DNA of 39,825 nucleotides from Verrucomicrobiota bacterium. GTDB taxonomy: Bacteria > Verrucomicrobiota > Verrucomicrobiia > Verrucomicrobiales > DEV007. The stretch lies in contig JAHDID010000054.1 in the NCBI GenBank assembly GCA_020630975.1, positions 1 through 39,825 on the forward strand, given 5' to 3'. Position 1 is the stretch's first letter, and every line of letters starts with the position of its first letter. Positions 1 to 39,825 of the stretch are shown here, piece by piece. The position numbers were made by a program, and so were the translations under genes. The notes below the pieces were generated by a model. That model saw nothing but the letters and a program-made list of their open reading frames with translations. It was not told where the DNA came from and did no database searches.

Positions 1-115
1 CAACACCTGCTCCTACCAAGCCAACACCTGCTCCTACCAAGCCAACACCTGCTCCAGCTAAGCCAACGCCTGCCCCTACCAAGCCAACACCGGCGCCAGC
101 TAAGCCGACACCGGC
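1..115 (+). repeat. 21-bp coding tandem repeat
   Basis: About five copies of a 21-bp unit, plus a partial one, lie in frame and encode a PTPAPTK-type heptad. The first two visible copies are identical. Later ones vary mainly between CCTACC and CCAGCT, giving PT or PA. The array continues out of the window on the left, so copy number cannot be given. It is part of the linker of the gene covering 1-353. Confidence 0.85.
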
Positions 116-353
116 GAAATCCAGCGCCCTCGACGCAGCCCTAAAAGAGCTGACTGCCGCTGTGACCCAGGCAAAAGCTAGCGCCGAAGCCGCCCAAAAA
201 GCTCATTCCGAAGCCGCTGCAGTCGCTGCAGCCGCCCAAAAGCAAGCCGCTGCCGCCAAAGCCGCAGCCGACAAAGCCGTCGTCTTCGAGCGCGAGACCG
301 CTGCTGCACTCCAGCAGTTGATCAAAGCGATCGAGCTCGACTCGAAGAAATAG
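1..353 (+). CDS. Ala/Pro/Lys-rich protein, C-terminal part (5' end outside window)
   Basis: The frame is open from the first bases of the window to a TAG at 351-353, so only the C-terminal part (about 116 residues) is visible. It begins with a Pro/Thr/Lys-rich linker built from a 7-residue unit of the type PTPAPTK. An Ala/Lys/Glu-rich stretch follows and is probably a long helix or coiled coil, ending in a short charged tail. Low-complexity tails of this kind occur in bacterial histone-H1-like proteins and in envelope proteins with flexible linkers; nothing here decides between them. No catalytic motif is visible. The function is unknown and the N-terminal domain, if any, lies upstream of the window. 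Confidence 0.6.
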   Translation, partial: TPAPTKPTPAPTKPTPAPAKPTPAPTKPTPAPAKPTPAKSSALDAALKELTAAVTQAKASAEAAQKAHSEAAAVAAAAQKQAAAAKAAADKAVVFERETAAALQQLIKAIELDSKK

Positions 354-478
354 AGCAAACGCTCGATTCATGCCGCACGCCGTAGCGGGACTCCCCAGAG
401 TTCCGCCGAACAGCAGGTGGAGCGCTTGGCTGTCGACATTGTAGTTGCGGTAGGTTGCGGCTAAGAACAACGAAACGG

Positions 479-550
479 CACTCGCTGACGCTCGCCTCCA
501 CATTTTTCCCGAGTGGTGCCCCTAAAAGTGGAGGCGAGCGTCAGCGAGTG
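479..550. repeat. 23-bp perfect inverted repeat with 26-nt spacer
   Basis: The left arm (479-501, beginning CACTCGCTGACGCTCGCC) and right arm (528-550) are exact reverse complements over 23 bp. A further copy of the right arm lies at 37589-37611, so this is a dispersed repeat and not just a local hairpin. In RNA it would form a very stable stem. Confidence 0.85.
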
Positions 551-609
551 AAGCCTAATCAGACATTAACGACTAACTGTTAGTCAGTTAGAGCACAGAA
601 AAAACCAAA

Positions 610-646
610 TTCAATAGGGTACAGTCTAGACTGAATAGGGTACAAT
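610..646 (-). repeat. Two copies of the TTGTACCCTATTGAA repeat, 21 bp apart
   Basis: On the minus strand, reading away from parB, two copies of a 15-bp motif occur with cores (AATAGGGTACA on the plus strand) at 613-623 and 634-644, exactly 21 bp apart. The nearer copy begins about 10 nt after the parB stop codon. The same motif lies at 18773-18787 and 38790-38846. Confidence 0.8.
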
Positions 647-655
647 CACCCCACT

Positions 656-1618
656 CTAGTCGATATTCACCCCCATCAGGCGTAGCACGCGGCTGAGATC
701 TTCGTCGCCGTAGTATTCGATCTCGATCTTGCCTTTCTTCTCTTTGTGATTGAGCACCACATTAGTGGAAAAATGACTGCGCAGCTTGTCGCCGATGAAT
801 TTTAAGTGAGCATCTTCCTGCTCGGGTAGACCTGGCTCGCTGTCCTTCTTTTTGGTCGTACTCTTGCCATGCACGTGCTCCTGCACCATCGACTCGGTGT
901 CGCGCACGTTCATAGTCTTGCGCACGATCACATCGGCCAGCATCTTCTGCTCGGGGCGATTTTTCACGCCGAGCAGGGCTTTGGCATGACCAGGTGTCAG
1001 GTGACGCTGAGAGACCATGGCCTGCACATCCCGATCGAGATCGAGCAGGCGCATCATATTCGACACGGTCGAGCGCGGCTTGCCGACTCGCTTGGCGATG
1101 TCGTCCTGCTTCAGGCCGAACTCGATAGACAGTCTCGAGTAGGCCTCTGCCTCCTCGATAGGGTCGAGATTCTCACGCTGGATATTCTCGATGACAGCCA
1201 TCTCCAGCACCTCCTCATTGGAGGCCTGGCGAGTCACGATAGGCACTTCTGATAGGCCCAAAAGCTTACAGGCGCGCATGCGGCGCTCACCAGCGATCAG
1301 CTCATACTTGCCGTCCACCTGACGAACGACGAGCGGCTGGATCAGCCCGAGCTCACGGATCGACTCCGATAGCTCGGCTAGCTGCTCTTCATTAAACCGC
1401 TTCCGCGGCTGGTAGGGCGATGGCACGATCTGGTCGAGAGCCACTTTCTTCACAGCCTCTCCAGGAGTGGCATCGGCGTTGATAGGTGTGCCCGCAGGGG
1501 CCACGTGATTGCCGATCTTGCTGCTGGAGTGCGATGGGGTCTTGATCAGAGCGTTCAGGCCCTTTCCGAGCCCGCGCTTGGGTAGTGTAGGTGCTGGTGC
1601 TGTGTCCGTGTCTGCCAT
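656..1618 (-). CDS. parB: Chromosome-partitioning protein ParB
   Basis: ParB/Spo0J-family CTPase and DNA-clamp protein that loads at parS sites near the origin and spreads to organise chromosome segregation. The 320-residue length is normal. The N-terminal RGLGKGLNALI (15-25) is the conserved segment through which ParB proteins stimulate ParA. The ParB/Srx domain follows, with the CTP-binding GERRMRA at 110-116 and the ENIQREN segment at 144-150. A helix-turn-helix occupies about 165-192, and a basic/acidic linker leads to the C-terminal dimerisation region. The ATG at 1618 is well placed at the conserved N-terminus. No parA lies next to it; the gene upstream on the same strand is a glutaredoxin-like protein about 95 bp away. 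I am confident of the family; action on the chromosome is inferred from it. Confidence 0.95.
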   Translation of the reverse strand: MADTDTAPAPTLPKRGLGKGLNALIKTPSHSSSKIGNHVAPAGTPINADATPGEAVKKVALDQIVPSPYQPRKRFNEEQLAELSESIRELGLIQPLVVRQVDGKYELIAGERRMRACKLLGLSEVPIVTRQASNEEVLEMAVIENIQRENLDPIEEAEAYSRLSIEFGLKQDDIAKRVGKPRSTVSNMMRLLDLDRDVQAMVSQRHLTPGHAKALLGVKNRPEQKMLADVIVRKTMNVRDTESMVQEHVHGKSTTKKKDSEPGLPEQEDAHLKFIGDKLRSHFSTNVVLNHKEKKGKIEIEYYGDEDLSRVLRLMGVNID

Positions 1619-1660
1619 GGTATGCGTTATCGTGGAGATCGATAGGCGTGTGTTTCCGAA

Positions 1661-1678
1661 AATGAGAATTTTCTCATT
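1661..1678. promoter_or_regulatory. Palindrome upstream of parB
   Basis: AATGAGAA-tt-TTCTCATT is a perfect 8+8 dyad about 43 bp upstream of the parB start and downstream of the glutaredoxin-like stop. It could be an operator for parB or a weak terminator for the gene upstream; no clear U-tract follows on the minus strand. The role is uncertain. Confidence 0.35.
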
Positions 1679-1713
1679 CCCTATAATTCAATCTTCACAG
1701 ATGGGAAGTGAAT

Positions 1714-2082
1714 TTATTCGATTATCTTAACTTTACCGATGTTCAAAGCTTGTGCGGCCATGGCTGCGTGCTCCTCGTCGGTGCAGGCCGAGTCGATCGG
1801 TGCATCGGGAGTCTCCTCGCTCTTGGCCAGCAGATCATTCTCGATCATCCAGGCTTCGACCTCCTCGCCGCTCACATCGGCGAGCATATTGTCATTCACG
1901 ATCACGCAGGGCGATAGGGGCTGGCCACTCTTTTGCTCCATCTCCCAGCGGAAGGCTGGATTTTTGATGATGTCTTTCTCCTCGTAGGCGAGGTCATACT
2001 TGCGGAAGATAGCGCGTACGCCCTCGCTCCAGCCGCAATGAGTCTTCAAATAAGCAGTGATGTTGATGTCTTGATCTGGCAT
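1714..2082 (-). CDS. Glutaredoxin-like protein (monothiol-type CGWS motif)
   Basis: A 122-residue soluble protein whose first 80 residues fit the glutaredoxin fold. A beta strand leads into THCGWSEG with the active-site Cys at 16, followed by a helix and a Glu-rich second strand (EEKDI). A Pro-containing segment (LSPCVIVND) stands where the cis-Pro TVPxVFI loop is expected. Only one Cys is present in the CxxS site, so monothiol chemistry or glutathione/Fe-S handling is more likely than dithiol reduction. The C-terminal 40 residues are acidic and not typical of Grx. The ATG at 2080-2082 (minus) is the only reasonable start. The gene is read toward parB and could be cotranscribed with it. The substrate is unknown. 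Confidence 0.75.
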   Translation of the reverse strand: MPDQDINITAYLKTHCGWSEGVRAIFRKYDLAYEEKDIIKNPAFRWEMEQKSGQPLSPCVIVNDNMLADVSGEEVEAWMIENDLLAKSEETPDAPIDSACTDEEHAAMAAQALNIGKVKIIE

Positions 2083-2204
2083 AAGAGATATTTAGGTGAA
2101 ATCTGCCTCATCTGCAAATCGCCATTCCGAGGTTTCCAACGTTTGAGAATGGCTTTATACTCCTGAGCCCCCCTTTATTTCCGTTTACGTTTGATTATAC
2201 ACTT

Positions 2205-3683
2205 ATGCAGACTTTACGATTTCTCGCTGGCGTGCTGCTACTTGCCGTTCTGATCTCGGGCTGTGAAAAAGCTCAGCCCTACACCGATAAGGTGAAAAAA
2301 GCGCTTGAGCGTGAGAGCGAGCCCAAACAAGTCGTCGGCATGCACGACGAAGAAGCCACCGCCGCCGCTGAAGCCGCCGCCGTGCCACCACCACCAGAGC
2401 CCGAAAAAATCGAGCCGGTGATCAATAAGGACGCGAAGATCGCCATCCTCGGCTACCACCGCTTTACCGACACGCGCAAGCCGACCGACATGATCATCGA
2501 TATCGATGACTTCCGCGCGCAGATGCAGGCTATCAAAGACTCGGAGCTGCCAGTGATCAGCATGAAGCAATTTCTCGACTGGAAGCAGGGCAAAGCACCA
2601 ATCCCATCGGAGTCGGTGCTGATCACCATCGATGATGGCTGGAAGTCGACCCACTCCCTAGCTATGCCGGTGATGCGCGAGTTTGGCTTTCCCTTCACCG
2701 CTTACCTTTACAAAGACTACATCAATATCGGCGGTGCCTCGATGACTCACGACGAGGTCAAAGAACTAATCGAAGCTGGCGGCACGATCTGTAGCCACAG
2801 TATCACCCACGACTTCATGAATCGCCAGCGCGGCCGTAGCGATGAGAAATACACCGAGTGGCTCACTGCGGAATTCACCGAATCTCACGACTACCTCGTC
2901 GAGCAATATGGCGAGGAAGCCGTGCTAAAGACCTTTGCCTACCCCTACGGTGCCTATAACTCTCGCGTCGTCGAAGTGGCCAAAGAGTGCGGCTACGAAG
3001 CTGCATTCACCGTGAGTCCTGGCAAGGCGAACTGGGACTCGGTAGACCTCGAAGTGAGCCGCTACATCATCCACGGAAATAATGCCCAGACATTCGACGC
3101 AGCGATCAGGTTCGGCGGCAGATCGAGCGCCACCGCCTCGGGCCGTAAGCTCCTCTCTGAGCAGCGCGACAAGAAGACCGGCGAGGTAAAAGGCCCACTA
3201 GTCTCCGTCTACCCACCTGCCAACTCGACCGTGCGCAATCGCCTGCCACGCATCGAGGCCAGCCTGAACTCGCTCGAGGGTATCCAAGAGGATAGCGTAT
3301 CCATGCGCGTGACCGGTCTCGGCAAAGTGGCCCACCGCTACTCGGCAGCCGAGAAAAAAGTGGTCTACCAGATCCCACAGCGCATCCGCCTAGACAGTAT
3401 CGGTGTGCAGCTGAGCTTCCGCCACTCCGGCAACGGCGACATGGAAGTGATCGGCTGGAACTTCAACATCGACAAACAGGCCGAGTACCTCGATGCCACA
3501 GCCACCATCCTGCGCGATGCCGACGAGCCAGTCGACCCCGAGCGGGATCTGATCAATCCAGAGGACAAAAAGAAGGCCGAAGAGAAAGAATCTGAGGCCG
3601 CCGAGGGCGACGCTGTAGAAGTCGCCGAAAAAGACTCTAGCTCAGATGAGAGCTTGCTCGATCCCACGGCATCGAGTAACTGA
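2205..3683 (+). CDS. Polysaccharide deacetylase (NodB homology) lipoprotein
   Basis: A 492-residue exported protein. The N-terminus is a lipoprotein signal peptide with lipobox LISGC (lipidated Cys20), followed by an Ala/Pro-rich spacer. The NodB domain runs from about residue 78: ILGYHRF opens it, TIDDGW (141-146) supplies the catalytic Asp and a metal-binding Asp, and SHSITHDF (197-204) supplies the two metal-binding His. A later FAYPYGAYN segment is also typical. The family removes acetyl groups from N-acetylglucosamine or O-acetylated sugars in peptidoglycan or exopolysaccharide; the substrate here is unknown. The C-terminal 170 residues contain a possible beta-sandwich and a Glu/Asp/Lys-rich tail. 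The stop at 3681-3683 lies 6 bp before the ffh ATG, so the two genes probably share a transcript although their functions are unrelated. Confidence 0.9.
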   Translation: MQTLRFLAGVLLLAVLISGCEKAQPYTDKVKKALERESEPKQVVGMHDEEATAAAEAAAVPPPPEPEKIEPVINKDAKIAILGYHRFTDTRKPTDMIIDIDDFRAQMQAIKDSELPVISMKQFLDWKQGKAPIPSESVLITIDDGWKSTHSLAMPVMREFGFPFTAYLYKDYINIGGASMTHDEVKELIEAGGTICSHSITHDFMNRQRGRSDEKYTEWLTAEFTESHDYLVEQYGEEAVLKTFAYPYGAYNSRVVEVAKECGYEAAFTVSPGKANWDSVDLEVSRYIIHGNNAQTFDAAIRFGGRSSATASGRKLLSEQRDKKTGEVKGPLVSVYPPANSTVRNRLPRIEASLNSLEGIQEDSVSMRVTGLGKVAHRYSAAEKKVVYQIPQRIRLDSIGVQLSFRHSGNGDMEVIGWNFNIDKQAEYLDATATILRDADEPVDPERDLINPEDKKKAEEKESEAAEGDAVEVAEKDSSSDESLLDPTASSN

Positions 3684-3689
3684 TTGGCC

Positions 3690-5045
3690 ATGTTCGACAG
3701 CCTTTCAGACAATCTCCAGGGCACCTTCAAAAAGCTCCGCGGTCACGGCAAGCTGACCGAGAAAAACATCACCGATGCGATGCGCGAGATCCGTCTCGCC
3801 TTGCTCGAGGCCGATGTGGAATTTTCCGTAGCCAAAACCTTCATCTCCAATGTGAAGGAAAAGGCCATGGGCGAGACCGTGCTAAAGAGCATCAAGCCCG
3901 GCGAGCAGATCGTAAAAATCTTTCACGATGAGCTGACTGCGCTACTCGGTGGCGACATGGCCGATCTCGATCTGAATCCTCCCGCGAGGATCCTGATGGT
4001 CGGTCTGAACGGTGCTGGTAAAACGACGACCTCAGCCAAGCTAGCGCTAAAGCTGCGCAAAGAAGGCCGCCGCCCACTACTGATCGCCTGCGACCTCTAT
4101 CGCCCCGCTGCGGTCGACCAGCTGGAGACACTAGCCAAGCAGATCGACATCCCTATTTTCAAACCCGAACCAGGCGAAAAAGATTTGGTAAAAGTGGCCA
4201 AACGCGCCCTGAAGTGGGCCGAAGACCAGAATGGCACCGTGACCATCTTCGACACCGCTGGCCGCCAGGAGATCGATGAAGAGCTCGTCGAGGAGCTGAA
4301 AAAGCTGCACGCCTTTCTCAATCCCAAAGAGACCCTACTGGTAGCCGACTCGGCGACTGGTCAGCAGGCCGTGAGCGTGGCCGAGCACTTCGACGAGGCC
4401 GTAGGCATCACCGGACTGGTCCTGACCAAGCTCGATGGTGACGCCCGTGGTGGTGCCGCACTATCGATGCGTACCGTCACCCAGAAGCCAATCAAATACG
4501 CTGGTGTCGGTGAAAAGATGTCCGATCTCGAGGCATTCGACCCCGAGCGTATGGCAGGCCGTATCCTCGGCATGGGCGACGTGGTCGGCCTGGTCGAGGC
4601 CGCAGCAGAGGCCATCGATGAGAAAGAGGCCATGCGCATGGCCGAGAAGATGAAGAAAGCCACCTTCGACTTCGAAGACTTTCTCTCGCAGATGCGCATG
4701 ATGAAAAAGATGGGCGGTATGGCCAACATCATGGGCATGATCCCCGGTATGAAAGACCAGATGAAAGGTCTGAATGTCGACGACGACATGCTCAAGCACA
4801 CCGAGGCCATCATCCTCTCCATGACGCCCAAAGAGCGCGCCCGCCCCGAGATCATCAACGCCTCGCGCCGCAAACGCATCGCCAAAGGCAGCGGCATGAC
4901 AGTGACCAAGGTCAATCAGTTGCTCAAGCAATTCAGCATGATGCGCAAGATGATGAAGAAGAAAGGCGCAATGAACCAGATGATGAAACAAATGGGAGGT
5001 ATGGGCGGAAAAGGCGGAGGACTGCCTAAGGGATTTGGGTTTTAG
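3690..5045 (+). CDS. ffh: Signal recognition particle GTPase Ffh (SRP54)
   Basis: The protein part of the bacterial SRP, which binds signal sequences on nascent membrane proteins and docks with FtsY. I chose the ATG at 3690 because MFDSLSDNLQ is the usual Ffh N-terminus; a TTG two codons upstream is possible but abuts the previous stop. Domains in order: N domain (about 1-95); G domain with P-loop GLNGAGKTT (105-113), DTAGRQ (188-193) and TKLDGDARGG (246-255); and the Met-rich M domain (from about 295) that binds 4.5S RNA and signal peptides. The tail is Gly/Met-rich and ends GLPKGFGF. Length, about 452 residues, is full. No Shine-Dalgarno sequence is obvious, and translational coupling to the upstream gene is likely. 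Confidence 0.97.
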   Translation: MFDSLSDNLQGTFKKLRGHGKLTEKNITDAMREIRLALLEADVEFSVAKTFISNVKEKAMGETVLKSIKPGEQIVKIFHDELTALLGGDMADLDLNPPARILMVGLNGAGKTTTSAKLALKLRKEGRRPLLIACDLYRPAAVDQLETLAKQIDIPIFKPEPGEKDLVKVAKRALKWAEDQNGTVTIFDTAGRQEIDEELVEELKKLHAFLNPKETLLVADSATGQQAVSVAEHFDEAVGITGLVLTKLDGDARGGAALSMRTVTQKPIKYAGVGEKMSDLEAFDPERMAGRILGMGDVVGLVEAAAEAIDEKEAMRMAEKMKKATFDFEDFLSQMRMMKKMGGMANIMGMIPGMKDQMKGLNVDDDMLKHTEAIILSMTPKERARPEIINASRRKRIAKGSGMTVTKVNQLLKQFSMMRKMMKKKGAMNQMMKQMGGMGGKGGGLPKGFGF

Positions 5046-5149
5046 TCAGCGGCTGGCCTAATCTCTAGTCTCGCATCTATATCCAGTCCGACAGCTCAAA
5101 TGGTCCAGCGACGGGGGGGCACCACTCCTCGATCCGCTTCGCCACTACA

Positions 5150-6529
5150 TCACATCGTATAATACTGCTCCCAACCCGCACGCGGTGCCGGATCTAGCAA
5201 CGCCTGGGCCGCAGCATTCCCGACAAACTGCTTGGTAGCAGGATCGAACTCCAACGTACCTCCCAAACGCTGCGCGATGATACCCAAACTAAATACCTGA
5301 GTCAGCTCTCCTGATACTGAAAACGGCGAACGCGTTCGTTCCTCACCCTTCACACCGAGCAAAAAGTTTTTGAAGTGATCACTATTTTTACCACTGATCC
5401 TCGGCAAATCCTTGCGGATATCCATGAATTTCTCATTAGGCACCACAGTCAGGCTCGATGAGTGGCTACCACCCCGGAAGGTCAGATCCTTTCCATAGAT
5501 AAGCTTACCTGGACCCTGCACCTCCACACCGAGCTCTGGCTCGACTTCTGGCCTATTGTTAGTGCCATCATACCATGTCACATCGCAGGCAGGCATCCCC
5601 TCCCTCTCTGGGAAGTGAAAGCGAATCGTCGAAGCCTGCGGATAAACTAGATCGTTTGGCTGATCACGCTTCACCGCCTCGATCTTTGTCGGCAGACCCA
5701 GTTTCAAAAATCGGTGAGCGGTATCGAGGATGTGCGGCCCCCAATCACCAAATGCCCCGCTACCATAGTCATACCAGCTACGCCACTCGGCTGGGTGTAG
5801 CTTTTTGCTATAGGGATGCTCTGGCCCTGTGCAGGTCCAGGTATCCCAATCCACACCCTCAGGTAGTGGCTCGCTCGGATAATCGGTGACGGATGCGCCC
5901 CAGCCATGCCAGCGGCGTGGGTTATTCATGTGAGCGGTGATGCGCGTCACATCTTTGATCACACCGGCCTCTGTCCAAGCTTTGAACTGGAAGTAATTGC
6001 CACCTGAATGCCCCTGATTACCCATCTGGGTAGCGAGCCCAGTTTTCTCAGCCATATCCATCAGCCGCTGACACTGGCCAAAGGTATGAGCAAGAGGCTT
6101 CTGCACATAGACTGGCTTACCCAGAGACATAGCCAGCATCGCCTGACAAAAGTGCGCATGATCCGCGGTAGCCACGAGCACGGCATCGATCTCGTCGGCC
6201 ATCTCATCGAACATCTTGCGAAAATCCGTGTAGCACTTGGCATTGGGATGAGCCGCCTGCGCTTCCTGCGTGTGCTCACCCTTCAGATCGACGTCGCAGA
6301 GAGCCACGATATTGCAGATGCCCGAGCCGACCAGCGATCTGATGTTCGACTTCCCTTGATTGCCGATGCCGATAGCGGCCACATTCACTTTCTCACTCGG
6401 AGGCGCTTCACCACTCGCCTGCCCTAGCACATAGGAACTAGGCACGATCGAGAAAAGACCGGCTGCAGCAGAAGATTTGAGAAACCCACGACGGTCACGA
6501 GAGCTAGAGACGTTTAGGTGATCTTTCAT
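5150..6529 (-). CDS. Tat-exported Gfo/Idh/MocA-family oxidoreductase (1)
   Basis: A 459-residue NAD(P)-type oxidoreductase of the large PVC family with Tat signals. RDRRGFLKSS (11-20) is a twin-arginine motif, followed by a hydrophobic stretch. The Rossmann fold follows: the glycine-rich turn GIGNQG (54-59), an acidic strand end (CDVD), and QKP at 143-145 in place of the family's EKP. The C-terminal part is the alpha/beta substrate domain, including a GDWGPH segment that supplies a probable active-site His. The family oxidises or rearranges sugars and inositols, and exported members are thought to retain tightly bound cofactor. The substrate is unknown. It is read in the same direction as the similar gene at 6902-8260 but is separated from it by a nuclease remnant, so co-transcription is uncertain. 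Confidence 0.9.
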   Translation of the reverse strand: MKDHLNVSSSRDRRGFLKSSAAAGLFSIVPSSYVLGQASGEAPPSEKVNVAAIGIGNQGKSNIRSLVGSGICNIVALCDVDLKGEHTQEAQAAHPNAKCYTDFRKMFDEMADEIDAVLVATADHAHFCQAMLAMSLGKPVYVQKPLAHTFGQCQRLMDMAEKTGLATQMGNQGHSGGNYFQFKAWTEAGVIKDVTRITAHMNNPRRWHGWGASVTDYPSEPLPEGVDWDTWTCTGPEHPYSKKLHPAEWRSWYDYGSGAFGDWGPHILDTAHRFLKLGLPTKIEAVKRDQPNDLVYPQASTIRFHFPEREGMPACDVTWYDGTNNRPEVEPELGVEVQGPGKLIYGKDLTFRGGSHSSSLTVVPNEKFMDIRKDLPRISGKNSDHFKNFLLGVKGEERTRSPFSVSGELTQVFSLGIIAQRLGGTLEFDPATKQFVGNAAAQALLDPAPRAGWEQYYTM

Positions 6530-6609
6530 GGTGCCATAGACTCATAATCCCCATTCCCTGTCGAGTGGCGGCATTCTGCATAAATCAACGTCTCTTGAAA
6601 GAGCCTGGC

Positions 6610-6880
6610 GGAGAAAGTAGCTTCAAACTAGTAGTGGAGTACATCCTAGTGGACCGAAGACGACCGATCAAAAGTGCTCCAAGCCATCAAAAACTGTCGC
6701 AACCCAATCGAAGAAAAAGCCATGTCAGTAGCAGACCAACTCATCGAAGAAGGAGTCGAGAAGGGCATCGAAAGAGGTATCGAGCAAGTCGCTCGAAACA
6801 TGATCGCTGCGGGCAAATCCGACGAGGAAATCGCAGAGCTCACAGGCCTCTCAGTTTTTGACGTCCAAAAACTGAGATAA
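6610..6880 (+). pseudogene. Remnant of an Rpn/PD-(D/E)XK nuclease-family transposase
   Basis: The intact end (GTG at 6674 or ATG at 6722, to the TAA at 6878) reads MSVADQLIEEGVEKGIERG, then GIEQVARNMIAAGK and a small helix-turn-helix-like ending IAELTGLSVFDVQKLR. This is the characteristic C-terminus of Rpn-family recombination-promoting nucleases. Just upstream, another frame reads ESSFKLVVEYIL, the expected preceding segment, but the two are out of frame and a TAG at 6647-6649 interrupts the second. The catalytic N-terminal domain is absent. I read it as a frameshifted, truncated relic; expression of the 53-68-residue tail cannot be excluded. Confidence 0.65.
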
Positions 6881-6901
6881 CCTCTGCCTGCTCAGCACCT
6901 A

Positions 6902-8260
6902 TCAACTCCAGAGCTTCTCACCATACGCCCAGCCTTCGCGAGCAGGCTCTTTGATCCACGCATCGAACTCTGGCTGACCTTTCACCTGTATATTCTCAGC
7001 ATCCCACTCGATGGTCTTGCCTGAGCGCTGTGCGATAGCACCTAGGAGCACCATCTCAGTCAGAGGCACGGCGTAATCAAAGTTCGACCCTGGAGTCGGC
7101 CCCTCACCCTTGATGGCACGATGCCACTCTTGGATCGGCCCACCTTTGCCGACGTGAGGTAGACGATCGATCTCCTTCAGCACTGGCTTCTGATCATTGA
7201 ATCTCGCATCCGGTGTCAGGCGTGGCGCATTAGGGCGCATACCCTTGTGGAAAAGCGTCTCCTTCGTGCCCTCCATATACATCCCACCATCCGACGGCAG
7301 CTCCTGGCTCTGGTCCCAGCGTTTCGGCTTCGGCACATCATAGCCTTTCTCATACCACTTCATCACCACAGGCGGCTTCTCACCACGAGCTGGGAAGTGA
7401 TAGGTGACCACTGAGCCCATCGGGATAAAGCCATCGCCCGGTGGCTCGACTCGATCCACCTCGACCTTGGTCGGAGACCCGAGGCCCAGCACCCAGAAAG
7501 GCGCATCGAACGTGTGGCAGCCTATGTCGCCCAGCGCACCGCAGCCATAGTCCCACCAGCCACGCCAGCGAGTCGGCACATAGTGCTGGCTGTAGTCCTT
7601 CATCTCCACTGGACCATGCCAGAGATCCCAGTCCAGCGATGCTGGCACCTCTTCCTTTGCTGGCGGGAATTCACCCGGCGGCACAAACCATGGCGCATTG
7701 GGACGGTCCGTCCAAGTGATGACCTCGGTCACATCACCGATCACCCCAGCATCGACCCATTCTTTGATCCGCAGCATCCCCTCAAAGGTGTGCCCCTGGT
7801 TGCCCATCTGAGTCACCACATTGTAGTGCTTAGCGGCCTTCTGCAGCGTGCGACACTGCCAGATATTATGCGCCAGCGGCTTCTGAACAAATACGTGCTT
7901 ACCCATCTCCATCGCCGCCATCGTCGCGGCAAAGTGCGTGTGATCAGGCGTATTGATCGACACCGCATCGATATCGTTGCCCATCTTATCGAGCATCTCG
8001 CGAAAATCTTTGAAGCGAGGCACATCGGGATACTTCTTATAGTTTCCCGCAGCACGGGCTTCATCCACATCACACATGGCCACCAAGTTTTCCTTGGCAG
8101 CCTCGCCCACAGCGTAGTTACCCATCCCCCCGACACCGACCACGGCAACGTTGATCTTTTTAGGCGTATCAGAGCCGATCGAAAAGTGTGGCAGAGCTGA
8201 GGCAGATGCAGTCGCGGCAGTCGCTGTGCCGAGAAATTGACGTCGATTTAGCTTTCTCAT
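6902..8260 (-). CDS. Tat-exported Gfo/Idh/MocA-family oxidoreductase (2)
   Basis: A 452-residue paralogue of the genes at 5150 and 15987. I placed the start at the ATG at 8260 because MRKLNRRQFLGT then gives a standard Tat signal (RRQFLG, 6-11) followed by an Ala-rich hydrophobic region; the 22-residue upstream extension looks non-coding. The NAD-binding turn GVGGMG is at 42-47, NTPDHTHF near 103-110 is typical, and QKPLAH follows at 126-131. The C-terminal domain contains WWDYGCGALGDIGCHT, with probable substrate-pocket residues. Exported dehydrogenases of this type usually sit in sugar-degradation loci in PVC bacteria. Reaction and substrate are not determinable here. Confidence 0.9.
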   Translation of the reverse strand: MRKLNRRQFLGTATAATASASALPHFSIGSDTPKKINVAVVGVGGMGNYAVGEAAKENLVAMCDVDEARAAGNYKKYPDVPRFKDFREMLDKMGNDIDAVSINTPDHTHFAATMAAMEMGKHVFVQKPLAHNIWQCRTLQKAAKHYNVVTQMGNQGHTFEGMLRIKEWVDAGVIGDVTEVITWTDRPNAPWFVPPGEFPPAKEEVPASLDWDLWHGPVEMKDYSQHYVPTRWRGWWDYGCGALGDIGCHTFDAPFWVLGLGSPTKVEVDRVEPPGDGFIPMGSVVTYHFPARGEKPPVVMKWYEKGYDVPKPKRWDQSQELPSDGGMYMEGTKETLFHKGMRPNAPRLTPDARFNDQKPVLKEIDRLPHVGKGGPIQEWHRAIKGEGPTPGSNFDYAVPLTEMVLLGAIAQRSGKTIEWDAENIQVKGQPEFDAWIKEPAREGWAYGEKLWS

Positions 8261-8470
8261 ATCACGAGTACAGCACCAACCAAACCAAGACACAAGTCCC
8301 GCGATTTTCACCCAGTAGGGCATCAACTCAAATTACCATAGCAATCTTCCACTGTCCCAGCACCCACGTGAGAGAAACCCCACGCAAAAAATAAGATAAG
8401 TCGACAGCTCAGCACTAAATTTTGCCACTTTATGCTTCACTTATTTTAAAAGAACTGGCACAACAGTAGG

Positions 8471-11400
8471 ATGAGAGCTCTTCTCAAATCCATTCGGCTC
8501 CCTCCCCCCCAAACACATAGGCGCGACTCTCCTAAACTTCCTAACAGAACAACAGCACTTTCCAAACTAAGGCAAAGCTCTCACTTACTCCGCTGCTGCA
8601 CCCTTGTTCTAGTTCCAGCCTTTGCAGCTCTACCCGTAACAGTCTCCAGTAATCCAAGTGGTGCGAATGTGGTGCACGGCGCAGCTACATTCAACGGCTT
8701 GGGAACGTCTGGGCTCACAATCAACCAAACCAGCGGCACCGCTATCATCAATTGGCAAGACTTCTCGGTCGGTGCAGGAGAGTGGACGCGTTTCGTTCAG
8801 CCGGGTAGTGACTCATTAGCTATCAATCGCGTGATCAGCGGCAACCCATCAGCCATCTACGGCAGTCTCAGCGCCAATGGTAATGTCACCGTGATTAATC
8901 CCAACGGCATCGTGGTAGGAGCCAGTGGCGTGATCGATGTGGCCGGAGCGATGACGCTATCGACTCTGGACGCCAGCAACAACGACCTACTAGATCGAGG
9001 AACCAATCGCTACTTTGGCAACAGTAATGCTGGAGTGACTAACTACGGGTCCGTCTCTGCAGGCGATGTGGTCATCCTCGGAAATTTCATGAGCAACCAT
9101 GGCTCCATCGTAGCAGACCGCTCCATCGCTATCGGGGCAGGCGGAGACATACTGGTTAACCAAACACTGGATGGAGCCACGATCTCTGTCCGCTCGGGTG
9201 GCCCAGGTGGGGCGACTGGCATTGAAAACAGCGGCGATATCGCTGGAGGCAGCGTAGCCCTGAAAGCCCATGGCAACTCGTACGCCATGGCCATCAATAA
9301 CACCGGCACCGGAAATATCCGTGCCCGAGGATATAACTACAGAGGTGGCATCCTGACGCTCCACGCGGGCCGAAGTGGCGGCATCATAAATACTGGCAAT
9401 CTATATGCGCGCCAACAGCAGACTGGCAAGGGTGGCCGGATCCATGTGGAAGGTGGAAATGTGAATCTGAAATCCGGCAGGATCGACGCCTCAGGATTCG
9501 TATCCGAGACAGGTGGTTCGATAGCTGTCGACGCAGCGGATCTGAATGTAGGTGCCAATGCACTACTTATTTCCGATGGTGTCGATGGAGGATCGATAAA
9601 GCTCGAGGGGCGAGACTCCGCTACTCTGGCTGGTAGACTTTCAGCCCGTAGCTATATCGGCAATGGCGGCGCAGTTGACTTCACTTCAGCTGGCAGCGTA
9701 CAAGTCGAGAGCTCTGCGAGTGTGAATGTGACAGGTATGGGTGGCGCAGGTGGAGAAGTGCGCATCGGCGGCGGCTATCAGGGAGCCGCTAGCGACATTA
9801 CCAATGCATCATCTACCACGATAGAAGACGGCGCACTGATCATAGCAGATGGCCTCGGGCGTGACGGCGGCGAGGTAGTGATCTGGTCCGATGGTGATAC
9901 CATGTTCTCTGGTGAAGTGTCAGCGCAGGCTCTAGGGTCAGTAGGTAATGGAGGACTAGTAGAAGTATCAGGTGCTGATCAGCTGACCTTCCGTGGCAAA
10001 GTATCGACACTAGCCAACAATGGCGAAACCGGAGTGCTACTCCTAGACCCCACCGATATCACCATCGTCGATGGAGCAGGCGCTGCGGGCACCATGACCG
10101 AGGCAGGCATCAATTCTGCACTACTGTCGAATAACCTGATCATTCATACTGGTGCCGCTGGCACCGATACAGGAAATATTTTAGTGGAAAATGATGTCCG
10201 CATCGAGTGGGGAAATCCCAACTCTGATTCGACGTCTACAAGCGGTCAAAACTACCATTCCCTTACCTTACTGGCCAATGGCGACATCACTGTCGAAGGC
10301 CACATCATCAGCCATGGCATGGGCAATGTAAATCTGTTCGCCGGCTGGGATGGGGTGAGCGGCAATCCGAGCAATACTGGGCCGGTCGACATCGCTGCAC
10401 TCCGCGCCTTCGGCACACCAGGTAGTGGCAGTGTCCGCATCAATGATCAGGGCAACGATCAAGCCGTGCAGGTAGGTAGTCGATTTGGTGAGACCAATGT
10501 GATCGGCCATGATGTCATTTTACAAGTCCCGTCCAGCGGAGACGATCGATTTGCACAGGTCGGCTATCGCGCTACCACACATGTCGAATCGGGCGGTGCC
10601 GGGATCTATGGGCTAGTGAATTCCTCGACTTTCCGCCAGGGGCTAAATGGTACGGCGACAGGCAGCATCGATCTACGGGGCACAGCCTTCGGCAATGCCG
10701 TAGTCGCATCGGGCGTATCTGGCAATATCAATATCGAAGCCCAGCGCAACGTCTTCCTACTCGGCCGCCAGGGAGAAGCCTCAGATAACTACACCCAGAT
10801 CGGACATGGAGGCAATGTCTATGCTACCGGCACCGGCGACGCCATCGATTTCTCCATCATCGATGCCGATCATTCTGGCGATATAGCTGTGACGGCCGGC
10901 ATAGGTGCGGCTAGCGCTATCGTTCTTCAAGCTGGGCAAGAGCGAGGCTACTCACGGATCGGCCATGGTGGCCTGAGCAATCCTGATGGAGGTCCTGCTG
11001 TCGGCGGCGTGAACGAGGGCGGAGCCTCAGCTCTCGCACATGGTGCAGGAGCCTTCCAAGGCGATATACACGTACGGAATAATAACGGCACCATCCTCGC
11101 CAGAGGTAATGATGGTGGCGGCTGGGCAGGATTTACCCAAATCGGTCATGGCGGCTACCGCAATGCTAGGACTTACGAAAAGACAGAGGGTATCGATACC
11201 ATCAGGGATGGCAATGATGTCGCCGATGTACTAGATGATGCGCGCAACTTAGACACAGCTCTAGGGCCTCGAGCGTTTGACCCCGATCTACTTACGCCAG
11301 ATGGCAATCCACTAGGTGACCGCGGAAATATCACAGTCGAGGCCGAATCCGGAAGTGTTATTTTTCTAGCCGGAAACACGAGTCGCTCTGGTGCGATTTT

Positions 11401-14400
11401 AGGTCACGGCGGTCACGAGCGCCCGGGAAATATCGGCTTATTCGATGCCAATGGAGAGGTCATAGAGAGAGCCGATATCACCGTCACTGCGGATCACATC
11501 CTATTTGGGAATCAGGTCGATACCGATGACCAGCGCTATGTAAAGCTAGGCCACGCAGGCTATCAGTCGCCGGGAAATGCTGCGGGAAATATCGATGTCA
11601 CCTCTAGAGTTGGTAGCATCAGCTTTGAAGGCGGGGAAAATGAGGGCTACGCTCATCTAGGTCACGGTGGCTTCGTCCGCACTTGGAATGCAGGTAATCA
11701 AGGTGTCGCAGGCTCGCTGCGGGGAGATATCACGGTCCAATCAGCAGCCGACATTGTTTTTCGTAGCGGTGGTGAAGTGTTAGGAGCGAACTCAGGCGCC
11801 GACCGGGCCTTCTCGCAGATCGGTCATGGTGGATTTGGTTGGACAGCCATATCGCAAGCACCCAACGAACTATTGCATGGCCATAGTGGCGATATCGTAG
11901 TCAGTGCAGCGGGCAAAATCGATTTCATGTCGGGCCAGCCCGATGAAAATATGTCTGCAGGAAATTCGTCGTATAGCATGATCGGACATGGCGGCTATTC
12001 CTCTAGAGGTGACCACTGGGGCAAGATCGATGTCTCTAGCGGTACAGGAGTCCGCTTTGAAGCGGTGGGCGGCTGGGACTCGGTAAAGTCAGACGGCACT
12101 GCAGGCGATGCCCGAGGCGATACTAATTTCGTCCAGATCGGCCATGGCGGTCGTGCCAATGATTTTGAGGAAAACGATGCTCGTGGCGGTGTCATCTCGA
12201 ATCGCCTAGGCGGGTCAGCAGGCTCCAATCGAGATTCATCCATTTCAGTTACAGCACTATCTGGAGATATCGAGATGATCGCCCCTCAAAAAACGACTAT
12301 CGATCACCAGTTAGCACTCATCCAAAATCCAACCGATGCATCGAGCCGCTGGGCGGATGAGGATGATGCACGCTTCTCACACTACGCGGTTCGAAGCTGG
12401 GCGAAAATAGGTCATACCGATGTGGATGGCTCGAACTACAGACTCAGCACTGCCAGCGAAGTCGGAGATGGCTCAGGAGTCCTCGGCGATATCACAGTCA
12501 ATGCCTCGGCTGGTGCTGTTAGATTTGTCGGTAGCCAGCTCAAGCAAGCATTTAGTAATGATACTAGAAATGCCGATGCTACCAGAGATGCCTTTTCATC
12601 GCGCAGGTCAGAGCAGAATTTTACCGGTGTAGGCCACGGAGGCATCACCATGCGAGGCGTGAAGTCCGGCGACATCACAGTCATGGCTAGAGACGACATC
12701 CTTATCGAGGGTGGCATGGGTCGGCACGATCACTCACACATAGGCCATGGAGGCTGGGACAATGACGGTGCTGGCGGTAATAATGGTGCTCTCCGCGCCA
12801 GTGATTCGCACGATGGCTCTATCACTGTGCTTACCAGCGCAGGCAGTATCGATCTCCTCGGTGGAAATGGAGGCGCGACCAAAGCTAACATCGATGCCAT
12901 CCTCTACACCTACGCCCAGATCGGTCATGGTGGACGTAGCTCAAACGGCTCCGTAAAAGGCGGCGACGACCACATCACTGTGCGTGCTGGCGGAGGTGAT
13001 CTGAATGTGCATGCAGGCTTTGGCTTCGCCGAAAACTTTGCGCTGATCGGTCATGGAGGGCACGATAGTCGAGCTCAGGAATTCAATGGCAATATCGATA
13101 CCTACGCCCTAAACAATATTTCGCTGCGCGGCACGGAGTCTGGCTACAACCAAGTCTCCAATTTTGCCCAGATCGGCCATGGTGGATGGAATGTAGACAT
13201 CGAGCTCAGCAACAACGATCTAGGGAACGATGGCCTGATAGTGGTAGGCGACATCTCTGCCGTAGCAGCTACGGGCGATATCACTATGGCAGCCGGTGTC
13301 GACAATATCAGCGTAGCCTCTGGAGGTGCGAATAACTTCCGCTACGAGGGCGATGCCGCACCCAATACTGGTTTTGGAGGAACCTCATCCGATGGATATA
13401 TGTATGCAGGCGTCGATACCGCTGCAGATGTCAATGTGCGATCCCAAGGTGGCTGGACCCGAATCGGTCACGGTGGGCAGCACACCAATATCACTGCGCG
13501 AGATGAGGACATCACCGTAGTCGCAGGTGGAAACCTGGTCGGAGTCGCTGGCGAGTTTCGCGATGCCATGGTCCAAGTAGGCCATGGTGGTGGACCCGAC
13601 TCATGGGGTGGCAACCGAGCACGCAGACGCACCATCGCGATCGGCGATATCGACATCACCGTAGGTAACGATATGTCGCTATTCGCAGGCTCGGGGGACA
13701 ATGCCGCGGTAAAAATCGGCAATGGAGAGTATCAACCAACAAGTGATCGAAACCGCACAGAAGTAGGAACCGATGGGCGGGGACGAACCACGACATGGTC
13801 CGGCGACATCCATGTAAAGGTAGGAAACGATCTAGTCCTAGACGCCGACGAAACAATCAACCCAGCTGTGGCGATCGTCGATGGGCAAGCCATCAATGCC
13901 TTAGGCCTTCGTGATACCTACGCAGGCGGGCTGGATATGAACCGAGTCTTAATCGGACATCGAGATAGCAATGACAGCCGAGCCAACCACACCGGAGTCG
14001 AGTCTACAGGCAATACTTTTATCGCCGTCAGTCGCAATAATCCAGACTTCATCGCTGGTGGTAGCGGCGAATTTATCACCCGAGTCAGTGCTGGCAATCC
14101 CAACGGGGTAGCCATCTCCAGTGGCGGCAACGGCTTAGAAGGCGATCTGAGACTTTACATGCCAAACCGCCCGCAAAACCTAATACAGGCAGGCACCCTC
14201 CTAAATGCAGCAGTCTACAGCGATCCCGATGGGCAGGCAGCAGGCTCTAGATCAGCGGTCTCGCTTCTTGCTAACGATAATCGAAGCGATGAAAACCTAG
14301 ACTACTATGAGCATCAGTTTGGCTCGACCGGCACGCCAAGCGGTACCTTTTCTCCCGAAGGCCCCTATGCTGTCGTCAATGGACTGGGCGACTTTTATCA

Positions 14401-14950
14401 AATCTATTACAACAATGTCTCGCCCACAGTGACCACCCCAAACATCGGTGGACCAGGGAACAATGGCGGAGCAGCAACAACAACGCAATCCGTATCACCA
14501 CCGCCCCCCGTCCCCTTCGATTACACGGCATTTGTCGGAGATGAGATGTGGGAAGCCTATGACTGGCCTTATGGATTGTTAGAGTTCGATGGCTACAACA
14601 ATCTGCTAGAAGGCCTCAGCCCGAGAGCTATTGTCGACTCAGCAGACAATTACATCCCACGTTCGGGCCTAGAGGAAGCTCTAGATGCGGCTTTTGGCAG
14701 ACGCCGCTGGACTTGGCGACCTGGAGGAGAGGACTACTTTCTGTCTAGCGAGGGCAGCTTTGCAGCCTCCTCCGACTATGCCAAAGAGCTAAACGAGGAC
14801 AACGACCGCATCCGAGAGCGAGCACTACGCGGCATTGGAAAAGGAGAAAACACCTTCTTCCTCTACGAACCGAGTACCAACCGATACTCCAGCATGCGCA
14901 TGTTTGGTTACCCTACCGCCGATATTCCCGCCTTTCAGCCCGGGCAGTAG
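8471..14950 (+). CDS. Giant filamentous-haemagglutinin-type (TPS-domain) repeat exoprotein
   Basis: A 2159-residue secreted protein. The basic N-terminal 35 residues and a hydrophobic segment (about 38-56) form an extended signal peptide. The TPS/haemagglutination-activity domain follows: the NPSGANVVHG start, IINWQDFSVGAGE, INRVISGNPSAIYG and INPNGIVVGASG are all diagnostic. This domain normally engages a TpsB outer-membrane pore for export and seeds a right-handed beta-helix. The rest is Gly/Asp/Asn-rich beta-strand sequence in which QIGHGG-type motifs recur about every 40-90 residues between about 775 and 1830. The last 150 residues are different (YDWPYGLLEFDGY and a helical tail) and lack an autotransporter barrel or PEP-CTERM sorting signal. 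No tpsB gene lies in the window. A role in adhesion or as a surface filament is inferred from the family. Confidence 0.9.
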   Translation: MRALLKSIRLPPPQTHRRDSPKLPNRTTALSKLRQSSHLLRCCTLVLVPAFAALPVTVSSNPSGANVVHGAATFNGLGTSGLTINQTSGTAIINWQDFSVGAGEWTRFVQPGSDSLAINRVISGNPSAIYGSLSANGNVTVINPNGIVVGASGVIDVAGAMTLSTLDASNNDLLDRGTNRYFGNSNAGVTNYGSVSAGDVVILGNFMSNHGSIVADRSIAIGAGGDILVNQTLDGATISVRSGGPGGATGIENSGDIAGGSVALKAHGNSYAMAINNTGTGNIRARGYNYRGGILTLHAGRSGGIINTGNLYARQQQTGKGGRIHVEGGNVNLKSGRIDASGFVSETGGSIAVDAADLNVGANALLISDGVDGGSIKLEGRDSATLAGRLSARSYIGNGGAVDFTSAGSVQVESSASVNVTGMGGAGGEVRIGGGYQGAASDITNASSTTIEDGALIIADGLGRDGGEVVIWSDGDTMFSGEVSAQALGSVGNGGLVEVSGADQLTFRGKVSTLANNGETGVLLLDPTDITIVDGAGAAGTMTEAGINSALLSNNLIIHTGAAGTDTGNILVENDVRIEWGNPNSDSTSTSGQNYHSLTLLANGDITVEGHIISHGMGNVNLFAGWDGVSGNPSNTGPVDIAALRAFGTPGSGSVRINDQGNDQAVQVGSRFGETNVIGHDVILQVPSSGDDRFAQVGYRATTHVESGGAGIYGLVNSSTFRQGLNGTATGSIDLRGTAFGNAVVASGVSGNINIEAQRNVFLLGRQGEASDNYTQIGHGGNVYATGTGDAIDFSIIDADHSGDIAVTAGIGAASAIVLQAGQERGYSRIGHGGLSNPDGGPAVGGVNEGGASALAHGAGAFQGDIHVRNNNGTILARGNDGGGWAGFTQIGHGGYRNARTYEKTEGIDTIRDGNDVADVLDDARNLDTALGPRAFDPDLLTPDGNPLGDRGNITVEAESGSVIFLAGNTSRSGAILGHGGHERPGNIGLFDANGEVIERADITVTADHILFGNQVDTDDQRYVKLGHAGYQSPGNAAGNIDVTSRVGSISFEGGENEGYAHLGHGGFVRTWNAGNQGVAGSLRGDITVQSAADIVFRSGGEVLGANSGADRAFSQIGHGGFGWTAISQAPNELLHGHSGDIVVSAAGKIDFMSGQPDENMSAGNSSYSMIGHGGYSSRGDHWGKIDVSSGTGVRFEAVGGWDSVKSDGTAGDARGDTNFVQIGHGGRANDFEENDARGGVISNRLGGSAGSNRDSSISVTALSGDIEMIAPQKTTIDHQLALIQNPTDASSRWADEDDARFSHYAVRSWAKIGHTDVDGSNYRLSTASEVGDGSGVLGDITVNASAGAVRFVGSQLKQAFSNDTRNADATRDAFSSRRSEQNFTGVGHGGITMRGVKSGDITVMARDDILIEGGMGRHDHSHIGHGGWDNDGAGGNNGALRASDSHDGSITVLTSAGSIDLLGGNGGATKANIDAILYTYAQIGHGGRSSNGSVKGGDDHITVRAGGGDLNVHAGFGFAENFALIGHGGHDSRAQEFNGNIDTYALNNISLRGTESGYNQVSNFAQIGHGGWNVDIELSNNDLGNDGLIVVGDISAVAATGDITMAAGVDNISVASGGANNFRYEGDAAPNTGFGGTSSDGYMYAGVDTAADVNVRSQGGWTRIGHGGQHTNITARDEDITVVAGGNLVGVAGEFRDAMVQVGHGGGPDSWGGNRARRRTIAIGDIDITVGNDMSLFAGSGDNAAVKIGNGEYQPTSDRNRTEVGTDGRGRTTTWSGDIHVKVGNDLVLDADETINPAVAIVDGQAINALGLRDTYAGGLDMNRVLIGHRDSNDSRANHTGVESTGNTFIAVSRNNPDFIAGGSGEFITRVSAGNPNGVAISSGGNGLEGDLRLYMPNRPQNLIQAGTLLNAAVYSDPDGQAAGSRSAVSLLANDNRSDENLDYYEHQFGSTGTPSGTFSPEGPYAVVNGLGDFYQIYYNNVSPTVTTPNIGGPGNNGGAATTTQSVSPPPPVPFDYTAFVGDEMWEAYDWPYGLLEFDGYNNLLEGLSPRAIVDSADNYIPRSGLEEALDAAFGRRRWTWRPGGEDYFLSSEGSFAASSDYAKELNEDNDRIRERALRGIGKGENTFFLYEPSTNRYSSMRMFGYPTADIPAFQPGQ
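10795..13970 (+). repeat. GHGG repeat region inside the TPS exoprotein
   Basis: About 19 copies of a motif of the form [hydrophobic]-[IVL]-G-H-G-G are spread along this stretch. Fifteen are exact GHGG and four are variants (GHAG, GHTD, GNGE, GHRD). Each is typically followed by a variable loop and then a GDI-x-V strand, so the unit is a long, imperfect beta-helix repeat. DNA identity between units is low, so the array is old or diversified and was not recently amplified. Confidence 0.85.
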
Positions 14951-14967
14951 GGTATAAATAAAGCAAA

Positions 14968-15672
14968 TTACTTGTCCTTTGGGCAAGTACTCGCTTCCAG
15001 GAGTTTTTCCATAGCCGACTCATCTGGAATAGTTTGCGTCGCAGAACTATCGAGCAAAGAGATAGTCGCATTGCACCCCTCTAGCAGCACGACTCCGCAG
15101 TCAGAAAGCCCCTCCGGCACACCTCCTTTGTTCACTACCTTTTTCATGTAGTAGGCGTTACAGCATTTGTTGATGTACTGAGCCGCTTTGCGAAAGTTCT
15201 TCGCCTCATTTTCATAGTTAAAGACAGTGTTCAACTGGGCGACATCGATCAGATTGAGCACTGATATTTTCTCAAGCGACCGCTCAAAAATAGAACTTTG
15301 CGTCAAGCCCTGGATCCCTCCTTTGATACCCACCTCAGCGAATTTCACGTACTCACCACTGACGCGCTTTCGCTCACTCGCTTCCAGAAAGTGCTTCGAC
15401 AGTGCCGTGGCAAATGCTAGGATCTCGGCATCCGTGATATTGACGTCATAGGGTGTGACGACATCTTTCTTGGCTAGCAGGCAAGTCTGAGGATCAGGTG
15501 CGCACCCTTCTTCCTCTACGATGACTTTGGCTTCTTCCACAGCCTCTCGGTGCTTATTATACCCCTGAACCGAAGTCAGGTGACTGATCTGAGTATGCTG
15601 GCATGAACTCCCTGCAAAAAGCAGAACGATGACTCCAGCAATTCTATTTATTGATTTATATTTTGTTGACAT
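14968..15672 (-). CDS. Cys-rich lipoprotein of unknown function
   Basis: A 234-residue protein with a basic N-terminus, a hydrophobic core and the lipobox FAGSSC, so it is probably a membrane-anchored lipoprotein. The mature part is mostly helical in character and contains several Cys (EEEGCAPDPQTC, INKCCNAYY, DCGVVLLEGC, STCPKD) that could form periplasmic disulfides. I do not recognise the family. The gene converges on the TPS exoprotein gene, with 17 bp between stops. The spacing suggests no shared promoter, and a functional link to the exoprotein is speculative. Confidence 0.7.
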   Translation of the reverse strand: MSTKYKSINRIAGVIVLLFAGSSCQHTQISHLTSVQGYNKHREAVEEAKVIVEEEGCAPDPQTCLLAKKDVVTPYDVNITDAEILAFATALSKHFLEASERKRVSGEYVKFAEVGIKGGIQGLTQSSIFERSLEKISVLNLIDVAQLNTVFNYENEAKNFRKAAQYINKCCNAYYMKKVVNKGGVPEGLSDCGVVLLEGCNATISLLDSSATQTIPDESAMEKLLEASTCPKDK

Positions 15673-15754
15673 AGCGGTTTGTTCTGAGAACGCCGCATTA
15701 TTTAAGAGATCTTAAGTATTATCAAGAATGAATGTTACGATTACACGAAATTCT

Positions 15755-15916
15755 AACTTTTGTTAACTAAATTACCACCACGAAAGCTCAAAGTGCCGGA
15801 GGCACGACAGAAAATAGCCGGTGGCGCGCAGCGCAGCGAAACCACCGGACCTCGATTCCCCAAAATACCAAAGTCCCAGCAGGGACGGCAGAAGCGTGCC
15901 ACCACCAACTCACCGC
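15755..15916. repeat. PVC-type intergenic repeat element (copy C)
   Basis: Between the lipoprotein and the third oxidoreductase lies a non-coding element with inverted pairs: GCCGGAGGC, then TAGCCGGTGG matched by CCACCGG, and GTCCCAGCAGGGAC. These blocks resemble those of the longer elements at 34390-34647 and 37677-37927, including a TTGTTAACTA edge like GTTAACCTA there. Similar GC-rich dispersed repeats are familiar from PVC genomes; I know of no assigned function. The 314-bp gap containing it holds no other gene. Confidence 0.65.
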
Positions 15917-15986
15917 CCCTCTTAGCAAATCCACCCAACGGACTTAGGCCATAGGCATTTTCCCAGATCGTGTCTACGTTCTCCCC

Positions 15987-17273
15987 ATGATCGATCCCGA
16001 TAAGTCTCTCTCGCGCCGCAAAGCTCTGAAAAGCGGCCTCGCTACGATAGTCGCCGGCTCTGCAGCCCCCATGGTCCTGCCCTCCCGTGTCCTCGGGCGC
16101 GCTGGCGAGGTCGGCCCCAATAGCCGCATCAATGTCGGTATCGTCGGCAATGGCCTGATCTCCAAAGGCCACCGCGGCTACTGCGTGAGCAACAAAGAGA
16201 CACAAGTCGTAGCACTCAGCGATGTGAACCAAGCCGTGCTCGACAAGCTCGTGCCCGAGGTAAAAGCCGCCGAGGGCGCCTGCGATGGCTACATCGACTA
16301 CCGCGAGCTGTGCGAGCGCCCAGACATCGATGCCGTCTTTTCCACCACTCCCGATCACTGGCACGCCGCCGTCGCCATCGATGCCATGCGCCATGGCAAA
16401 GATGTCTACGTCGAGAAACCTATGACTCTCACCATCGAGGAAGGCATCGCCATGCGTGCCGCTGTGGAGCGCTACGGAGCAGTCCTCCAGGTCGGCTCGC
16501 AGCAGCGCTCCGAGTGGCAGTTTCGCAAAGCGGCAGAGCTCGTGCGCAATGGCTACATCGGCGAGGTGCACACCATCATCGCTCGGCTAGGCGGCTTTCC
16601 TCCTCCGACTCAGTTCGACGAGCAGCCAGTTCCTGAGGGATTCGACTACGACCGCTGGCTCGGCCCCGCGCCATGGGAGCCGTACAATATCGAGCGCGTC
16701 AAAGGCCAGTACAGCGGTGGTTGGCGCCGGTTCTGGGAATATGGCTCGCGCAAAAATGGCGACTGGGGCGCCCACCACTTCGACATCATCCAGTGGGCAC
16801 TGGGCATGGACGACTCCGGCCCCGATTACTTTGTGCCAAAGGGCTACGAAGGTGCCGAGCACCAGATGCACTCCTACGCTAATGGCCCCAAAGTCATCCG
16901 CGATGGCGATAGCAAAGGCCAGATGATCCGCTTCATCGGTGAAAAGGGCGAAGTCCTCGTCAGCCGTGGCGGCAAGCTAGAGACCACTCCAGCCGAGCTC
17001 AAAGGCATGCTACTGAAGCCGAACGACACGCACCTCTACAAGTCGACCAACCACCGTGCCGACTGGCTCAATGCCATCCGCACCCGCAAACAACCCATCT
17101 GCGATGTCGAGGTCGGCCACCGCACCTCTACCATCTGCCAGCTCAGCGGTATCGCCGAGCGCCTCGGTCGCCCGGTGAAGTGGGATCCAGCAAAAGAGCA
17201 GGTCATCGACGACCCAGTAGCCGCTCGCATGATGGATCGTCCGCGTCGTGGCCCCTACACCCTGCCAGTCTAA
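15987..17273 (+). CDS. Tat-exported Gfo/Idh/MocA-family oxidoreductase (3)
   Basis: A 428-residue oxidoreductase. SRRKALKSG (9-17) is a twin-arginine motif followed by an Ala/Val-rich stretch, pointing to export as a folded protein. The Rossmann turn is GIVGNG (51-56), TTPDHWHA follows at about 120-127, and the classical EKP is kept at 143-145, unlike QKP in the other two copies. The C-terminal domain has WEYGSRKNGDWGAHHFD, typical of the family's catalytic region. It is followed after 40 bp by a secreted HEAT-repeat protein on the same strand, with which it may be co-expressed. The substrate, probably a sugar or sugar acid, cannot be told. Confidence 0.92.
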   Translation: MIDPDKSLSRRKALKSGLATIVAGSAAPMVLPSRVLGRAGEVGPNSRINVGIVGNGLISKGHRGYCVSNKETQVVALSDVNQAVLDKLVPEVKAAEGACDGYIDYRELCERPDIDAVFSTTPDHWHAAVAIDAMRHGKDVYVEKPMTLTIEEGIAMRAAVERYGAVLQVGSQQRSEWQFRKAAELVRNGYIGEVHTIIARLGGFPPPTQFDEQPVPEGFDYDRWLGPAPWEPYNIERVKGQYSGGWRRFWEYGSRKNGDWGAHHFDIIQWALGMDDSGPDYFVPKGYEGAEHQMHSYANGPKVIRDGDSKGQMIRFIGEKGEVLVSRGGKLETTPAELKGMLLKPNDTHLYKSTNHRADWLNAIRTRKQPICDVEVGHRTSTICQLSGIAERLGRPVKWDPAKEQVIDDPVAARMMDRPRRGPYTLPV

Positions 17274-17313
17274 GTCTCTCACCTCACCATTTCATTTATA
17301 CACCTATCCTTTT

Positions 17314-18735
17314 ATGAAAACGATTTACGCTTTTCTCACCATGGTCGCCGTGGCATCGCCGCTAGCAGCTCTCGACCAGGGCGCTCTATCCGCTGTCGCC
17401 CAGAAGTTCTCCGGCACCACTGCCGATGAGCAATACCTCGCCAGAGTCGAGCTTAACCGCCTGATCGATACGGCCAGCACACCTGGCACAGGCGATCGAG
17501 CAGCTGTCACCACTACTCTGCTAGCAGTGCTCGCTGCAGCCGACACACCCGCTGAGGCGAAAAAATACATCGTCCGCTCGCTGGCCAATACCGGCACCGC
17601 CGCCGCTGTACCAGCCCTCACCGACATGCTCAATGGCACCGATGCCCGACTACAAGAAGAGGCACTCCAAGCTCTCGAGCTGATCCCTGGCGATGCCGCT
17701 ACAGCATCCCTAGCCGCCGCTCTCGATGCTGCCACCGATGGCCGCAGCAAAGTCAGCCTAGCCAATGCTCTAGCTACCAAGAAAGCCACCTCAGCGATCC
17801 CCGCCCTGGCCAAGCTCGTCTCAGATGCCGATGCAGACGTCGCCCAAGCCGCTATCGAGGCACTCGCACGCATCGGCGGACAGCCCGCTATCGATGCCCT
17901 GCTCGCAGGCGACACCGCTAGCTCCGATGTGGGCAAAGCCCTACTCATCGCCAGCAGCGGCTCTGCAGAGGTCGCGCGCCAAGTCTACACTGCCGCTACC
18001 GACTCCACGGTGAAAGCCGCCGCCCTAGCCGCACTAAAAGACAGCGCTCTCATCGATACCGCCCTGCAGAGCGACGATGCCATCCTGCGCCGCACCGCAC
18101 TCCAGACAGGGCTCGCCTCCGGTCAGCAGAGCGTCCAGCAGCTAGTCACCAGCGCCTACGGAGATCTTTCCACCGATGAGCGCCTACTCGTGCTAGCCCA
18201 TCTCGATCTCGTCCAGCCAGCCGACGCTGCCGCACAGCTAGCCCTGACCAGCGCCGCCGCTGAGGACACCGCCGAAAAGGCCGCCGCTCTACGCGCCCTA
18301 CGCAGCGCCGACAGCCAGGAGGCATTTGCCGCCACACTCGCAGGTCTAGCCGACCGCGATAGAAACGTCAGCGATGCCGCCAGTATCGCCATCGCCGCCA
18401 TGCCCTACGCAGCAGCCGAGTCCGAGCTAGTCGCCATGCTCAAAGGCGACAACAGCGATGCCAAGCGCAACGCCATCAAAGCTGCGACCTACCGCAAGAT
18501 CGACGGACTCAATGCCATCCTCATCGACATCGTGAAAGGCAGCGATAAAAATGCCGGCAAAGACGCACTCAAGATGCTTTTCACCACAGCCACCGTAGCC
18601 GATCTCGAAGCCATCGTCAGCGCCGCCAAAGCCTCCACCGATACAGCCCAGCAGAAGATGATGTACGCCGCCTCAAAGAAAATCGCCGAACGCATCGGCA
18701 CCGACGCCGCGACTAAGCTAGTAGAGGGCCTATAG
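17314..18735 (+). CDS. Secreted HEAT-repeat protein
   Basis: A 473-residue Ala-rich helical protein. The ATG at 17314 gives a clean signal peptide (MKTIYAFLTMVAVASPLAA), and the 22-residue in-frame extension upstream is probably untranslated. The remainder consists of paired-helix units such as AAVPALTDMLNG, AIPALAKLVSD and AAIEALARIGG, which are HEAT/PBS-lyase-like repeats covering most of the length. Such solenoids bind proteins and have no enzymatic activity of their own. It lies 40 bp after the oxidoreductase gene and is followed by a terminator-like hairpin, so the two may be one transcription unit. The partner is unknown. Confidence 0.85.
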   Translation: MKTIYAFLTMVAVASPLAALDQGALSAVAQKFSGTTADEQYLARVELNRLIDTASTPGTGDRAAVTTTLLAVLAAADTPAEAKKYIVRSLANTGTAAAVPALTDMLNGTDARLQEEALQALELIPGDAATASLAAALDAATDGRSKVSLANALATKKATSAIPALAKLVSDADADVAQAAIEALARIGGQPAIDALLAGDTASSDVGKALLIASSGSAEVARQVYTAATDSTVKAAALAALKDSALIDTALQSDDAILRRTALQTGLASGQQSVQQLVTSAYGDLSTDERLLVLAHLDLVQPADAAAQLALTSAAAEDTAEKAAALRALRSADSQEAFAATLAGLADRDRNVSDAASIAIAAMPYAAAESELVAMLKGDNSDAKRNAIKAATYRKIDGLNAILIDIVKGSDKNAGKDALKMLFTTATVADLEAIVSAAKASTDTAQQKMMYAASKKIAERIGTDAATKLVEGL

Positions 18736-18742
18736 AAAAAAA

Positions 18743-18774
18743 TCAGCACCCTCACAGGGGTGCTGACAGCTTTT
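18743..18774 (+). terminator. Probable intrinsic terminator after the HEAT-repeat gene
   Basis: A perfect 9-bp stem, TCAGCACCC (18743-18751) with GGGTGCTGA (18758-18766), has a 6-nt loop and starts 8 nt after the stop codon. A short TTTT (18771-18774) follows four bases later. The stem is strong and the T-tract weak. The first bases of the TTGTACCCTATTGAA repeat overlap the T-tract. Confidence 0.65.
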
Positions 18775-18787
18775 GTACCCTATTGAA
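18773..18787 (+). repeat. Single copy of the TTGTACCCTATTGAA repeat
   Basis: An exact 15/15 copy of the motif found downstream of parB and of the metal-binding lipoprotein gene. It lies 38 nt after the HEAT-gene stop codon, immediately after a terminator-like hairpin, in the sense direction of that gene. No second copy lies 21 bp away here. Confidence 0.8.
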
Positions 18788-19006
18788 TTACCTATTCTCG
18801 AAGAGCTTGAGTTTTTATAGCATTGGGAAATCCATGTAGAATCGCACTGCAAGAGAAGTTTCTTCATGGATTTTTCGAATGGGCCATGGATTCGCATGCA
18901 TTTTATATCGTAGCTTTCAGCTTTCGCAGGTTATTAAATGTTATACACAAGGAGAGGCGACGTCCCGTCGCCCGGCTACCCGAGCCATCAACCCTCTGAT
19001 CTAGGC

Positions 19007-19840
19007 ATGCCACCACTCCATTCCTTCGACTGCAAAGGAATGAATACGAACTTCCAGATTCGTATTCACCACCCAGACGTATCCTTTGCTCGAAAGGTAG
19101 CAGGCAATTGCTTTGTCCAACTCGAGACACTCGAAGCCCAGCTCAGTCGCTATCGCCACGATAGCGACGTCACCCGTATCAATCAGCTTCAGGCCGGCCA
19201 ATCTCTACTCGTCTCCGATATCACTTGGCGCTGCCTACAGCGATCACTAGAGGCCACGGCCCTCACTCAGGGCCTGTTTGATGTCACACTCGGTGCCCAG
19301 ACTCGCCACCCCTCCGAGGAGCCCACTTGTCCGCTTTCCACCGGCCGACTGGCCCTATCGCCCGATCGCCCCGAGATCATCTGCGAAGAAGACGGCCGCG
19401 AAATCGACTTCGGCGGTATTGGCAAAGGCTTCGCCCTAGACGAGATGGCCACCACCCTGCTCGACCTAGGAGTCGAGTCAGCCCTGCTCAGCTGCGGTGC
19501 CAGCACTCACTTAGCCATCGGCTCCCACCCTTGGCAGATGGAGCTCACTGGCGATCACCAGCAGCGAGACATCGCCCTACTAGGCCAGTCACTCAGCGCC
19601 AGCGGGACCGGCGCACAGGGCGAGCACGTCATCCATCCCGACACTGGCTTACCACCTCCCTACGCCTACCGCCGTGCTTGGATCGTGGCAGACACCGCCG
19701 CCCTAGCCGATGCCCTATCTACCGCCTGCCTCATCATGGACGATGAGATGCTGCCCCACTTTGCCACATCCATACAAGATCGATCCATCGCCATCCATGT
19801 AGAAAGTATAGACAGCGATGAAATCCGACAAATCTGCTAA
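19007..19840 (+). CDS. apbE: ApbE-like FAD:protein FMN transferase
   Basis: The enzyme attaches FMN from FAD to a Thr of target flavoproteins, such as Nqr/Rnf subunits or exported flavoproteins. Motifs in order: FDCKGMNTNFQI (the aMGT-like start), LSRYRHDSDVTRIN, IDFGGIGKGFALD (the flavin-binding core), LSCGAS, LSASGTG, HVIHPDTG and DALSTA. The length of 277 residues from ATG 19007 is somewhat short for the family and lacks a signal peptide. An ATG at 18938 would add 23 non-conserved residues after a possible AGGAGAGG-like site, so the start is uncertain. No Nqr, Rnf or FMN-bind protein is in the window, so the target is unknown. The stop is 22 bp before the preferred start of the ankyrin gene. 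Confidence 0.88.
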   Translation: MPPLHSFDCKGMNTNFQIRIHHPDVSFARKVAGNCFVQLETLEAQLSRYRHDSDVTRINQLQAGQSLLVSDITWRCLQRSLEATALTQGLFDVTLGAQTRHPSEEPTCPLSTGRLALSPDRPEIICEEDGREIDFGGIGKGFALDEMATTLLDLGVESALLSCGASTHLAIGSHPWQMELTGDHQQRDIALLGQSLSASGTGAQGEHVIHPDTGLPPPYAYRRAWIVADTAALADALSTACLIMDDEMLPHFATSIQDRSIAIHVESIDSDEIRQIC

Positions 19841-19862
19841 CCACCACTACCACATCAGAGAT

Positions 19863-20558
19863 ATGATATCACGACTCAGCCACACACTACACAGCGCCGC
19901 TCTAGCTATACTTTCCGCTACCATCCTCACCTCCTGCCAGGAGCAGCCATCGACTCCCGAGCCCACCCCAGAGATCCAGCCAAAACCGGCAGCAAAAATC
20001 ACCAGCATCGACGAAGCCATTGCACGCGGCAATACCGAAGCCGTCGAGCAGATCCTAGCCGCTACCCCAGAGGCTGCTAATACTGGCACCCGACCCAACT
20101 CCCCCCCACTCCACCAGGCCCTACTCCGCAAAAAGCCAGAGATCGCCCAACTCCTGATCGACGCTGGTGCCGATTCCAACGCCACAGACGCCACCAAGCG
20201 TACCCCTCTACACCTATGCGTCGAGCGCGACCTGCCAGACCTCATAGCCCCACTCATAGCAGCTGGCGCCAAACCTAGCCAACGCGACGACGCAGGCTGG
20301 ACCCCACTCCACCTAGCCGGCGCCAAAAACCGCCTAACCGCCGCCCAACAACTCCTTGCCCACGGTGCCAACATCGATGCCCGTAGCAACTTAGGCGGCA
20401 CCCCCCTCCACGAAGCAGCAGCCAGCGGCAGCCCAGAGATCATCCAACTCTACCTAGACGCCGGAGTCGACACCTCCGTGGTAGCAGAAGGCGGCACAGC
20501 CTTGGATATTGCTAAGGAGTTTGAGAATGAGGCTGGGGTGAAATTATTAAGTGAGTAA
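19863..20558 (+). CDS. Ankyrin-repeat lipoprotein
   Basis: An exported ankyrin protein of about 231 residues. The ATG at 19863 gives an ideal lipoprotein signal (MISRLSHTLH, hydrophobic core, lipobox ILTSC). An ATG at 19818 overlapping apbE is also in frame but would lengthen the n-region by 15 polar residues. After a Pro-rich spacer come about five ankyrin units. The recognisable cores are PPLHQALLRKKPEIAQLLID, TPLHLCVERDLPDLIAPLIA, TPLHLAGAKNRLTAAQQLLA and TPLHEAAASGSPEIIQLYLD, each ending in a GA-type turn. These mediate protein binding. The close spacing suggests co-transcription with apbE, but no functional link is apparent. Confidence 0.85.
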   Translation: MISRLSHTLHSAALAILSATILTSCQEQPSTPEPTPEIQPKPAAKITSIDEAIARGNTEAVEQILAATPEAANTGTRPNSPPLHQALLRKKPEIAQLLIDAGADSNATDATKRTPLHLCVERDLPDLIAPLIAAGAKPSQRDDAGWTPLHLAGAKNRLTAAQQLLAHGANIDARSNLGGTPLHEAAASGSPEIIQLYLDAGVDTSVVAEGGTALDIAKEFENEAGVKLLSE

Positions 20559-20637
20559 CGCGCCAATTCAAAAAAGCACACGATAATAAGTTGATCAACC
20601 AGACAAAAAAACCACACTGAAAGAAAAAAATTTCAGC

Positions 20638-22425
20638 ATGTTCAGAATATTAATCACACTAATTTTCACATGCTCTCTATCATATGCTGACAGAGAGGTT
20701 TACCCGAATGAAGACGACTCTTTCGAGAAGAAGCTTAGAGCGGATATCATGGGCAGCCAGTATGAAAGAGTAGAGCACTGGATTCGGCAATCCACACCCG
20801 AGCAATTGCAAACCGAATACCGAGGATGGTCATTCCTTAGCCGACTAATTGGCGGTCCAAGACTAGGTCTAACGATCACTGAGTCAGGCAGCATCTTCTT
20901 TTCAGCAGACGATACAATGACCTACGGCGGCGATCCCGAAAAAGTCCTGCCACTAGTCAATCTAATGCTAGACAAGGGAGTCAACCCAGACTTCAGCGGG
21001 CCAAATGTAGAATCTACCCCATTAAAACATGCACTTCGGTACCAAATGCCAGAGGTAGCAAAAACGCTAATCAACCGAGGCGCCACTTATACAACAGAAG
21101 AACTCCTAAACTGGGTAACCAGATATAAAATTACCGATAATTGGCTAATCGAACAAATACTAAGCGAAGGGCACACCTTAGACACTAAAATCAAAGACGA
21201 CTCCGTCTCCCTTGCCACAATTTTGAGCAACCAGTCAGACGAGGGTAGAAAGGTAGCAAACGATAGCTACTATCCGTGGCTCGACTTTGCGCCAATGGAC
21301 CAAAAGCCGGAGCAACTCACTTTGTTGCAAGATCAATTCTGTAGAGCGATCTTTAAGAGATCGAAAGCGTTCGATTCCTGGGCCAAAAAATACTATGGCG
21401 CATTACAAGCTCTTGCAGCCACATCCGAAGACCCCAATATTCCCTTGTTATGTAAGCAAGAGCAAAAAGCTATATTACAACTGGATTTCACCACAACTCA
21501 AAACCCAAGCATCCGATCTCTGCAGAGACAGCAATGGAACCTCCTGATTCAAGCTGCAAAAAGTGACAAAGCAACACTAATCCCACTCTTCACAGTTTAT
21601 CTCGATCAATTGTTAAAGATTAGCGGCGAACTCCTTGATGAAGAGCACCCACAGAAAGTTTCTCATATCTGGAGAAACTTTAATCGCATCGAGATGCTAA
21701 TGACAATCATCGACCCCGATAACCCCCGTTTTTATTCACCACATGGACTGAAGATTTGGACTAATAAAATCGCAATCGTCTTCTGCCTAAACACACTCCC
21801 AGTCGTCAATCAATCTTGGAACCACAAAGATCCCACCAATTATTTTAGAGTAGCTAAATTATCTGAGACTACAATCCCCATTATACCAACAAATGTTAGG
21901 TATCAAGTAATGGTTGCAAGCGGTGCGGTCTGCTGGCAAGGGCAACGGCTAGAAGGTGGAAGTTCAAGTCCTAGATTAAAAGGAAAAGGCTTCACTTTGG
22001 ACTGGGAGATCAAAGATGGAAGAACCGCTACATTGATCCCTGATCAATCTAAAATGCGAATTAACAAATACAAACCTGGAGAATGGCTTGTTTCATCCCA
22101 AACAAATAAAGACGAAAGCTTTCAGTTTATAAGAGGTTCCCGCCGACTACCCTACCGAGATGATCTAATTGCCGTTCAATTCGCTAGCTCCATAAAGCCA
22201 GACACCATTCTCTTTATAACAGACAATTGGGCCATGACACAACAAAGGCAACGAGAGATTTTAACAAGTGAATCAGAGCATCCCGAGATCCAAGAAATGC
22301 TTCATACAAATAGAACAGCCTCGAATGCTCGCATCTTTTCTATCTCCGTCGACTCGCCCTGGCTACCCTCATTTACAACACAAAGCTTTGGAAAGTGCGT
22401 AGTCGCCAATCCTACTTTACCATAG
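20638..22425 (+). CDS. Secreted protein with ankyrin-like and possible VWA-like regions, function unknown
   Basis: A 595-residue protein starting with a signal peptide (MFRILITLIFTCSLSYA). Residues about 100-160 look like two weak ankyrin units (LVNLMLDKGVNPDF, TPLKHALRYQMPEVAKTLINRG). The middle is helical and unfamiliar. Near the C-terminus, KPDTILFITDNWAM and then ARIFSISVDSPW followed by TQSFGKCV resemble the strand-turn order at the end of von Willebrand A domains, but the MIDAS signature is not evident, so this is only suggestive. The gene is clearly AT-richer than those to its left and uses more A/T-ending codons. It converges on the LRR gene with 10 bp between stops. No function is assigned. 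Confidence 0.65.
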   Translation: MFRILITLIFTCSLSYADREVYPNEDDSFEKKLRADIMGSQYERVEHWIRQSTPEQLQTEYRGWSFLSRLIGGPRLGLTITESGSIFFSADDTMTYGGDPEKVLPLVNLMLDKGVNPDFSGPNVESTPLKHALRYQMPEVAKTLINRGATYTTEELLNWVTRYKITDNWLIEQILSEGHTLDTKIKDDSVSLATILSNQSDEGRKVANDSYYPWLDFAPMDQKPEQLTLLQDQFCRAIFKRSKAFDSWAKKYYGALQALAATSEDPNIPLLCKQEQKAILQLDFTTTQNPSIRSLQRQQWNLLIQAAKSDKATLIPLFTVYLDQLLKISGELLDEEHPQKVSHIWRNFNRIEMLMTIIDPDNPRFYSPHGLKIWTNKIAIVFCLNTLPVVNQSWNHKDPTNYFRVAKLSETTIPIIPTNVRYQVMVASGAVCWQGQRLEGGSSSPRLKGKGFTLDWEIKDGRTATLIPDQSKMRINKYKPGEWLVSSQTNKDESFQFIRGSRRLPYRDDLIAVQFASSIKPDTILFITDNWAMTQQRQREILTSESEHPEIQEMLHTNRTASNARIFSISVDSPWLPSFTTQSFGKCVVANPTLP

Positions 22426-22435
22426 CCCCCTTCAA

Positions 22436-24271
22436 CTATTCTGAAATTGGCAACTTATCACAGCTCGAAATATTCACCCTATCTGGGCGACTAATCGAAA
22501 ACATTGGCTCAATCGAGCTAAGATCGTCACAAAACCGCAAATCCAGATGGTCGATCGAATTTACTCTTCCCAACGAATCTAAATCAGATAGTTTTGAAAC
22601 ACTAGAAAGATAGAGGTAATTTAGTCTCGATTTGCTTAATACGGGCTCAATGGCAAGAAGGCTCCCACCCATTACAACCAAATCACTTAAAGCCATATGA
22701 CCATCAAGTCCTGACAACAATCGTAAATCGCACTTCCTAAGTGTCACACTCTCTAATTCAGGGGACACCGACAGATCAAGCTCATCTAAGGTATATCCCC
22801 TCAGCTTCAAAAACTCCAATTGCGGCCAATTCTCAAGTGATAGACTGCTAAGCTCCCCACCTCCGAGGTCTAAACGTTTAAGACCGCTAAAGCGCTCTGC
22901 CGACTCTATATGCTCGTCAGAAACAGCATACAAGGTAAGATCACAAATTGATTCGGGTAAACGCTCAAGATCCCCCACTTCTGCATCAACAAGGCTTCCG
23001 GTAAATCTCTTCAATACTGGACAATCGCTAGACGTCGGCACGTATCGCCCCTGATAAACTTTTAACCCCTTCAAATTACCCGAACCAAACCAATCATCTA
23101 AGGACTCCCTATCAAGCCGGTAATCTGCAATATCTAGATATTCTAATTCTTTCAATCCTTTTAACAAATCGAAATCATCGCTCCGATATAAATCAGACTG
23201 ATTACTAATTCTCAGGTACCTCAAACCTGATCCTGATTCGACTCCCGCTCCAATCAACTGCTTGCTATCAGCCACGCAAACAGCTCTCAGCTTCCTATTT
23301 TCTGAAAAGTCGAGATTTATCTTCGTACTGAAAGAAGCTAAATCTCTATTATTTACTTTATAAGTCCCTCTTTTTGTAATTAAGAACAATAAATCTTTGA
23401 GATTTCTAGTGCCAACTTGCCAATCGATATTGGAATAATTCCAAAAAGTAAGTTGCGTAAGCCTCGGAAAAGATAACTCAAGGGGAAGACATCTCGAATT
23501 TACATTTCCATAATAATCGAGAAATAGCAGATCTAGTTCTCGAAATTTATCGAGATTCGAAAGCTCTACCTGTCCCGAAAAGCCGATAATACGCTGACCG
23601 CTTAACTGTGCCAGTAACTCTTCGCCCATTCGTTCTCGAGTCGATATGAGTAACTGTTGAGTCTTAGGTAATTTTTTAAATAAACCCTTGAGATTATTGT
23701 TTTTATTTATTACGCAGAGATGATCATCCAATTGGCCAGGAGGTAGTTCAATATCAGAAGTTACCGCAAAGATTTTCACAGGCCCTTCTCCACGTTTCAA
23801 CCATAAGCAACCACCCTTTTCCACCACCCCTATAGTTTCTTCCCCTTGATACTGGAAAAAAGCTTTTCCAACATCACCTTCTATCTCCACCCAACTCCCC
23901 ACAGGGAGATACTTGTGGAAAATACGTGCCTCTGAATCATGGTTATCAAGATACGATCCAAATCGCGGCTCGTATAACTCTCCTCTTGTAACGATCTTGA
24001 CGCGTTTTACGCTCCCAAGCCTCTCTTCAGATTTCAATATTAAGGCCTGCAGCTTCTGTTTACTACCATCACTTAATCGCTTATATGGGTACGGTATCGT
24101 TCTAGCATCTGTTGTTTGAAAGATAACAGTCTCACCCTCAAGCCTCAGAAAGATTGCTTGCATTTCTTTTCCTGACTCATTCGTCCATGTCTCAACTCCT
24201 TGTTGGCATACGGCCGACTTGAGCGTCCAGAGCATCAAAACCACGTAACAAAAAAATTTAAGATTAAGCAT
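22436..24271 (-). CDS. Secreted SHD1-like/leucine-rich-repeat protein
   Basis: A 611-residue protein. The ATG at 24271 is preferred over a TTG at 24289 and begins a signal peptide (MLNLKFFCYVVLMLWTLKSAVC). Just after it, WTNESGKEMQAIFLRLEGE through IPYPYKRLSDGSKQKL matches the SHD1-like fold common in exported PVC proteins. A beta-rich stretch follows. From about residue 230 to the end there are irregular leucine-rich repeats (LEYLDIADYRL, LKRLDLGGGEL, LEFLKLRGYTL and LDLRFCDDLSS). LRRs and SHD1 both suggest protein binding, and no catalytic site is seen. AT-rich like its neighbours. The role is unknown. Confidence 0.7.
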   Translation of the reverse strand: MLNLKFFCYVVLMLWTLKSAVCQQGVETWTNESGKEMQAIFLRLEGETVIFQTTDARTIPYPYKRLSDGSKQKLQALILKSEERLGSVKRVKIVTRGELYEPRFGSYLDNHDSEARIFHKYLPVGSWVEIEGDVGKAFFQYQGEETIGVVEKGGCLWLKRGEGPVKIFAVTSDIELPPGQLDDHLCVINKNNNLKGLFKKLPKTQQLLISTRERMGEELLAQLSGQRIIGFSGQVELSNLDKFRELDLLFLDYYGNVNSRCLPLELSFPRLTQLTFWNYSNIDWQVGTRNLKDLLFLITKRGTYKVNNRDLASFSTKINLDFSENRKLRAVCVADSKQLIGAGVESGSGLRYLRISNQSDLYRSDDFDLLKGLKELEYLDIADYRLDRESLDDWFGSGNLKGLKVYQGRYVPTSSDCPVLKRFTGSLVDAEVGDLERLPESICDLTLYAVSDEHIESAERFSGLKRLDLGGGELSSLSLENWPQLEFLKLRGYTLDELDLSVSPELESVTLRKCDLRLLSGLDGHMALSDLVVMGGSLLAIEPVLSKSRLNYLYLSSVSKLSDLDSLGRVNSIDHLDLRFCDDLSSIEPMFSISRPDRVNISSCDKLPISE

Positions 24272-24749
24272 AACTTTAGATCCAAACAAACTCTCTTTTC
24301 TTCGCCTGATTTAGAAGCATATTCAATACCAAAGCGTAGAAACTACCTTCCGACGATTTCACCTAAATACCGAATGTTTGGGTGAAAGTCTAAAATTAAA
24401 CGAAGAAATGCCGGATGAGGTGTGATTTCTTGTCATTTTGAGGCAGTCACGAATTTGCTTTAGTAATTTTTTGTGATGTCAATAGCTGGATACTTGGGGC
24501 AGTAGAACCATTTGTGCTCCTACCCAAATGTCAGGATACTTGGGGCCTAATACACACAACCGATCCATCCCCCCACACCTGAAGGCGGTGGAAATGTGTC
24601 AAAGGCGACAGGCGAGTGACAGCGGCATTGGTTGCGTCACCTCAGACTCGATCCACTCCGAGGTGATTGGAGCTAAAATGTCTGCCTGAATGAGAGATAA
24701 AATTTTATGGAAATTATAATAAAGAAGCTTAAAGTTTTTGGCGCCATTC
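24272..24749. other. Gene-free stretch with a direct-repeat/hairpin motif
   Basis: No credible gene is seen. The only clear structure is at 24488-24546: the 13-bp GGATACTTGGGGC (24488-24500 and 24534-24546) flanks an inverted pair CATTTG (24509-24514) and CAAATG (24525-24530). The stretch probably contains promoters for the two divergent genes at its ends, but I cannot pick a convincing -35/-10 pair. Confidence 0.5.
24488..24546. repeat. 13-bp direct repeat flanking a small dyad
   Basis: Two identical GGATACTTGGGGC copies 46 bp apart enclose a 6-bp dyad. The arrangement could be paired binding sites or the scar of a small element. The rest of the window was not seen to contain another copy. 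Confidence 0.6.
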
Positions 24750-25766
24750 ATGAATCTCGAAAAATCACTGTACCTCAGCTTGTTCTTATCCTTTAAGCTC
24801 AGGCTAGCTGTTGGGATTGGGACAGTGCTTTTGACTCTACCCATTGTATGGCTCGTAGTTGGGACCCCAGCCGAGCTGAAAGATCTGCGGTTTAATCTCG
24901 ATATTGCATCCGTCTCTCTGATGATGCTTCCGATTATAGGAGCCATCCTTTGTTTGCCGATACCAGCCACATTGGTGATTAAGACAGTGGCGTTGCTTCT
25001 GGTAGGACTGTGCGGGATTACACTGTCACAATCTTCGTCTCCTTTTTCTTACTCGTCTATTAAACTCCTTCTTTGGGGAGGTGCCTCTTGTACAGTCCTA
25101 TTTCTGCCCCTGTCAAAGTGGTTGGCTGATCCTAGTTTGATGGATAATTCTTCGGCTAAGCAACGTGTCCCCACTGAGGTAATGGCCACGACCTCAGATC
25201 TGGGCTTTATGACAGTGTTTACCAATCCTGATTGCAGTTGGAACAAGCTAATCGGGGTCGCAGATGGGTATGTCGTATTTGGGAAACCTAAGGCTGATGA
25301 ATTGCCCAAGGTTATCGAAGCGTTAAGAAGTCACAGGGCTGTATCGGACAAAGTGACCACGATCGAATTTTCAGATATCACTGAAATTAGTTACTTTGAA
25401 GGGGCTGATTTAGGCATCCATTACCGCGGAGCGGACGGTAAAATTAAAGCTTCGTACTATGAAGGCGTAGATGAGCAGGTCCCCGAATGTTTCCAGATAT
25501 TAAAGCACAAGATTGGTGATACTTTTGTATCTCAGCGAATGATCTGGACACCAGCTCAAGCAATAGTATGGCCAGCTGCTTTAAGTCTTGTGCTCGGAGG
25601 CGCCGTATTTGGTAGTTATAAGTTACTTCATGATGTCACTTTGGGCCCTATTGCATGCAGACAATTGGTTTTATTTATAGGGGGGGCCTTGGTACTTTTG
25701 TCCCTTTTTTGGGGTTTGAAACGGTACAAATCTCCCCCAGTGAAACTGGCTCTGCTATCAGTTTGA
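24750..25766 (+). CDS. Multi-pass inner-membrane protein, function unknown
   Basis: A 338-residue membrane protein. The ATG at 24750 is chosen over a TTG four codons upstream. Hydrophobic segments suggest four transmembrane helices in the first 120 residues (around 17-36, 52-72, 76-93, 100-118). A soluble domain of about 140 residues follows, then two more helices (about 266-288 and 300-318). The soluble part has alternating strands (TTIEFSDITEISYFEG, LGIHYRGADGKIKASYY) that resemble a PH-like fold, but this is only an impression. No transporter or enzyme signature is recognised. It belongs to the AT-rich block and has no evident operon partner. Confidence 0.65.
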   Translation: MNLEKSLYLSLFLSFKLRLAVGIGTVLLTLPIVWLVVGTPAELKDLRFNLDIASVSLMMLPIIGAILCLPIPATLVIKTVALLLVGLCGITLSQSSSPFSYSSIKLLLWGGASCTVLFLPLSKWLADPSLMDNSSAKQRVPTEVMATTSDLGFMTVFTNPDCSWNKLIGVADGYVVFGKPKADELPKVIEALRSHRAVSDKVTTIEFSDITEISYFEGADLGIHYRGADGKIKASYYEGVDEQVPECFQILKHKIGDTFVSQRMIWTPAQAIVWPAALSLVLGGAVFGSYKLLHDVTLGPIACRQLVLFIGGALVLLSLFWGLKRYKSPPVKLALLSV

Positions 25767-26231
25767 ACTATACGGTAGAGTGATGAGTTTTGACTTGGAT
25801 ATTGTTACCTCATCCAACTCACCGAACCAACGCCTCGAGCCTACAGATTCAGCCCGCACCTCGCTAGCCTCATTGTCGCAGCACCGGTGGCCATGCCGCT
25901 CTTGAAAGCCCTCAAAGGAACCGGGACCCAGCACCTACTCTCACTCGACCACCGCAGGCTCTTCAGGCCATGGCCCCACCGAGGGCGTACAACAACATAC
26001 GAGGAGGCTGCACGATACCGCGCACTACCAGTTCGCGGTATGCCCCAGCGCTCCGATAGCTTGCAGCCACGCCTCATCGTAGATCTCGATTTGCGCCAGC
26101 CTCCCGGCACAGCGCGGCCCCAGATTTCGCATCTGCTCGATGGATCGATTGTCATTCATCTCGTCACACTTTACGCAACCCGCCCCCCTCTTTTTTTGAG
26201 GTTGGAGGCCAGGCTAACTCAAAGAAGCTGT
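25767..26231. other. Gene-free stretch, possibly holding a decayed LamG-type gene end
   Basis: No intact gene is recognised. On the minus strand, 26025-26190 reads GRLAQIEIYDEAWLQAIGAL and ends in NW-stop. This resembles the C-terminus of LamG/concanavalin-A-like proteins (usually GxLaxvxiYdrAL), but no complete domain or start precedes it. Overlapping open frames on both strands look like GC-driven shadows. Confidence 0.4.
26025..26190 (-). pseudogene. Possible remnant of a LamG-domain protein C-terminus
   Basis: The frame closing at 26025-26027 (TAG on the minus strand) encodes RCAGRLAQIEIYDEAW followed by LQAIGALGHTANW. The LAQIEIYDEA segment is like the last strand of LamG domains. Upstream it runs into an unconvincing sequence near the tetR promoter with no start. 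This is a tentative reading based on one short motif. Confidence 0.25.
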
Positions 26232-26277
26232 TTGACAAATCTACCGATCGGTTGATAAATTTCTACCGATCGGTAGA
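26232..26277 (+). promoter_or_regulatory. tetR promoter with two overlapping operators
   Basis: A -35-like TTGACA (26232-26237) is followed at 16-17 bp by GATAAAT (about 26254-26260). A near-palindrome TCTACCGATCGGTTGA (26240-26255) fills the spacer, and a perfect 16-bp palindrome TCTACCGATCGGTAGA (26262-26277) sits just after the -10. Their centres are 22 bp apart, about two helical turns. This is the classical layout for TetR-family autorepression. The start codon is 28 bp downstream of the second site. Confidence 0.85.
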
Positions 26278-26304
26278 TTTTGATTACAGCCGAAATTCAG
26301 CACC

Positions 26305-26907
26305 ATGAAAGACCCCGATAGGACTATAGCGACAGTCGCAGGGCAGGCACGTAATGACGAGGTCTATCGTGCTGCTGCTAGGCTGATGGTGCAGAGAGGG
26401 TATACGGGGACGTCCATGACCGATCTGGCCAATGCCGTTGGGCTGACCAAGGCCGCTCTCTATCATTACATCGCCAGTAAACAGGATATGCTGTTTCAGA
26501 TCCTAAGTCACGCGTTGGATACTCTGGAAACTTCTGTCATTGACCCAGCGAAAGCTATTGGAGATCCCGAGGTGCGGCTGCGGGAGTTGATCAGACTGCA
26601 GGCGCAGGGTTTGCTAGAGAGTGGCGGCGACTTTGCATTACTGTTTCCCGAGCGCCGACATCTTGAGTCTGCCCAACAGAAAGCTGTCGTCCTAAGGGTG
26701 AAAAATTACCTCGATCTGATCGCTGAAGCCATGCGGGAGCTGCACCGAGCAGGGAAGCTCCAAGATCTGAATGTCGACATCGCAGCTAGGCACATCGTCC
26801 AGACAGTAGCAGGGATCGCTCGCTGGTACAGCAAAGAGTCTGGAATACCCAAGGAGCTTATCGTCGAGCAAACCGTGAAATTTAATATGTCAGCGATTCT
26901 CAAATAA
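26305..26907 (+). CDS. TetR/AcrR-family transcriptional regulator
   Basis: A 200-residue one-component repressor. The N-terminal DNA-binding domain (about 17-63) has the family pattern: VYRAAARLMVQRGYTGTSMTDLA, then the recognition segment VGLTKAALYHYIASKQDML. The C-terminal helical part (LLESGGDFALLFPERRHL and HIVQTVAGIARWYSKESG) resembles regulators of the fatty-acid or acyl-CoA-responsive type, but the ligand is not determinable. Two matching palindromes in its own promoter make autorepression likely. The esterase gene starts 34 bp after the stop on the same strand and is the natural co-regulated target, so the ligand may be an ester or a hydrolysis product (inference). Confidence 0.92.
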   Translation: MKDPDRTIATVAGQARNDEVYRAAARLMVQRGYTGTSMTDLANAVGLTKAALYHYIASKQDMLFQILSHALDTLETSVIDPAKAIGDPEVRLRELIRLQAQGLLESGGDFALLFPERRHLESAQQKAVVLRVKNYLDLIAEAMRELHRAGKLQDLNVDIAARHIVQTVAGIARWYSKESGIPKELIVEQTVKFNMSAILK

Positions 26908-26941
26908 CTGACGTCTTTTTTCTATATAATTACTGAAAATT

Positions 26942-28060
26942 ATGAAATCAAAAATCACTCTATTCCTGGTACTCTTCTGTGTGCATTTCACAGCTTCTGC
27001 CCAGCAGCTCAATCCTGATATGGCCCGCAAAATCCTGGAGCGTTTCCCAGAGGCTGATCGCGATGGTGACGGTAAATTGTCTAAAAGCGAGGCGCAAATG
27101 TTACAGAAGCAGATCATAAAGAGATATCCAAAGGCAGATGCTAACGATGACGGCAAGCTCTCGAAAAGCGAGATGATGAGATTGGCAAAAGCTTTGAGGG
27201 ACAATCAGGCAGATCCCAACAAGCCTGCGGCGACTCACGCCAATGTAAAATATGGTGATCATGAGCGACACGTCTTGGATATCTGGATAGCTGATGGCGC
27301 GGCTAATCAGCCTGCCCCTTTGGCTCTATACATACATGGCGGCGGCTTTGGTAGCGGGAGTAAAGAGAAAATGAAAGCGGAAGAATTGGTCGCCTTGTTA
27401 AATGCAGGGGTATCAGTGGCGGCGATCAACTATCGCTACAAGACGACTGATCCTCTACCCGCAGCTTTCTACGACAGCAAACAAGCCCTACAGTTCATTC
27501 GGTCGAAGGCTAGTGAATGGGATATCGACAAAGATCGAGTCGCCGTATTTGGTAGCTCAGCGGGCGCTCAGATCTGTATGTGGCTCGCGTACAGCGACGA
27601 GATGGCCGACCCTACTAGCACGAACCCAATCGAAAGAGAGTCCACCCGAGTGACCTGTGTCTCTACTAGAGGGGGCCAGACCACCATGGAAGAGCAATTC
27701 TGGACCAATCATGTCGCGGAGCATGGCGGCACCTACGATCCTCAGCCTCGGCTTGATACCTACGTCGGCGACACCCTAGAGGAAGTCAACGAAGTCGCAA
27801 TCTCGCTAGCGGCTCTCACTCTGATCAGCTCAGATGATCCACCGATCTACATGAGCTACAGTATGACGCCTGAGGAGGAGGCTCCGCCCATTGGCGATCC
27901 ATCCGCCCAGGGCTGGGTAGTTCACCATGTTGTATTCGGCCTCGAGCTGGAAGATCTAGCCGATACGCTCGGAGTGGAGACTCATCTGGTCTACCCAGGC
28001 ACGGTCAATGATTACAATTCGCATGTGGATTTCATGGTAAAAAAACTGATAGAAGAGTAG
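26942..28060 (+). CDS. Secreted EF-hand alpha/beta-hydrolase (carboxylesterase-like)
   Basis: A 372-residue exported protein. The signal peptide is about residues 1-20 (ending FTASA). Two EF-hand loops follow: DRDGDGKLSKSE (39-50) and DANDDGKLSKSE (66-77), each with the alternating acidic ligands for calcium. The hydrolase domain begins near residue 100. HGGGF (132-136) forms the oxyanion hole, GSSAG (204-208) carries the nucleophile Ser206, and SHVDFM near the C-terminus supplies a probable catalytic His. The fold matches the BD-FAE/esterase-lipase group, which deacylates polysaccharides or small esters; the substrate is unknown. It is probably transcribed with tetR, 34 bp upstream, and so responds to the same operators. 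Confidence 0.88.
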   Translation: MKSKITLFLVLFCVHFTASAQQLNPDMARKILERFPEADRDGDGKLSKSEAQMLQKQIIKRYPKADANDDGKLSKSEMMRLAKALRDNQADPNKPAATHANVKYGDHERHVLDIWIADGAANQPAPLALYIHGGGFGSGSKEKMKAEELVALLNAGVSVAAINYRYKTTDPLPAAFYDSKQALQFIRSKASEWDIDKDRVAVFGSSAGAQICMWLAYSDEMADPTSTNPIERESTRVTCVSTRGGQTTMEEQFWTNHVAEHGGTYDPQPRLDTYVGDTLEEVNEVAISLAALTLISSDDPPIYMSYSMTPEEEAPPIGDPSAQGWVVHHVVFGLELEDLADTLGVETHLVYPGTVNDYNSHVDFMVKKLIEE

Positions 28061-28300
28061 TTCGCCATCAGCAGCGAACAGCGATGCATAAAGCCTTCTC
28101 CGAATCTCAACTTTCATCAATAACTGGCTAAAGTGTGCTGGTGGCGATGTCGGCATCAGTAATAACCCAGGGGGAAATCCTGACTGAACCTTCACTCGCA
28201 ATGCGGCCAACATCAAATCTGGGCGCTTGAGAGTGATGATAAAGTGAGGGCTGATGCAGCCCTCCATCCCCCATTAGTCAGACATCTCAAGCAGCTCACC

Positions 28301-28465
28301 CTAGAAAAAGAAGTTAAGCTGATCGAGTATATCCTGCCAATTCAGCGCGTCTGCACTGTCGGAGATTTCGCGCGTTAGCCCCTCTAGATTCAGATCTGCT
28401 TTTGCGGTATCCGCATCGAGACAATTGTAGCAATAGGACTCAAAAAATGCCTCGATGGAGTCTGG
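28301..28465 (-). pseudogene. N-terminal remnant of a planctomycete-type cytochrome c domain protein
   Basis: The frame reads MPDSIEAFFESYCYNCLDAD and continues TAKADLNLEGLTREI, then WQDILDQLN, before ending at 28301. This is the start of the cytochrome-c-like domain of PVC DUF1592/DUF1549-type proteins, which normally has CxxCH and runs on for hundreds of residues. Here the haem-ligand His is Leu (CYNCL), the signal peptide is missing and the rest is lost after LDQLN. I treat it as a decayed fragment. The 28061-28300 region downstream has no recognisable continuation. Confidence 0.7.
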
Positions 28466-28603
28466 CATGCGGATTACCTGGCTACTGTCGTCTCGAAAGC
28501 ATGGACGACCGGCATATCGCGACGTACGCCCGCCCGCCGGCATCCTAAAAAATCCCCTTCTAGCGATTTATTTTGCCTCCATAACTCTCACGAGGCGCAT
28601 TTC

Positions 28604-29176
28604 TCAGTGTGTAGGCATCTGCCTCGCCCTATCTGCGACTAGCTCCCGCTTGGGTGGCAGGGGCTCGCCGGGGTGATCGTAGGTCCACATCTCGCGCTCG
28701 AAATCGTCGGCATAATATTGCATGTAGATCTCACCACCGAATTCCATATCTTCGCACATCTGAAACACGGCTACGAACTGTGTCAGGTCTGTTGGCACTT
28801 CTTCCACCTCCTCGTTTAGCGTCTTGTCCCACAGCTTTTGATAGAGCTCCCGGTCCGTCAGGTGGTCGGTGTTTTCTAGGAAATGTCGGCGCTTGGCCAT
28901 GCCATGGATCACTTCCCAGAGCTTGGTCTCTAGCTCGTTATCTGCGAGACTATCGGGCACGGGGAGCTCGATCCCATCGCTGATCAGTAGCTTGCTCAGT
29001 GTGGTGTTGGCAGGCGACTCTACCACTGCCAGACAGCGTAGGGTCGATAGCTCGCTCTCTAGGCTCTCTATCGTTCTGCCCTCGCCCAAGTTTTCCGGAA
29101 GCGGCATCTGCAGAAAACGAAGGTGAGAAGAGATTTCAGCCAGTAGCTCGCATCGTTTCAGTGAATTGTGTTCCAT
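28604..29176 (-). CDS. Conserved-looking hypothetical protein
   Basis: A 190-residue acidic soluble protein with no signal peptide or membrane segment. The central part (LWEVIHGMAKRRHFLENTDH, then LTDRELYQKLWDKTLNEEVE) has the look of a small helical domain seen in uncharacterised PVC proteins, though I cannot name a family. The C-terminal part is rich in aromatic and acidic residues (MQYYADDFEREMWTYDHPGE). The ATG at 29176 follows an AT-rich stretch. Its only neighbours on this strand are the cytochrome remnant downstream and the patatin gene upstream (49 bp), so it may be transcribed with the lipase. No function is assigned. Confidence 0.7.
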   Translation of the reverse strand: MEHNSLKRCELLAEISSHLRFLQMPLPENLGEGRTIESLESELSTLRCLAVVESPANTTLSKLLISDGIELPVPDSLADNELETKLWEVIHGMAKRRHFLENTDHLTDRELYQKLWDKTLNEEVEEVPTDLTQFVAVFQMCEDMEFGGEIYMQYYADDFEREMWTYDHPGEPLPPKRELVADRARQMPTH

Positions 29177-29225
29177 AGTGTTTTTGCGAACATGTGTTCA
29201 TAAAAACAAAATAGCAAACCAAAAA

Positions 29226-29972
29226 TCAATCCAGTAGTAAATCTGCTGGCCAATCTAGAGCCACACGAAAGCCATCTCGAGCGGTAGCGAAGGCTTGTGG
29301 ACCTTGCTCCAACCGATCTGGGCTGACCGCTGGCAGATCTGAGATCCGTACCATGGCGAGACTAGCTAGACGCTCCACATGATCTCCCGACACCGGCGCT
29401 CTGCTATTTTTCCGCTCTTTGCGAGAGTTGAGATGATGATACAGCACCCGCTGCCCATCTGGGATGCCCTGCAGTCCTGGGCGATCGCCAAAAGCCCCAT
29501 CACAGAACCAACTACCAGCCATCCTGATCGGCTGAAACAAGGGCGGAATCGCACAGCTCGCGTAAACCGGCCCGGCGACAGGGCCAGAATCAAACACTTC
29601 GATCTGCCGTGTGAGTAGGTTCAATGCCGATACCGCTACGGGGATCGGACTGTCCTCCAGATTTGGCACCCGAGAATGCTCAGTGATCAAGTTGCGGAAT
29701 TTTTGCCCTCTCAATAGGCCCAACCCTAACGCCGGGTCCCAAAAATCCGATTTTTTCACCTCAGTGAAGAAACCCAGCATCTCCTCGGCAGACATGCCAC
29801 CGGCCCATAACAGACTGGCTAAAGCGCCCGCACTGCACCCAGTGACGCGCTCCGGCACTAGCCGCTCCTCCTCCAGCACCGAGAGAAATCCTCCGTGAGC
29901 GAAGAACCCGAAAAAACCAGAGGACAACGAAAGCGAAAACGCCCCGTCCTGCAGCCACTCTCTGAGTGTCAT
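29226..29972 (-). CDS. Patatin-like phospholipase
   Basis: A 248-residue serine acyl hydrolase of the patatin/RssA type. The ATG at 29972 is chosen because GGGAGAG lies a few bases upstream and MTLREWLQDGAFSLSLSSGF leads straight into the domain; longer starts at 29996 or 30086 are possible. FFGFFAHGGFL forms the oxyanion-hole loop, GCSAG (45-49) carries the nucleophile Ser47, and DGAFGD (158-163) supplies the Asp of the Ser-Asp dyad (usually DGG/A). There is no signal peptide with this start, so the protein is probably cytoplasmic or membrane-associated. The family hydrolyses phospholipids or other acyl esters; the substrate is unknown. Confidence 0.88.
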   Translation of the reverse strand: MTLREWLQDGAFSLSLSSGFFGFFAHGGFLSVLEEERLVPERVTGCSAGALASLLWAGGMSAEEMLGFFTEVKKSDFWDPALGLGLLRGQKFRNLITEHSRVPNLEDSPIPVAVSALNLLTRQIEVFDSGPVAGPVYASCAIPPLFQPIRMAGSWFCDGAFGDRPGLQGIPDGQRVLYHHLNSRKERKNSRAPVSGDHVERLASLAMVRISDLPAVSPDRLEQGPQAFATARDGFRVALDWPADLLLD

Positions 29973-30147
29973 GATCTCTCCCGTTTGGTCTGGCATCCGA
30001 GGCCTATCTTTAGCGAGGATCGAGTCAGAGAAAAGCAAGAATCTGGCTGCCGAGCAGCTCTGAAATCTGAATTCTCGCAAATTCACCTACCTCTGATTGC
30101 CCACCGGTAGAGGCAGAACCAACTCGCAGGTAAAGGAGACCCAGAGG

Positions 30148-30273
30148 CTAAATCACAAAGCCTGCCACCAGCATCGCGATCCCTACGAGGAGCAAAATCG
30201 AGAGGGAAAATTCAGCCGATTTCTTGTCTCGCCACCCTTTACGCACCGAGGTGCAGAAGGATTTGATGAACAA
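30148..30273 (-). CDS. Possible small single-pass membrane protein without ATG start
   Basis: An open frame on the minus strand ends at TAG (30148-30150). From a TTG at 30273 it encodes 41 residues: a basic, polar segment (VRKGWRDKKSAEF) and then a hydrophobic helix (LSILLLVGIAMLVAGFVI). The frame stays open a little further upstream, but no ATG precedes it before a stop. The composition is right for a small membrane protein or for the first helix of a truncated channel-like protein. It follows the 37-residue gene by 29 bp and could be part of the same transcript. Weakly supported. Confidence 0.35.
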   Translation of the reverse strand: MFIKSFCTSVRKGWRDKKSAEFSLSILLLVGIAMLVAGFVI

Positions 30274-30302
30274 GAAAAAACTATCAAAGGCTAGGAAATC
30301 GA

Positions 30303-30416
30303 CTACTCGGAGGATTTGTTTTTAAAGCCCTCCATATCCATCATAGCGAGCCCCAGACCGGCGGCCCAGGTCATGACGCCGCCGATGGTGAAAAGAATGA
30401 TTTCTGCTATGATCAT
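30303..30416 (-). CDS. 37-residue single-pass membrane protein
   Basis: The ATG at 30414-30416 on the minus strand begins one base after the TGA of the gene at 30418, an arrangement typical of translational coupling. The product has one hydrophobic helix (MIIAEIILFTIGGVMTWAAG) and a short polar tail ending FKNKSSE. I do not recognise a family. It looks like a genuine small membrane protein cotranscribed with the secreted protein upstream. Confidence 0.5.
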   Translation of the reverse strand: MIIAEIILFTIGGVMTWAAGLGLAMMDMEGFKNKSSE

Positions 30417-30417
30417 A

Positions 30418-30873
30418 TCAGGGTTTCACGGGCTGTGGTTGTGTGTGCAGGGTAAAATCTCGGATCAGATGCTTTTCCACCGAGTCCGGATCGATGATCC
30501 GTCGCAGAGCCTTTAGCTCGGGGATATCGGGCACTCGCATTCTCACCAAAAAGCTATGCCACTGCATCGTGACCCCATCGATTTCTGCCGTATGCGCTGT
30601 CCGACTGGTGATTCTGACACTGCCATCAAACTTCTCAAACCGCTCGATGTAATCCTCGGATAGCCAGGCACCATTCACAGCCTTCATCCAAGCGAGTTCG
30701 GCGCGTCTTGGTGAGCCACTCCACTCGACGCAAAACAGCATAGGACCGAGATCAGTTCCATCTTTGGCGAACTCGAACGGAATGATCTGCTGCTCCAGAG
30801 CATGCAGAGGAGCCAGAAATAAAATTATAACTACTACAAGTAACTTTATAACAAATCCGACTTAAATGGACAT
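30418..30873 (-). pseudogene. Secreted protein gene with an in-frame stop at codon 4
   Basis: An ATG at 30873, preceded by ACAGGA, starts the frame ATG-TCC-ATT-TAA. The same frame then continues uninterrupted for about 147 codons: VGFVIKLLVVVIILFLAPLH is an obvious signal peptide and is followed by a soluble domain to the TGA at 30418. A shorter ORF from an internal ATG (30741) encodes 107 residues but would lose the signal peptide and about 25 mature residues. So either the gene is broken by one nonsense codon, the base call is wrong, or translation begins at a non-standard codon after the TAA. The mature part (WSGSPRRAELAWMKAVNG, HSFLVRMRVPDIPELKALRR) is of unknown function. Two small genes follow it closely. 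Confidence 0.6.
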
Positions 30874-30925
30874 TCCTGTGAATCGCTAGCTCGCTAGCTC
30901 ATCATTTTTTTAAATACCAGCAACT

Positions 30926-30942
30926 TGGCACGAGTCATGCTT
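30926..30942 (+). promoter_or_regulatory. Sigma-54 (-24/-12) promoter
   Basis: TTGGCACGAGTCATGCTT has GG at 30927-30928 and GC at 30939-30940 with exactly 10 bp between. It matches TGGCACG-N4-TTGC except for one base (ATGC for TTGC). The predicted start is near 30952, at the foot of a 13-bp hairpin. The AT-rich stretch before it could hold upstream contacts. It reads toward the DUF1549/DUF1553 gene. Sigma-54 promoters need an enhancer-binding activator, and none is encoded in the window. Confidence 0.75.
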
Positions 30943-30950
30943 AGACCCAA

Positions 30951-31147
30951 GGATGTCCACCAGTCAACTGGTGAACATCCAAGGGTTGAAACCAAGGTGG
31001 CCCGGCTGGGTTAACAGCGTGGAACGGAAGGGGTTCCTAGCTGCAGCCGGGTCGCCTATCGACTCCAATGCATGCTAGCAAATGCGCGATTGTGCAATCG
31101 CAAAGACGCCTTTGATCGATCAAAGGATCTCGTAGAGGTTAGCCCCT
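30951..31147 (+). ncRNA. Highly structured leader RNA or small RNA upstream of the DUF1553 gene
   Basis: Stem 1: 30951-30963 with 30968-30980, 13 positions with one mismatch and a TCAA loop. Stem 2: 30999-31008 with 31044-31053 (10 pairs, one G-U), enclosing CAGC/GCTG (31015-31018, 31040-31043) and GGAAC/GTTCC (31021-31025, 31033-31037). Stem 3: GCGATT/AATCGC (31086-31101). Stem 4: the palindrome CCTTTGATCGATCAAAGG (31109-31126). AGAGG at 31134-31138 is a usable ribosome-binding site for the ATG at 31148. With a sigma-54 start near 30952, the transcript is a roughly 196-nt structured 5' leader. I do not recognise a riboswitch family, nor RNase P, SRP RNA, tmRNA or 6S RNA. A separate small RNA processed from the leader is also possible. 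Confidence 0.6.
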
Positions 31148-34006
31148 ATGCTGACAACTCGTCACATCTCCTACCTCTGCTCCTGCCTCCTAGCTAGCCT
31201 AGCGACTCTTGTGGCTGCTCAGGACTTTCCTGCAGAGCAGATCGAATTTTTCGAAAAAGAAATCCGCCCCGTGCTGGTGGAAAGCTGCCTCGACTGCCAT
31301 ACCGGCCAGACTGCTAAATCCGGCCTGCAGCTCGACCACCGCGAGGGCTGGCTACGCGGCACCGACTACGCCAAGATCGTGGATCTGGAGAAACCCGCCG
31401 CTAGCCTGGTGCTGGCCGCCATCCGCCACACCGGCAAAGCGAAAGCCATGCCTAAAACAGGCGATAAGCTGAGCGATCATGAGGTGGCGGCGATAGAGAG
31501 ATGGATCACCATGGGACTGCCCTGGCCCGAGGAGCAGAGCGATAGACCTGCGCGAGTCGACCGCAGGCAGCACTGGTCATTCCAGCCTGTGGAGAGCCCC
31601 GAGCTACCTGAGGGAGCCGGCCACCCGATCGACTATTTCATCCGCAAAAAGCTAGCTGAGGCAGGCATAGAGCCTGCGCCACAGGCCAGCCCTGCTACAG
31701 TCTATCGTCGGCTCAGCTACGATCTGATCGGCCTACCACCGACCTACGAGGAGATCCAGGCCTATGCGGCTGCGGAGACTCCCGACCTAGCTGCCCAGAT
31801 CGACCAGCTCATGGCCAGCCCCCACTACGGCGAGCGCTGGGCACGCCACTGGATGGATGTCGCCCGCTACTCCGATACCAAAGGCTACGAGGCAGCAAAC
31901 CGAGCCCGCGACTTTCTGCACAGCCACACCTACCGCGATTGGTTGATCCGTGCTTTCAATGAGGACATGCCCTTCGACCAGTTTCTCATCTATCAGCTCG
32001 CCGCCGAGCAGGTGGTCGAGGACTGGGATGGGCCAGATCGCCATCATCTGGCAGCTATGGGCTTTCTCTCGCTGAGCAAAAACGGCGCTGCCGAGCTGGT
32101 GCTGGATGACCGGGTGGATACCACCTTTCGCGGCATGATGGGGCTCACCGTATCCTGCGCGCGCTGCCACGATCACAAAAGCGACCCGATCTCGACGCGA
32201 GAGTACTACAGCCTCTACAAAATCTTTCGCAATTCCAACGACCTGCAGAAGCACCCCATAGCCGAAGCCCCCGACACACCGGAGTATAAAAAGTACCAGG
32301 CGGAGCTAACTGCTCTGGAGAAAAAACGCTCAGACTACCTAGAGCCATTTCTGAATCGAGTGCGCAAAGAAAATCCCAAGATCCGAAAAGACGATATCCC
32401 AGCCCTGATCCGCAAACTATCCGCCGACGAGCGCAAGCGGCAGCGAAATATGCTGGATGATGTGAACCGCTTCATCGCCAAGGCGAAGATGGAGGCCGAC
32501 CATGCCTTGTTTTTCAAAGAGCGCACCAAGCACATGCCCCAGCACGTCTACATCCGCGGCAATCCTGGGCGTAGAGGCGAGCTAGTACCTGCCCAGTTTC
32601 TCCAGCTAGCGGCAGCCGAGGCACCTGCAGAGTTCTCAGAGGGCAGCAGTCGCCTGCAGCTAGCGCACTCGATCGCCTCCGCCGAAAATCCGCTCACCGC
32701 CCGCGTCATCGTAAACCGAGTATGGATGTGGCACTTTGGCGAGGGGCTAGTCCGCACCGTCAGCGACTTTGGCCTGACTGGTGAGCCGCCCAGCCACCCT
32801 GAGCTGCTCGATTGGCTGGCCGACTGGTTTATCAAAGAAGGCTGGTCGATCCAGGCGCTGCACCGGCTCATCCTCACCTCACAGACCTGGCAGCAGAGCT
32901 CCGATCATCCCCAGGCCGAGGCAGCTATGCTCATCGATCCCGAGAATCGCCTGCTCTGGCGTGCTTTCAAAAAGCGTCTCGACTTCGAGCAGATGCGCGA
33001 TGCCATGCTCACCGTATCTGGCGAGCTAGATCGTAGCCAATATGGCCGCTCCGTGAAGATGCTCGAGGCGCCCTACAGCCAGCGCCGCACCGTGTATGCC
33101 TACATCGACCGGCAGAATCTGCCTGCCGTGTTTCGCCACTTCGATTTTTCCAATCCTGCCGAGACCACCGGTAAGCGCCCCGATACCACTATCCCCATGC
33201 AGGCGCTGTTCACCATGAATAGCGACTTCGCCATGGACCGCGCCAGCGCCCTAGTCGAGCGAGTCGCAGAGAGCGAGGACCGAGTCGGCCAGCTGCATCG
33301 CCTAGCGCTGGGGCGCGAACCCAGCGAGCAGGACCGCATACTCGCCGATAGCTTCATAGGTAGCTACGATAGCGATGAGCACCCCGACGATACGCAAAAC
33401 CTATCCGGCTGGGCCTATGGCTGGGGCCATGTCGATACCAGTGCAGAGCCAGCACAGGTCACCTTCCGCCCCTTTCGCCACTGGGAGCCCAAGGCCCGCG
33501 AGTACCGCATCAAAAAGGAATACCCGATCAAAGACGGCCCCCTCTCCTACCTACGGATCAATCCCAACATCCTCCACCCCGGCCACACGGCTAAGCAGTG
33601 CGTCATCATCCGCTGGCAAGCACCGCGCGACATGACCATCCGCATCTCCAGTCTGCTCGAGCGCCCAGCCATCGGTAAAGGCTCTGGCGTGCTCGGTCGC
33701 ATCGTATCTGATCGCCAGGGGCTGCTACTCGATCGCCATCTACTGCCCGAGGCAGCGTCCATCGAGATAGGGCTCGATACCCTAGAAGTCGACCGCGGTG
33801 AGCAGATCCATTTCATCCTAGATCCCAGAGAAAACAACTGCGCCCACGATAACTGCAAGTGGGCCCCCATCATCGTAAACGCCCACAACGCCGCCGAGCG
33901 CTGGACCATGTCGCTAGATATCGACAAACCTCAAAAGCCGATCGGTAGCTGGCAGGCCTATGCGCAGGCACTACTGAATACGAATCGGTTTTTGTTTGTG
34001 GAGTGA
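31148..34006 (+). CDS. Planctomycete-type cytochrome c / DUF1549 / DUF1553 exported protein
   Basis: A 952-residue exported protein. The signal peptide ends near LVAA (about 24). The N-terminal cytochrome-c-like domain carries CLDCH (47-51) and an expected distal region with AMPKTGDKLS. The DUF1549 domain (about 160-370) includes IDYFIRKKLAEAG, YGERWARHWMDVARY and a second haem-type motif CARCH near 337. The DUF1553 domain follows from about 500 (NPLTARVIVNRVWMWHFGEG and HPELLDWLADWF). Such proteins are abundant in PVC bacteria. They are presumed periplasmic haem proteins in breakdown of complex polysaccharides, but none of the features proves a reaction. The DUF1501 gene usually found beside it is displaced to 36138 by a repeat and one opposite-strand gene. 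Expression is probably from the sigma-54-type promoter via the structured leader. Confidence 0.93.
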   Translation: MLTTRHISYLCSCLLASLATLVAAQDFPAEQIEFFEKEIRPVLVESCLDCHTGQTAKSGLQLDHREGWLRGTDYAKIVDLEKPAASLVLAAIRHTGKAKAMPKTGDKLSDHEVAAIERWITMGLPWPEEQSDRPARVDRRQHWSFQPVESPELPEGAGHPIDYFIRKKLAEAGIEPAPQASPATVYRRLSYDLIGLPPTYEEIQAYAAAETPDLAAQIDQLMASPHYGERWARHWMDVARYSDTKGYEAANRARDFLHSHTYRDWLIRAFNEDMPFDQFLIYQLAAEQVVEDWDGPDRHHLAAMGFLSLSKNGAAELVLDDRVDTTFRGMMGLTVSCARCHDHKSDPISTREYYSLYKIFRNSNDLQKHPIAEAPDTPEYKKYQAELTALEKKRSDYLEPFLNRVRKENPKIRKDDIPALIRKLSADERKRQRNMLDDVNRFIAKAKMEADHALFFKERTKHMPQHVYIRGNPGRRGELVPAQFLQLAAAEAPAEFSEGSSRLQLAHSIASAENPLTARVIVNRVWMWHFGEGLVRTVSDFGLTGEPPSHPELLDWLADWFIKEGWSIQALHRLILTSQTWQQSSDHPQAEAAMLIDPENRLLWRAFKKRLDFEQMRDAMLTVSGELDRSQYGRSVKMLEAPYSQRRTVYAYIDRQNLPAVFRHFDFSNPAETTGKRPDTTIPMQALFTMNSDFAMDRASALVERVAESEDRVGQLHRLALGREPSEQDRILADSFIGSYDSDEHPDDTQNLSGWAYGWGHVDTSAEPAQVTFRPFRHWEPKAREYRIKKEYPIKDGPLSYLRINPNILHPGHTAKQCVIIRWQAPRDMTIRISSLLERPAIGKGSGVLGRIVSDRQGLLLDRHLLPEAASIEIGLDTLEVDRGEQIHFILDPRENNCAHDNCKWAPIIVNAHNAAERWTMSLDIDKPQKPIGSWQAYAQALLNTNRFLFVE

Positions 34007-34850
34007 TGCACGCGACAACTATTACCTCTCGTTTACGCCGCCCAAAGCTACCTATCCGGATAGCTATTTATGTGTTTATCACAATAAACATTGCAGCAGG
34101 AACCTTAGAACATATTGGCCGCTAACGTGATTAAAGTCAGACCTCAACATAACTCCTTATCACGCAGTATAACGCCCGCAAGAATCTATGCTGAATTTTG
34201 AAAGCGCTCCGAACGGTGGCTAATTTTTATTCCAGGCACCCGTAACGCCCATACTAAAGGGGCTACAGCACATAACTATGCAAAAAACATAAGGAATTAC
34301 AAGGGGGATATAGTTAGTTATATTGAGCCAAAAAAGAGGTGTCGTTTTTTGTCAGCTTTCTGGAGAGGAAGAGAAGAGGGACTGGTAAAGTTGGTGAAAC
34401 TTTTCTACCACCCTTCCAGGGTGGGGTAATTCTTATGGATATCCGACCCGGGGTTTTACCCCGGGCTACCAGCTTTTAGCCCCTCCGGAGCTCGGAATTT
34501 TAATAGTCCCGGAGGGACTCAAAGATGATAGCCGGTGGCAAGTCTAGCGCAGCCACCCGGTGGTGGGGCAGAACTGTAGCTGCACCCCGGCGGGGTGCTA
34601 GAAACTTTGGTTAACCTATGGCGTTCCATTGTCCGACCAGTCGAAACTAAAAACGGCATTAGAATTTGCGAGTGATGCTTCGGCCAAGGTAGCCGGGCAG
34701 CTAAAAGCAGCCCCTCCTTGAGCTTGAGTCTTCGGCAAAATCTATCTAACCATCCCCTTCCTCATCAGTCACGATCTGGTGCTCGATAGTCATGCCTGTA
34801 GTGTAGCGCCTAGTAGCAGGAGGTGCCAGAGGCTTTGGCTAGCTCCTCAT
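34007..34850. other. Gene-free stretch between the DUF1553 gene and the internally duplicated protein gene
   Basis: About 840 bp without a credible gene. The first 380 bp are AT-rich and show nothing clear. The middle holds a 258-bp repeat element (34390-34647). The remainder, to 34850, is unremarkable and forms the 3' side of the minus-strand gene. Confidence 0.6.
34390..34647 (+). repeat. Long intergenic repeat element, copy A
   Basis: Aligns over its whole length with copy B at 37677-37927 in the same orientation. Shared blocks in order are CTACCACCCTTCCAGGGTGG, ACCCCGGGCTACCAGC, TTAGCCCCTCCGG, GTCCCGGAGGGACTCAAAGA, TAGCCGGTGGCAAG, GCTGCACCCCGGC and GTTAACCTAT. Most blocks contain short inverted pairs (CCACCCT/AGGGTGG, GTCCC/GGGAC, CCCGG/CCGGG), so RNA from either strand would fold heavily. 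It has no coding capacity and belongs to the PVC-type dispersed intergenic repeats. Confidence 0.85.
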
Positions 34851-35996
34851 CTACCGCTGAAACCAATCCATAAACTTACCCAAAGCCTCCATACCTTCAG
34901 TCAGAGCCTTTACCTCCTGCTCTAGCTCTGCTACGGACTCTGGTCCGGGTCGGCGAGTGGCTAGCAGGCGCATCAATGTATCCGCCCCTTCTCTCACCAC
35001 TTCCTGATCGGTTCCAGAATCAGCCGATAAAGTCCTATCTAATGCCGCTAAATCCTCCGGCAACAGGTCTACCGCTTGATAACGAGCCAGCGGATCGTCC
35101 TCCGACACAGGTATCAGTAAGATAGCAAAACGAGCAGAATGATCGCCGCTATTCGTGAGAGTGACAATGATTTCACCCGCCTCGTAGCGGAGGAACAACA
35201 GTGGCTCCGTAGGGCATAAAGGATAGTCCAACTGGCCGGGCAGCAGCACTTCCTGTATGGTATGCCTCACATCGGCACCAGGCTTTTTCTCTGCCACCAC
35301 CTGCAGGTGCCTCCTCTGCTCCGACGGAACCCGAAACTGATGAGTCTCGCCAGCCTGCAGGGTGAATTCGCCACCCAGCTCACACCAGCCATACTTGATC
35401 CGACCACAGTCTCGGTCTTGCTCCCAAAACTGGGGCGGTTCGGGTATCGAGATCGCTAGCTTGGCCTGTTTTTGCTCGATCGCAGTCGCAAATGCCGCGG
35501 GGAGCAGATCGCTATCGACCGTGGCTATACCACTGTCATGCTGGATGCTCACTCGTCCGTCTTTTGTCAGCTCTCCAGTCGCTTGCCGATAGACTCTGCC
35601 ATTGCTCAATACCAGTGTCTCCACACCCTCAAAGAGCGGCTCTTGCTCCTCTATCTCATCCAGAGCTTCAGTCATGCTCTCCAGCACTTCATCCATAACC
35701 AGCCACATCACTCTGCGGAACACCTCTCCGGCGGATTCTTGTCTTTTCTCTGCTGGCGTCTGTAGCTGGGCGCGCAGATCGTCTGGCAGCTGATACAGCT
35801 CGACTACAGCGATACCTGTCTCGTGATAAATCTTCACCTTGCGATCTGGCAGTATCACCCCCTGAGCCTGGCGATACACTTTGCCATCTTGCAGGTGTAT
35901 TTCCTCCAGTTTAAAGACCTCCTCGCCATCCGCATGAGCACTGGGGAGGCACAGTGCGGCTAGCGCTAGAGTCAAAGTCATGCAAATCCACTTCAT
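34851..35996 (-). CDS. Secreted protein with an internally duplicated strand-rich module
   Basis: A 381-residue protein with a clear signal peptide (MKWICMTLTLALAALCLPSAHA). Residues about 31-79 and 122-170 are two versions of one module. Compare LEEIHLQDGKVYRQAQGVI and VKIYHETGIAVVELYQLP with VETLVLSNGRVYRQATGEL and VSIQHDSGIATVDSDLLP; both end in a Leu-Pro turn and a helix. The module resembles small beta-barrel units in exported PVC proteins, but I cannot name it. The C-terminal half holds a second beta-rich region and a final coiled-coil-like helix. It lies on the opposite strand between the DUF1553 and DUF1501 genes, and between the two long repeats. Function unknown. Confidence 0.75.
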   Translation of the reverse strand: MKWICMTLTLALAALCLPSAHADGEEVFKLEEIHLQDGKVYRQAQGVILPDRKVKIYHETGIAVVELYQLPDDLRAQLQTPAEKRQESAGEVFRRVMWLVMDEVLESMTEALDEIEEQEPLFEGVETLVLSNGRVYRQATGELTKDGRVSIQHDSGIATVDSDLLPAAFATAIEQKQAKLAISIPEPPQFWEQDRDCGRIKYGWCELGGEFTLQAGETHQFRVPSEQRRHLQVVAEKKPGADVRHTIQEVLLPGQLDYPLCPTEPLLFLRYEAGEIIVTLTNSGDHSARFAILLIPVSEDDPLARYQAVDLLPEDLAALDRTLSADSGTDQEVVREGADTLMRLLATRRPGPESVAELEQEVKALTEGMEALGKFMDWFQR

Positions 35997-36137
35997 AAAT
36001 CCTAAGGCTCAAAGCATGAGCCCGATCAAACGACAGCGGCGCTACACAGTTCGACGCCGTTTATAGAGGCGTGCTACAGAGTCCCGTCTAAACGGACGTT
36101 GATCCCAGTTGCCTCTTCGGCGAATCTGATCAGATAG

Positions 36138-37556
36138 ATGGAAACTCTGGACACACCAGCCGCACAATCTCGACGCCAATTCATCCAGTCCACCGGTATG
36201 GGCATGGGGAGCTTGGGCCTAGGCTCGCTGCTGGCTGGAGAAGAGCGGCGGCTGAACCCTCTAGCCACAGACCACTCACACCACCCTGCTACCGCCAAAC
36301 GTGTGATCCACATCTTCGCCAATGGCGGCCCATCACAGGTCGATAGCTTTGACTACAAGCCTGCTCTGCGCCGATTCCACGGCACGGCGATGCCCGGCGA
36401 CTACATCAAGACCGAGCGCAAGACCGGCACACTCATGGATAGCAGCTGGGACTTTCGCCCGCGTGGCGAGAGCGGTATCTGGGCGAGCGATCTTTTCCCC
36501 AAAGTGGCCGAAATGGTCGACGACCTGTGCATCATCAACTCGATGACGGCCAATGCACCCAATCACGAACCCTCCCTAATGCTCATGAATACCGGTGCCG
36601 AGCGCGTCTCACTAGTGCGGCCCAGCATGGGATCGTGGGTGACCTATGGGCTCGGCACGGAGAATGAAAACTTGCCCGGATTTGTCTCGCTATGCCCGGG
36701 CGGCGTACCCATCGTCGAGACCCAAAACTGGCGCTCCGCCTTTCTCCCAGGAGCCTATCAGGGCACGCATGTCGATACGAAAAAAGCCAACATCTCCGCC
36801 CTGCTGCCCAACATCAAAAACAAGCGCATGCTACCCGCCCAGCAGCGCAATCAGCTCGACCTGATCCAGGCGATGAATGCCGCCGACGAGGCCGACGACC
36901 CGCGCATGAATGCCCGCATCCACTCGATGGAGCTAGCCTACCGCATGCAGCTAGAGGCCACCGATGCCTTTGACGTGACTCGCGAGCCCGAGCACGTGCG
37001 CTCGCTCTATGGCAAGACCCTGCACGGCGACCAGATGCTGATCGCGCGGCGTCTGGTCGAGCGTGGTGTACGCTTCGTCCAGGTCTGGCATGGCGCGGGG
37101 CAGCCCTGGGATAGTCACGACAATATCGAGAAAAACCACGGCAAACTCGCTGCCGAAGCCGATCAGCCGATCGCCGCCCTGCTGCAGGATCTGAAAATGC
37201 GCGGCCTGCTGGAGGATACCCTAGTCATCTGGGGTGGTGAATTTGGCCGCACGCCGACTGTCGAGCTACCGACTCCTGGTATCAACGGGCCCGACACCAA
37301 ACTAGGCCGCGACCACAACCACTATGGCTTCACGATGTGGATGGCTGGCGGCGGCGTGAAGCCCGGCTACCAGTATGGCCAGACCGATGACTTCGGCTTC
37401 AAAGCCGTCGAAAACCCCGTGCACGTGCACGACCTCCACGCCACCATTCTACACCTGCTAGGATTTGATCACGAAAAACTCACCTACCGCTACGCCGGCC
37501 GCGACTTCCGCCTGACCGATGTGCACGGCCATGTAGTGAAAGACCTACTCGCGTAG
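36138..37556 (+). CDS. Tat-exported DUF1501 protein
   Basis: A 472-residue protein of the alkaline-phosphatase/sulfatase-like DUF1501 superfamily. SRRQFIQSTGMGMGSLGLG (11-29) is a twin-arginine signal. The mature domain opens with KRVIHIFANGGPSQVDSFD, which is diagnostic, and continues with SRNSWMTANAPNH-like segments, FVQVWHGAGQPWDSHDN and LVIWGGEFGRTPT. The His/Asp residues in the last two are likely metal ligands. In PVC genomes the protein is encoded next to a DUF1549/DUF1553 protein and is assumed to act with it in the periplasm; the substrate is unknown. The partner here ends at 34006, with a repeat and an opposite-strand gene between, so the pair is probably no longer a simple operon. 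Confidence 0.92.
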   Translation: METLDTPAAQSRRQFIQSTGMGMGSLGLGSLLAGEERRLNPLATDHSHHPATAKRVIHIFANGGPSQVDSFDYKPALRRFHGTAMPGDYIKTERKTGTLMDSSWDFRPRGESGIWASDLFPKVAEMVDDLCIINSMTANAPNHEPSLMLMNTGAERVSLVRPSMGSWVTYGLGTENENLPGFVSLCPGGVPIVETQNWRSAFLPGAYQGTHVDTKKANISALLPNIKNKRMLPAQQRNQLDLIQAMNAADEADDPRMNARIHSMELAYRMQLEATDAFDVTREPEHVRSLYGKTLHGDQMLIARRLVERGVRFVQVWHGAGQPWDSHDNIEKNHGKLAAEADQPIAALLQDLKMRGLLEDTLVIWGGEFGRTPTVELPTPGINGPDTKLGRDHNHYGFTMWMAGGGVKPGYQYGQTDDFGFKAVENPVHVHDLHATILHLLGFDHEKLTYRYAGRDFRLTDVHGHVVKDLLA

Positions 37557-37588
37557 ACTGGTCGTCTTATGCTGTATATCGAGAAAAA

Positions 37589-37611
37589 GTGGAGGCGAGC
37601 GTCAGCGAGTG
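37589..37611 (+). repeat. Copy of the 23-bp GTGGAGGCGAGCGTCAGCGA repeat
   Basis: Exact copy of the arm at 528-550 (and of the reverse complement of 479-501). It lies 33 bp after the DUF1501 stop codon and about 66 bp before repeat element B. Here it is a single arm with no inverted partner. Confidence 0.85.
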
Positions 37612-37676
37612 TCCGGCAGAAGTCGAGCGCCGAGCTTTCCGCTGTTAAAGCAAAGAGGGATATAGGTATAGGTATA

Positions 37677-37927
37677 GTAGGTGGAACGTTTCTACCACCC
37701 TTCCAGGGTGGGATAGTGCTGATAGGTATCCACCGGGGCTTCACCCCGGGCTACCAGCTCTTAGCCCCTCCGGGGCTTTACCAGTCCCGGAGGGACTCAA
37801 AGATGGTAGCCGGTGGCAAGCATAACGCAGCCACCGGATAGGACAAAAGTGAAGCTGCACCCCGGCAGGGTGCCAGAACATCTTGTTAACCTATAGCGCT
37901 CCACTGTACGATAAGCCGTCCCGAAAC
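37677..37927 (+). repeat. Long intergenic repeat element, copy B
   Basis: A 251-bp element matching copy A (34390-34647) in the same orientation, with substitutions and small indels. It fills most of the roughly 440-bp gap between the DUF1501 gene and the ABC ATPase gene; the rest of that gap shows no gene. The two elements together enclose the internally duplicated protein gene and the DUF1501 gene. Confidence 0.85.
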
Positions 37928-37994
37928 CGCTTGTTGTGGTCTGATATTCTGGGGCTACCTACCTAACCATACTCTAGTCTAGCGTTGCTTTCGA

Positions 37995-38777
37995 CTAGTG
38001 GCTCCGCGTCGCATCTAGCCCCTCGTCCTTACGTAGCGCTTCGGCTACCTCGGCCATCACTGTCAGCTGGCCACCGTAGGTGCGGCCGAGATTCTCGGTG
38101 GTAAAGGTCTCGGCTGTCGGACCGTAGTCGATCAGGCGAGCATTGAGTAGGATCACAGAGTCAAAGTAATCGGGCACACTGGATAGATCGTGATGCACGA
38201 CGAATACCGTCTTGCCCGCATCGCGCAGCTCACGCAGCAGCTCGATGATGGCGCTCTCTGTGGACGCATCGACACCGGCAAAGGGCTCATCCATCAGGTA
38301 GAGATCGCTCTGCTGAGCCAGAGCACGAGCCAGAAAGACACGCTGCTGCTGACCGCCAGATAGATTCGAGATCTGCCGATCGGCAAAGGGCAGCATCTTC
38401 ACCTTATCCAGACACTCGCGAGCGATCTCGCGGTCGGCTTTCTTCGGCCACTTGAAGAGGCCGAGCTGGCCGTAGCGCCCCATCAGCACGACATCCATCA
38501 CATTCACGGGGAAATCCCAATCGATATCCTCGCGCTGCGGTACATAGCCTACGCGGTGGCGATTTTGCTCGAGTGGCTTGCCATCTACCTCCACCCAGCC
38601 GCTACTGAGCGGTAGTAGCCCCATAGCGGCTTTGATCAGGGTCGACTTGCCTGCGCCATTCGGCCCGAGTATACCTACCAGCTGCCCCGGCGGTATCTCA
38701 AAGTCGACACCCCAGAGCACGGGCTTTTTCCGGTAAGCTACCGTCAGATCGTGTACCTCTAGTGCTGGATTCGCCAT
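37995..38777 (-). CDS. Metal ABC transporter ATP-binding protein (Zn/Mn family)
   Basis: A 260-residue ATPase. The ATG at 38777 is chosen; an ATG at 38825 is in frame, but the 16 added residues would be encoded by the intergenic 15-bp repeat. Walker A is GPNGAGKST (38-46), the signature is LSGGQQQR (139-146), Walker B is YLMDEP (160-165) and the switch His is in FVVHHDLS (192-199). The YVPQREDIDWDFPV segment after the P-loop region is characteristic of the Zn/Mn/Fe branch (ZnuC, MntB, TroB). It powers import of a metal captured by the lipoprotein encoded upstream at 38863. No permease gene lies downstream, so that component must be elsewhere or upstream, out of the window. Confidence 0.93.
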   Translation of the reverse strand: MANPALEVHDLTVAYRKKPVLWGVDFEIPPGQLVGILGPNGAGKSTLIKAAMGLLPLSSGWVEVDGKPLEQNRHRVGYVPQREDIDWDFPVNVMDVVLMGRYGQLGLFKWPKKADREIARECLDKVKMLPFADRQISNLSGGQQQRVFLARALAQQSDLYLMDEPFAGVDASTESAIIELLRELRDAGKTVFVVHHDLSSVPDYFDSVILLNARLIDYGPTAETFTTENLGRTYGGQLTVMAEVAEALRKDEGLDATRSH

Positions 38778-38789
38778 TTGCGGAGTTTT

Positions 38790-38846
38790 TTGAATAGAGT
38801 ACAGGAAAAATTCAATAGGGTACAATTTTTATTCAATAGGGTACAA
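38790..38846 (-). repeat. Three copies of the TTGTACCCTATTGAA repeat, exactly 21 bp apart
   Basis: Cores lie at 38835-38846, 38814-38825 and 38793-38804 (the last with one change, AATAGAGTACAG). They sit in the gap between the metal-binding lipoprotein stop (38863) and the ATPase start (38777), the first copy 17 nt after the stop, in the sense direction of the genes. Related copies lie at 610-646 and 18773-18787. Confidence 0.88.
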
Positions 38847-38862
38847 TGCCCCTTTTGCCCCT

Positions 38863-39801
38863 TTATTTCAGCGCATCGACGATGGCATTCACATTGTGCC
38901 GCATCATGCCGATATAGGTGCCTGTCGGCTCCTCTGCCGGACCGCAGGAGTCGGAGAATAGCGTCTCCCCCTTCTTCACACCCGCATCCGTAGAGATACG
39001 CTCGATGATAGCTGTATCGACACTGCTCTCGGGGAATACAGCCTTCACACCGCGCTCTTTGATCAGGTCGATGGTCGCGAGGATAGCCGCACCACTGGGC
39101 TCATCCTCGGTGGAAATCCCCTGCGGAGCGATCACCTCGATACCGTAGGCATTACCAAAGTAGTTAAACGCATCGTGACTGGTGATCAAAGTGCGGTGAC
39201 CTTCCGGGATCTCAGCGACCCGCTGTTTGGCCCATTTATCCAGCTCGATCAGCTCGGCTTGATAGGCGGCACCGCGCTCCTCAAAAGCTTTGGTCTGCTC
39301 CGGCAGTAGAGCCGATAGCTTGCCGACCACTGCAGGCACAGCCTGAGCCCACAGAGCCGCATCGCCCCAGACATGGGGATCGCCATACTCTTCGTCGATC
39401 TCCTCCGCCGGTATCAGCTGATCGGCCGGTAGATGGTCAGTCAGCGCCAGAGCCTTGCCACCCAGTTTTTCAAAGGTCTCAGTCAGCTTGCCCTCGAGGT
39501 GCAGCCCATTGTAGATGATCGCATCGGCGTGGCGCAGCGCGCTGTAGGCCTGGGCTGGCAGCTCGTAGCTGTGTGGATCGATGCCCGGTGCCATCAGCGC
39601 GGTGATGGCAAAGTCATCCCCAGCGATGGTCCGCACCATGTCTGCCACCATCGTCGAGGTCGCTACGATCTCAGGCTTACTCGGTGCCTCGGTAGTCGGA
39701 GCCGCTTCATTGCCCTCAGTGCTCGTTTCTTCTTTAGGCGAGCAACCCACGACTGCCATAGTAGCAGTCAAAGTCAGGAGGAGTAGGTCTCTTAATTTCA
39801 T
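38863..39801 (-). CDS. Metal-binding ABC transporter lipoprotein (TroA/ZnuA family)
   Basis: A 312-residue solute-binding lipoprotein: signal peptide with lipobox AVVGC (Cys20), then an acidic Thr/Glu linker, then the cluster A-I two-lobed fold. Candidate metal ligands are His77 in GIDPHSYE, His143 in GDPHVWGD, His209 in TSHDAFNYFG and Asp284 in LFSDSCG. A His/His/His/Asp set resembles TroA (Zn/Mn) and differs from Mn-specific PsaA-type proteins, which have Glu at the third position. The long His-rich loop typical of many ZnuA proteins is absent. It delivers metal to the ATPase/permease, and the ATPase gene follows after an 85-bp gap filled by repeats. Mn or Zn cannot be decided from sequence alone. 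Confidence 0.92.
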   Translation of the reverse strand: MKLRDLLLLTLTATMAVVGCSPKEETSTEGNEAAPTTEAPSKPEIVATSTMVADMVRTIAGDDFAITALMAPGIDPHSYELPAQAYSALRHADAIIYNGLHLEGKLTETFEKLGGKALALTDHLPADQLIPAEEIDEEYGDPHVWGDAALWAQAVPAVVGKLSALLPEQTKAFEERGAAYQAELIELDKWAKQRVAEIPEGHRTLITSHDAFNYFGNAYGIEVIAPQGISTEDEPSGAAILATIDLIKERGVKAVFPESSVDTAIIERISTDAGVKKGETLFSDSCGPAEEPTGTYIGMMRHNVNAIVDALK

Positions 39802-39825
39802 GGCGGGGACTATGGGCCGGTCCCC

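Follow-up and report, generated by a model that had tools for sequence, protein, structure and literature searches.

A putative sigma-54-dependent small RNA gene upstream of a DUF1549/DUF1553 gene in a Verrucomicrobiota genome, and the RNA family to which it appears to belong

RESULTS

Features of the locus

The window analyzed here, a stretch of 39,825 nucleotides, carries at positions 31148 to 34006 of the plus strand a gene for a PSCyt1/DUF1549 (PSCyt2)/DUF1553 (PSD1) protein of 952 amino acids. Upstream of this gene and on the same strand, a pattern match identifies a sigma-54 (-24/-12) promoter element, TGGCACGAGTCATGC, at 30926 to 30940. Its GG lies at 30927 to 30928 and its GC at 30939 to 30940, and the spacing is exactly 10 bases, as the initial annotation of this DNA had claimed. 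When both strands of the window are scanned, TGGCAC followed by TGC at the spacing of TGGCACGAGTCATGC occurs a single time. The looser pattern TGGC[AC]-N7-[TAC]GC, which was used for the family-wide promoter counts described below, is present 13 times on the plus strand and 6 times on the minus strand of the 39.8 kb. From the promoter geometry, we infer that the transcript would start at about 30951 to 30953.

The putative small RNA gene, which we assign to class I (see below), extends from 30951 to 31065 on the plus strand. Its predicted length of about 115 nt compares with roughly 115 to 150 nt predicted for its relatives. The first part is a 5' hairpin at 30951 to 30980, formed by helices 30951-30956/30975-30980 and 30958-30963/30968-30973; in relatives the structure is kept and the sequence varies. 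A hairpin of 13 positions had been proposed here, and it is present, but as 6 + 6 pairs with one mismatch. Next comes the linker GGGTTGAAACC at 30983 to 30993, the core of which, GGGTTGAA, is identical in all 24 aligned class I RNAs, and then a long compound stem with an apical hairpin at 30995 to 31057. The helices of this stem are 30995-31008/31044-31057 (14 pairs), 31015-31018/31040-31043 (4 pairs), and 31021-31025/31033-31037 (5 pairs). Of the 10, 4, and 5 pairs originally described for it, the last two figures were borne out, whereas the first helix is longer. In the window, the apical hairpin (31021 to 31037; GGAAC-GGAAGGG-GTTCC) has diverged from the common AGGUUUUACGGGGGUUUUUCCU. An additional outer helix of 7 pairs is predicted between 30983-30989 and 31059-31065.

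As RNA, the interval from 30950 to 31160 folds at -93.6 kcal/mol, compared with a mean of -65.8 for 200 dinucleotide shuffles (z = -5.53), none of which reached a value as low. Among 179 tiles of 222 nt across the window, one folds at least as well as 30926 to 31147. The predicted RNA is thus unusually stable. Two further stems follow. A small hairpin of 6 bp, GCGATTGTGCAATCGC, was found as described, at 31086 to 31101, and the 18-bp palindrome is present at 31109 to 31126, but 21 nt and not 22 nt before the ATG at 31148. Both had been counted as parts of a leader; they lie beyond the conserved RNA, and an alignment of 16 sequences has no conserved columns 3' of the long stem. No clear U-run follows the stem of the window copy, and for this reason its 3' end and its termination are uncertain. 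The usual U-rich apical loop is also missing from this copy.

A conserved module in related genomes

A search at the DNA level with the window stretch gave, besides itself, only two short matches of 22 to 26 nt in 74 genomes of the family, and we therefore used orthologue-based and model-based searches. With relatives of the DUF1553 protein, 80 loci were fetched; all of them were searched with the models, and the best 26 upstream regions were read. In these 26 regions, a module recurs: TTGGCAC-N6-TGC comes first, then a variable hairpin and AAGGGUUGAAACC, and finally a long stem that bears AGGUUUUACGGGGGUUUUUCCU at its apex. When the fetched loci were scanned for the motif, 15 proved to contain the module, not counting the window and the copies of it (L001, L002, and L008). 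One further locus, L077, has one mismatch in the linker and the promoter at a different distance, and it was set aside as chance. We use the term class I for RNAs that have a sigma-54 promoter and consist of a hairpin at the 5' end, the linker GGGUUGAA, and a long stem in which compensatory changes occur.

Covariance model R1 found matches in 46 of the 74 family genomes at E values up to 0.1. The list holds 56 matches, of which 51 were used for the promoter count. Left out were two weak matches (G025:C120 and G073:C1) and three on the opposite strand (G003, G006, and G023); such matches, in which a model hits the other strand of a known RNA, mirror its long stem. The score of the window under R1 is given by construction, as the window was in the training set, and a model built without it, R3, served as the independent test. 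R3 matches the window at 30948 to 31059 with 32 bits and an E value of 6.3e-7, and the runner-up in the window has an E value of 1.6. Among held-out loci, R3 found 8, with 69 to 94 bits. Among the class I copies found in its genus, that of the window has the lowest score, and by sequence comparison it is a true, diverged member of class I. The carriers of class I among the fetched loci belong to Verrucomicrobiales; for the family genomes, this placement is probable, as they are of the same order and 14 loci are identical in sequence.

The promoter was excluded from R1, yet the sigma-54 pattern lies upstream of all 36 R1 matches of at least 50 bits, which come from 35 of the 74 family genomes. 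It starts 17 to 28 positions before the model start in 34 of the 36 and at -57 and -60 in the other two. In control tiles of equal length, the pattern was present in 158 of 11,200 (1.4%), and it precedes 3 of the 15 R1 matches below 50 bits that were checked. Fifteen of the 36 strong matches are training sequences, chosen with the promoter in view and through the DUF1553 protein; the identity of 14 training loci with matches in the family genomes was checked. The 21 nontraining RNAs were found by R1, and the pattern is present in 21 of 21.

Compensatory changes and alternative pairing

In alignment A1 (16 sequences), one or more sequences have changed on both sides with pairing kept in 18 of the 35 predicted pairs. 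None of 500 shuffles reached 18, and when the partner was shifted by one to three columns, 3 to 7 such pairs were left. When the 18-pair long stem was followed through 24 class I RNAs, 12 pairs were double changed, in 44 cells of the alignment; again 0 of 500 shuffles reached either count, and the slid versions gave 3 to 8 pairs. Over the same 24 RNAs, the linker core GGGUUGAA is unchanged. In the larger alignments A4 to A6, MAFFT placed the variable 5' hairpins incorrectly, and therefore we claim covariation of the 5' hairpin from A1 only. The covariance analysis of homologous upstream regions that had been proposed as a check thus yielded compensatory changes, and the comparison argues that the RNA structure is under selection. 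These results also bear on whether the locus encodes no functional RNA and is nothing more than a DNA feature or a series of terminators and palindromes that arose by chance. The terminal stem does resemble a terminator in part of the family. This reading is nevertheless very improbable, as it is at odds with the compensatory changes, the unchanging linker and conserved loop, and the nearly fixed distance of the promoter.

The linker can also pair elsewhere. In 35 of the 36 RNAs, a hexamer that follows at a short distance, within the 5' strand of the long stem, could serve as a partner for its GGGUUG. Folds of truncated RNAs have all six linker bases paired downstream in 31 of the 36 and incompletely paired in 5. 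In full-length folds the linker has its partners elsewhere, and the long stem is formed in the 16 folds examined. The alternative pairing holds in all 24 aligned RNAs but is without support from covariation, because the changes are on one side only. We consider it a possible, predicted pairing.

Sigma-54 and RNA-binding partners encoded in the genome

The genome to which the window belongs encodes RpoN with all three Pfam domains (activator interacting, core binding, and DNA binding), in answer to the question whether rpoN is present at all. It also has 10 matches to PF00158 for sigma-54 activators, six of them strong. Over the family, RpoN was found in 63 of 74 genomes, and the class I carriers without it (G009, G016, and G022) are genomes that are 63 to 79% complete, which makes a comparison of RpoN presence with RNA presence uninformative. 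No match to Hfq (PF17209) was found in the window's own genome, which is 95.8% complete, and the control search was positive in 5 of 14 genomes. The same holds for 6S RNA: RF00013 has no match in this genome, with a control search positive in 5 of 14 genomes, and a 6S-like role is without support.

Class II RNAs

Class II RNAs resemble class I in the long stem, the apical U-tract, and the G-run, but most of them lack the sigma-54 element and the linker. They were recognized as weaker R1 matches and with a second model, R2, and often end in a U-run. R2 matches occur in 57 of the 74 family genomes (E values up to 0.01), and many of these are class I RNAs recognized through the shared hairpin. 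The window's own genome has one class II copy, at C77:33041-33146 (L182), which scores 34.8 bits with R3. Immediately upstream of it is the sigma-70-like TTGCCA-N16-TATGAT, and its end is U rich. The copy is flanked by a divergent gene of the UDPGP family (UDP-sugar pyrophosphorylase-like) and a convergent AlgX-like gene. A GGGGG loop is present in its 5' hairpin too.

Further copies were found with R1 and R2 in other families of the same order: G147 has 10 matches, and at least three genomes (G141, G161, and G167) have close tandem copies. The copies in these four genomes (L183 to L196) are partly with and partly without the sigma-54 pattern. Among 27 copies inspected, a selection from all matches, the sigma-54 pattern was present in 9, including all three of the G161 cluster, and the sigma-70-like pattern in 1, that of the window's own genome. 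The 20 genomes listed for genus g19 of the same order gave no matches. R2 matches in other classes and beyond (E values of 3e-5 to 9e-4; 53 to 71 nt, with one of 130 nt) were treated as unproven. Since the shared hairpin occurs both with and without the sigma-54 element, class I and class II look like paralogues, part of them under sigma-54 and part not. Judged by sequence, the window RNA is part of a larger RNA family within the same order.

Genomic context and the DUF1553 gene

The initial annotation took the structured region for the leader of the DUF1553 gene and mentioned a separable small RNA as an aside. If it were a cis-acting leader, similar to a riboswitch or attenuator, the pairing of linker and stem would be the antiterminator and the long stem the terminator, and it would fit that all 24 aligned sequences allow two pairings that exclude each other and that the window copy has no U-run. 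When the DNA downstream of the 36 RNAs was examined, the next recognized gene was a DUF1553 gene in 14 loci and a convergent gene for an MFS-type transporter in 14, and neither was found in 8. The DUF1553 gene of the window and of the 13 other loci in the first group has the same orientation as the RNA, and transcription could run on into it. Because the DUF1553 protein served to collect the training loci, this count is biased, and the 21 nontraining RNAs were counted separately. The DUF1553 gene comes next in only 3 of these, the convergent transporter gene in 10, and neither in 8. A fixed co-directional position before one gene family is thus not what we found, either in the 21 or when the training loci are included. 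Where the downstream gene is convergent, there is nothing to lead, and the class II RNA of the window's own genome likewise has a divergent gene on one side and a convergent gene on the other. In four of the 15 module loci (L013, L014, L015, and L017), about 1.7 kb separate the module from the DUF1553 gene downstream, with a convergent gene between them whose protein is similar to MFS-type transporters. With a DUF1553 gene next in so few nontraining loci and a convergent gene in 10, a free-standing RNA gene is the best reading. A leader of the DUF1549/DUF1553 gene is improbable, and comparison with relatives favors what had been the aside.

The DUF1553 gene may instead have promoter elements of its own. 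Near the start codon, 16 of 27 DUF1553 upstream regions have an inverted repeat, CGCAAWNACGNNNATTGC, within 2 mismatches, compared with 1 of 1,080 shuffles. The sequences counted are those from which the pattern was derived, and the count therefore shows conservation and is not an independent discovery. The window version, in the region from 31099 to 31126, has 3 mismatches, a level reached by 17 of 1,080 shuffles, and it overlaps the palindrome at 31109 to 31126; it is weak and, taken alone, unconvincing. Five of the 16 regions with CGCAAWNACGNNNATTGC have no adjacent RNA. In one of them, L013, the RNA is 1.7 kb off, behind another gene, and in the loci examined for the others (L011, L018, L024, and L029; for L024 only about 670 nt upstream), the model found none. 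Orthologues thus keep a promoter-like repeat nearer the ATG even where no RNA was found alongside, a further argument against a leader. The palindrome looks, from these comparisons, like part of the promoter/operator region of the DUF1553 gene itself. In several of the DUF1549/DUF1553 loci with CGCAAWNACGNNNATTGC (window 31099 to 31126 and L011 to L036), the repeat is followed by CGTAG and GAANNT, and together these are perhaps an operator plus promoter for a putative regulator. In L011, a different long hairpin and then a T-run precede the DUF1553 orthologue (5550 to 5980), where class I has no model match; this hairpin is possibly a replaced RNA.

On the other side of the RNA, a divergent gene for a GNAT acetyltransferase lies upstream in 27 of the 36 loci, usually followed by a gene for a PLP-binding protein (Ala_racemase_N). 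This suggests another alternative, in which the RNA would be an antisense regulator of the GNAT gene, whose 5' end would overlap it. The GNAT match ends 38 to 124 nt from the model start in 26 of the 27 loci, so the GNAT mRNA may begin inside the RNA gene. However, the GNAT gene was not found in 9 of the 36 loci, the window included, and the part that would overlap, the 5' hairpin, is the least conserved. We regard an antisense role as quite improbable. Among the individual loci, the opposite-strand GNAT match ends about 45 to 125 nt from the model start in L013 to L017, L122, and L206 to L209, and there the GNAT transcript may overlap the small RNA gene.

DISCUSSION

We consider it likely that 30926 to 31065 is a free-standing, activator-dependent small RNA gene, transcribed with sigma-54 into an RNA of about 115 nt that belongs to a larger family. 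Comparison with relatives shows the promoter, the structure, the family, and the independence from the DUF1553 gene, and the window RNA would accordingly be a gene and not a leader, which corrects the reading of this locus. That the window copy is transcribed and ends near the stem is what we would infer. Class I RNAs are common to many Verrucomicrobia genomes of the same family.

Rfam 15 has no family for the window at gathering thresholds. In relative loci (10, 13, and 20 in separate sets), Rfam 15 found nothing but 8 tRNAs, and with permissive settings, 5 short loci yielded a single microRNA match that scored far under the threshold. A full-length weak match of Rfam P11 (RF00625) to 30914 to 31056 was taken as chance, because it has 17.8 bits, compared with a gathering score of 70, and an E value of 0.11 in a search of 501 bases. 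In the open-licence literature, as covered by titles, starts of abstracts, and top-ranked matches, we found no description of a small RNA of Verrucomicrobiota, and the string "verruco" is absent from the main texts of two large surveys of structured RNAs. As far as these searches reach, the RNAs appear to form a new family within the sigma-54-dependent small RNAs; the GG-N10-GC element lies at a nearly fixed distance, and RpoN and enhancer-binding proteins are encoded.

Several known systems are similar in part. The Qrr1 to Qrr5 RNAs of Vibrio are likewise sigma-54-dependent siblings, several per genome. Qrr RNAs work with Hfq, whereas here Hfq was not detected, the phylum is another one, and Rfam gives no match. 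CrcZ and CrcY of Pseudomonas are also sigma-54-dependent, free-standing RNAs; they titrate Hfq/Crc via A-rich repeats, and the window's own genome has no match to Hfq. A small RNA of the Hfq-dependent Qrr or CrcZ type is thus not what the PF17209 search points to, and the small RNA described here would not rely on Hfq.

The nearest system in logic is GlmY/GlmZ of Enterobacteriaceae, described as homologous small RNAs in one genome, one with a sigma-54 promoter under a response regulator and the other constitutive (PMC7073468). In that account, one RNA is a decoy that lacks the base-pairing site of its homologue (PMC7073468). The family described here differs in that there is no Rfam match, no gathering hit to the GlmY/GlmZ models, and no link to glmS shown, and in that the sigma-54 class bears an extra invariant linker.

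We propose the following mechanism. RNA polymerase with sigma-54, at a promoter opened by one of the enhancer-binding proteins encoded in the genome, would make an RNA of about 115 nt that begins with a 5' hairpin, continues with the linker GGGUUGAA, and closes with a long terminal stem. The terminal stem, with the U-run present in some relatives, could end transcription. The RNA would most likely act in trans, with the linker and/or the G-rich apical loop in contact with a target RNA or protein, and the shared hairpin may give stability or bind a common partner. During synthesis, the 5' strand of the long stem could hold the linker by base pairing and would free it once the stem closes, so that the linker would be exposed only on the finished RNA. 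Exact complements of 13 nt to the linker are not enriched outside the RNA in 33 genomes of the genus (4 sites, compared with 4 for the reversed control). The four sites are not copies of the RNA, and two of them share one sequence in two genomes. A long, perfect, conserved target is therefore unlikely, and the contact may be made through a shorter seed or with a protein.

A more far-reaching possibility is a regulator-and-decoy circuit. Here two homologous RNAs found throughout the order, one controlled by sigma-54 and the other constitutive, would work without Hfq and resemble GlmY/GlmZ, though with an independent origin. The linker of the sigma-54 member, masked during synthesis by the 5' strand of the terminal stem and freed on closure, would make only the finished RNA active. 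We consider this circuit as a whole rather unlikely. The family itself is concrete and can be searched for. It offers paralogues, invariant sites that are candidates for contact, and a predicted switch made up of sigma-54 and an activator, and the host genome has six strong sigma-54 activators. No RapZ-type domain was found among the 9 proteins in the 12.5 kb around rpoN. In the window's own genome, a DUF1549/DUF1553-DUF1501 gene pair directly adjoins rpoN (C25:374-6493; L247).
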